Part shown: in pieces, positions 1 through 42,897 of the stretch
Layout of the letters: each line of letters opens with the position of its first letter
Position numbering within the stretch: position 1 is the first letter of the stretch
Assembly (NCBI GenBank): GCA_012034595.1
Contig: JAAUPE010000053.1
Span: forward strand, 1-42,897
Length of the DNA: 42,897 bases
Origin: Calothrix sp. CSU_2_0
GTDB taxonomy: Bacteria; Cyanobacteriota; Cyanobacteriia; Cyanobacteriales; Nostocaceae
Reading direction: 5' to 3'
Made by a program: the position numbers and the translations under genes
The notes under the pieces: model-generated
Told to the model about the DNA's origin: nothing
The model's database searches: none
What the model saw: only the letters and a program-made list of their open reading frames with translations

Positions 1-1
1 T

Positions 2-94
2 CACAACGCTATTCCTGTTGAAAAAATTCGCTACGATGAGAAAGGTTTAGTGCCAGCGATTATTCAAGATTATTTGGATGGCACTGTGTTATGA
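2..94 (+). pseudogene. 5' part of hisIE in the other frame (out of frame with the rest)
   Basis: Reading from base 2 gives a continuous peptide that includes [17 protein letters not shown] and ends QDYLDGTVL at the TGA of 92-94. This is the segment expected just before the MMAWMNRE of cyanobacterial HisIE, which starts one frame away at 91. One extra A near 89-91 would fuse the two frames. The segment is open at the left window edge. Seen: two frames meeting at an ATGA overlap. Inferred: a one-base deletion, either real or a sequencing/assembly error. Translational coupling through ATGA is possible but would produce a split HisI domain. Confidence 0.8.
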
Positions 95-624
95 TGGCTT
101 GGATGAATCGCGAATCTTTACTTAGAACTTTGGATACTGGTGAGACTTGGTTTTGGAGTCGTTCGCGTCAGGAATTTTGGCATAAGGGTGGCACTTCGGG
201 ACATACTCAGAAGATTCAAAGCATTCGTTATGACTGCGATAGTGATGCGATTTTAGTCACTGTGGAGCAAGTTGGTGATATTGCTTGCCATACGGGGGAA
301 CGTAGTTGCTTTCATCAAATCGATGGGACTATTACTCTACCCCCAGCAGATACGCTGTCGCAGGTTTTTCAAGTTATATGCGATCGCCGGGATAATCCCA
401 ATGAAAGCTCCTATACTTGTAAGTTATTAGCTGGTGGTGATAACAAGATTTTGAAGAAGATTGGCGAAGAAAGCGCTGAAGTTGTCATGGCTTGTAAGGA
501 TGATGATGCTGATGCGATCGCGGGAGAAGTTGCTGATTTGCTCTACCATACTTTAGTCGCTTTGGCGCATCACAATGTTGATATCAAGGATGTTTATCGG
601 AAGCTACAACAAAGGAAGCGTTAG
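91..624 (+). CDS. hisIE: Bifunctional phosphoribosyl-AMP cyclohydrolase / phosphoribosyl-ATP pyrophosphatase (N-terminus in other frame)
   Basis: Catalyses steps 2 and 3 of histidine synthesis in the cytoplasm: hydrolysis of PR-ATP to PR-AMP (HisE) and opening of the adenine ring (HisI). The HisI half (residues about 1-80) shows [14 protein letters not shown], the metal-binding YDCDSD, and the [10 protein letters not shown] cysteine/histidine motif. The HisE half (about 90-177) shows [16 protein letters not shown] and GEVADLLYH. At 177 residues this frame is about 35 short of cyanobacterial HisIE; the missing part lies in the neighbouring frame upstream (2-94). The function is certain, but whether this copy is intact depends on the frameshift. 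No strong terminator hairpin follows, only T-rich sequence. Confidence 0.93.
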
Positions 625-868
625 TATTTTTATTAATTTATTTTTGTAAATTTTTTTGTTTTTTTTTATTAAATGGTCTAAATTGTGCAATGATGAAGTT
701 GTTAGGTTTTACTATAATGGGATGCACGTCAAATTTTTGGAAGCACAACTATCCGATTATAATAAACTATATCTTTTCATAAAATTCATAATACCATAAA
801 AAAGCTCTTCTAAACTAAACTCAATATTTTTCTTTTCACAAAACAAAAATCCATACAGGGAAAGTTTT

Positions 869-1186
869 GTGTATGCTACAGAAAAAGTCTTGCCGAGCGA
901 TCGCTTAAAATTTATGCAGATAATTCTCTACAGTAAGCCTGGATGTCATTTGTGTGAGGGATTACAGGAAAAACTCGAACAAGTAGCAAAGACGCAGGAT
1001 TTCGCATCGCTACAATTAGAAATTCGCGATATTACAACCCGTGATGACTGGTTCCAAGCTTACCAGTATGAAATACCCGTCCTATTTGTTGCCGACACTA
1101 CAGAAAATCAAGCAACAATGATTCCTCGTCCATCTCCGCGTGCATCATGGCAACAATTGGCACAAATACTACAAAAGTATATTTAA
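869..1186 (+). CDS. Glutaredoxin-like thioredoxin-fold protein
   Basis: Small protein of up to 105 residues with ILYSKPGCHLCEGL, a CxxC redox motif (CHLC) at the end of the first beta strand. The cis-proline strand follows (YEIPVLFV), as in the thioredoxin fold, and the family resembles the glutaredoxin-like DUF836 group. A role in cytoplasmic thiol-disulfide exchange is inferred; the substrate is unknown. Start choice is open: the first ATG (869) has AGGGAA upstream, whereas the ATG at 914 gives MQIILYSKPG, closer to the usual family N-terminus, but has no clear ribosome site. A HIP1 site (GCGATCGC) lies between the two candidates. Confidence 0.8.
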   Translation: MYATEKVLPSDRLKFMQIILYSKPGCHLCEGLQEKLEQVAKTQDFASLQLEIRDITTRDDWFQAYQYEIPVLFVADTTENQATMIPRPSPRASWQQLAQILQKYI

Positions 1187-1306
1187 GTATTTGTACAAAA
1201 GGAAAAATGGTGCAAAATATCGCAAGTAACTAGTACATTAGGGATGCAAAGCCTGAGTGATTAACTATTATCACTTTTGTGTACTGGGGTTTGTTAATGG
1301 TTAATG

Positions 1307-1383
1307 TTTTAGTTGTTAGTTGGAAATGACACCTAGCAACTAACAATTAGCAATTGACGACTAACAACTACTAACAACTAAAA
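1307..1383. repeat. Short CTAACAACTA-type repeats with a 14-bp inverted pair upstream of murE
   Basis: TTTTAGTTGTTAGT (1307-1320) is the exact reverse complement of ACTAACAACTAAAA (1370-1383). Between them are several more copies of CTAACAA and CAACTAAC. The block ends about 25 bases before the murE start, so it lies in the murE leader or promoter region. It resembles the short tandem heptamer-like repeats of Nostocales genomes. Confidence 0.7.
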
Positions 1384-1406
1384 ACTTGTGTGTCGAGGTT
1401 GAATAA

Positions 1407-2909
1407 ATGAAACTGCGGGAACTGCTAGCTGCTGTCGAAGGAATTGTCCAATTTAACGAACATTCAGCGTTGGATGAGGAAGTTAATGGTTTGACGACTA
1501 ATTCCCATGCAACAAATGCAGGAGATGTGTTTGTGGGGATGCCGGGAACTAGGGTAGATGGTGGGGAGTTTTGGCAAAGTGCTTTAGAGAAAGGAGCTTT
1601 GGCTGCGGTGATTTCCAGTCGAGCAGCCGAAAAAACTCCCCCTGCTGATGATGCATGTGTAATTATTGCTTCTGATATGACCAAAGCATGTGCAAAAATT
1701 GCGGCTGCTTTTTATGGTTATCCAGGACATGCGTTGAATTTGGTTGGTGTGACGGGGACAAATGGGAAAACGACGATAACCCATTTAATTGAGTATTTTT
1801 TGGAACGTGCTGGTAAAAATACGGCTTTGATGGGCACTCTTTATACCCGATGGCAGGGATTTAGCGAAACTGCGACTCATACAACTCCGTTTGCGATTGA
1901 TTTGCAGAAGCAGCTAGCATCCGCAGTGAATGCTGGGAATGAGTTGGGAATTATGGAAGTTAGTTCCCACGCTTTGGCACAAGGTCGAGTTTTGGGTTGT
2001 CAGTTCGAGGTGGCTGTATTTAGTAATCTAACTCAAGACCATTTGGACTATCACAAGGATATGGAGGATTATTTCTCTGCTAAAGCTTTGTTATTTAGCC
2101 CCGATTATCTTGCGGGGAGGGCTGTAATTAATGTTGATGATGGTTATGGAAAGCGTTTAGCTGAGACTGTCGGCAAGGATAAAGTTTGGAGTTATAGCGT
2201 TAATAATACAAGTGCTGATTTGTACATGAGTGAATTGATTTATCAACCAAATGGTGTTAGCGGGATGATGCATACACCAATGGGAACTGTATCTTTTCAA
2301 TCACCTTTAATTGGTCAGTATAATCTCGAAAATTTACTTTCTGCGGTTGGTGCTGTTTTGCACTTAGGAATAGACTTAGAAATTATTGCTGCTGCGATTC
2401 CTGACTTTCCTGGAGTTCCGGGAAGGATGGAAAGAGTACAAATTAATACAGTACAAGATATTAGTGTAATTGTTGATTATGCCCATACTCCCGATAGTTT
2501 GGAGAATTTATTAAAAGCATCTCGTCCATTTATTCCTGGAAAAATGATTTGCGTTTTTGGTTGTGGAGGCGATCGCGATCGCACGAAGCGTCCGAAAATG
2601 GGTAAAATTGCTGGGGAGCTTGCTGATATTGCGGTGGTGACATCGGATAATCCACGAACTGAAGACCCAGAGATAATTTTACAGGATGTTTTGACTGGTA
2701 TTCCCAAAGGTATCAATCCGACTGTAATATGCGATCGCGCTGCTGCGATTCGTACAGCAATTTTACAAGCACAACCTGGTGATGGGGTGTTGTTAGCGGG
2801 TAAAGGACATGAGGATTATCAAATTCTCGGTACGGAGAAAATTCACTTTGACGATCGGGAACATGCACGGGATGCTTTAGTTGAGAGGATAAAGGCAAAT
2901 TCGATTTAA
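1407..2909 (+). CDS. murE: UDP-N-acetylmuramoyl-L-alanyl-D-glutamate--2,6-diaminopimelate ligase
   Basis: Mur ligase that adds meso-diaminopimelate to UDP-MurNAc-L-Ala-D-Glu in the cytoplasmic stage of peptidoglycan synthesis. The 500 residues match the family length. Visible motifs: ATP loop GVTGTNGKTT (about 113-122), the central Mur ligase block EVSSHALAQGR, the HTPDSLENLL region, and the DNPR motif (SDNPRTEDP), which marks specificity for diaminopimelate rather than lysine, as expected for a Gram-negative-type wall. GAGG precedes the ATG by about 9 bases. The gene is followed closely by a hairpin and then a MITE-like repeat. Confidence 0.97.
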   Translation: MKLRELLAAVEGIVQFNEHSALDEEVNGLTTNSHATNAGDVFVGMPGTRVDGGEFWQSALEKGALAAVISSRAAEKTPPADDACVIIASDMTKACAKIAAAFYGYPGHALNLVGVTGTNGKTTITHLIEYFLERAGKNTALMGTLYTRWQGFSETATHTTPFAIDLQKQLASAVNAGNELGIMEVSSHALAQGRVLGCQFEVAVFSNLTQDHLDYHKDMEDYFSAKALLFSPDYLAGRAVINVDDGYGKRLAETVGKDKVWSYSVNNTSADLYMSELIYQPNGVSGMMHTPMGTVSFQSPLIGQYNLENLLSAVGAVLHLGIDLEIIAAAIPDFPGVPGRMERVQINTVQDISVIVDYAHTPDSLENLLKASRPFIPGKMICVFGCGGDRDRTKRPKMGKIAGELADIAVVTSDNPRTEDPEIILQDVLTGIPKGINPTVICDRAAAIRTAILQAQPGDGVLLAGKGHEDYQILGTEKIHFDDREHARDALVERIKANSI

Positions 2910-2918
2910 TTTCAACCG

Positions 2919-2942
2919 TAAGGGTGGGTATTCTCACCCTTA
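2919..2942 (+). terminator. Hairpin downstream of murE
   Basis: TAAGGGTGGG (2919-2928) pairs with CTCACCCTTA (2933-2942) around a TATT loop: ten pairs, one of them G-T. It starts 10 bases after the murE stop. There is no T-run, so termination is plausible rather than proven. It belongs to the same GGGTGGG/CCACCC hairpin class seen at 16222-16240 and 21855-21875. Confidence 0.55.
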
Positions 2943-3141
2943 GAGCATGTTTGAAAAGTTTTAGGAGGTATAATTTGTCATTCTGAGCATAACGAAGTGG
3001 AGCGTTCGTCGTAGACGTTCCCGAAGGGTAGAATCCAGGGTTTCAGCCACATACGGAGATGCTTCATTCCGCTCCGCTGCATACCCCTTTCGGGGAAGCA
3101 AGCTACAGCATGACATAGACAGACCCTTTTCAAACAACCTC
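2943..3141. mobile_element. MITE-like interspersed repeat with terminal inverted repeats
   Basis: The ends are imperfect inverted repeats: GAGCATGTTTGAAAAG on the left, and its counterpart CTTTTCAAACAACCTC on the right, with an 11-bp perfect part at 2948-2958 and 3126-3136. Both ends are flanked by TTA (2940-2942 and 3142-3144), a possible target duplication. A second imperfect inverted pair is nested inside: TGTCATTCTGAGC (2976-2988) and GCTACAGCATGACA (3102-3115). There is no coding capacity. The inner part resembles the widespread cyanobacterial TCATTCTGAGC... repeats. The mobile nature is inferred from structure only. Confidence 0.55.
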
Positions 3142-3200
3142 TTAGTTATATTTATATTTTTTCTGCTCGGTATTTGCAGAAAGGGTTTATTTGATTGTGG

Positions 3201-3959
3201 TTAATTGACTGGGGATGATATTAAAGATTGATTATGTAGCATACTTGTTAATTCGGAATCGAGCCATGTTTGAAACATTCGGTTTAAAATTTCTTCGTAC
3301 CTTTGAGATGTTAACTCGGCTGAAATAAGCTCGTCAATCAGGAAAATATGACTTGTCTGTCCAATACGGATTGGAGCAACTACTTCTCCTATTTTGCTAC
3401 TAAATAAAATAGCCGCAACGTCAGGTTGAAAATCCCAACGGTATAATTTACCTTCGTATCCACATTCTCTTCGTCTTCGTTCATCAGTATCATATAGGTG
3501 AGCAGCTTCATAAAAACTCATCTCACTTTCCTCGATTTGATAAAAAATTTCTTGTGCTAGTTGTTCGTAAGGAACAACGATTTGGTAAACAATAATTTGT
3601 TCAAAATCTAATCTATTTTCTGTAAAGAATTTTTCGACATCTTTGGCAAATAACACATCAGCTAATTTCTTCGTCAGTAAACAATCTCGAATTCCTGCTT
3701 CCCAATCTTCAGGAGCCATCAAGTTATCATTTAACCATGCGATTGTATCACTTGCTCTCACTAACCGCTTTGCATATCGTTGGCGATCGGCTTCGATTTG
3801 GATTTCTTCTGCTGTTACAATTATGCCCCTATCTTCAGCATGTTTTTCAATAATTTGATGATATAAAATATTTTTACATACATCTTTTAATTTGACGTTT
3901 TTTTTGAGTGAGGCGATTATTTGCTCTGGTTGAATTATTTTATCCTTCAGATTAATCAT
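3201..3959 (-). CDS. Parvulin/SurA-like peptidyl-prolyl isomerase of the peptide-export locus
   Basis: A 252-residue protein with a helical SurA-like N-terminal part (about 1-120, including VTAEEIQIEADRQR) and a rotamase-like C-terminal part (about 125-225, from YQIVVPYEQLAQ through KIGEVVAPIRIGQTSHIFLI, where the last strand pattern is typical of parvulins). No signal peptide is seen, so it would act in the cytoplasm unless exported otherwise. It is the last gene of the minus-strand locus, 174 bases after the last small peptide gene. Such isomerases are known beside C39 exporter/HlyD genes in cyanobacteria. Handling or folding of the exported peptides is inferred. Confidence 0.75.
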   Translation of the reverse strand: MINLKDKIIQPEQIIASLKKNVKLKDVCKNILYHQIIEKHAEDRGIIVTAEEIQIEADRQRYAKRLVRASDTIAWLNDNLMAPEDWEAGIRDCLLTKKLADVLFAKDVEKFFTENRLDFEQIIVYQIVVPYEQLAQEIFYQIEESEMSFYEAAHLYDTDERRRRECGYEGKLYRWDFQPDVAAILFSSKIGEVVAPIRIGQTSHIFLIDELISAELTSQRYEEILNRMFQTWLDSELTSMLHNQSLISSPVN

Positions 3960-4133
3960 AAGGTCGATTGCCTCACAATGAAAAAATAGATAAGCACAAG
4001 ACTAACTATGGTGGCAAAGTAAGCACATGCTGCCACAAAAATGTTTTCATTACTTTAACTGTCACTCCCTAGAAACCACAATTACCTATGTCATAGTAGA
4101 TTGAATTATTCGCTACAAATCGAAATTAAATTT

Positions 4134-4391
4134 CTAGAATATGTCGGAAAATAATGATGTTTTTGGTGATGATTTTTGAACTGGTATAGAATAAGGCAGA
4201 TTAATTGCAATCATAATAGGTATGGCAATATTTACAGCAATTGCAACGTTACCAATTGAGTTGTTATTAGAGTTACCAATAGAAGCAATTGCAACTTGGT
4301 TAATACCAAGAGTTTGCCAAATGTTTCTACCACCTTCTATATTAGATGATTGGATAACTTCTTCCATATGGTCTAAATCGGAAATAATCAT
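4134..4391 (-). CDS. Double-glycine leader peptide precursor 7 (last of the array)
   Basis: An 85-residue precursor with leader MIISDLDHMEEV and a GG at residues 20-21 (SSNIEGGRN). The mature part keeps NNSIGN and the AVNIAIPI block shared with the other precursors, but carries a unique tail of about 20 residues with three prolines and lysines (INLPYSIPVQKSS). GGAA lies 10 bases upstream of the ATG. It is the longest and second most divergent member. Export and cleavage by the upstream C39 exporter is inferred from the leader; the activity is unknown. Confidence 0.8.
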   Translation of the reverse strand: MIISDLDHMEEVIQSSNIEGGRNIWQTLGINQVAIASIGNSNNNSIGNVAIAVNIAIPIMIAINLPYSIPVQKSSPKTSLFSDIF

Positions 4392-4633
4392 TGGTATATT
4401 CCTACATAAATAGAGAATAGTTGTTTTTAAAAATTGTTAAAAGCAACTATTGATAGAATCTTAATTGATTTTTAAGCTCCATAGTTTCAATTATGGTCAA
4501 AACTAGGTTGCATTCAAAGATATATTTTTTAGATTTAAAGCAACTTCATCCCAGAATTGCTATGGAGCTTAGGAGTATTCCAAGTAAAAAAATAGATTAT
4601 TTATTTTTGGAATACTATAGAGACAGCATCGAT

Positions 4634-4837
4634 TTACAAAATACCAATGCCAGTAAGAGTAGGAATAGCAATATTTAATGCGATCGCAGTATTCCCAATT
4701 GAGTTTCTACCAGCACCACCAACACCAGCAACACCTAACTGTAGGGGAATAGTAACTCCTTGTAAAACGTCACCACCACCTTCTAGATGGGATGCTTTAT
4801 CAACGGTTTCTAAATAGTTTAAGTCTGAAATAATCAT
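4634..4837 (-). CDS. Double-glycine leader peptide precursor 6
   Basis: A 67-residue precursor with leader MIISDLNYLETVDKASHLEGG. Cleavage is expected after GG at residues 20-21, leaving a core of about 46 residues, rich in Gly, Ala, Ile and Val and free of cysteine, that contains GGAGRNSIGNTA and ends IPTLTGIGIL. The ATG at 4837 is chosen because AAGGAG sits 7 bases upstream; the longer frame starts at a TTG inside that ribosome site region. Closely related to precursors 1-4. Confidence 0.87.
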   Translation of the reverse strand: MIISDLNYLETVDKASHLEGGGDVLQGVTIPLQLGVAGVGGAGRNSIGNTAIALNIAIPTLTGIGIL

Positions 4838-4954
4838 TGTTTTCTCCTTCAAAATCAACCATAATTTTGCTGATGATTTGACCGATGAAGCTATTAACTA
4901 GTTGTTAGCTAAAATTGCTAATAAAATATAGCTAATCGCTTTCGTTGGTAATCT

Positions 4955-4991
4955 GTCTAAGCTTCTCTAACTAAAGCAAAGAAGCTCAGAC
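4955..4991 (-). terminator. Hairpin downstream of precursor 5
   Basis: GTCTAAGCTTCT (4955-4966) and AGAAGCTCAGAC (4980-4991) pair at 11 of 12 positions. It begins 10 bases after the precursor 5 stop on the minus strand. It shares its GTCTGAGCTT/AAGCTCAGAC arms with the hairpin after precursor 2. No T-run follows, so RNA processing or attenuation is as likely as termination. Confidence 0.5.
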
Positions 4992-5001
4992 TTATAGAAT
5001 C

Positions 5002-5214
5002 CTAGAATTGAACCATACATGGTTTAGGCATGGGCATGGTTGTGAAATTTGTATCAATCATGATTCCCTTTTCAAGCAACCATTTTTTGGCATCTTCAAT
5101 ATTATTTGGAAAATCTTTACTACTGGAGATGCTAACAAAATTTAGTTCAGAACCACCTTCCAATTGGGGTGCATCATTCTCGAATTCCCAATAGTTTATA
5201 TCGGAGATAATCAT
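5002..5214 (-). CDS. Double-glycine leader peptide precursor 5, divergent core
   Basis: A 70-residue precursor. The leader MIISDINYWEFENDAPQLEGG matches the array, but the part after GG is unrelated to the others: it lacks GGAG, NSIGNT and the IPTVTG end. It instead has a charged, probably helical stretch (NNIEDAKKWLLEKGIMIDT) and an end rich in Met and Pro with one cysteine (MPMPKPCMVQF). The ATG at 5214 is preceded by GGGAG; the longer frame would start at TTG. The pattern suggests core replacement behind a conserved leader, as in other double-glycine peptide families. The function of the mature peptide is unknown. Confidence 0.82.
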   Translation of the reverse strand: MIISDINYWEFENDAPQLEGGSELNFVSISSSKDFPNNIEDAKKWLLEKGIMIDTNFTTMPMPKPCMVQF

Positions 5215-5350
5215 TTTTCTCTCCCGCAAAATTTGCTCTTATTTTACTTAGGGTTAATTAACTGTCAATTTGTTCTGTTTCTGTTCAATTTTGTCGCGAT
5301 AATCTGAGTGAAAAGCTTAGTTAAAATCAGAGATAAAAGCAGTATCAAGT

Positions 5351-5551
5351 TTAAAGAACACCAATTCCACTCAAGGAAATAATCGCGAGATTTAATCCCA
5401 ATGAGGTATTACCAATCAAGTTGCGATTAGTTCCACCAACATTAGAATTTGCAGATTGCCCCACAGCGACGAATTGAAAAACATCGCCACCACCTTCTAA
5501 AGAGGATGGATTATTTACGAATTCTAGATAGTTCAAATCGGAAATAATCAT
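5351..5551 (-). CDS. Double-glycine leader peptide precursor 4
   Basis: A 66-residue precursor with leader MIISDLNYLEFVNNPSSLEGG. The core starts GDVFQFVAVGQ, like precursors 2 and 3, and keeps NLIGNTSLGLNLAI, but ends IISLSGIGVL without the proline found in its sisters. The ATG at 5551 has GGAG 8 bases upstream; the longer frame of 83 residues would place the ribosome site inside the protein and is rejected. No cysteine, no predicted modification residues. Confidence 0.85.
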   Translation of the reverse strand: MIISDLNYLEFVNNPSSLEGGGDVFQFVAVGQSANSNVGGTNRNLIGNTSLGLNLAIISLSGIGVL

Positions 5552-5620
5552 TGTTTTTCTCCTACGAAAATTGTAGAGATTTTCCTGAAATTTGATTAGC
5601 ATTTATGCTATTTTTCAAAT

Positions 5621-5821
5621 TTACAGAATACTAACACCAGTGACGGTAGGAATAGCAAGATTTAATCCTAACGCGGTGTTACCAATTGAGTTTTGACCTG
5701 CTCCACCAACTCCTGCAAATGCAGCTTGTCCAATCGCAACGAATTGGAAAACATTACCAGCACCTTGAATATTTGCTGTTTCAGTTATAGGTTCTAGGTA
5801 GTTTAAATCCGAAATATTCAT
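5621..5821 (-). CDS. Double-glycine leader peptide precursor 3
   Basis: A 66-residue precursor with leader MNISDLNYLEPITETANIQG. The cleavage site is of the Gly-Ala type (residues 20-21, QGAG) rather than GG. The core contains NVFQFVAIGQ, GGAGQNSIGNTALGL and the IPTVTG end. The ATG at 5821 is preceded by AAGGAG 6 bases upstream; an upstream in-frame TTG overlaps this ribosome site and is not the start. Nearly identical to precursor 2 in its second half, which points to recent tandem duplication. Confidence 0.87.
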   Translation of the reverse strand: MNISDLNYLEPITETANIQGAGNVFQFVAIGQAAFAGVGGAGQNSIGNTALGLNLAIPTVTGVSIL

Positions 5822-5864
5822 TTTTTTCTCCTTCAACTGTTTGATTATGTTAATGCTTTTTCAT

Positions 5865-5903
5865 GTCTGAGCTTTACGCTTTGAGGTAGCAAGAAGCTCA
5901 GAC
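5865..5903 (-). terminator. Hairpin downstream of precursor 2
   Basis: GTCTGAGCTT (5865-5874) pairs perfectly with AAGCTCAGAC (5894-5903) around a 19-base loop. It lies between precursor 2 (stop at 5915) and precursor 3 (start at 5821) on the minus strand, and matches the hairpin after precursor 5. No T-run; a processing or attenuation site inside the peptide array is the likely role. Confidence 0.5.
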
Positions 5904-5914
5904 GAAAGTAATGC

Positions 5915-6115
5915 TTAGAGGATACCAATACCCGTGACGGTAGGAATAACAAGATTTAATCCTAATGCGGTGTTACCAATTGAATTTTGACCTGCTCCAC
6001 CAACTGCTGCAAATCCCAATTGTGCTGTACCAACGAATTGGAAAACGTCACCAGCACCTTGAATGTTAGATGCTTCTTTCACAACTTCTAGATAGTTCAA
6101 ATCAGAAATATTCAT
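5915..6115 (-). CDS. Double-glycine leader peptide precursor 2
   Basis: A 66-residue precursor with leader MNISDLNYLEVVKEASNIQG and Gly-Ala at residues 20-21. The core includes DVFQFVGTAQ, GGAGQNSIGNTALGLNL and IPTVTGIGIL. It is uncharged apart from the region near the cleavage site, rich in Gly/Ala/Val/Ile/Leu and free of cysteine. GGAG lies upstream of the ATG. One of the five members (1, 2, 3, 4, 6) that share the same core plan. Secretion and processing by the linked exporter are inferred. Confidence 0.88.
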   Translation of the reverse strand: MNISDLNYLEVVKEASNIQGAGDVFQFVGTAQLGFAAVGGAGQNSIGNTALGLNLVIPTVTGIGIL

Positions 6116-6193
6116 TTTTTTCTCCTACAAATTTTGTTGATGTTTCACTAGAATTTTGAGTAGTAAGAATGCTCCCTATTAGCTTAATTATGT

Positions 6194-6394
6194 TTAGAGA
6201 ACGCCAGTACCAGTGACGGTAGGAATAGCAATATTCAATGCCAATGCTGTATTTCCTATTGAGTTTCTACCAGCTCCACCAACAGCAGCAGTCGCAAATT
6301 GTACGGGAAGAACGAATTGAGCAACATCACCAGCACCTTGAATATTTGTTGCTTCATTTACGACTTCTAAATATGTTAAATCAGAGATAAACAT
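6194..6394 (-). CDS. Double-glycine leader peptide precursor 1 (first of the array)
   Basis: A 66-residue precursor with leader MFISDLTYLEVVNEATNIQG and Gly-Ala at residues 20-21, followed by DVAQFVLPVQFATAAVGGAG, then RNSIGNTALALNIAIPTVTG. AAGGAG lies 8 bases upstream of the ATG. It is the first peptide gene after the HetP-like gene, separated from it by 290 bases with a hairpin (6624-6643), so the array may have its own promoter. Start-to-start spacing to the next copies is about 280-290 bases, as expected for tandem duplication. Confidence 0.87.
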   Translation of the reverse strand: MFISDLTYLEVVNEATNIQGAGDVAQFVLPVQFATAAVGGAGRNSIGNTALALNIAIPTVTGTGVL

Positions 6395-6623
6395 AATTCA
6401 CTCCTTCTATTTTCTGTGGTTTGATTTTGTCTTTCAACTCTGTCTGAGTTGTTATCTTTAATATATATCTTCTAATTTTATTTGTGGTGCTTTTTTACGT
6501 TATGTGGAGCCACTTTGGCAGGAAGATTTGCAAATAGATTCAGCATTGTTTTAAACAGGCAAATACGACGCACTTGTGATATACAAATGCGTCGATAAGT
6601 AGATATATTAAAGTCCTGTAAGA

Positions 6624-6643
6624 AGTAGGGCTAAAGCCTTACT
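6624..6643 (-). terminator. Hairpin between the HetP-like gene and the peptide array
   Basis: AGTAGGGCT (6624-6632) and AGCCTTACT (6635-6643) pair at 8 of 9 positions around two A residues. It begins about 40 bases after the HetP-like stop. It resembles the common GTAGGGCTAAAGCC... interspersed hairpins of Nostocales. It could reduce read-through into the peptide genes. Confidence 0.45.
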
Positions 6644-6684
6644 ACAAACTTAATCATCAAAAAAATATTTGAGCGCGATCGCAC

Positions 6685-7083
6685 TTAATTACGCTGTAAA
6701 GTAATCGGAGTAAAACTAGATAATAGTTCTGCTATTTCTAGTGTATAGACTAGACAGCCACCCTTGGGATTAACTTGTTTGCTATCAAGTGGTTCTAAAT
6801 AAGTTAGGTCATTAATATTAGTTAAACATGCAGATGTTTGTGAGTTATTAGAATTGGGTTGATATTCAGTCGTTGTATTTAACTGGCGATTCTCTTTTAA
6901 TAATCTACTATATGTACGATAAGGAATATAATGAAGGGGATTATAACCTGCAAAACGTAAAATTAAGACACAAGCCCAAGAATATCTGCCAGATGCAATT
7001 GCTTCTACAACTTGACTGAATTGCTCTGGTTTCATTACTCTGTCGGGTTGTTTTTGAGCGGGTTTTGTTGAGTGAGTCATCAT
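6685..7083 (-). CDS. HetP-like protein with a C-terminal double-glycine leader-like motif
   Basis: A 132-residue protein. Residues about 17-65 form a HetP-type domain: [13 protein letters not shown], then [18 protein letters not shown] and [13 protein letters not shown], the signature of the HetP family that modulates commitment to heterocyst formation in Anabaena. A polar linker rich in Asn/Ser/Thr follows (66-87). Residues 89-109 read [21 protein letters not shown], clearly like the leaders of the seven downstream peptides, followed by a 23-residue tail beginning with Cys110. The gene sits 41 bases after the HlyD gene, with AAAAGG before the ATG. HetC and HetP genes are adjacent in Anabaena, and the exporter two genes upstream is HetC-like, so the neighbourhood agrees. 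Whether the tail is cleaved and exported is not known. Confidence 0.85.
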
Positions 7084-7124
7084 AATTAATTACCTTTTAG
7101 AATTAGACATTACAGAACTAGACA

Positions 7125-8849
7125 TTACAAATTAATTCCCCCTGCTTGAACTTGCCGAATTGGATCGAGGATGACATCAATAATGCGACGATGACGGGTG
7201 ATAATTTCGGCTGTTGCGGTTTGCCCTGGTTTGAATTTGATAATTTGCTTATTTGCTGTCAAGCGATCGCGTTCTAGTTCGATTTCTACCCGATAGACTG
7301 CACCGAGTTTTTCGTCGGGTTTGACATCGGGTGATATGGATGCAACTTTACCTGTAATGATTCCGTAGTCTTGGTATGGAAAAGCATCCAATTTTACTTG
7401 GGCTGTTTCTCCAACCTTGACAAAACCAGCTTCGCTGTTAGGTAAAGCAGCTTGCAGAATTAACGGAACTCCTTGAGGTGCGATCGCAGCTATGGTTTGT
7501 CCAGATTGAACGACTTCACCACTGTTACGGATATTCATTGACAAGACGACACCATCGACAGGTGCAGTTAAATAATATTGTTGTAATTCAGCTTTGGTTT
7601 TTTCGAGTATCTTCTCTGCTTGCTGAATTTTGGCTTGGATTTGGGTTTTTTCAACTTGTAGTTGTTGAATCTTTTGTTGCGATTGCACCTGAACTGTACT
7701 TGCTTCCGCTTGTTTTTGAACTAACTCTGATTGAAGTCTTTGGATTTCCGTTTGTGTTTGTTGGATTTCGCTTTGACTTTGGGTGATGCTGCGGGTTGTT
7801 TGAGCTTCAGCTTGTTTCGCTTCAAATAAGCGATCGCGAGTCATGGGGGTTTCTTCAATTTGACTTTTGATAATTGCTAATTCGCGATCGCGTAATGCTT
7901 GTTCTGCTTGAAAGTGCATTTCACGGGAGATTGCCCCCTCTGCTACTAATGCTTTGAGTCGTTCAGCACGTTCTCTATATGCTGTAATTTCATTTTGTCG
8001 CTGTTTGAGTAGTTCTTTGGATTTAGCAAGCAATGGTTCGATTTGCTTGCGTCGTTGAATCGTAGTATTTTGCTGGTTATGCAACTGATTCATCAATTCA
8101 TAATTTGCGACTAACCTGACTCGTGCAGATGCGATCGCGCTTTTTTGTACTTGTTGTTGGGAAGCAGCAATTTCTACTTTTGTTTGCGATTCTAAAACTG
8201 TTTTGTCGATGAGAGAGTCGGTTTGCACCAGTTGAGTTTGTAAAGCTGTTTTTTCCTGCTGTAAACGCTCGATTTCTTTGCTCACCATTTGATTATCCAT
8301 CTCAGCGACAACTTGTCCAGCTTTAATGAGTTGTCCTTCTTGTATGTAAACACGGGAAATTTTACCTGCTACCACTGGATTAACTTTGTAGGGTTCACCT
8401 TGGGGAACTAATAACCCGGTAGCTTTACCCACTTCGTCAATATGTCCAAAAGATGCCCAAGCAACAAACGCAGCACAAAAAACTAATCCACCTACCACCA
8501 CTTGAGTTGGTAAGGATGCTGGGGGAAGATCGAGAACTGATTGCAACGATGTAGACCAATTTTCAATTGATGGTGATGTTTGTGATGAATGGGAATTAGC
8601 TGTCGTCAACCCAACTGAAGCAGCAGAACCTCCAGACAACAAACTAGTTTCATCATCGTTTGCTGCATCAAGAATTTCCCTAGTTATATGCGATCGCGAA
8701 TTAATAGTAATCCCATCCCCACCTATCTGATGATTAACATAAACTTCATTTACACTATTCCTAGTTACAAAAAATCTATCTAACAAAGGTTGAATCGAAT
8801 CATTTCCAGACTCATTATCAAAATTATTTCTTAATAGTGAACTATTCAT
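7125..8849 (-). CDS. HlyD-type membrane fusion protein of the peptide exporter
   Basis: A 574-residue periplasmic adaptor of a type I-like export system. An unusual cytoplasmic N-terminal stretch of about 110 residues precedes one membrane segment (VVVGGLVFCAAFVAWASFG). Next comes the first half of a lipoyl-like domain (VNPVVAGKISRVYIQEGQLI), a long glutamine-rich coiled coil (about 190-425), the second lipoyl half (YYLTAPVDGVVLSMNIRNSG) and a beta-barrel end. It probably links the ABC exporter to an outer-membrane channel; no TolC gene is visible here. It lies 353 bases downstream of the exporter gene and is immediately followed by the HetP-like gene. Confidence 0.93.
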   Translation of the reverse strand: MNSSLLRNNFDNESGNDSIQPLLDRFFVTRNSVNEVYVNHQIGGDGITINSRSHITREILDAANDDETSLLSGGSAASVGLTTANSHSSQTSPSIENWSTSLQSVLDLPPASLPTQVVVGGLVFCAAFVAWASFGHIDEVGKATGLLVPQGEPYKVNPVVAGKISRVYIQEGQLIKAGQVVAEMDNQMVSKEIERLQQEKTALQTQLVQTDSLIDKTVLESQTKVEIAASQQQVQKSAIASARVRLVANYELMNQLHNQQNTTIQRRKQIEPLLAKSKELLKQRQNEITAYRERAERLKALVAEGAISREMHFQAEQALRDRELAIIKSQIEETPMTRDRLFEAKQAEAQTTRSITQSQSEIQQTQTEIQRLQSELVQKQAEASTVQVQSQQKIQQLQVEKTQIQAKIQQAEKILEKTKAELQQYYLTAPVDGVVLSMNIRNSGEVVQSGQTIAAIAPQGVPLILQAALPNSEAGFVKVGETAQVKLDAFPYQDYGIITGKVASISPDVKPDEKLGAVYRVEIELERDRLTANKQIIKFKPGQTATAEIITRHRRIIDVILDPIRQVQAGGINL

Positions 8850-9202
8850 ATTTTTATCCCCAAAATAATTATTTTTCCATATTCCTCAGCGTTTTTCTGC
8901 GTTAAGCTCCCGTAGTTTTGCGGAAGAATAATCTCCCGCAAACTAATATCCGCGCTCCTTTGCTTTAAAAAATATTTTATTCCTGAACTAGTACATCAAG
9001 GCAGAAGGAATAAAAGCTTATTTGAGAAAGTTTTTGTCTCTTAGAAATGATTAGTGTATTGACGCTGACCAACACTAGATATTTTTGAAAAAATGTTATC
9101 CCCCCTAAAATACATAATACTTCCACTCAATTAAATCGTTCCTACTTTTAACATGATTAGCTGCCAAATTGGCAGAAAAAAAAACATTCCCCCATAACCA
9201 AA
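8850..9202. other. Spacer between exporter and HlyD genes
   Basis: No gene is visible. It contains a short palindrome CTGCC-AAATT-GGCAG (9161-9175) beside a run of A residues, about 25 bases past the exporter stop, and CGTTTTTCTGCG-type low-complexity repeat sequence. The length leaves room for a separate promoter for the HlyD gene, but I cannot point to one. Confidence 0.5.
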
Positions 9203-12200
9203 TCAAATATCCAACTGTTGCTGTGCCAGATGAAAATACAGTCCCTTTTGCTGCATTAACTCCTCATGATTTCCGCGTTCAACAATAATTCCCTTATCTA
9301 AAACCAGAATACAGTCAGCATTTCTTACCGTAGACAGACGATGGGCAATGATAAAAGTAGTACGTTCCTTGCAGATACGACGTAAATTATCTTGAAAACG
9401 TCTTTCCGACTCCGTATCCAGAGAACTCGTCGCTTCATCAAGAATCAGAATCCGGGGATGAGCAAGCAAAGCTCGTGCGATCGCAATGCGTTGTCTTTGT
9501 CCTCCCGAAAGTGCGGAACCACGTTCACCAACTTTGGTGTTATATCCCAAAGGTAAATTTTGAATAAAATCATGTGCTTCAGCAAGCTTGGCAATGTTCA
9601 CAACTTCAGCAAGCTCATATTCGAGTCTATACAAGGTAATATTCTCTAAAATCGTTCCCGAAAATAAAAAACACTCTTGCGGTACTACACCTAATTGCCG
9701 ACGTAACGACTGCGGAGAAACATGACGAATATCATACCCATCAATCAAAACTCGACCACTCGTAGGGGAATATAAACCCTGAAGCAAATTAATTAAAGTA
9801 CTTTTACCCGAACCACTGCGTCCAACAATTGCGATCGCTTCACCGGGATGTGCCGTAAAGGTGACACTTTGCAAAGTATTCCGTTGCTCATCCAAGTTGT
9901 AACGAAAGCTCACATTTTCAAATTTGACTTCACCATGCAAATTTGGCAAAACCAACAGTGGTTTATCTGGACTCTCTTCAGGAACTGCCGCAAACACATC
10001 ATCGAGACGTTCCACCGATACCAAGACTTCCTGCAATTCATCCCAAAGATTCACCAGGGAAAGCACCGGAGTAATCACATTCCCAATCAACATATTAAAA
10101 GCGACAAACTGACCAATACTCAATTGGTCTTGAATTACTAGTGTTGCTCCATACCACAACAAAGCTGTACTACCGACAGTATTAATTAATCCTCCAATCA
10201 CTTGCAGGTTATTTGCCAACTTTTGCCCGTGAAATTGAGCATTGAACATACCCGTCAAATGGTCTTCCCATAACCAGCGCAAATCCCGTTCTGCTGCTGC
10301 CATCTTCAGCGTGGCAATTCCAGTGAACATCTCCACAAGTGATGAATTCTGCTTGGCAGACTCGTGAAAAACATTCCGTGATACCTGTCGTAACATTGGA
10401 CTCGATACCGCAGTCAAAATAATAATTGGTGGCAAAATAGCCAATACCAACAGCGTTAACTGCCAGTTGTAATAAACCATTAAACCAACATAAACAAATG
10501 CCATCAACGCATCTAAGGCAGTGGTGACAGCTTGACGAGTCAGAAAAACTTGGATTTTTTGGTTTTCTTGAACACGGGTGATAATATCACCAACATGACG
10601 AGTAGCAAAAAACTCCAAAGGTAAATTCAGTGCATGACTAACAAAAGCACTAATCAGAGTCAAATCGACACGATTCGAGAAGTAATCTAACAGATATTGA
10701 CGAATTCCCACCAATCCAATTCGCCAAACACTAAACATCAATAAACCGATTGCAAATACATGTAAACTAATAAAGCTTTTGTGGACAACAACTTGGTCGA
10801 GAATGATTTGGGTGAATAAAGGTGTCACCAAACCAAAGACTTGCAGCAAAATTGATGCCATCACAATCGGTAACAGCGTCGAACTATAAGGTAAAAATGC
10901 CCCCCAAATCTTGCCAAATGTAGGTTTAGTATTGGGTATTTGTTCGAGTAACCCCGTTGGAGATAATAGCAGAGCATACCCAGTCCAACCCCCTTGGAAT
11001 TCAGAAAGTGACATCCACCGTTTTGCGATCGCAGGATCGGCAATTAAAATCCGATTTCCTTTAACACGATAAACAACTATGTAATGCTCCCCTTGCCAAT
11101 GGGCAATCCAAGGGTTCTTCTCCTCAACTAAACGATTCAAACTAGCACGCACTGGACGAGCATGAAACCCCAAATTTTCTGCTGCCACTGCCAAATTCTT
11201 CAGCGTCGCACCAGAACGATTAACTCCTGCCAAATTCCGCAGCAGATTCAAACTAAATCGTTTACCCCAGTACTGCGATATCATCCCCAAACAAGCAGCT
11301 CCACAGTCCATCATGCTTTGTTGCTTCACAAAAGGATAACGCTGACCAAAACCACGTTTGCGCTGCTTTGCGGGTTGGGGAAAGGGAATAATTTTCGACT
11401 CTGCCGTTGGGGGAACAAAACTGGAAACAGCAGATGGAGATTCTAAGAAATTAGCTGCTTGCAAATTCAAAGTTAGAGGTGATATTTTCTTCCCATCTCC
11501 CCGTTTGGGAAGGCTTTCTTCACCTGTAATTACTGGTGCAATTAGTTTTGCTGTTTCCCAATGTTCCCGTGGTAATTCATACACATACACATCAGATTGA
11601 GCAACCCAATCAGTGGGTATCTCCTGGGGATAACCCCAACTGTCACCAACTTGTGGTGGACTGTTTTGGTTTTTAGTATTGATGCCACTACCAATTTCAC
11701 CAATTCGCAGCCAGAAACAACTCGTCGGATGCGGTCGAAAACAATGTAAAAATTCACCAGCTTGAATCTGAGTTTCTACTAAATATTCAACAAACTGCTT
11801 GAGATTGTGACTAGAAAGTAAACGTAACTTAGTTAAGCTTTTAAAGAAAATCAGCTTTTGCTGTTGGTAGACAACTTGTTGTAAATCATTTTGTAAATTT
11901 GGTAGCTTATCAAACCAAAGCTTTAAATTCACCGACGAAATAAAAGCAACCACACCCATTGTTGCCGCGATCGCTCGATAAGCTAAGGGTTGCTTGTCAA
12001 ATAACTCATCAGTACCAAAGCGATCGCGAACTTCGAGTAATGATACGGGGACTTCTCGCTGTAAACTGGGATCGAATCCCACAAGTCTCACCCTTCCACA
12101 ACAAACAAGATAAAAACCCTGATGCTGTTCTTGATTACGAGATGAATCTACCGATGCTTTATATATGTCATAGTTTACAATTTCATCTCCCAAATTAAAT

Positions 12201-12358
12201 TGCATAATTTGGAATGCTTGGCTAAATTCATTAACTAACTCATCATTGCCAGGATATAAACTCCGCAGGATATCGGCAAAAAGCTCACGAAAGTTACCGA
12301 ATGTCCTAGATAGAGAATCTCCCGTAGATTCGATTATCTGTTTCATGGCTATGTACAC
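9203..12358 (-). CDS. HetC-like peptidase-containing ABC exporter with cyclic-nucleotide-binding-like modules
   Basis: A 1051-residue inner-membrane exporter that should cleave double-glycine leaders and export the peptides. Order: a cNMP-binding-like module (about 45-140) and a second, weaker one (about 165-270), both without a clean phosphate-binding cassette; a C39 peptidase (340-470) with oxyanion Gln347, Cys352 in MMDCGAACLGMI, His425 in WQGEHYIVVY and Asp441 in LIADPA, so catalytically complete; the membrane domain (about 480-770); and the ATPase with AIVGRSGSGKSTL, LSGGQRQRIAIARAL and ILDEATSSLD. Length and architecture match HetC of Anabaena (about 1044 residues), and a HetP-like gene lies two genes on, but other cyanobacterial exporters share this plan, so orthology is not claimed. 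The start is GTG at 12358 or ATG at 12346; neither has a strong ribosome site. Confidence 0.93.
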   Translation of the reverse strand: MYIAMKQIIESTGDSLSRTFGNFRELFADILRSLYPGNDELVNEFSQAFQIMQFNLGDEIVNYDIYKASVDSSRNQEQHQGFYLVCCGRVRLVGFDPSLQREVPVSLLEVRDRFGTDELFDKQPLAYRAIAATMGVVAFISSVNLKLWFDKLPNLQNDLQQVVYQQQKLIFFKSLTKLRLLSSHNLKQFVEYLVETQIQAGEFLHCFRPHPTSCFWLRIGEIGSGINTKNQNSPPQVGDSWGYPQEIPTDWVAQSDVYVYELPREHWETAKLIAPVITGEESLPKRGDGKKISPLTLNLQAANFLESPSAVSSFVPPTAESKIIPFPQPAKQRKRGFGQRYPFVKQQSMMDCGAACLGMISQYWGKRFSLNLLRNLAGVNRSGATLKNLAVAAENLGFHARPVRASLNRLVEEKNPWIAHWQGEHYIVVYRVKGNRILIADPAIAKRWMSLSEFQGGWTGYALLLSPTGLLEQIPNTKPTFGKIWGAFLPYSSTLLPIVMASILLQVFGLVTPLFTQIILDQVVVHKSFISLHVFAIGLLMFSVWRIGLVGIRQYLLDYFSNRVDLTLISAFVSHALNLPLEFFATRHVGDIITRVQENQKIQVFLTRQAVTTALDALMAFVYVGLMVYYNWQLTLLVLAILPPIIILTAVSSPMLRQVSRNVFHESAKQNSSLVEMFTGIATLKMAAAERDLRWLWEDHLTGMFNAQFHGQKLANNLQVIGGLINTVGSTALLWYGATLVIQDQLSIGQFVAFNMLIGNVITPVLSLVNLWDELQEVLVSVERLDDVFAAVPEESPDKPLLVLPNLHGEVKFENVSFRYNLDEQRNTLQSVTFTAHPGEAIAIVGRSGSGKSTLINLLQGLYSPTSGRVLIDGYDIRHVSPQSLRRQLGVVPQECFLFSGTILENITLYRLEYELAEVVNIAKLAEAHDFIQNLPLGYNTKVGERGSALSGGQRQRIAIARALLAHPRILILDEATSSLDTESERRFQDNLRRICKERTTFIIAHRLSTVRNADCILVLDKGIIVERGNHEELMQQKGLYFHLAQQQLDI

Positions 12359-12917
12359 GAAAAAGCTAATAGCTACAGATTTAGTTCGCTGTCAAGGTTT
12401 TAGTTTGAAATGGCAATATTTATCCCTACGAACATAAAGCAACTCTAAATATTCCGCAGATAAATCAAACACTAATTACTGAGGTAGACGCAAAAATCCG
12501 AACACTTACGTAAACTACTTAAGTTTTCTTATCCCTATGTTTATAGTTACACTTATATTGTTGGTAAATATGCCAGAGATAAGAAATATTTACAATGTGT
12601 TATATTAACTTGACATCTACCCAGTTTCGTAGATAAGGGATTTACGGTCAAATACTGTACCAAAAGTCGTTCAGCCCTGAGCGGAGCCGAAATCCACAAT
12701 CCTGGATATCAGGTACTTTATTTCCATCCACATCCCTAACTCCTCAGAATGAAGCAACATTCATTTAGCTGACAATCGCTGTAACCTAATACCAATCAAA
12801 CCTCCATCATATCCTGACCAGAATAAAAGCCCTACCCAACCCTGAGATATTCCCAGAATCGAGTAGAGCAGCAATCAATCGTAAAAATTCAACTAAACCT
12901 AACGCAACACCAATAAT
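12359..12917. other. Intergenic region upstream of the exporter locus
   Basis: No gene is visible. This stretch must hold the exporter promoter. GTC-N8-TAC at 12647-12660 matches 5 of 6 fixed bases of the NtcA consensus, but without a well-spaced -10 box I do not call it a site. A small palindrome CCTG-GATAT-CAGG lies in repeat-like sequence around 12700-12716. Confidence 0.4.
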
Positions 12918-13109
12918 TCAACCTTTAAGCGCTTTTCTAAAATTACGACGGTAAGACTTATTCGCAACTATCAATGCAGGCCAAAATACAGATAAAAGTA
13001 AACGGTTAGGCAAAGTTCGCTGGAAATTGGTTCGTTCAAACCCATTCCAGAACTTCCAAAAACCACCTGCGTAAATAACAATCAAGGTAAAAGTAATAAA
13101 ACCAGACAT
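12918..13109 (-). CDS. Small conserved cyanobacterial membrane protein
   Basis: A 63-residue protein with one hydrophobic N-terminal segment (FITFTLIVIYAGGFWKFW, about 3-20), a second weaker one (LLLSVFWPALIVANKS, about 37-52) and a basic end (YRRNFRKALKG). The aromatic-rich pattern and tidy positive-inside end look like a real membrane protein, and I recall similar short cyanobacterial proteins of unknown function. It stands alone, transcribed away from the sugar nucleotidyltransferase gene. Confidence 0.75.
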   Translation of the reverse strand: MSGFITFTLIVIYAGGFWKFWNGFERTNFQRTLPNRLLLSVFWPALIVANKSYRRNFRKALKG

Positions 13110-13652
13110 TCCATTAACTCCAAAAGCAACCAGTAGAATTCGAGCTTCAGTATTGTCTACAAGTATATTGGCATTTGATTAAACAACTTAGAAGTCATAA
13201 ATTGCGTGTAATTTCTCAAAAAAAGTGAGTGATAATAGAGTCAACAACAAAAGTAAATACTAGTTAAAAATATAACTTGCTCCATTCAACTTTGCCCACC
13301 AATTTATCAACCATATATCCAGTTTAAATTAGTCTTCTTAGTTGGCGCTAGATACCAGTTACAAAATTAGACTACAATTCAGAAACCCTTAATTCCGGAA
13401 ATCTCAGTTTGTTGTTTAGTTAAGTTGTTTGACAAGAAATTGCCATCTCAACTTTAACCCCGCTTGATTTTATCTTTACAAACAAGCTAGTGTTTCGATT
13501 AGCTCTACTCTCACATTCACCAGATGCTTCTTAGGGAAGTTCCTCAAATCCGAACGTCCGTAGGAGACTAAAGAAAGAGAAATAAAAATTATCTGAATTA
13601 GTCTCAATCGCTCTCAAGGTCAGTATCTGGTGCAATTAGTTAAGGAGGATTT
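13110..13652. other. Divergent intergenic region
   Basis: No gene or convincing hairpin is visible. It should contain the promoters of the small membrane protein (minus) and the guanylyltransferase-like gene (plus). At its right end is a strong ribosome site, AAGGAGG at 13642-13648, four bases before the ATG at 13653. Confidence 0.5.
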
Positions 13653-16181
13653 ATGCGTGCAGTATTGATGGCAGGTGGTTCCGGAACCAGGTTGCGTCCT
13701 TTAACTTGCGACTTGCCCAAACCAATGGTTCCGATTTTGAATCGACCCATTGCCGAACATATTATCAATCTTTTGAAACGGCATAATATTTACGAAGTGA
13801 TTGCGACATTGCATTATCTACCGGATGCAATGCGCGATTATTTCCAAGATGGTAGCGATTTTGGCATCCAAATGACCTATGCTGTTGAAGAAGACCAGCC
13901 TTTAGGTACGGCGGGCTGTGTGAAAAATATAGCTGAACTTTTGGATGAAACTTTTTTAGTTATTAGTGGCGACAGCATAACAGATTTTGATTTAACAGCA
14001 GCGATTCAGTTTCACAAACAACAGAAGTCAAAAGCGACTTTGATTTTGACTCGCGTTCCTAATCCGATCGAATTTGGAGTCGTAATTACCGATAAAGATG
14101 GTAGAATAAATCGCTTTTTAGAAAAACCTTCAACCAGCGAAATTTTTTCAGATACCGTGAATACAGGCACATATATCCTCGAACCTGAAGTTTTAGAATA
14201 TCTGCCAGCTAACACCGAATGCGACTTTTCCAAAGATTTATTTCCCTTACTTTTAGCCAAAGATGAACCGATGTACGGTTACATTGCCCAAGGTTATTGG
14301 TGCGATGTGGGTCACTTGGATGCTTATCGCGAATCGCAGTACGACGCTTTAGAACGTAAAGTACATCTTGAAGTTGCTTACAAAGAAGTATCTCCCGGTT
14401 TATGGATTGGTCAAAATACTTACATCGACCCCAGCGCCCAAATCGAAGCTCCGGCGGTAATCGGTGACAACTGCCGCATTGGTGCGAGAGTGCAAATCGA
14501 GGGTGGTACAGTAATCGGGGACAATGTAACCATTGGCTCCGATGCCAACCTCAAGCGCCCGATTGTTTGGAATGGGGCAATTATGGGTGATGAATCTCAC
14601 CTAAGTGCCTGCGTAATTGCACGGGGAGCAAGGGTAGACCGTCGTGCCCATGTATTGGAAGGTGCGGTGGTTGGTTCCCTTTCCAGCGTTGGGGAAGAAG
14701 CACAAATTAGCCCATTTATTCGCGTCTGGCCGAGTAAAAAGATTGAATCTGGGGCAATTCTCAACATCAACTTGATTTGGGGAAATACAGCACAGCGTAA
14801 CCTATTTGGACAGCGTGGAGTCCAAGGGTTAGCGAATATTGATATTACCCCGGAATTTGCGGTGAAACTGGGTGCAGCTTATGGTTCCACACTCAAACCT
14901 GGTTCCAAAGTTGCAGTTTCCCGCGACCAACGCAATGTTTCCCGCATGGTCACAAGGTCATTAATTGCGGGTTTGATGTCGGTGGGTATCGATATTCAGA
15001 ACCTTGATGCCACAGCTTTACCGATCGCACGGACAATTATTCCGACAATGGGGGTTGTGGGGGGGATTCACGTTCGCGTACATCCCGATCGACCAGATTA
15101 CATCCTGATCGAATTTATGGATGTTAAGGGGATAAATTTATCCAAGTCAAAAGAAAAGAAAATCGAAGGAGCTTATTTTAAAGAGGATATGCGGCGATCG
15201 CAAATCCACGAAATCGGAGATGTGGCATATCCCAGCCAAGTTGCGGATGCCTACTGTACTGCTTTTGAGAAGTTTCTGAATATCGACAGCATTCGCCATA
15301 GTCGCGCTAAAGTCGTGATTGATTACGTTTACGCGGTATCGGGGGCAGTATTACCACAAATGCTCGATAATTTTGGAGCGGATGCAGTTGTCCTCAATGC
15401 CAGTTTGAATAAAACCACAATGTCTGCAATGAACCGCGAAGCTTTGCTTACGCAGTTAGGGCATGTTGTTGAGGCATTAAAGGCAAATTTTGGGGTTCAA
15501 GTCTCGGCAAATGGTGAACAGCTAATTTTAGTTGATGAGTCAGGAATGCCAATTCGTGGGGAAATGCTGACAGCGTTAATGGTGGATATGATGCTCACAT
15601 CAAACCCCCGTGGGACAGTGGTTGTGCCAGTTCATGCATCCAGCGCAGTCGAACAAATAGCCCGTCGTCACGATGGTAGGGTAATTCGTACCAAGGCAAA
15701 TCCAACTGCCTTGATGGAAGCTTGTCACAAAAACCCCAATGTTGTTTTAGGTGGTAGTGGTGACACTGGGTTTATTTTCCCCGAATTACATCCCGGTTTT
15801 GACGCGATGTTTTGCATTGCCAAGTTAATCGAAATGCTGACGATTCAAGAACGTTCCCTAGCATCGGTACGTTCGGAGTTACCCCGTGTTATCCACAAAA
15901 CCTATACGATGCGCTGTCCTTGGACTGTGAAGGGTTCGCTAATGCGATATTTGGTGGAAACTCACCCAGCCCAAAATTTGGAACTCATTGATGGGGTGAA
16001 GATTTGCCAACCTTACGATGATAGTTGGATTTTGATGTTACCGGATGCTAGCGAACCCCTTGTGCATTTGTATATCAACAGTAACGATCGCGAATGGGTG
16101 GATGATACGTTGAGGGATTATCGTGCCCGTGTACAGATGTTTGTTGAGAAGGAAGAGGAAGAAGTTGTTGCGGAAGTTTAG
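13653..16181 (+). CDS. Mannose-1-phosphate guanylyltransferase-like protein with C-terminal phosphomannomutase-like domain
   Basis: An 842-residue, three-part cytoplasmic protein. The N-terminal nucleotidyltransferase (1-230) has [16 protein letters not shown] and [11 protein letters not shown], the sugar-nucleotide pyrophosphorylase signature. A left-handed beta helix follows (about 245-360) with hexapeptide repeats such as [18 protein letters not shown]. The C-terminal 450 residues resemble the phosphoglucomutase/phosphomannomutase fold, but I see neither the catalytic serine motif (TASHN) nor the DxDGDR metal loop, so that part is probably inactive or regulatory. The family is normally annotated as making GDP-mannose for exopolysaccharide or glycolipid synthesis; the nucleotide used here is not proven. 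A strong Shine-Dalgarno sequence supports the start. Confidence 0.88.
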
Positions 16182-16221
16182 GTGATTTCGGGAATATTAA
16201 ATAAATTGTCCCAAATTGTAG

Positions 16222-16240
16222 GGGTGGGGTCTCCCCACCC
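16222..16240 (+). terminator. GC-rich hairpin downstream of the guanylyltransferase-like gene
   Basis: GGGTGGGG (16222-16229) pairs perfectly with CCCCACCC (16233-16240) around TCT, about 40 bases after the stop. There is no T-run. A similar hairpin follows murE and the aminotransferase gene. Confidence 0.6.
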
Positions 16241-16386
16241 TCACTCATTAATGATAAAGTTGCTAATTCTATGGTGGGGATATTTTATTTTCTGGAAGTC
16301 CTAATATAATTTATTAAGAAATTAATTTTTTTAACCGCCAAGGACGCGGAGAACGCCAAGGTAAGAAGGAAGAAACTGCTCTATAA

Positions 16387-17172
16387 TTAATCCTTTTGCG
16401 GAAATTTAATTTGATTCCCTTGAGGTGTTTGAACTACTTGACCTCCCAATTTTTCAATCCCAGCAATGGCACGTTTCTGAGTTTCCTTATCCACACCATT
16501 TTGTAGAACCATTGTCCATGCTGCAATTTGAGCCGATTTACTATGAGGATTTCGACTTAAAAAGTTGGCTGTATTTTGAGAAATGTTTGCGGAGATTTGA
16601 CTTTCTGTATCTGAGTGTTTTTTTGCCCAATCGGCAGCAGTTTGTAATGATTTTTTTGCTGCTTGAGAGTTACCTAAAAATAATAATTCATCAATTCCTT
16701 TATATCTCCATACATAATAGGAACCTCTAGGAACCCAAGGATTTAATGACTTCAAACCTCGTTCGGTAATACTTACAGACCGTTCTGGCATTCCTGCATA
16801 TATTGACGTGCTACTGGAAAGGCTTAAATATGCTAGTTGAAAACGTGGGTCATGCTTTAAAATAATTTCAAAATATTCTGGACTTAGTGCATAACCTGTT
16901 TTGGCACGAATTTCATCATCCCCGAAGTATTGTAAGAAACTTAAGTAAACCCAATTGGCAAATACATTGTCAAATCCAAATGTGGGAACCTTTTTCAACA
17001 AAGCCAAACGACTTTTTTCTAACTTTTCTTCCTGTTCTAATGCTGGTTGAGAAAATGCTTGTTTGGCACTAATGAGTTTTTGCATTCGCGGAAATTGCAA
17101 GAAACCAACCCCAGTAAAGCACAAACAGATAATTAGCGATGTCCCCACGATTTGACGAGATAATCCCAACAT
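16387..17172 (-). CDS. Conserved membrane-anchored protein of unknown function, TPR-like
   Basis: A 261-residue protein. An N-terminal hydrophobic segment (IVGTSLIICLCFTGVGFLQF, about 8-27) anchors it or acts as a signal. The rest is helical and resembles tetratricopeptide repeats: FEIILKHDPRFQLAYLSLSS (about 102-121), then SITERGLKSLNP and AAKKSLQTAADWAKKH. Patterns of this type are common in cyanobacterial proteins without known function. It lies on the opposite strand to glcD with a 250-base divergent spacer. I do not recognise a specific function. Confidence 0.75.
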   Translation of the reverse strand: MLGLSRQIVGTSLIICLCFTGVGFLQFPRMQKLISAKQAFSQPALEQEEKLEKSRLALLKKVPTFGFDNVFANWVYLSFLQYFGDDEIRAKTGYALSPEYFEIILKHDPRFQLAYLSLSSSTSIYAGMPERSVSITERGLKSLNPWVPRGSYYVWRYKGIDELLFLGNSQAAKKSLQTAADWAKKHSDTESQISANISQNTANFLSRNPHSKSAQIAAWTMVLQNGVDKETQKRAIAGIEKLGGQVVQTPQGNQIKFPQKD

Positions 17173-17423
17173 TCGGTTTTAGTTATAAATCCACATTTGA
17201 CTGCGGTTTTATAGTTCCCCGAAATAATCTCAAAATAACGGAAACTAAAAAATAAGGCAAATATATTGTGATACAGCTTTAAACCCACAATATCAAGCTT
17301 TTGACTCCTGACCCCTGAATTCTGACTTTTGAATTCTTTTGTATTTGCGATCGCACCTAAATTTGACTATTTTTCCCCGCACACCTGTCACAATAGTAAT
17401 TAGACTCGAACAGGCAATCATCT

Positions 17424-18914
17424 ATGCTTACCCAAAATAAACCCCAAAAACTTAACTGGAAACCCATCATTAAGGAACTTGAAGCTGCACTCGGTACTAA
17501 AAATGTCATCCAACGCAAGGAAGAACTGATTACCTATGAATGCGATGGATTAGCTAGTTACCGGGAACGTCCAGCACTTGCTGTACTCCCTCGCACCACC
17601 GCACAAGTTGCCGCCGCAGTCAAGATATGCAACAAATATAATGTCCCTTTTATTGCGAGAGGTTCGGGTACGGGTTTGTCGGGTGGTGCTTTGCCTGTGG
17701 AGGATTGCGTGTTAATTGTGACTTCGATGATGCGGCAAATCCTGAATATTGATTTGGAAAATCAGCAGGTTATCGTTCAACCTGGGGTGATTAATAGTTG
17801 GGTGACACAAACAGTCAGTGGTGCTGGTTTTTACTACGCTCCTGACCCTTCGAGCCAAATAATTTGTTCGATTGGTGGCAATGTAGCAGAAAATTCGGGT
17901 GGAGTCCATTGCTTGAAATATGGTGTGACGACGAATCACGTTTTGGGTTTAAAAATTGTCACGGCGGCAGGTGATATTGTTGATTTGGGTGGACAAATTC
18001 CTGAAATGCCGGGATACGATTTGACTGGTGTTTTCGTGGGTTCGGAAGGTACTTTGGGTATCGCTACGGAAATTACCCTACGAATTCTCAAAACTGCTGA
18101 ATCTATTTGTGTCTTACTAGCTGATTTCACGAGCGTTGAGGCTGCGGGAGCGACGGTAGCAGATATAATTAGCGCGGGGATTATTCCAGGGGGAATGGAA
18201 ATTATGGATAATCTCAGCATTAATGCAGTTGAGGATGTGGTGAAGACAAATTGCTATCCCCGTGATGCAGTGGCGATTTTATTAATTGAAATCGATGGTT
18301 TGGCTGTTGAGGTTGCAGCAAATAAGCATCGCGTTATTGATATTTGCAAACAGAATGGCGCAAGGGATGTAACTTCGGCTGCTGATGCGGAAATGCGGTT
18401 AAAGTTATGGAAAGGACGAAAAGCCGCTTTTGCCGCAGCTGGACATGTGAGTCCCGATTATTATGTCCAAGATGGGGTAATTCCCCGTACCCAGCTATCT
18501 TATGTGTTGAAAGAGATTGATATATTAAGCCAGAAGTCGGGATATCGGATTGCGAATGTGTTCCACGCAGGTGATGGAAATTTGCATCCTTTAATCCTTT
18601 ACAATAATTCAATTCCTGGCGAGTTAGAGAAAGTTGAAGAAGTTGGTGGGGAAATTTTGAAGTTGTGTGTGCGGGTTGGTGGTAGCATTTCCGGGGAACA
18701 TGGGATTGGTGCCGAAAAACGCTGCTATATGCCAGATATGTTTACCGCAGCAGATTTAGAAACAATGCAATGGGTTCGGGAGGTATTCAATCCCCAAGGT
18801 TTAGCAAATCCCGGCAAGATTTTTCCCACACCTCGTACCTGTGGAGAAGCAGCACGGGCAATGGGTGATGCGTCGAAGCAGTTTGAGGCAGTTAAAGGTG
18901 TGGAGAGGTATTAA
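17424..18914 (+). CDS. glcD: Glycolate dehydrogenase/oxidase, FAD-binding subunit GlcD
   Basis: A 496-residue flavoprotein that oxidises glycolate to glyoxylate in photorespiration. The FAD-binding PCMH-type domain has LPRTTAQVAAAVKICNKY, FIARGSGTGLSGGALP and NVAENSGGVHCLKYG. The C-terminal FAD oxidase domain has VFHAGDGNLHPLILY and SGEHGIGAEKR, both typical of GlcD and D-lactate dehydrogenases. Length fits GlcD. The aminotransferase that would remove glyoxylate is only about 1.7 kb downstream on the same strand. A GlcE/GlcF partner is not in the window. D-lactate is a possible alternative substrate. Confidence 0.92.
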   Translation: MLTQNKPQKLNWKPIIKELEAALGTKNVIQRKEELITYECDGLASYRERPALAVLPRTTAQVAAAVKICNKYNVPFIARGSGTGLSGGALPVEDCVLIVTSMMRQILNIDLENQQVIVQPGVINSWVTQTVSGAGFYYAPDPSSQIICSIGGNVAENSGGVHCLKYGVTTNHVLGLKIVTAAGDIVDLGGQIPEMPGYDLTGVFVGSEGTLGIATEITLRILKTAESICVLLADFTSVEAAGATVADIISAGIIPGGMEIMDNLSINAVEDVVKTNCYPRDAVAILLIEIDGLAVEVAANKHRVIDICKQNGARDVTSAADAEMRLKLWKGRKAAFAAAGHVSPDYYVQDGVIPRTQLSYVLKEIDILSQKSGYRIANVFHAGDGNLHPLILYNNSIPGELEKVEEVGGEILKLCVRVGGSISGEHGIGAEKRCYMPDMFTAADLETMQWVREVFNPQGLANPGKIFPTPRTCGEAARAMGDASKQFEAVKGVERY

Positions 18915-19254
18915 TTTGGGGAATTGAGGAATCCATACACTTAAGGAATTTCTCAAATCGCTATTAGCTCTTGGCTAACAGCTAATAACTAACCGCTTAG
19001 AGTATAAGCATTTAAGTAGCTAGGCAAACCCTAAATATATATTGCGATTGCTTCCTACGTCGCAATGACAAGGATTTGAGGTTTTCGGAATGTATAAACA
19101 TTTTTGCATTACCACTTATTTTATTCTCTCTGCGTAACTTTGCGTTTACCTCCCGTTCCTCTGCCGAAGTTTGGCGGGACGGAAACCGACACCGCCAACT
19201 TCTCTCTGCGTTTAAAAGTCAATCTCCAAGCCGTTTTTAGTTTTTAGTGTATCT
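18915..19254. other. Convergent intergenic region rich in interspersed repeats
   Basis: No gene is visible between the convergent glcD and pilin-like genes. It holds CTACGTCGCAATGACA (19055-19070), whose exact reverse complement recurs at 21925-21940, and a hairpin element at 19166-19204 that has a diverged second copy at 20465-20506. Confidence 0.7.
19166..19204. repeat. Cruciform-like repeat, copy A
   Basis: GAAGTTTGGCGG and CCGCCAACTTC form outer arms; CGG-AAA-CCG forms an inner hairpin (19181-19189). A second copy at 20465-20506 keeps AAGTTT, the ACGGAAACCGA centre and CAACTT, while differing in the arms in ways that mostly preserve pairing. Confidence 0.6.
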
Positions 19255-20154
19255 CTACTTTTTCGTAAGTATTTCAAACCCTTGGGGACAAGTTGCTGGT
19301 TTTTCTTCAGAAAATTGAATATCTGACCATTTGGGTAAAATGCCTTGATTTTGCTCGCTTATACAGTGAGTTGTAGCCAAATTGGGTTTTTTACCTTTGG
19401 GTTTGAGCGTATGAACTAAAGAAATATAGCTTTTGAAACTGAGGTCTTTTGCGATCGCAGCTGCCATTGTGATTTTACCGCTTGGATGGATAAAACTACG
19501 GTACAGATAAGCATTAGTTTCGCTGGGAATATCTTCCCAATCTTTTTTAAAGCGATTATTTTTTGGATAGAATTTCGCTTGTTCGCTTGCCATTGTTATC
19601 ATTTTGCTCGAAGCTTGTTCTTGAGGGGATTTCTTTTCGATAGCAGAGATAGTTTGATTTCCTCCCGTAGAAACCATAAATCCCGGAGGGCAAGCGGGAG
19701 TATCATTTGTCGGTATTTTGTAAATAGCCCATGTGGGAAGTTGCACTTTAGCTTCGCTACTTTCGCATAAAGTCGCTAAAGTAGTCGTTTCCTTTTGATT
19801 TTGAACGGTGAAATTGTGAGTCCGTACTAAACCAATGTAGCTTTTATAGCCATTATTTACGGGAATTGCAGCTTGCATGACAGCATTACGCTGAGGGTGT
19901 AAAAACACACGAAATTGGTAAGAATTGGCGACTATAACAGTAGGATTTACAGCCAGTGCTTTAATATCATTGGTAAAGCGATCGCTCTTTATATAATAAG
20001 CCTGTTGGGCACTATTCATCTCAGCAATTAGCTGTCGTGCGTCCTTTTGGATGGTATTGATGTTTGTTTCCGCTTGGGTTTGACTGCGGCTAATTTGGGG
20101 TGCAATTAACCAGGTGATACCGCAGGAAATTACTAAAAATTTATATAGATGCAT
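19255..20154 (-). CDS. Secreted protein with two type IV pilin-like (G/H) domains
   Basis: A 299-residue protein. The N-terminal segment (FLVISCGITWLIAPQISRSQ) looks like an ordinary signal peptide, not a prepilin leader. Two related domains follow: about 38-160 (ARQLIAEMNSAQQAYYIKSD) and about 180-295 (SSKMITMASEQAKFYPKNNR), each with a matching central block (VNNGYKSYIGLVRTHN and DLSFKSYISLVHTLK) and a CPPGF/CPQGF motif near the end. This fits an internally duplicated version of the cyanobacterial pilin-like GspG/H family. Location outside the inner membrane is inferred; the partner is unknown. It lies in opposite orientation between two glycolate-pathway genes. Confidence 0.75.
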   Translation of the reverse strand: MHLYKFLVISCGITWLIAPQISRSQTQAETNINTIQKDARQLIAEMNSAQQAYYIKSDRFTNDIKALAVNPTVIVANSYQFRVFLHPQRNAVMQAAIPVNNGYKSYIGLVRTHNFTVQNQKETTTLATLCESSEAKVQLPTWAIYKIPTNDTPACPPGFMVSTGGNQTISAIEKKSPQEQASSKMITMASEQAKFYPKNNRFKKDWEDIPSETNAYLYRSFIHPSGKITMAAAIAKDLSFKSYISLVHTLKPKGKKPNLATTHCISEQNQGILPKWSDIQFSEEKPATCPQGFEILTKK

Positions 20155-20388
20155 GACAAAATTGCAAACAAGGTTGCAAGTGTTAATACAAACGCTAAGA
20201 TAACTGTTTTGTGTAATTAATTACAAGAATATACAAAAGAAGGGGAAAAGTCGGAAAAAGCGAGTAGATTGATTTGTGATTACTCCGCAAGTTCAAAATC
20301 TAAAATCTATGGTGTTTCTCGTTCGGGTACAATACAAAACAACATAAATTAGAACGAACAATTTGGGAACACAATTCGGGAAAACTTC

Positions 20389-20408
20389 GGGCAAACAACC
20401 GTTTGCCC
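20389..20408. repeat. Perfect 8-bp hairpin repeat
   Basis: GGGCAAAC and GTTTGCCC pair perfectly around AACC; followed by CCTACA, as in widespread interspersed hairpins of filamentous cyanobacteria. Confidence 0.65.
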
Positions 20409-20464
20409 CTACAGTAATTTGCTCAACAGAACTGAGAACCGCCATAAAATCCAAAATCCGTCTT

Positions 20465-20506
20465 GAAAAGTTTAACGGTACGGAAACCGAACCCGTCAAC
20501 TTTTCG
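20465..20506. repeat. Cruciform-like repeat, copy B
   Basis: GAAAAGTTTAACGG and CCGTCAACTTTTC form outer arms around CGG-AAA-CCG (20481-20489). Related to the element at 19166-19204; arm differences largely retain pairing, which suggests selection or transposition of a folded element. Confidence 0.6.
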
Positions 20507-20588
20507 CGAAATCCAAAATCGATTGTTCCATTTTTAAGATATCTTCAAAATAGTCTCCTACGATACAACTCATTTTCTCCCAAACCCC

Positions 20589-21737
20589 ATGACAAAAACA
20601 GTTCCAATTAAAACCAATCAAAAATTAAATCTCCAACCCCTGAATATGCCCAACCGCTTGTTGTTGGGACCAGGACCATCAAATGTTCACCCTGCCATAT
20701 TAGCAGCGATGAATACGCCACCCGTGGGACACTTAGACCCCACATTTTTAACCCTAATGGACGAAGTGCGATCGCAACTTCGGTACGTATGGCAAACCGA
20801 TAATCTAATGACGATTGCAGTTAGTGGTACGGGAACGGCTGCAATGGAAGCAACTATTGCTAATTCAGTGGAGCCAGGTGATATCGTTCTCGTCGGTGTC
20901 ATGGGTTATTTTGGCAACCGCTTAGTCGATATGGCTGGTCGTTACGGAGCAGATGTACGCACGATAACCAAACCTTGGGGACAGGTTTTTAGTTTAGATG
21001 ACCTGAAAACAGCCATTGAAACCCATCGTCCCCGCATTCTCGCACTTGTCCATGCAGAGACTTCCACAGGTGCGTGTCAACCAATGGAAGGGGTTGCCGA
21101 ACTATGTGAAAAATATGGAACATTACTATTAATTGATACAGTTACTAGTTTGGGTGGAGTACCGATTTTCCTTGATGAATGGGGTGTTGATTTAGCTTAT
21201 AGTTGTAGCCAAAAGGGTTTGGGTTGTCCTCCTGGTGCATCACCATTGACAATGAGTGCTAGAGCAATGGAAAAATTGCAGAACCGTCCCACCAAAGTTG
21301 CAAATTGGTATCTTGATGTGAATTTGTTGGGTAAATATTGGGGTTCCGAGCGGGTTTATCACCACACAGCCCCAATTAATATGTATTATGCGTTGCGGGA
21401 ATCATTGCGGTTAATTGCCGAAGAAGGAATCGAAAACTGCTGGCAGCGTCACCAAAAAAATGTAGAGTATCTGTGGGAAAGTTTGGAAGGTCTAGGTTTA
21501 AAAATGCATGTCGAAAAGCAATACCGTCTGCCCACATTAACCACTGTTTGCATTCCCCCCGGACTTGATGGCAAAGCGATCGCCCGCAGGTTATTAGATG
21601 AATATAATCTTGAAGTTGGTGGTGGTTTGGGGGAACTTGCAGGTAAGGTTTGGCGTGTTGGCTTGATGGGTTATAACAGTCGTCCGGAAATTGTTGATAA
21701 TTTAGTAGAAGTATTGCGTCAAGTTTTTCCGAAGTAA
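20589..21737 (+). CDS. Alanine/serine--glyoxylate aminotransferase family protein
   Basis: A 382-residue, PLP-dependent class V aminotransferase that likely turns glyoxylate into glycine with alanine or serine as amino donor. Visible features: LLLGPGPSNVHPAILAAM near the start, VSGTGTAAMEA for PLP phosphate binding, HAETSTGACQP, the LLIDTVTSLGG aspartate block (Asp contacting the PLP ring), and SCSQKGLGCPPG with the PLP lysine at about residue 209. Length fits the family. Its nearness to glcD supports a photorespiratory role. The alternative, a soluble hydrogenase small-subunit label often given to close relatives, describes the same family. Confidence 0.9.
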   Translation: MTKTVPIKTNQKLNLQPLNMPNRLLLGPGPSNVHPAILAAMNTPPVGHLDPTFLTLMDEVRSQLRYVWQTDNLMTIAVSGTGTAAMEATIANSVEPGDIVLVGVMGYFGNRLVDMAGRYGADVRTITKPWGQVFSLDDLKTAIETHRPRILALVHAETSTGACQPMEGVAELCEKYGTLLLIDTVTSLGGVPIFLDEWGVDLAYSCSQKGLGCPPGASPLTMSARAMEKLQNRPTKVANWYLDVNLLGKYWGSERVYHHTAPINMYYALRESLRLIAEEGIENCWQRHQKNVEYLWESLEGLGLKMHVEKQYRLPTLTTVCIPPGLDGKAIARRLLDEYNLEVGGGLGELAGKVWRVGLMGYNSRPEIVDNLVEVLRQVFPK

Positions 21738-21854
21738 TAAGTATTTGAGCGAAATTAATTACACAAAATCTGGACTAAAAAATACGTAATTAATTCTGTT
21801 GGTTAGGAAAATTATGTTTGTCCATCCGATGGGTTGAATAGTCCCAATGTATAA

Positions 21855-21875
21855 GGGGTGGAATATTCCCACCCC
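21855..21875 (+). terminator. Hairpin downstream of the aminotransferase gene
   Basis: GGGGTGG (21855-21861) pairs with CCACCCC (21869-21875), about 120 bases after the stop. It is the same hairpin type as after murE and the guanylyltransferase-like gene. No T-run. Confidence 0.45.
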
Positions 21876-22098
21876 ACCGATGAATTATACGATTGATAAG
21901 TGGTTAGGCAAAATTAAATATATATGTCATTGCGACGTAGTTTAGTTATTTTTGGAAGCTGCAACTTGACATTTACTCTCTCACACAAAAACAATTGTTA
22001 CAGAGTCCAGCTTCTCCAAATCTAATTTTAATCCTCAATCAGGTATGTGCTTTTTAATTCTTTCCAATTACCATACTGGAAATAATTTTTACAGTTAA

Positions 22099-22302
22099 TT
22101 ATTTTTGATAGATAATACTATTTATTTGTGCTTTAAATGCCTTCATCCCTAATCCATTTTGACGGCATTGGTGAGCTTTACAAGTCAGTGCGGTATTCGT
22201 CGCTGCACCAATTGTTACTTTAATTTAGATTGATATTGCATAAGTAATTGCACCGAAGCTAATTGACCCCAAACCTGTTAGTGGAAAGGGTATCGCAGGC
22301 AT
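22099..22302 (-). pseudogene. Possible broken small reading frame
   Basis: From an ATG at 22302 the frame reads MPAIPFPLTGLGSISFGAIT and stops at TAA (22225-22227) after 25 codons. The same frame then continues for 41 more codons (including CKAHQCRQNGLGMKAF) to TAA at 22099. The protein-like composition across the internal stop suggests a decayed gene, but I do not recognise the family and it may be chance. Confidence 0.3.
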
Positions 22303-22694
22303 AATAATCCTGATATTTGGTTAAATTGCGATCGCATTAAGCAACGATTCATTAATAGCTAAAATCCGTACTTATACGGTAATTATCATTACCTATGTTG
22401 TTTCTTCATAGTCGTTTTTTACATACTGAGGCGTATTATTTTTTTATCTGTTATGATGTTTTGGTTAGGAAAAATGTCCTATCCAAATAGGTAAATCAAC
22501 CTATTCTCAGCAGGCTCTACCAAAGCTCTACCGAAGTTGAAATTGCATTTACATTACTAAAAAACTTCTAGTAATGTTCCATAGTCAGAATTAAACTTTT
22601 GAGGCGATCGAGAATTTAAGCCAACTAGGGTGTCCGCATAACTACCAATAAAAAAAACGCCTCATCAAACAACATCACCGTGCGTAGTTGAGCG

Positions 22695-24422
22695 ATGAAA
22701 AGCTTGTTTGGTAATTGGACCAACACCCTATCTAGAAATATAATTTTGCTGCTACTTTCGATGCTGTTGCCGACCTTTGAAATATCTAATTCGGTACATG
22801 CAGCTGAAAGGGTTTATGCATCTTATTCTGCATTAGAGCGATCGATTTCGGTTACCGCTCTAGAGGAATTCGTCAAAACAGGTATCGTTGACGAAAGCCT
22901 AGCAGTTTATACCCATTATCTGAATCCGGTACAAGTTCAGGAGTTACGAAAAACCCTCCGAAGTCCGATTAAGGTGAATGCGGTAGCAGTTTCACAATTT
23001 CTCTACACTCCGCAAGGTGAATTTTTGCTGCGAAGGTTAGGAGAAGTCATAAAAACTGAGTCGCGTCAGGAGCAACCGGGTTTTCATGCGTTGCGTTCTG
23101 CTTTGATTTTAGCAGCTGCTGACCCTGGCGGGTTAACATTACTAAGTTTGTTACGGGAGTACCCAAGTTCGAGTATTCATATTGATTTAGCAAGAACTTT
23201 GGGGATTGCTGCGGAATTAGAAAAACTTGTCAGCGAAACCGACAAAGCAATTGATGCTGTGTCACAAAAATCAAAAATCGAAGCTGCAACAGGTCAAGTT
23301 TCCCTAAATTTGGCAAATTTACCTGATTTTCGTCGTCAAGGCAAATTTGCGATCCGGAAGCAGACAATCAAACTTTTGGATGCTGTTCGCAATCGCTTTT
23401 TATTAACCGATGTTTATATTCCCAATACTCAAGAAAAGGCTCCTGTAATTGCAGTTTCCCACGGTTTGGGAACCGATAGCAGTAACTTTGAGTATTTAGC
23501 TTCCCATTTAGCATCCCACGGGTTTGCCGTCGTCGTTCCCAACCATCCTGGTAGCGATACCAAACAATTGCGATCGCTGATGAAGGGCAGTGCGAATGAA
23601 GTTGCCGAACCGAGTGAGTTTTACAATCGTCCTCTCGATATTAAGTTCGTTTTGGATGAGTTGGAACAGCGTAATAAGTCGGAATTTCGCGGTAAGTTGA
23701 ATTTACAACAAGTCGGATTTATTGGACAGTCATTTGGTGCTTACACTGGGTTAGCACTTGCTGGAGCTCCAATTAATTTTGCGGAATTGGAAAGAGACTG
23801 TAAACCGAATGCTCTGAAAGATACGTGGAATGTATCTTTGTTATTGCAATGTCGCGCTTTGGAATTACGTAAGGGTCTACTCAAGGATTACAATTTACGG
23901 GACGATCGCATTAAAGCTATTATTGCCGTCAATCCGATTACTAGTAGTATTTTTGGGGAAAGTGGGTTAAATCAGATCGAAATCCCCGTGATGATTGTTG
24001 CTAGCAGCGATGACACTGTTGCACCAGCTTTATATGAGCAAATATTACCTTTTTCTTGGATTGGTAATCCGCAAAAATATTTAGCTGTATTACAAGGTGG
24101 TACTCACTTTTCGGCAATTGGGAATGGTAAAGGAAGTTCGGATCAAGTCGGATTACCTTCTGATATTGTTGGTGACGATCCAGCGCAAGCTCGTCGTTAT
24201 CTCAATTCTTTGAGTTTACCTTTCTTTCAATCTCATATAGCTGGCATGACTAAATACACACCCTATTTAAATGCTGCTTATGCTAAAGCTATTTCTAGTA
24301 AACCATTAGGTTTGAGTTTAATTCAATCTCTAACTTCGACGGAATTAGCTCAGGCTTTTAATGGAGAGTTAAAAGAAGAAAAAACAATCCCAAATACTAA
24401 TACACAACCTGTCAAAAAGTAA
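22695..24422 (+). CDS. Secreted alpha/beta hydrolase with N-terminal DUF1400 domain
   Basis: A 575-residue protein. A signal peptide covers about 1-37 (ILLLLSMLLPTFE, ending HAAE). The DUF1400 region (about 38-200) contains ALEEFVKTGIVDESLAVYTH and LLRRLGEVI, typical of cyanobacterial hydrolases. The hydrolase fold follows with VIAVSHGLGTDSSNFEYLA, the nucleophile elbow GQSFG (Ser346), VASSDDTVAP for the acid, and GGTHFSAIG for the histidine. It resembles the platelet-activating-factor acetylhydrolase/dienelactone hydrolase group; the natural ester substrate is unknown. Probably periplasmic. A HIP1-like GCGATCGA lies in its upstream region, but no promoter is clear. Confidence 0.88.
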   Translation: MKSLFGNWTNTLSRNIILLLLSMLLPTFEISNSVHAAERVYASYSALERSISVTALEEFVKTGIVDESLAVYTHYLNPVQVQELRKTLRSPIKVNAVAVSQFLYTPQGEFLLRRLGEVIKTESRQEQPGFHALRSALILAAADPGGLTLLSLLREYPSSSIHIDLARTLGIAAELEKLVSETDKAIDAVSQKSKIEAATGQVSLNLANLPDFRRQGKFAIRKQTIKLLDAVRNRFLLTDVYIPNTQEKAPVIAVSHGLGTDSSNFEYLASHLASHGFAVVVPNHPGSDTKQLRSLMKGSANEVAEPSEFYNRPLDIKFVLDELEQRNKSEFRGKLNLQQVGFIGQSFGAYTGLALAGAPINFAELERDCKPNALKDTWNVSLLLQCRALELRKGLLKDYNLRDDRIKAIIAVNPITSSIFGESGLNQIEIPVMIVASSDDTVAPALYEQILPFSWIGNPQKYLAVLQGGTHFSAIGNGKGSSDQVGLPSDIVGDDPAQARRYLNSLSLPFFQSHIAGMTKYTPYLNAAYAKAISSKPLGLSLIQSLTSTELAQAFNGELKEEKTIPNTNTQPVKK

Positions 24423-24717
24423 AAAGTAAAAACAGAAAAGATAAATAAATTTAGGGTTTTTAGACAGTTTCTTCTTTCTTTTAACTTGTTTGCAGTGTGA
24501 ATTACAGCAGAAGTCAGAAGTAAAACAGATTTATTATGGCTTTTGGATTGTTTGACTTTAGCTCATATAATTGCAATCTGCTGTATCAACTACTTCGCAA
24601 TATCTAGACGCAAACTCTAGACATAATTCTTTAGGCACAACAAAGTCATATCTCCGTAATGTATTCTAAAACGAGATAAACCTTTGTTGTGCTTAAAATT
24701 TTGAGTTAAAAATAATT

Positions 24718-25329
24718 ATGACTCGTCAGCGCATAATTCAACCTGGTCAAAGTTATACTTTTAGCAAATACTTTGAACTTTCATACGCCATTGAAGATAT
24801 TCTCGCTGAATTAGGCTGTATTTACAATTTAGAGGTGTTAAATCTACCTCAAACAGAAGCTGATATTAATTTAACCAATAATCTAAAAAAGACGATTGAA
24901 AGTAATCTTCGATATGTAAAATTATCGAGTGAGTCAGCACGACAGCAAGTAATCATTGCCCCAATTCTTTTAGAGGTTTGTAAAATTAGCCAAACTCGTT
25001 TAAATGTTGAGTATCCCGTAAATGTTAGCGAGCAATTAAAAGGCAGTTTCGATTATTACCTCAATAAAGGTAAAGGATTATTAGTCGTAGAGGCAAAGCA
25101 ATCTGACTTAACAAGGGGATTTACCCAATTAGCTGTGGAATTAATTGCCCTTGACCAATGGACTAATTCCGATACCCCAATCTTATATGGTGCAGTAACC
25201 ACAGGTGAAGACTGGCGATTTGGTATTTACAAGCGTCAAGAAAAAGAAATAATTGAAGACATTAAACTATATCGAGTTCCTGAAGAGATTCAGATATTAA
25301 TGAATATTTTGCTTGGTATTATAAATTAG
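24718..25329 (+). CDS. PD-(D/E)XK nuclease-like conserved cyanobacterial protein
   Basis: A 203-residue protein without a signal peptide. The middle shows GSFDYYLNKGKGLLVVEAKQ, an Asp on one strand followed by Val-Val-Glu-Ala-Lys on the next, the typical pattern of the PD-(D/E)XK nuclease fold, then the helix FTQLAVELIAL. Similar stand-alone proteins are frequent in cyanobacteria and have no assigned function. It ends 29 bases before truB and may be co-transcribed with it. Nuclease activity is inferred from motif only. Confidence 0.65.
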   Translation: MTRQRIIQPGQSYTFSKYFELSYAIEDILAELGCIYNLEVLNLPQTEADINLTNNLKKTIESNLRYVKLSSESARQQVIIAPILLEVCKISQTRLNVEYPVNVSEQLKGSFDYYLNKGKGLLVVEAKQSDLTRGFTQLAVELIALDQWTNSDTPILYGAVTTGEDWRFGIYKRQEKEIIEDIKLYRVPEEIQILMNILLGIIN

Positions 25330-25357
25330 TATTCTCCCCAAAATCCCAAAATAACTT

Positions 25358-26248
25358 GTGCAAGGCTTCTTAAATCTCAACAAACCATTCGGCTGGACTT
25401 CCCACGACTGCATAGCCAAAGTGCGAAAAATCCTACGTTTAAAAAAAGTCGGACATGCTGGCACATTAGACCCAGCAGCAACCGGAGTATTACCGATCGC
25501 ACTCGGCAAAGCAACCCGATTATTACAATATCTTCCCGGTGACAAAGCTTATCGTGCCACAATTCGTTTTGGTGTCAGCACCACTACTGACGATTTACAA
25601 GGGGAAGTAATTTCTTCTCAATCCGCTTATGGTTTGAATTTGGAGACAATAAAAGCAGCTTTGCCACAATTTATCGGGAAAATCGAGCAAATTCCACCCA
25701 GTTACAGCGCGATTCAAGTTGATGGTAAACGACTTTACGATTTAGCACGTCAAGGTGTCGCTGTTGAAGCACCACTCAGGACAGTAGAAGTGTTCAGCAT
25801 CGATATATTAGACTGGCAACCAGGGGAATTTCCCGAATTAAAAATTGCTGTTTCTTGCGGTACGGGCACATATATTCGTGCGATCGCACGTGATTTGGGA
25901 TTCGTTTTACAAACGGGGGGAACCCTTGCTGGATTACAACGTACTGTTAGTAGTGGTTTTGATTTAACTAACAGCATGACAATTGCAGAGTTGGAAGCTC
26001 AATTACAAGCGGGAATTTTTCAACCCATTAATCCCGATTTACCATTGCAATATTTACCAAGCATTACTTTATCGGCAGAAATAGGAAAAAAATGGTGTCA
26101 GGGTCAGAAAATAACAGAAGCGATTGATATATCAAATCTATCTTCGCCATATTTGCGAGTATATGGTGAGGATGGCTGTTTTTTAGGAATTGGCGAATCT
26201 AAACCTGATTTATTCGTTCCCGCAATGGTGTTTGAACCAATTTCTTAA
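25358..26248 (+). CDS. truB: tRNA pseudouridine(55) synthase
   Basis: A 296-residue enzyme that isomerises U55 in the T-loop of tRNAs. Motifs: [15 protein letters not shown] at the N-terminus, [19 protein letters not shown] with catalytic Asp at about residue 38, YKSYIG-like motifs absent but [18 protein letters not shown] and [16 protein letters not shown] present, as expected. Starts at GTG (25358), where homology begins; no ATG fits. The C-terminal part (about 230-296) looks like the small PUA-like end of cyanobacterial TruB. Confidence 0.96.
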
Positions 26249-26966
26249 TTTTAAAAATTAAATAAATTATTCCGCGATCGCATTCAATCATTAAAAAGTA
26301 AATTGCAAGCCAAAGCAATTTAAAATATTCGTCCTTACTTAGAAATAAATCAATCGCATATCACTAAACAAGATATTATTCAACAACTTCGTCAGATTTA
26401 AGTTAAGTTAGGTTAATTTTCTATCTTTACTCTTTACAAAAATATAAGTTGCTTTTTATATGTTTTTTGAACAAATCATGAAAATATTGAAACTGACATC
26501 GAAGTTACAAGCTTTTCAAAAGCTTGTACAAATCAAATTTAGCAAAATCTAAATACGTCGCCAAAGATTATGAAAAATGATACATCAACTTCAAAGCCTT
26601 GTCAATTCGTAAATAATTGAGAATAAAGTCAATAGCTTGAGTAATTGTATCTAAATGTTACTGGAATATAAATATTTGTAATTAAGAATAGTCGAAACAA
26701 TACTATTGTTATATAAAATTTAATTATCTGTGGAGGTAAATTTTAAAACTAGTATTCAAAATAACTGTTACTCAGCAATAAATTGCCAGCAAAGGGAAAA
26801 AATCAAAAAGAAAAAATCATAGCTTCAAAACACCTTTTTCCTTTCCCCTCGAAGCGATACATCCATATCCCATGTCTTAAATACAGATACAAAACAATAC
26901 TCCTTAATAGCGTATCTATTAAGGAGCTTTAAATTTGAGTAAAAAAAACTCACCCTGAATGATTAA
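26249..26966. other. AT-rich intergenic region between truB and the actin-like operon
   Basis: The first 150 bases carry a possible gene remnant: from 26261 the plus strand reads NKLFRDRIQSLKSKLQ, a stop, then IRPYLEINQSHITKQDII to TAA at 26399-26401. The middle is AT-rich and featureless. A strong hairpin at 26900-26926 terminates the minus-strand operon. Confidence 0.5.
26900..26926 (-). terminator. Terminator of the actin-like operon
   Basis: CTCCTTAATAG (26900-26910) and CTATTAAGGAG (26916-26926) pair perfectly over 11 bases around CGTAT. On the minus strand it is followed by TATTGTTTTG. It lies 40 bases after the stop of the small partner gene. Confidence 0.75.
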
Positions 26967-27521
26967 TTAAAAATCGTCCACAAGCTGACTAAGACGGCTG
27001 ATTACAGGGTCAACCTCTTGAGGAGGAGCGTAAGAAATAGGCATATTGCTTACGTTAGCCGTAGATGGGGAAAGGGATTGGGTTGAGTTAACTTGGACAG
27101 AAACACCTTGAGTAATTGCGATCGCTAACTGAGCGACCTGCTGGCTAACCTGCATTAATTGGCGTTCTAACAAATCCAAGCGATTCGATTCCCGTGCATA
27201 AAAGCGCTCCTCAAGGTCAGCCACTTGACGGTGTAAGTCAGCAATTCTCGGTTCGCCACCACTATTAGTTACGTGATTAACAGTATTCGGGGTATTAACT
27301 GCGTTATTAATGGGTAATAGAGTAGAGCTAGTTGGTTTTGGTGTTGGACGCACCGATTCTGGCACACACAAAGCTTGCCATAAAGCATCTTTGCAGAGGT
27401 CGCTGAACGATTGGTTGGGGTTTTTTTCCAAATGGCTTTCGATCAGCGCAAGCAAACTTTCGTCAGCGACCCCTGGATTGAACGTAATCGATTTAACTTC
27501 TTTCTTTGACCATTGGAACAT
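26967..27521 (-). CDS. Small partner of the ParM-like protein (ribbon-helix-helix/coiled-coil-like)
   Basis: A 184-residue protein. The N-terminal part (SITFNPGVADESLLALIESH, then SFSDLCKDALWQAL) resembles a ribbon-helix-helix strand-helix-helix layout, as in ParR-type adaptors. A Pro/Asn/Thr-rich linker follows (about 55-90), then a coiled coil (about 93-140, RIADLHRQVADLEERFYARE) and a low-complexity end. The gene starts 5 bases after the actin-like gene, so the two are co-transcribed. DNA binding and a ParM-ParR-like partnership are inferred from order and size; no centromere-like iterons are seen nearby. Confidence 0.65.
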   Translation of the reverse strand: MFQWSKKEVKSITFNPGVADESLLALIESHLEKNPNQSFSDLCKDALWQALCVPESVRPTPKPTSSTLLPINNAVNTPNTVNHVTNSGGEPRIADLHRQVADLEERFYARESNRLDLLERQLMQVSQQVAQLAIAITQGVSVQVNSTQSLSPSTANVSNMPISYAPPQEVDPVISRLSQLVDDF

Positions 27522-27526
27522 CAGTT

Positions 27527-28702
27527 TTAAGCCTTAGCGGAGCGATTGGATAGCTGTGCTTCTCCATAAATATACTGCCCCAAAGCATTTGCTTGACGCG
27601 ATGGAGCTGCTAAATGGGCATTAATTTTTGCTTCTTTCAGCAGTCGTTGCATATCTTCCCAGAAAAACTCACCACCACCACCAGTTAAAATCACATCGGT
27701 GACACGTTCCGGTATCCACGCAAGGACGCGGTTACAAATTTCTCGCGAGAACATTTCGATCAAATTTGGCAAAAAGTCATCGAGGTTGGTAGGTTTGCTG
27801 GCACCACGAGGACGGTAGAAGCGATCGCCTTTGGGACGGTTAACCGATGAAATCAATGACAGCGATTGGGCATCGGAACCCTCGATTTCGGCTGCGACCA
27901 ATTCATAAAACTTGTTCATTCCGAATTCTTCACTCTTGGAAGCACCGCGAGCAAAACGGAAATTATCAACCATCAAACAATCAATTGTTTGATGACCAAT
28001 ATCAACGATTGCGACAGAAACTTTAGTAAAATCAGGAGTTGTCGGTCCTTTTTTCGGTTGAGCTTCACACCACAGTAAGCTACCATAACCTTCGGGCATT
28101 ATCCATACTTTAGTCACGTTCAAATTCACATTTTCCCCACGAAAATTCATCACATGGGGACCGCTAATTTGGCTCATTAACTGATTTTTCTCACGCTCAA
28201 ACTGCTCTTGAGAATGATAAGGCAAACTTAGCACTACGGAAATCTCGTCTTTAAGTTTGAAGTAACCAGCACAGGATAAAACCTTCGCCAGTGCATCCTC
28301 TACTTTTGATTGACCAACACCGAGATTTGCGCCAAAATCGGCTGCTAGCTGACCGATCGCATAACCACTACCTTGGAATTCCATCCACAAATCCATCAAT
28401 GGATCCGTTGCACGAACTTCAAAAACTCCACTACGTACTTCTTCCATTGTCATTTTCTTGACATTGGATGGAATGAATACAACATTGTTTGGTTCGCGAC
28501 TGACGGAAGTTTTTGTCGAAGTTCTGCCTAAGTCAACACTGAGAATGTTTTTACCCGTGCCATTGCCTGGTTTGGGAACAGCATTCATGGGATTTGCGTT
28601 CATTGGGGTTGATGCCGAAACGCGATTCATGGGTATGGAAGCAGCATTCATGGGAGTCGCTGCGCTGATTGGGGAAGAGTTGGTGGGTTGTTGGTCTGTC
28701 AT
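27527..28702 (-). CDS. ParM/StbA-like actin family ATPase
   Basis: A 391-residue cytoplasmic protein. An extension of about 48 residues contains four Pro-Met-Asn repeats. The actin fold follows: phosphate-1 loop SVDLGRTSTKT (about 55-65), KFYELVAAEI in the middle, phosphate-2 VAIVDIGHQTIDCL, and adenosine motif DVILTGGGGEFFWE. Such proteins polymerise and move DNA in plasmid segregation. The chromosomal-looking surroundings here (truB, dedA, queC) suggest a chromosomal relative whose role could be other than plasmid partition. AGGAG precedes the ATG by 6 bases. The small partner gene follows after 5 bases. Confidence 0.85.
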   Translation of the reverse strand: MTDQQPTNSSPISAATPMNAASIPMNRVSASTPMNANPMNAVPKPGNGTGKNILSVDLGRTSTKTSVSREPNNVVFIPSNVKKMTMEEVRSGVFEVRATDPLMDLWMEFQGSGYAIGQLAADFGANLGVGQSKVEDALAKVLSCAGYFKLKDEISVVLSLPYHSQEQFEREKNQLMSQISGPHVMNFRGENVNLNVTKVWIMPEGYGSLLWCEAQPKKGPTTPDFTKVSVAIVDIGHQTIDCLMVDNFRFARGASKSEEFGMNKFYELVAAEIEGSDAQSLSLISSVNRPKGDRFYRPRGASKPTNLDDFLPNLIEMFSREICNRVLAWIPERVTDVILTGGGGEFFWEDMQRLLKEAKINAHLAAPSRQANALGQYIYGEAQLSNRSAKA

Positions 28703-28983
28703 GAAAGCTCCTAGTAGTTACTTAGCAAAAAACAAATTATCACGCTCATCTTACAAAAATACGAGTACCAAAAAATGCAGGTACAAGAAATCTGTGAGGA
28801 AGTCAAATGTAGCTAGAAATACGCTAAAAACTATCAAAGAGTAGCGTAAAAAATTGTCTTTGTCTATTTAGTGCTTTATATTAACTGATAAATTTGGCTA
28901 AAAAAATAACAGGCTTAAAAGCTGGTTTGAATAGCTCAAATGACGGTTTGTAGCGACTGAATGAATTCAGTTGCAACTGCCTT

Positions 28984-29652
28984 TTACCTTTTTCTGTGGT
29001 TTCGTCTGCGCTTAAACACCCAAAAACCGAATGCCAGTAATAAACCTGCCAGCACAATTTTGGATACGGGAGCAAGGTACTTATCCACAAGTTCATATTG
29101 GCTACCTAATACGTATCCTGTGTATGTTAGCAAACCTACCCAGAGTGCGCTACCTAAAGTTGTATAAAATAGGAATGGAATTAGGGGCATATTACTAATT
29201 CCTGCGGGAACTGATATTAAAGTTCGTACTCCTGGTACAAGTCTACCGATAAATACTGCTTTAGTTCCTTGGCGGTTGAACCATTGGCTGGCTTTGGTAA
29301 TGTCGTGACTCGATACGGTTATCCATTTGCCGTATTTGTCAGCGAGTTGTTTCAAGCGTTTTTCCCCAAGCAGTTTTCCTGGGTAGTACCAAACTAGTCC
29401 ACCCAAAACGGAGCCAATCAATCCTGCCAAAAATACCCCGAATATATTTAGGGGTGCGACTTCAGGTGGTAATTTACCCAAAGCTTTTACTGCTGCTACT
29501 GCTTTTTCGTTAGCAGTAAAGCCCGCTAAAGGCATAATTAATTCCGAAGGTATTGGTGGAAAGAGATTTTCAAGGAACATCATTAAACCTATTCCCAAGT
29601 AGCCCAAGGAATAGATGATTTGAGTGACATTCGTTATTATCCAATCAGACAT
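28984..29652 (-). CDS. DedA family membrane protein
   Basis: A 222-residue integral membrane protein of the DedA/VTT family, whose members act as lipid flippases or in membrane homeostasis. It has the re-entrant motif near the N-terminus (FLENLFPPIPSELIMPLAGF, about 27-46), the central arginine motif FIGRLVPGVRTLISVPAG (about 134-151), and four or five hydrophobic segments ending in a basic tail (FKRRRNHRKR). Size and motifs are typical. It is a single gene with no obvious operon partner; the actin-like gene is downstream but separated by 281 bases. Confidence 0.93.
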   Translation of the reverse strand: MSDWIITNVTQIIYSLGYLGIGLMMFLENLFPPIPSELIMPLAGFTANEKAVAAVKALGKLPPEVAPLNIFGVFLAGLIGSVLGGLVWYYPGKLLGEKRLKQLADKYGKWITVSSHDITKASQWFNRQGTKAVFIGRLVPGVRTLISVPAGISNMPLIPFLFYTTLGSALWVGLLTYTGYVLGSQYELVDKYLAPVSKIVLAGLLLAFGFWVFKRRRNHRKR

Positions 29653-30076
29653 TCAGTTGATTCCCGGAAATTTTCAGCTTCATCAATTATAATTTCGGAT
29701 ATTTTCCCTGATAAAAGCGATCGCTTTCTACATCCCTAATGCACAAGTAAGCCAAGCCAATGCTGAACTTATCTCTATTTCACTTTCATAAAGTAATACA
29801 ATAAACTGAAGATGCAAGTATAACAAGCAACAACAAGTATATTATCTCGATTCTAAATTTACCCCTATCTCTCCCATACGCTCGGATACTGTCGGCAACT
29901 AACGATTTAGAAGACATAAACGTTGCAACTTCTCACTTTTTGAGAAGTTGCTCCGCACAAGTTACATCTAGTAGTTCTCAATCAAAGAGTTTTGAAGACA
30001 GAATTTATAGAGTCTTTATAGCTATGACAATTCGGTTACAACTGCCGACGGATGGCTATATGTATTTCACGACCGA
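29653..30076. other. Intergenic region upstream of dedA-type gene
   Basis: No gene is visible. It contains a perfect 11-bp hairpin, GCAACTTCTCA (29925-29935) and TGAGAAGTTGC (29941-29951), which could end transcription of the oxidoreductase gene upstream on the minus strand. Confidence 0.5.
29925..29951 (-). terminator. Hairpin downstream of the oxidoreductase gene
   Basis: Perfect 11-bp stem with a five-base loop, about 125 bases past the oxidoreductase stop on the minus strand. No clear T-run; it may equally be an interspersed hairpin repeat. Confidence 0.45.
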
Positions 30077-31153
30077 CTAAACAAGAGGAGTTAGGGATTG
30101 TAGTAGCATGGACGATTCCGAATCAAAAGGATTCCAAACCCGATCTGCGATCGCCATTTGTTCGATCAAACTTGCTAAACGCAAAGCTTTAAGTGCTTGT
30201 TCTCCACCAACCGAAGGGGGATTTCCACCACGCACACAATTAATAAAATGGTCTAATTCGGCTCTCAGGGGTTCGATATTGCTCGTATAAACCTTTTCAA
30301 TTAAACCATCTTGCTTATACAACCCTGGGGAATTATTCGCAGAATTAGCAGTGTGTCGGTGAATCAAAATCTCATTTCTCAGAAAATCAGCTTCCGTCAG
30401 CGAATTATTAGTATGGGCGGAAATACAGCGAATTTTCCGATGGGTAATCTTACTCGCTGTCAATGTCGCCACAACCCCATTCGCAAAACCTAGCGTCGCT
30501 GTCACATAATCCAAATAAGCAGAGTCGGGATTACGAGTTCCATTCGCCGTAAGCTTGACAACCGGAGATGCAGCCAAATCGAGCAGCAAATCGATATCAT
30601 GAATCATTAAATCCAGGACAACCGACACATCGTTAGCACGATTGGAATAGGGACTCATTCGATGTGCTTCGAGTGCTAAAACTTGTTCGGTTTTGAGAAC
30701 CTGGCTCAACTCCTGAAACACGGGATTAAAACGCTCGATATGACCAACCTGCAAAAGGCACTGAGACTCAGCAGCCGCATTAACTAGAGATTCTGCCTCA
30801 GAAATCGTGGCAGCAATTGGTTTTTCTATTAACACGTGAACCCCAGCTAGCAAGCAGCTAATGCCAACTGCATAGTGCATTCTCGTAGGGACGGCAATAC
30901 AAACTGCATCCACAAGGTTTATCAGTTCGCTATAGTCTTCAAAAAAACGGGTTTTGTACTTGCTGGCTGTTTCCAAACCACGGTCGATATTAATATCTAC
31001 AACTCCAACAAGTTCAACATCTTTCATTGAACTCAGCACGCGAACATGATGTTGTCCCATGTTACCAACTCCAACCACACCAACGCGGATTGGACGTGGC
31101 TGGTTGCGCTGTGTATGTGGATTTGGTTCTGCCACTGACATGCTATCCTGCAC
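30077..31153 (-). CDS. Gfo/Idh/MocA family NAD(P)-dependent oxidoreductase
   Basis: A 358-residue cytoplasmic enzyme from the chosen GTG. Rossmann domain with VGVVGVGNMGQHHVRVL, the acidic end of beta-2 (VVDINIDR), and the EKPIAATISEAESLV motif with the conserved lysine. The C-terminal part contains the DLMIHDIDLLLDLA block (His and Asp of the sugar site). Substrates of this family are sugars, inositols or UDP-sugars; which one applies here cannot be told. The start at 31153 is chosen because GAGGAG lies 9 bases upstream; the longer frame would begin at TTG (31177), and an ATG lies at 31141. Confidence 0.87.
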   Translation of the reverse strand: MQDSMSVAEPNPHTQRNQPRPIRVGVVGVGNMGQHHVRVLSSMKDVELVGVVDINIDRGLETASKYKTRFFEDYSELINLVDAVCIAVPTRMHYAVGISCLLAGVHVLIEKPIAATISEAESLVNAAAESQCLLQVGHIERFNPVFQELSQVLKTEQVLALEAHRMSPYSNRANDVSVVLDLMIHDIDLLLDLAASPVVKLTANGTRNPDSAYLDYVTATLGFANGVVATLTASKITHRKIRCISAHTNNSLTEADFLRNEILIHRHTANSANNSPGLYKQDGLIEKVYTSNIEPLRAELDHFINCVRGGNPPSVGGEQALKALRLASLIEQMAIADRVWNPFDSESSMLLQSLTPLV

Positions 31154-31177
31154 TATTATTTTCTCCTCAACCACCAA

Positions 31178-31767
31178 ATATTAGAGAGACGCTACGGTCG
31201 TTGGATTTAAATGAAATACCAATAACGAACCGTTTAAAACCATCCAGATGGTAACATGGAGGTTCTCTTTATGAAGAATTTCAAAGTTTACTGTGAGTTC
31301 CCGGTATCAGCTTAATCTTTTACCTCAACGATTCAACTTTATTGTTTTTGTATAACCCAAAATAAATTTTTTCTTCTTCTTAACTTTAAATTATGGGAGT
31401 GCATTCGCATTTAACCTGGTAAAATAGTCCACTGTGAAAATATTATGAACGTTTTCAGGAATATTTTTTGTAGCAAGGTTTCGCGAGCTTAACGCTAAAG
31501 GCGTATCCCATTCCTAAAGCCAACATTTGTTGTCATGTAAATCACAAATATAACAAGATTTAATACTGATGGTATCATGTGCAAAAATTATGATTATTTA
31601 ACACATTCTTTCATAATTTGGTTATGCGATAAGCAAAGCTTAACGCTAAAAGCGTATCGCTTTGTGTGTCTGTTGGCGATGCCGTAGGCTAGGACTCAGT
31701 AACTCCTGTGGAGTATCGTGTCAGTTCTTTTTTGAAGTTAATGGCAAGGGGTAAAGGGTATCTACTT
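31178..31767. other. Repeat-containing intergenic region upstream of queC
   Basis: No gene is supported. Two copies of a 21-base hairpin sequence occur: AGCTTAACGCTAAAGGCGTAT at 31486-31506 reads one base different at 31637-31657. The second copy is enclosed by GCGATA/TATCGC. After it comes GGCGATGCCGTAGG-type repeat sequence. No preQ1 riboswitch is recognisable. Confidence 0.55.
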
Positions 31768-32445
31768 ATGAAGGCTGTAATTTTATTATCTGGAGGATTA
31801 GACTCTTCTACTGTGCTATATCAAGCTTTGGCTGATGGTTGTGATTGCTATGCTATCTCGTTTGACTACCAACAACGACACAGGCGAGAATTAGAATCAG
31901 CATTTGCAGTTGCCAAAAAAGCTGGAGTCACACAACACCAACTAGTAAATTTTGACTTAAGGCAGTGGGGAGGTTCGGCACTTACAGACGATAAACTCGA
32001 TTTACCTGTACAGCGTTCCTTAGCAGAAATGTCCCAGGATATCCCCATTACTTACGTACCAGCCCGTAATACTATATTTTTGAGCTTTGCCCTAGCCTAT
32101 GCGGAAACCATAGCCGCAGAGCGTGTCTACATCGGCATTAATGCCCTCGATTATTCTGGATACCCCGATTGTCGTCCCGATTATATCGACGCAATGCAGT
32201 CGGTTTTCCGGTTGGGAACTAAGCAAGGACGTGAAGGACAACCAATTTCTATTATTTCCCCCCTAATTAACCTCAAAAAAACTCAAATTATCCAGCTTGG
32301 GAATCAGCTTGGTGTACCTTGGGAGTTAACTTGGTCATGTTATGCAGGTAATGAAGTTGCATGTGGTGTTTGCGACTCTTGCCGTTTGCGTCTTGCTGCT
32401 TTTGCTGAATTAGGATTAAAAGACCCTATTGATTATAAAAAATAG
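31768..32445 (+). CDS. queC: 7-cyano-7-deazaguanine synthase
   Basis: A 225-residue enzyme that converts 7-carboxy-7-deazaguanine to preQ0 with ATP and ammonia, for queuosine or deazapurine DNA modification. It has the PP-loop AVILLSGGLDSSTVLYQA at the N-terminus, FDYQQRHRRELESA, PARNTIFLSFALAYAE, and a zinc site with four cysteines (CYAGNEVACGVCDSC) near the end. The start at 31768 gives MKAVILLSGG, the normal N-terminus; the longer frame from 31708 adds 20 residues that do not belong to the family. Confidence 0.95.
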   Translation: MKAVILLSGGLDSSTVLYQALADGCDCYAISFDYQQRHRRELESAFAVAKKAGVTQHQLVNFDLRQWGGSALTDDKLDLPVQRSLAEMSQDIPITYVPARNTIFLSFALAYAETIAAERVYIGINALDYSGYPDCRPDYIDAMQSVFRLGTKQGREGQPISIISPLINLKKTQIIQLGNQLGVPWELTWSCYAGNEVACGVCDSCRLRLAAFAELGLKDPIDYKK

Positions 32446-32469
32446 GGGATTGGGAATTGGGGATTGGAA

Positions 32470-33822
32470 CTACGAATTATTTTCCCCTAACTTTCGCAAT
32501 TGGATTTGATGTAATCTGGGTCCAACGACAGACATAACCGTAAATTCACAATTTTGATGCAGAAAAACCTCGCCCAATGTGGGTATTTTCTGCATTTGAT
32601 ACAGCAAAAATCCTCCTAGTGTTTGATATTCTCTGGTCAGAGGTAAATCGATACGTAAAACTTTGTTAATGTCTTCAAGATTCATTTGTGCTTGGACTAA
32701 AAAGGTTTTTTCGTCTAGGGTTTGGATTAATAAGCCATTTGTCTGTTCGGGTTTGCTTGTATTGCCAATAATTTGAGCGATTACATCTTGGATGGTGACC
32801 AATCCCGCAGTTCCCCCAAATTCATCTACCACCATGACGATCGCAGGTTTTTCCTGTTGCATCGCTGGTAATAATTCCCGTAATGGGGTGTGTTCGGGGA
32901 CAAATCGAACTGGACGTATCCAAGGTTGAATCGGTGTTTCTGGGGTGATTTTACCCAGGGCTAAAGGTTTAATCAGGTCTTTAAAATAAATAATGCCGCG
33001 AATATCATCTAAAGATTCATTGAGAACTGGGTAACAAGAATGACTAGTAGTTGCCATAACTTTGAAAAGTGCTTGCAAAGAGGCATTTTGGGGTAATGAC
33101 ACAATACTAGTGCGGGGAACCATCACCGCTTGAACGGTAGCTTCTCCAAATTCAAAAACCTTTTTTAAAAGTTCCCGTTCTTCGGCTAGCAATCCAATGG
33201 ATTCTTTTTCTGTAGAGATAATTAGTTGCAACTCTTCAGATGTTACCGGAGGTCGCCAACTTTTGCTGTTGTATTCGATCCCAAAAAATTTGAGTAAACA
33301 ACGGGTTGATTGATTGAGTACCCAAATGAAAGGTCGAAAAAAGCGGACAATTGCTTTAATTAAAGGTCCCAAAAATCGGGCTAATTGCTCGGAGTGGAGC
33401 ATTGCGATTGATTTTGGGCAGAGTTCACCTAAAACTATTTGCAAATAGGCAATTGAAAAAAACGCGATCGGGATTGCTAGGGAATGGGTGACAAGCGGGT
33501 TGCCACGATTGGAAAAAGGTAATGATTTTAGCCAAATATCGATTAACGTTACAATTGTACTTTCCCCAATCCAGCCCAAAGCCAAACTCGAAAGAGTAAT
33601 ACCCAACTGGGTTGTAGATAGAAGTCGATGTACACCACGCTGTAATGCCTCAACCGCGATCGCACCAATATCACCAGATTGAACTAGCTGTTGAATCCGC
33701 GATCGCCTTACCGTCACCAACGAAAATTCTGCCATGACAAAAAAGGCATTAATTGCAATCAGCAATAACACCGACAACAATCTCAGCCATACATCTGTCC
33801 AATTCACCTGACTGATTACCAC
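32470..33822 (-). CDS. Hemolysin-family membrane protein (CNNM, CBS pair, CorC domain)
   Basis: A 450-residue inner-membrane protein. The DUF21/CNNM domain (about 1-200) has LLIAINAFFVMAEFSLVTVR and TTQLGITLSSLALGWIGE. Two CBS repeats follow (from VQAVMVPRTSIVSLP, through IRGIIYFKDLI to MVVDEFGGTAGLVTIQDVI) and then the CorC_HlyC domain (about 365-450). The family is linked to magnesium or cobalt efflux; the old hemolysin name is not functional evidence. Begins at GTG (33822). The G/T-rich GGGAATTGGGGATTGG repeat lies in the convergent spacer with queC. Confidence 0.92.
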   Translation of the reverse strand: MVISQVNWTDVWLRLLSVLLLIAINAFFVMAEFSLVTVRRSRIQQLVQSGDIGAIAVEALQRGVHRLLSTTQLGITLSSLALGWIGESTIVTLIDIWLKSLPFSNRGNPLVTHSLAIPIAFFSIAYLQIVLGELCPKSIAMLHSEQLARFLGPLIKAIVRFFRPFIWVLNQSTRCLLKFFGIEYNSKSWRPPVTSEELQLIISTEKESIGLLAEERELLKKVFEFGEATVQAVMVPRTSIVSLPQNASLQALFKVMATTSHSCYPVLNESLDDIRGIIYFKDLIKPLALGKITPETPIQPWIRPVRFVPEHTPLRELLPAMQQEKPAIVMVVDEFGGTAGLVTIQDVIAQIIGNTSKPEQTNGLLIQTLDEKTFLVQAQMNLEDINKVLRIDLPLTREYQTLGGFLLYQMQKIPTLGEVFLHQNCEFTVMSVVGPRLHQIQLRKLGENNS

Positions 33823-33876
33823 CCGTTGTCAAAACTTGTGAAAAAATTAATGATTAAATATATCGATATTGGGAAT

Positions 33877-33999
33877 TGGGGATTGGGCATACATATGCAC
33901 TTCCATTCCAGGTTTTCACCATTCCCAATTAATTGCGTAGCTAGCTATTAGAGAAAGACTGTGATTTCCCTATTCCCCATCCCCCATGCCCAATCCCCA
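33877..33999. repeat. Inverted pair of the GGGGATTGGG repeat
   Basis: TGGGGATTGGGCAT (33877-33890) is the exact reverse complement of ATGCCCAATCCCCA (33986-33999). Another related piece (GGGGATTGGGAATTGGGG) lies after queC near 32448. These are typical interspersed repeats of filamentous cyanobacteria and sit in the spacer upstream of the CNNM gene. Confidence 0.65.
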
Positions 34000-34004
34000 T
34001 TTAA

Positions 34005-34703
34005 CTACCTTGAAACTGGAATATTCGATACTTCGATCCGTAATTTTTGATTTGGATAATCAGTTAAAGCCAGCGAGATTTTTTTGACATCATCAAGCAA
34101 CGGAGTCGGAATACTCACAGTTCCCGAAAAACTCGAACTATTTCCAGGTAATTCTGCTGGTAAACCCTCTGTACTCGCGCTCAAAGTTCTTCCCTTATCG
34201 TCGGTAACGTCCAAAAAGCTATACAAAAAACGTACAGATTCCGAACCCTTATTCTGCATTTTCACGCGGAGAATTAAATCTCCACCGGAAAATTTTGCCG
34301 ACTGTACCGCAAAGCTAACACCTTGATTTTCGGAATTCACGGGGAACCCGGCTTGGGGTTTTTCTTCTACTTCCTTAGGTTTTTCCTCTAGCTTTTTCTT
34401 ATCCGTAGATGAATCCTCATCCTCGTCTTCTGGCTTTTCCGACTTTGCGGCTTTGGTTTTGCCTTCAATCCGTGCCTTGACAATTTTTAATATTTCTTCT
34501 TCCCTTAATAATGCCACACCTGACTGCGACGTGTTACCAGTCTTTCCACTGGCAAATTTAGTAGTTGGACGAGCATCGGGTGTTGTCACACCTTTAAGAG
34601 CCTTACTACCGATATCGAAACCCAAAATAGCGCTTACAGAGCCAGCACCTAACATGAGGGTTAATAAAATCAACGTTAGCAGCACAGTAGAATTAAGTTT
34701 CAT
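34005..34703 (-). CDS. Membrane-anchored or secreted protein with acidic linker and beta-sandwich-like C-terminus
   Basis: 232 residues from the ATG at 34703 (a longer frame begins at TTG). An N-terminal hydrophobic segment (LNSTVLLTLILLTLMLGAG) is an anchor or signal. The middle (about 88-125) is a lysine/glutamate/aspartate-rich linker. The C-terminal 110 residues alternate hydrophobic and polar residues, as in an Ig-like beta domain (LILRVKMQNKGSESVRFLYS, then LRIEVSNIPVSR). This layout resembles cyanobacterial extracytoplasmic proteins of unknown function; no enzyme motif is seen. Confidence 0.75.
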   Translation of the reverse strand: MKLNSTVLLTLILLTLMLGAGSVSAILGFDIGSKALKGVTTPDARPTTKFASGKTGNTSQSGVALLREEEILKIVKARIEGKTKAAKSEKPEDEDEDSSTDKKKLEEKPKEVEEKPQAGFPVNSENQGVSFAVQSAKFSGGDLILRVKMQNKGSESVRFLYSFLDVTDDKGRTLSASTEGLPAELPGNSSSFSGTVSIPTPLLDDVKKISLALTDYPNQKLRIEVSNIPVSR

Positions 34704-35427
34704 CGCTGACAATACTCAAGATTTCCGTTCATTGGGGGCTATCTAAAATTACCGAGGTTATTGGACTCGAATTTTCAGTAAGCTTAATCAATATTAGTTT
34801 GCACTATTTCTCTGTGAAAGTATGTAGTATGAAAATCTGATAAATTATTACCCTCTAAAGTGGTAAAACTTGTGTTTGAGGGGGATAATGTCTGATTTAA
34901 ACCCCTGTAATCTCAATATTACAGGAAAAATATTTGTGCTACGAGTTGAGATGTATGGTATTTACTCGTTAATTTTCTGTCGCTTCAAACAGAAGTTCGA
35001 TTGCGATCGCTCTTGGTATCACGTTTCTTTAATAACCGAATTTTAAACCGCCATAGACAGTCCGTGGCTACCTGTAGGGTAGGAAGAGAAGAAAAAATGC
35101 TTAACTGTAGCTTGATAAAAGCGGAGCAGTACCGTATTTGTACTATGTAGCGGAACTCAACGATAAAAAGTTTAAGGTGGAACTTTTATCAAACTATTCG
35201 GTATTGATGACAGGTTTTATATCCACACCAAAACTGTATCAATGTCAGAAAAAACATTGTCAAAAATTAATAAATGTATTTTTGATAACTACACAATTTA
35301 TTAATAGAAAATATACCATTAGATAAAGTTACTTTGTTTGATTTTAACGTAAGTATTATTGCTAAATTATCTTCAGGGTGAAAGTAAATCTATCTACCAA
35401 TTTTAGATATAAAACAAGGAAACTGTT
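34704..35427. other. Long intergenic region upstream of the NTPase pair
   Basis: No gene is convincing. A 62-codon plus-strand frame at 35138-35326 lacks a ribosome site and recognisable features. Short hairpin CTACC-TGTAG-GGTAG occurs near 35070. The promoter of the NTPase pair should be near the right end; AAGGAA precedes its ATG. Confidence 0.45.
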
Positions 35428-36783
35428 ATGGTAATAGATTTACAAAGATTTTACCGTGCTACAAATCCGAGTAAAATACTGATTGTCGAAAATACTCAAG
35501 ACCAAAAATATTACATTGATTTTTCCTCTGCAAGAGGTGGAAAAATTATTGAAGAGTTGAGGGAAAATATAACTTTTTTTTCTCCTGAAGAACCAACTTG
35601 TCAGCTATTCACAGGACATATTGGTTGTGGTAAAACCACAGAATTATTGAGATTAAAATTAGAATTGGAAAAAGAAAATTTCCATGTAGTTTATTTTGAA
35701 TCTAGTGAAGACTTAGAAATGGCAGATGTGGATATTGGTGACTTTTTGTTAGCTATTGCCCACCATGTCAGCGAAAGTCTCGCAAATCTGGGATTAAATG
35801 AACCTAGCAAACTCAAAGAGTTAGTTCAAGGTGCATGGAAAATTTTAAATTCAGAAGTAACAGGAGCAAAAGCAAAAATTCCCGGAGTTGGGGATGTCGG
35901 TTTCACTTCCGAGAAAGATAAATTTTCCCTTTCTATAGGTATCGGAGAAATTACAAGTAAAGCAAAAAACGATGCGACATTACGAGAAAGACTGAATCAA
36001 TATCTTGCACCACAAAAAAATCGGCTTTTGGAAGCGATAAATTCTGAGTTATTAGAACCAGCGATTAGCAAACTCAAACAACAGCATAAAAACGGATTGG
36101 TAGTAATAGTAGATAACTTAGACCGTATCGATAGCCGTCCGAAACCGTGGGGAAGACCACAACAAGAGTATTTATTTATCGATCAAAGCGAATGTTTAAC
36201 TAAGTTACATTGCCATTTAGTTTACACCATGCCTTTAGCGTTGAAGTTCTCGAATGACTATAATAACTTGACTCAACGATTTCCTGAAGACCCAAAAGTG
36301 TTACCAATGGTAACAGTACATATGCAGGATGGAAGCAATTTTGAACCAGGTTTAGTATTATTGCGTCAGATGGTTTTAGCTCGTGCATTTCCCGAATTAA
36401 AGCCATGCGATCGCATCTCTCATCTGACTAAAATATTTGATTTTTCGGAAAGTTTAGACCGTTTGTGTTATGTCAGTGGTGGACATGTTCGCGATTTGTT
36501 GCGGTTATTAAATAATTGGATTCAACGGGAAAGAAAACTTCCTTTACAACGGGGTACGCTGGAAACCTTGATTCGTGTTCGTCGCAATGAAATGACAATG
36601 CAAATTTCCGATGATGAATGGGATTTATTACGACAGGTACGCAAACGTAAAAAGGTTGGTGGTGATAGGGATTATCAAGCACTCGTTCACAGTCGTTTGG
36701 TGTTTGAATATCGTAACCATTTGGGAGAATCTTGGTTTGATGTCAATCCAATTTTGATGGAAGCGGAAGAGTTAAATAGTTAG
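35428..36783 (+). CDS. AAA-type P-loop NTPase, first gene of a two-gene NTPase operon
   Basis: A 451-residue cytoplasmic protein. Walker A is GHIGCGKT (residues 63-70) and Walker B VVIVDNLDRID (about 225-235); the latter is followed by KPWGRPQQEYLF and, further on, GGHVRDLLRLLNNWI, which looks like a sensor/arginine-rich helix region. The C-terminus (about 380-451) has a winged-helix-like end (DEWDLLRQVRKRKKVGG, VHSRLVFEYRN). The layout resembles ORC/AAA or KAP-type ATPases found next to STAND proteins in cyanobacteria. The next gene starts 5 bases on. I do not recognise a specific function. Confidence 0.8.
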   Translation: MVIDLQRFYRATNPSKILIVENTQDQKYYIDFSSARGGKIIEELRENITFFSPEEPTCQLFTGHIGCGKTTELLRLKLELEKENFHVVYFESSEDLEMADVDIGDFLLAIAHHVSESLANLGLNEPSKLKELVQGAWKILNSEVTGAKAKIPGVGDVGFTSEKDKFSLSIGIGEITSKAKNDATLRERLNQYLAPQKNRLLEAINSELLEPAISKLKQQHKNGLVVIVDNLDRIDSRPKPWGRPQQEYLFIDQSECLTKLHCHLVYTMPLALKFSNDYNNLTQRFPEDPKVLPMVTVHMQDGSNFEPGLVLLRQMVLARAFPELKPCDRISHLTKIFDFSESLDRLCYVSGGHVRDLLRLLNNWIQRERKLPLQRGTLETLIRVRRNEMTMQISDDEWDLLRQVRKRKKVGGDRDYQALVHSRLVFEYRNHLGESWFDVNPILMEAEELNS

Positions 36784-36788
36784 GGATT

Positions 36789-39704
36789 TTGAAACGTAGA
36801 GACGACTCGATGAGTCGTCTATATAAAAATTGGGAATTGAACAACGAAGATTTTATGAGTGATGAATTTAAAGACAATGCAAAAGAGATAGAAAAATTAG
36901 AAAAAAATCAAAGCCTTATTTCATCGGATGCTACTTTAGAAGAACTTGCTTGGACATTAGAAGCTTCCCAGGGTGAATTTAAATTAATTTTAGCTAGATG
37001 TAACTATCTCAGATTGCGATCGCGTCTTTTTCGGCAATTACAAAAGTTGACTTTAACTAATATTCAGCTTCTCACATTAAAAAAAACAGATCGTAGTTTG
37101 TACAAAAAAATTTCTGCATATTCTCAGCAGAAAGAAGCATTGATGGTTTGGGGTTTGGAGTCGGTACAAGATTTGGAACAATTGTTGATTGCTACTAACC
37201 AAGTTCGTGAAGAATTTCGGAGAAATTTCAATTTTCCCATGGTTTTATGGGTTTCTGATGATGTTTTCACAAAACTGGTACGTGTAGCTAGTGATTTTGA
37301 AAGTTGGACTACAACGATTGAGTTTACTATTTCCACAGATGAATTAATCCAAACTCTACAACATGATACTGATGCAATATTTAATATTTCCCTAGCTTCT
37401 GATAAATATTCTATTGGTTGGCAAATGGGATATTTACGTCGTCATGAAATCATGGGATTTTATCAAGATTCACAACTTATTCTTCAGCAACTCGAACCAG
37501 ATTTACGAGCAAGTGTGTATTTTGTTATTGGACAAGATGCTTATTTAAAAAATAAAATTGATGTCGCATTAGATTTTTATCAGGAAAGCTTAAAATATTG
37601 GGTTTTGAACATTGAGCAGTACAAATTATCACGACTTCCGACTCCCCACTCTCCCCTTCTACGTGTAGGAATACTACTTTTTTATATTGGTTTGTGCTAC
37701 TTCCAAAAAGCAGAGCAAAAAGGCGAAAATAACTTCAAACATTCTCGTGATTATTTATTACAAGCGAAATCTTATTTCCAACAATGCATTAATATCTTTA
37801 CTGAAGCCAATCAACCGAATTTAGTTGCTAAATTTATCAATCCGTTAGGTGAAGTACTGCAACGTTTAAAAGCTTGGGATGATTTACAAAATCTGGCAAA
37901 AACCGCTTTAGATTTACATAAACTATATAGTAACCCCACAAGAGTCGCACGTGCTTATGGCTTTCTGGCTGAAGTGGCAATTAGTCGAGAATTGTGGTTA
38001 GAAGCAAAGCAAAATGCATATCAATCACTACATTATAGTGCTAAAAATTCACCCAGCAAGCAACAAAACCAGGGATTATATCTATTATTACTTGCCGAAG
38101 CTGAACTAAATTTAGGACAAATTCAACTTGCAGTAAAACACTTACAACAAGCACAAGATATTGATAGCGAAGAATATCCACAGCAATATATTCAAATTTT
38201 GCAAAAATTGCGATCGCACTATTGGCAAAAGCATGATTATCTAGCAGCTTTCTGCGCTAAACAGGAAATCCGTTCGCTCGAACAACAATATGGTTTTCGC
38301 GCATTTATTGGTGCGGGAAAAATCCAACCTTATCGCAAACACCGAATTTCTCTAACTCAGATAATCGACACAGATGATAACAATTCACTACAAGTTAATG
38401 TCGCTAAGGAAATTACCGCATCTGGACGGGAAAAGGATGTCGAACAATTATTAGAACGGATTGCACGTCTTGACTATAAACTTATTGTTATTCATGGGTA
38501 TTCTGGAGTCGGTAAAACTTCGTTGGTACAAGCAGGATTGGTTCCAGCACTTAAGCAAAGTCAGAAAAATAATTACGAAAATATCCCTATATTAATTAAC
38601 TTTTATACAAATTGGGTGGGTGAATTAGAAAAAAAAATAGCAGTAGAATTGAATGAAGTAAAAAATCAAAAAGTTATAGACAAAGAACTAGAATCTAATT
38701 ATAGATACTCCCTAGAAATGATTCTGGAAAATATCCTGGAGAGATTACAACAATGCCATCAAAATAATTTACGAATAGTATTAATTTTTGACCAATTTGA
38801 AGAATTTATTTTTACCCACAATACTCATGCTTTACGACAGCAATTTTTTGATTTTTTAGGAAAGTGTCTAAATATTCTCAATGTGAAAATCATATTGTCA
38901 CTCAGACAAGACTATTTGCATTACTTACTTGAGTGCAACCATATTCCCAGTATGAATATTATTAACCATGATATCCTTAGCAAACATATTCTTTATGAAA
39001 TTGGTAATTTTACCCCAGATAATGCAAAATCTTTAATTAAACGTTTAAGCGAACATTCTAATTACCCTTTAGAAACTGACTTAATTGAAAAATTAGTCGA
39101 AGATTTATCTGCAAAGTTTGGTGAAGTTAGACCAATCGAATTACAAATCGTCGGAGCACAACTACAAACAGAAAACATCACCACATTAGCGCAATATAAA
39201 CAGTATGGAAATCACAAACAATTAGTAAATCTTTATTTACAAGAAGTAGTTAAAGATTGTGGTCAAGAAAATCAACAAATAGCAGAAATCATCCTAAATT
39301 TACTTGCAGATAAAAAAGGTATGCGTTTAATCAAAAAACGTTCCGAATTGATTCGCGATTTAAAATTAATAACCAATCAAAATAACCAAAGAAAAGAAAA
39401 TAGAAAAATTCAAATCGAAGATAATCAAATAGACTTAATTTTACAAATTTTTGTAGCATCGGGAATTGTCGTGTTGATTTCAAATAATCTCGATAATAGG
39501 ATAGATGACCAATATCAACTAGTCCATGACTATTTAGCAGGATTTATTCAAAAAAAACAAAAACCAAAACTATATGACTTGATTAATCAACTCAACCAAG
39601 AAAAACAACAAGATAAAAATAATCTCAATAATCTAAATAATTTTTATAAAATAGCCCTCATCATTACATACTCTATTATTCTGGGATTATTAATATTGAG
39701 GTAA
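36789..39704 (+). CDS. STAND-type NTPase with TPR region and C-terminal membrane anchor
   Basis: Up to 971 residues. The N-terminal 200 residues contain EALMVWGLESVQDLEQLLIA and MVLWVSDDVFTKLVRVASDF, a conserved adaptor-like block of cyanobacterial STAND proteins. A TPR-like helical part follows (about 240-510), then an NTPase of the novel-STAND type with GYSGVGKTS (Lys576) and IVLIFDQFEEFIF. One hydrophobic segment ends the protein (IALIITYSIILGLLILR), suggesting membrane attachment. The start could be TTG 36789, ATG 36810 or ATG 36855; the ATG at 36810 lies in the loop of a palindrome. Such proteins often act as signal or threat sensors; no effector domain is visible, so the role is open. 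Confidence 0.82.
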   Translation: MKRRDDSMSRLYKNWELNNEDFMSDEFKDNAKEIEKLEKNQSLISSDATLEELAWTLEASQGEFKLILARCNYLRLRSRLFRQLQKLTLTNIQLLTLKKTDRSLYKKISAYSQQKEALMVWGLESVQDLEQLLIATNQVREEFRRNFNFPMVLWVSDDVFTKLVRVASDFESWTTTIEFTISTDELIQTLQHDTDAIFNISLASDKYSIGWQMGYLRRHEIMGFYQDSQLILQQLEPDLRASVYFVIGQDAYLKNKIDVALDFYQESLKYWVLNIEQYKLSRLPTPHSPLLRVGILLFYIGLCYFQKAEQKGENNFKHSRDYLLQAKSYFQQCINIFTEANQPNLVAKFINPLGEVLQRLKAWDDLQNLAKTALDLHKLYSNPTRVARAYGFLAEVAISRELWLEAKQNAYQSLHYSAKNSPSKQQNQGLYLLLLAEAELNLGQIQLAVKHLQQAQDIDSEEYPQQYIQILQKLRSHYWQKHDYLAAFCAKQEIRSLEQQYGFRAFIGAGKIQPYRKHRISLTQIIDTDDNNSLQVNVAKEITASGREKDVEQLLERIARLDYKLIVIHGYSGVGKTSLVQAGLVPALKQSQKNNYENIPILINFYTNWVGELEKKIAVELNEVKNQKVIDKELESNYRYSLEMILENILERLQQCHQNNLRIVLIFDQFEEFIFTHNTHALRQQFFDFLGKCLNILNVKIILSLRQDYLHYLLECNHIPSMNIINHDILSKHILYEIGNFTPDNAKSLIKRLSEHSNYPLETDLIEKLVEDLSAKFGEVRPIELQIVGAQLQTENITTLAQYKQYGNHKQLVNLYLQEVVKDCGQENQQIAEIILNLLADKKGMRLIKKRSELIRDLKLITNQNNQRKENRKIQIEDNQIDLILQIFVASGIVVLISNNLDNRIDDQYQLVHDYLAGFIQKKQKPKLYDLINQLNQEKQQDKNNLNNLNNFYKIALIITYSIILGLLILR
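36797..36823 (+). promoter_or_regulatory. Palindrome overlapping the possible start codon of the STAND gene
   Basis: GACGACTC (36801-36808) and GAGTCGTC (36812-36819) pair perfectly, and the stem extends outward with one mismatch. The ATG at 36810-36812 falls in and beside the three-base loop. The sequence belongs to the GTAGAGACG... interspersed hairpin type. In RNA it could affect translation of the downstream gene. Confidence 0.55.
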
Positions 39705-39735
39705 AATATAAACCCACACCTTCGACTTAGGGAAA

Positions 39736-39915
39736 ATGCCGAGGAACCGCACCAAACCTTGCGATAATTGTAGTCAAACCCCTTCAGTTCTCTACCGAGT
39801 AAAATACCAGCAAGAAGGAAATTGGACATTCCTTTGCCCCATCTGCTGGCAAAAAATTAGCCAAAATAACCCCTTTTATTTATATGGGGGAACTTGGAAA
39901 GCAAAAAAGAAATAA
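39736..39915 (+). CDS. Small zinc-ribbon protein
   Basis: A 59-residue protein. It has two CxxC pairs: CDNC near the N-terminus (residues 9-12) and CPIC (34-37), with hydrophobic WTFLCPICWQKI between and a basic end (WKAKKK). This is a compact zinc-ribbon layout, and the even codon use makes a real gene likely. AGGGAA lies 5 bases upstream of the ATG. It starts 31 bases after the STAND gene and ends just before a strong hairpin. Function unknown; nucleic-acid or protein binding is the usual role of such folds. Confidence 0.7.
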   Translation: MPRNRTKPCDNCSQTPSVLYRVKYQQEGNWTFLCPICWQKISQNNPFYLYGGTWKAKKK

Positions 39916-39918
39916 AAA

Positions 39919-39942
39919 AGGGTTTACTTATTTGTAAACCCT
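39919..39942 (-). terminator. Bidirectional terminator between the zinc-ribbon and BON genes
   Basis: AGGGTTTAC (39919-39927) pairs perfectly with GTAAACCCT (39934-39942) around TTATTT. On the minus strand the stem is followed by six T residues, a good intrinsic terminator for the BON gene; it also closes the plus-strand zinc-ribbon gene. Confidence 0.8.
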
Positions 39943-39993
39943 AAAAATCTAGACTATTTAACAATTAAAACTGTTAAATTGAATCAGCAAACC

Positions 39994-40476
39994 TTACTGT
40001 GCTTTATTCGCAGCAACCTTAGCTTCAACCTTCACAGTTTTGATACCTTCAAACTTGTACTCTTTAACAGCAGGTTCAATCTTCTTCAAAGTTGCTTCGT
40101 CAGGAACAGTACCCTTAATCGTCAAAACACCATCTTTCTCTTCCACATCAAGCTTGCTTCCGGGGAATTTCTTTTCCAGATTATTCTTAACGATGGTTTT
40201 AGCACCACTAGCACTATTGTTCAAAGCAGTCTTAGCACCAGTTGCAGCACCTTTTACAGCAGTACCAGCTTTGTCAACAGTACCAGTTACAGCAGTTTTA
40301 GCACCTTCTGCTGTATTTTTAGCTGCGGTTTGAGTTGTAGAAGCAGCTTCCTTAGCTTTGTTCACAGCAGTATCGGTTGTAGAAGAACCAGCATCAGAAG
40401 TCTTTGACGCATCTTGGCAACCAACTGCACCAACTACCAAAATACCGCTAATTAAAAAAGGGATGAATTTTTTCAT
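39994..40476 (-). CDS. BON-domain lipoprotein
   Basis: 160 residues from the ATG at 40476, which has GGAG 8 bases upstream (the longer frame adds 13 residues before a classical signal). The lipoprotein signal MKKFIPFLISGILVVGAVGC places the modified cysteine at 20. A long Ala/Thr/Lys-rich repeat-like region follows (about 25-90, with AAKNTAEGAKTAVTG and KGAATGAKTAL), similar to LEA/YtxH-type helices. The C-terminal BON domain (about 95-155) has KLDVEEKDGVLTIKGTVPDE. BON domains bind phospholipid or assist envelope stress responses. Envelope location is well supported; the precise role is unknown. Confidence 0.88.
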   Translation of the reverse strand: MKKFIPFLISGILVVGAVGCQDASKTSDAGSSTTDTAVNKAKEAASTTQTAAKNTAEGAKTAVTGTVDKAGTAVKGAATGAKTALNNSASGAKTIVKNNLEKKFPGSKLDVEEKDGVLTIKGTVPDEATLKKIEPAVKEYKFEGIKTVKVEAKVAANKAQ

Positions 40477-41180
40477 GTCTATCTCCAAATTAAACAAGTG
40501 AAGTGATAAATCCAAAAGTGTGTAGAACTGAGGAGCAAATCTAAAAAAAAGATTAAATTTGAAATGGCAGAGAGGTTATAATTCAAATAACTGCAAACCG
40601 AACAGTTAATAGCTTTATCTAGCTCAGAAAAAGCCAATTTGAACAAGCTAAATTCCAGTCACAGCAAAGGATACCGCCACAAAAACAGAAGTAAAGTCAA
40701 GGCTTAGATATCAACTTGATTGGGGTATCAAGTCAATCTAATAAATACAAAACAAAAGCTTTGTTTAACGGTTATTTGATGTTATCAGATTTTTCAACAA
40801 ATGGTTTATTTCCTCTCTTGCTCTAATAAGTTCTGCATCATTGTATTGCAGTACTTTTCAATTTCAATTAGTACCTACAAGTTAAATATTGTATTATAAA
40901 ATACATTGTTTTTCTGAGTACTGGAAAATATAGGGGTAAATTCCTTTTGAGACTAATTCCCAAAATAGGATAACAGATGGAATCGATCGAAGAATTAACG
41001 TATCTAGACTCACTGCGAATTGGGATAACGCCTCATCTACTCCTCCCCTCCGGAAATTGCCCCTAAAATGTTCGGTTCTACGACTTTCGACATTGGCTAA
41101 ATACTTATAACCTGATATGTAGATATATATATACCTGTCAAAACTGTTAATATCGCTCGCTAACCAAGGAGTGAAAAATT
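40477..41180. other. Divergent intergenic region
   Basis: It separates the BON lipoprotein gene (minus) from the histidine-kinase-like gene (plus). No gene is supported. A clear AAGGAG (41166-41171) precedes the GTG at 41181. Promoters in both directions are expected but cannot be assigned from sequence alone. Confidence 0.5.
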
Positions 41181-42764
41181 GTGTATAAATGGATTCTGCC
41201 AAGTTTGAGTGAAGTTTTAGCTGCCAATCATGTAAATATGGCTGCTGGTTCCTCTGCCAGAGCAGAACGTCAGTGGCGCTTAAGTATAGCGGCGACTGAG
41301 AAGTTGTTATTAAATACACTTAAAGCTACTTCTCCCGGTGCTAATAACGACCGGAATCAGGGATTAGTGTTAGCTGCTCCTGCACCATTATTTAGTCAAC
41401 TAAAGCCGATTCATAATCTAGAAACAATCACCTTTACTGCAAAGCCATTTAACCCTTTGGCATTGATGCCATTTGAAATGCCCACAGCAGTAGAAAAAAT
41501 CCAAACATCTCCAAATGAAGCAGTATTACCGCTATTAGCAGCAGATCCATTAGGAAAAGAGCAGTTTTGCCTGATTTTTACTTCTCAATTTCAACTAGTG
41601 CTAGTTTTGGCAGAAGATGAAAATGGAGAAAAAGCGTTTTCATTTTCCTTTGAACCCGAAGTAGTCCAGCAAGCGTGGAAAGTGTTAGGGGCTAGAGTAA
41701 TGCTAGTTAACCCCGATGATTTTGCTCATTTATCTGAATTGGTACAAAAATACTCCGCCATACCTGCGATCGCAACAAAAGATTCTCAAGCTGCTCCTCT
41801 CCCAAAGGAAAAGGTTTTAGCTAAAGCACCTGATTTTCGTATTATTATGCAATTTAGCCAGCTACTACTGGCAGAACTGCCTGAAGAAGAGGATAAGTTT
41901 GTTAAAGGGCAAGAAGAAAAAGATAATAATGAAGTATTTCATAATTCCTTGCCCCCTAGCTATTTTCAAGAAAAACAGTCTTTAAATTCCACTGTTGCTT
42001 CTTCCTCCTATCGTTCAGATGTAGAACTATTACAGGCATTTGCCCACGAAGTTCGTACTCCCTTAGCAACGATTCGCACGGTGACACGATTGTTGCTCAA
42101 ACAAAAGGATTTACCAGCAAATGCAATCAAGCGGTTGGAAATGATCGATCGCGAATGTACCGAACAAATAGATCGAATGGAGTTGCTATTTCGAGCGGCA
42201 GAATTAGAAACATCGACTTCAACAAACACCGCAGGTACACAACTGGCTCCAATGTGCTTGGAACAGGTATTACAACAAAGTATTCCCCGATGGCAGCAAG
42301 CTGCAAGTCGTCGCAATCTCACTTTAGATGTGGTGTTACCGCAGAAATTACCCACGGTGGTAAGTAATCCGAATATGTTGGATCGAGTTCTGACAAATTT
42401 GATTGAGAATTTTACCCGTAGTTTACCTGCGGGTAGTCGAATTCAGGTTCACGTCATTCCTGCTGGAAACCAATTGAAGCTACAGTTATTACCCCAATTA
42501 AGCGATAAAGATATTGCAACTGCATCATCTTGTCCACCACCAATTCGGAAAGCGATCGGACAATTGCTGATGTTCCAACCTGAAACGGGGACAATTAGTT
42601 TAAATCTAGCAGCAACTAAGCATTTGTTTCAAGCGATTGGTGGTAAGTTGATTGTGCGTCAACGTCCTCAACAAGGTGAGGTTATGACTATTTTCTTACC
42701 TCTAAATAGTGTTCAGGATTCTAGCATAGCTGTGGGGATGGAATGCTTCAATAGTCAGATTTGA
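41181..42764 (+). CDS. Histidine-kinase-like protein with degenerate ATPase domain
   Basis: A 527-residue soluble protein. The N-terminal 240 residues form a sensor-like region without a membrane segment (GKEQFCLIFTSQFQLVLVLA is a strand-rich part). The dimerisation/phosphoacceptor helix follows with LLQAFAHEVRTPLATIRT (His289). The N box is DRVLTNLIENFTR, but the DxGxG and GxGLGL nucleotide loops are missing: the matching region reads ETGTISLNLAATKHLFQAIG. So autophosphorylation is uncertain; it may be a sensor partner. GTG start with AAGGAG ten bases upstream. Resembles a cyanobacterial kinase group without known signal. Confidence 0.82.
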   Translation: MYKWILPSLSEVLAANHVNMAAGSSARAERQWRLSIAATEKLLLNTLKATSPGANNDRNQGLVLAAPAPLFSQLKPIHNLETITFTAKPFNPLALMPFEMPTAVEKIQTSPNEAVLPLLAADPLGKEQFCLIFTSQFQLVLVLAEDENGEKAFSFSFEPEVVQQAWKVLGARVMLVNPDDFAHLSELVQKYSAIPAIATKDSQAAPLPKEKVLAKAPDFRIIMQFSQLLLAELPEEEDKFVKGQEEKDNNEVFHNSLPPSYFQEKQSLNSTVASSSYRSDVELLQAFAHEVRTPLATIRTVTRLLLKQKDLPANAIKRLEMIDRECTEQIDRMELLFRAAELETSTSTNTAGTQLAPMCLEQVLQQSIPRWQQAASRRNLTLDVVLPQKLPTVVSNPNMLDRVLTNLIENFTRSLPAGSRIQVHVIPAGNQLKLQLLPQLSDKDIATASSCPPPIRKAIGQLLMFQPETGTISLNLAATKHLFQAIGGKLIVRQRPQQGEVMTIFLPLNSVQDSSIAVGMECFNSQI

Positions 42765-42782
42765 AGCAAGATTTTGCAAGTT

Positions 42783-42824
42783 CGCATGCCCATCGCTATT
42801 TAGTTATGCATCGATGGGCATGCG
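42783..42824 (+). terminator. Hairpin downstream of the kinase-like gene
   Basis: CGCATGCCCATCG (42783-42795) pairs perfectly over 13 bases with CGATGGGCATGCG (42812-42824) around a 16-base loop, 19 bases after the stop. A short T-rich stretch follows further on. Either a terminator or an interspersed palindrome. Confidence 0.6.
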
Positions 42825-42897
42825 AGATTGTAATTTGGATTTTTCAAGGTAATTGTTGTGCGATCGCGAAGTGACTCAATAGTGAGTCTCACATTAG

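Follow-up and report, generated by a model that had tools for sequence, protein, structure and literature searches.

HetP as a probable client of C39 peptide exporters: a leader-bearing HetP-family protein in an export operon of Calothrix sp. CSU_2_0

Introduction

In Anabaena/Nostoc PCC 7120, hetC is required for heterocyst formation. A 2024 study (PMC10986499) names identification of the substrate as the next crucial step and reports that the surroundings of hetC have yielded no gene encoding a typical double-glycine leader. The window analysed here, the whole of contig JAAUPE010000053.1 from Calothrix sp. CSU_2_0 (positions 1 to 42,897; 42,897 nucleotides), contains at 3201-12358 an exporter of similar architecture next to a HetP-family protein and a series of small leader peptides, which raises the question of whether HetP is itself a protein that such exporters process. 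Our comparison names hetP as a leader-bearing gene of the kind sought, and predicts where the protein would be cut, which peptide would be released and how mutants would behave. It would also join two literatures which treat the same proteins as a commitment factor and as a bacteriocin precursor.

Results

The locus consists of eleven genes, all on the minus strand and present as originally predicted, in the order exporter, HlyD adaptor, HetP-family protein, seven leader peptides and PpiC-type isomerase. The first gene (9203..12358) encodes a C39 peptidase-containing ABC exporter of 1051 aa with an N-terminal cNMP-binding-like domain, assigned from Pfam profiles, catalytic residues, Walker motifs and tree position. 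ABC_membrane, Peptidase_C39 and ABC_tran scored above their Pfam cut-offs and cNMP_binding slightly below (26.4 bits, cut-off 27.5). The C39 domain (10955..11341; 142.6 bits) carries Q347, C352, H425 and D441, in agreement with the earlier reading, and the Walker and signature motifs were located, so that one protein combines a peptidase carrying the catalytic Gln, Cys, His and Asp with the membrane and ATPase domains of an ABC transporter, the architecture of a PCAT. Judging from sequence, the exporter is predicted to cut double-glycine leaders, and such leaders are present in the precursors. It is followed by a HlyD-family periplasmic adaptor of 574 aa (7125..8849; TIGR01843, 232.2 bits against a cut-off of 208.65) and a HetP-family protein of 132 aa (6685..7083; NF037966, 116.4 bits against a curated cut-off of 45), and the last gene encodes a PpiC/SurA-type peptidyl-prolyl isomerase of 252 aa (3201..3959; PF00639, 28.7 bits against a cut-off of 21.7). 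The gene content of 3201-12358 also agrees with the statement that no RiPP enzyme is visible.

The seven precursors lie between HetP and the isomerase. Precursors 1 (6194..6394; leader ISDLTYLE...QGA), 2 (5915..6115), 3 (5621..5821) and 4 (5351..5551) each have 66 aa; precursor 5 (5002..5214; 70 aa) has a core that differs from those of the other six, precursor 6 (4634..4837) has 67 aa, and precursor 7 (4134..4391; 85 aa) has an extended C terminus. An AGGAG-like stretch precedes the ATG of every one (GGGAG in precursor 5, AGGAA in precursor 7), including precursors 3–6, for which the mechanical open reading frames have a start codon farther upstream, either TTG or another ATG (5836 for precursor 3, 5602 instead of the ATG at 5551 for precursor 4, 5229 for precursor 5 and 4858 for precursor 6). 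Their leaders follow the pattern ISD[LI]x[YH][LMW]E and end in QGA (three) or EGG (four). None of the seven gave a Pfam match, or an NCBIfam match above cut-off.

A leader of the same kind, overlooked in the original prediction, is found near the C terminus of the window HetP (INDLTYLE-x10-GG, residues 90-109; 6757..6816). A model built from the seven precursor leaders alone gave the HetP tail 8.9 bits, against a 0.1% shuffle threshold of 4.5, and at least 9.1 bits was reached in three of 11,900 shuffles. Across 119 HetP tails, 48 exceeded the threshold (0.12 expected), and these included 39 of the 71 HetPs with a linked exporter or HlyD and nine of the 48 without one; among the 32 linked HetPs below the threshold, some visibly carry a variant leader. 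In HetP, x10 precedes the GG, one residue more than the x9 that precedes G[GA] in the precursors; position -4 of the window HetP is a Pro. The 23 residues behind GG (6688..6756) are the predicted released peptide, assuming that C39 cleavage occurs behind GG. Given that the leader is of the same kind, this C39 domain most likely has HetP as a client too, and by extension so does HetC. An AlphaFold2 model of the window HetP (mean pLDDT 68, pTM 0.44) showed confident helices at 19-30, 34-44 and 55-70 with the rest at low confidence; Foldseek found no match to it at E 0.001 or better, and the fold gave no clue to mechanism.

Linkage between exporter and HetP recurs across the order, so that the absence of linkage in relatives, named in advance as grounds for giving up the idea, is not what we find, and the tie between a C39 peptide-export operon and a HetP-family protein is supported. 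In 34 of 52 HlyD-bearing operons, leader-bearing reading frames lie on the coding strand within 6 kb downstream of HetP (antisense control 2/52), and in the other 18 no precursor was found by the leader pattern. The same search found none in 26 HetC-type loci (antisense control 1/26). Both counts include near-duplicate loci and rows from the best 80 of 421 named loci, and exclude loci with less than 3 kb of downstream sequence (8 of 60 HlyD operons and 2 of 28 HetC-type loci). No small leader reading frame lies downstream of hetP in any of these 26 loci, a set that does not include the PCC 7120 sequence, which speaks against PatC (asr2819) as a leader-bearing peptide in the loci covered.

In a quick tree of exporters, reduced from 117 to 79 rows, including rows from the best 80 of 421 named loci and carrying a long-branch warning for groups outside the HetP-linked exporters, a group of 64 rows (SH-aLRT 95, midpoint root) contains all 61 HetP-linked exporters plus three rows in which no HetP was seen. 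New here is that HetC forms a clade of 17 rows (support 100) nested inside this group, and that its loci have neither an intact HlyD nor linked leader peptides; some hetC genes adjoin shortened remnants of HlyD. The hetC-hetP pair therefore looks like a derived form of an exporter-HlyD-HetP operon. The window exporter belongs to a separate clade of seven rows (SH-aLRT 100) within the HetP-linked exporters. It lies outside the HetC clade and its neighbouring HlyD is intact (574 aa), which sets it apart from HetC orthologues. Moreover, the window genome has a canonical hetC-hetP locus elsewhere, also overlooked at first; it lies on contig C210, and its hetC carries an internal deletion. Because of this second pair and the position of the exporter, the window locus cannot be regarded as the canonical hetC-hetP.

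These results change the proposed tie to differentiation. The connection of HetP to C39 export stands, but linkage to HetP is by itself not a sign of heterocyst differentiation, because exporter-HlyD-HetP operons occur also in lineages outside Nostocales and because the window exporter, which keeps its HlyD, is not a member of the HetC clade. The lineages outside Nostocales are not known to form heterocysts. The tie appears to run the opposite way, with hetC-hetP derived from such an operon.

For the GG and the tail behind it, we scored 117 HetP sequences from Nostocaceae, many from draft genomes, keeping out the best 80 of 421 named loci, which are biased towards the window HetP and were also kept out of the leader counts. 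With intact hetC, GG/GA was kept in 45 of 49, a tail of at least 18 residues in 48 of 49 and both in 44 of 49; without hetC, the corresponding figures were 14/68, 14/68 and 10/68, the last including the window's own genome. At the level of genera, all was kept in 21 of 23 intact compared to 5 of 30 hetC-less genera (p 4e-8). Perfect co-loss of hetC and GG is not an absolute rule, given that hetC-less genomes with both features exist and that there are hetC-intact genomes without GG or tail: in four, all of one genus, RGR replaces RGG, and in one the HetP tail has only 4 residues.

The status of hetC was taken from a search at E 1e-55 and, for genomes with more than 3 kb of DNA upstream, verified by tblastn of that DNA. 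This check reassigned G240, G322 and G332 to intact (open frames of 966, 1038 and 1034 aa), part of the N-terminal half being unmatched in G240. The status of G217, G221 and G302, which have less than 3 kb upstream, comes from the search alone and is possibly misplaced; in G094 one locus (L230) is similarly short upstream and the other (L101) shows hetC remnants. The ambiguous genomes G213, G236 and G268 were excluded from the counts. A further 22 genomes, 19 with hetC adjoining HetP and three without it or unclear, had no HetP sequence and were uncounted; in 19 of these 22 the best HetP match extends beyond the position of GG, and in 11 of 22 it contains a stop codon, either before or behind the tail. 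Canonical HetP at E 1e-28 had no match in 3 of 145 genomes.

Discussion

We propose, with a probability of about 0.58, that the window locus is a complete processing and export operon in which HetP is a client of the C39 exporter, and that HetC-HetP descended from such operons. The C39 domain would recognise the ISDLNYLE-type leader of the seven precursors and cut behind G[GA], the cores passing through the ABC channel and HlyD; going by what is known of its family, the isomerase may aid their folding or maturation. HetP would dock at the same domain and be cut behind GG, freeing the 23-residue C-terminal peptide for export and trimming HetP, which might alter its activity. HetC-HetP would then have arisen when such an operon lost HlyD and its linked precursors, so that no leader-bearing protein other than HetP is found at the hetC locus and HetP would be a natural client of HetC. 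The locus hetC-hetP-asr2819 (patC) of PCC 7120 resembles that of the window in having a cNMP and C39 exporter upstream of a HetP protein, and in relatives HetP has a C-terminal leader and is often followed by a PpiC-type gene, again as in the window. In contrast, canonical loci lack the intact HlyD and the linked leader peptides which the window possesses. According to PMC10986499, the catalytic residues of HetC are essential for in vitro protease activity and for differentiation, and PMC4133259 reports that overexpressed HetP-sfGFP compensated for the missing peptidase domain of HetC.

The association of hetC with the HetP GG and tail could be due to shared ancestry alone, if both disappeared, for independent reasons, in a small number of lineages, which we regard as distinctly unlikely. 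The losses do cluster in related genera, and the expected contrast appears in only one of the four genera with both hetC states. When corrected for kinship, the association keeps the same trend but is weak: nine independent pairs on supported branches ran on average 5.1 times in the same direction, 0.0 in the opposite direction and 3.9 times without difference, and the sign test gave a median p of just 0.0625. Nevertheless, almost no pair runs opposite (a single one, in a few of 200 pairings), the HetP tree, a quick tree made from DNA, shows at least 14 changes in hetC status and at least 15 in GG plus tail, and HetP truncations end at several different places.

It also seems unlikely, although less so, that HetP is docked and never cut, its leader-like helix holding it at the C39 domain as a sensor or as a competitor of the precursors. 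The YLE-type helix is retained in 63 of 68 hetC-less genomes in which GG is mostly lost, and so serves some purpose other than cleavage. The one-residue offset of the HetP GG relative to the precursors and the RGR of one hetC-intact genus also favour docking alone, as does the localisation of HetP-GFP, which is reported to change little when the HetC peptidase domain is absent (PMC4133259). Docking alone, however, would need no GG, and where hetC is intact GG and tail are mostly retained, whereas in hetC-less genomes they are mostly lost. Among the 23 intact genera, identity is 0.88 in the leader and 0.88 at the GG, compared to 0.39 in the linker and 0.33 in the tail, while among the 30 hetC-less genera GG identity is 0.27. 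The tail is kept in length, but its sequence is no better conserved than the linker, which counts against the client reading. Less probable than either alternative is that this is an ordinary bacteriocin cluster of Wang groups I/II, with HetP merely another precursor of no regulatory meaning. Its gene content does match Wang 2011, and KIXDLXYLEX10GG is described as a bacteriocin precursor motif in that study (PMC3140520) and in Micallef 2015, but heterocyst commitment involves HetP and its homologues (PMC4133259 and PMC9045159), and without hetC the GG and tail are mostly lost while the remainder of HetP stays.

Taking HetP as a client of the exporter, a more far-reaching proposal can be made, which we hold tentatively and at less than even odds. 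HetP would be the substrate of HetC, a repurposed exporter without adaptor or precursors of its own, and the cut would free a peptide of approximately 36 residues and trim HetP to the active commitment factor. In most lineages that lost HetC, the encoded HetP already ends at or close to the cut; this would account for their ability to form heterocysts although PCC 7120 cannot dispense with the gene. The ancestral arrangement would survive in the window operon, where a single exporter would handle secreted peptides as well as a leader-bearing regulator and thereby couple secretion to regulation.

As to the seven peptides, sequence cannot tell a signalling, a bacteriocin and a matrix role apart. 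That they are EbfG-type secreted biofilm or matrix proteins or cell-cell signals, and not bacteriocins, is conceivable at roughly one chance in three; in its favour, the window operon has no modification enzyme. By description, PteB and EbfG of Synechococcus elongatus (PMC4997328) are similarly a C39 exporter with small GG substrates, but their host, unlike that of the window, is unicellular, and the word HetP is absent from the main text of that paper. The clusters of groups I and II described in Wang 2011 (PMC3140520) share with the window a long-type exporter with CAP_ED (the corresponding cNMP domain being slightly below the Pfam cut-off in the window), HlyD, SurA, GG precursors and an adjacent HetP-like protein, which we read as a client and regulator rather than as a bacteriocin. 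They differ from it in that 3201-12358 contains no M16 peptidase or modification gene, and in precursor number, which averages 0.35 in group I and 3.78 in group II compared to seven in the window.

Results and Discussion

The operon-like run at 3201-12358 on the minus strand encodes a C39/ABC exporter, an HlyD protein, a HetP-family protein, seven leader peptides and a PpiC-type isomerase, with intergenic gaps of 41 to 353 bp, which bears out the one-strand order (exporter, adaptor, HetP-like, seven precursors, isomerase) of the original prediction. The catalytic residues proposed for the exporter, Q347, C352, H425 and D441, are likewise all present. Six of the seven precursor cores (4134-6394) share N[SL]IGN[TV][AS][LI][AG][LV]N, the exception being precursor 5, which behind its leader is unrelated to the other six. 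The locus is an additional member of already published cluster types. Overlooked earlier was a 20-residue segment near the C terminus of the window HetP, which is the same kind of leader as that of the precursors.

The HetP motif as such is already known, KIXDLXYLEX10GG having been given for HetP-like proteins near bacteriocin clusters (Wang 2011, PMC3140520) and repeated for Subsection V strains (Micallef 2015). We built a 19-column leader model from the seven window precursor leaders only and used it to score whatever follows the HetP domain in 119 HetP ORFs; these came from searching 195 genomes of the order (72 with HetP), the broken copy on contig C38 being excluded. With the threshold set at the value that 0.1% of 11,900 shuffles attained, 48 of the 119 tails scored above it, namely 39/71 where HetP has a linked exporter or HlyD versus 9/48 where it is unlinked. 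The top single shuffle scored 13.9, against 8.9 for the window HetP, and therefore the case for a leader rests on the HetP family and not on the window protein alone. At five loci of family f33 (L166, L189, L190, L198, L199) a HetP with leader was seen with no exporter found within 9 kb, and two of these loci carry tandem HetP genes.

In a midpoint-rooted tree of 79 exporters, one 64-row group (SH-aLRT 95), separate from the remaining C39 exporters, comprises all 61 HetP-linked exporters plus three rows for which no HetP was observed. Nested in this group is HetC, as a clade of 17 rows (SH-aLRT 100) whose exact position among the other rows is not settled by the tree. The window exporter falls in a 7-row clade (SH-aLRT 100) together with exporters from HlyD-bearing operons in Nostocales and Phormidesmis, and three more rows labelled as lacking HlyD are operons ordered HlyD-HetP-exporter. 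This alternative to exporter-HlyD-HetP was noted in family f20 (L121, L130, L137, L145, L155). At HetC loci HetP is retained, and often the isomerase too, with HlyD gone or shortened. Leader peptides were found within 6 kb downstream of HetP in 34/52 HlyD operons (antisense control 2/52) and in 0/26 HetC-type loci (antisense control 1/26), so that at the latter no leader-bearing protein other than HetP was found.

We compared hetC status with the HetP cut site and tail in 120 Nostocaceae HetP sequences, less three ambiguous ones (49 with intact hetC, 68 without). A GG or GA pair at the cut site together with a tail of 18 residues or more was kept in 44/49 sequences with intact hetC versus 10/68 without (Fisher 7e-17, kinship ignored); the values were 45/49 versus 14/68 for GG/GA alone, 48/49 versus 14/68 for the tail alone and, at genus level with all kept, 21/23 versus 5/30 (p 4e-8). 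The helix before GG is still present in 63/68 hetC-less genomes, and thus loss alongside hetC tends to hit the cut site and what follows. When kinship was considered on a HetP DNA tree, supported branches gave nine independent pairs (median p 0.0625), of which on average 5.1 went the same way, 0.0 the opposite way (a few of the 200 pairings contained a single such pair) and 3.9 showed no difference; the kinship-aware association is suggestive rather than proof. Among genera with both hetC states, g130 behaved as expected and g1, g4 and g128 showed no difference, perhaps because hetC loss is recent there, as with the shortened hetC of the window genome and the remnants retained in G094. Identity was 0.88 for both leader and GG, and 0.33 for the tail versus 0.39 for the linker, so the tail is no better conserved than the linker.

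The reading of HetP as a client of HetC-type exporters, with its supporting comparison, is the new part of this work; a full-text search of largely open-access literature found no tie of the HetP leader to HetC by co-loss. According to the published genetics, C347 and H420 of HetC are required for protease activity and differentiation, and the authors, for whom the HetC substrate was unidentified, list HetP-derived peptides among possibilities worth examining (PMC10986499). At moderate overexpression, HetP-sfGFP fully makes up for a missing HetC peptidase domain; the fusion is seen in the cytoplasm close to the poles, and its localisation is similar when that domain is absent (PMC4133259). Complementation and localisation fit HetP downstream of HetC and are compatible with docking, and do not demonstrate cutting. 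Primer alr2818-9 of that study translates to ...DFIHN at the HetP C terminus, resembling the DIDFIRN end of the L211 HetP, so PCC 7120 HetP probably has the tail.

Canonical HetP occurs in 142/145 Nostocaceae genomes and hetC is absent or decayed in many; at E 1e-55 the N-terminal part of hetC has a match in 75/145, in some of them to a window-type exporter. Absence of hetC has been published for Nodularia CCY9414 and C. raciborskii CS-505. Decayed remnants lie upstream of hetP in Nostoc and others, in part of 39 loci (e.g. L025, L031, L032, L035, L084, L085, L086, L101), and a gene essential in PCC 7120 thus seems dispensable in these relatives. The window genome itself (7.4 Mb, with hetR and nifH; window on contig C82) carries its canonical hetC on contig C210 (L093:16045-18195) as an open, uninterrupted frame of 716 aa without N, which lacks roughly residues 400 to 700, that is, most of the C39 and membrane domains, through either a real deletion or an assembly error. 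In the canonical HetP next to it, both GG and the tail are retained. Contig C38, which also bears nifH, holds a third HetP-family copy (L094:9532-9672) that is broken, its match being interrupted by a stop.
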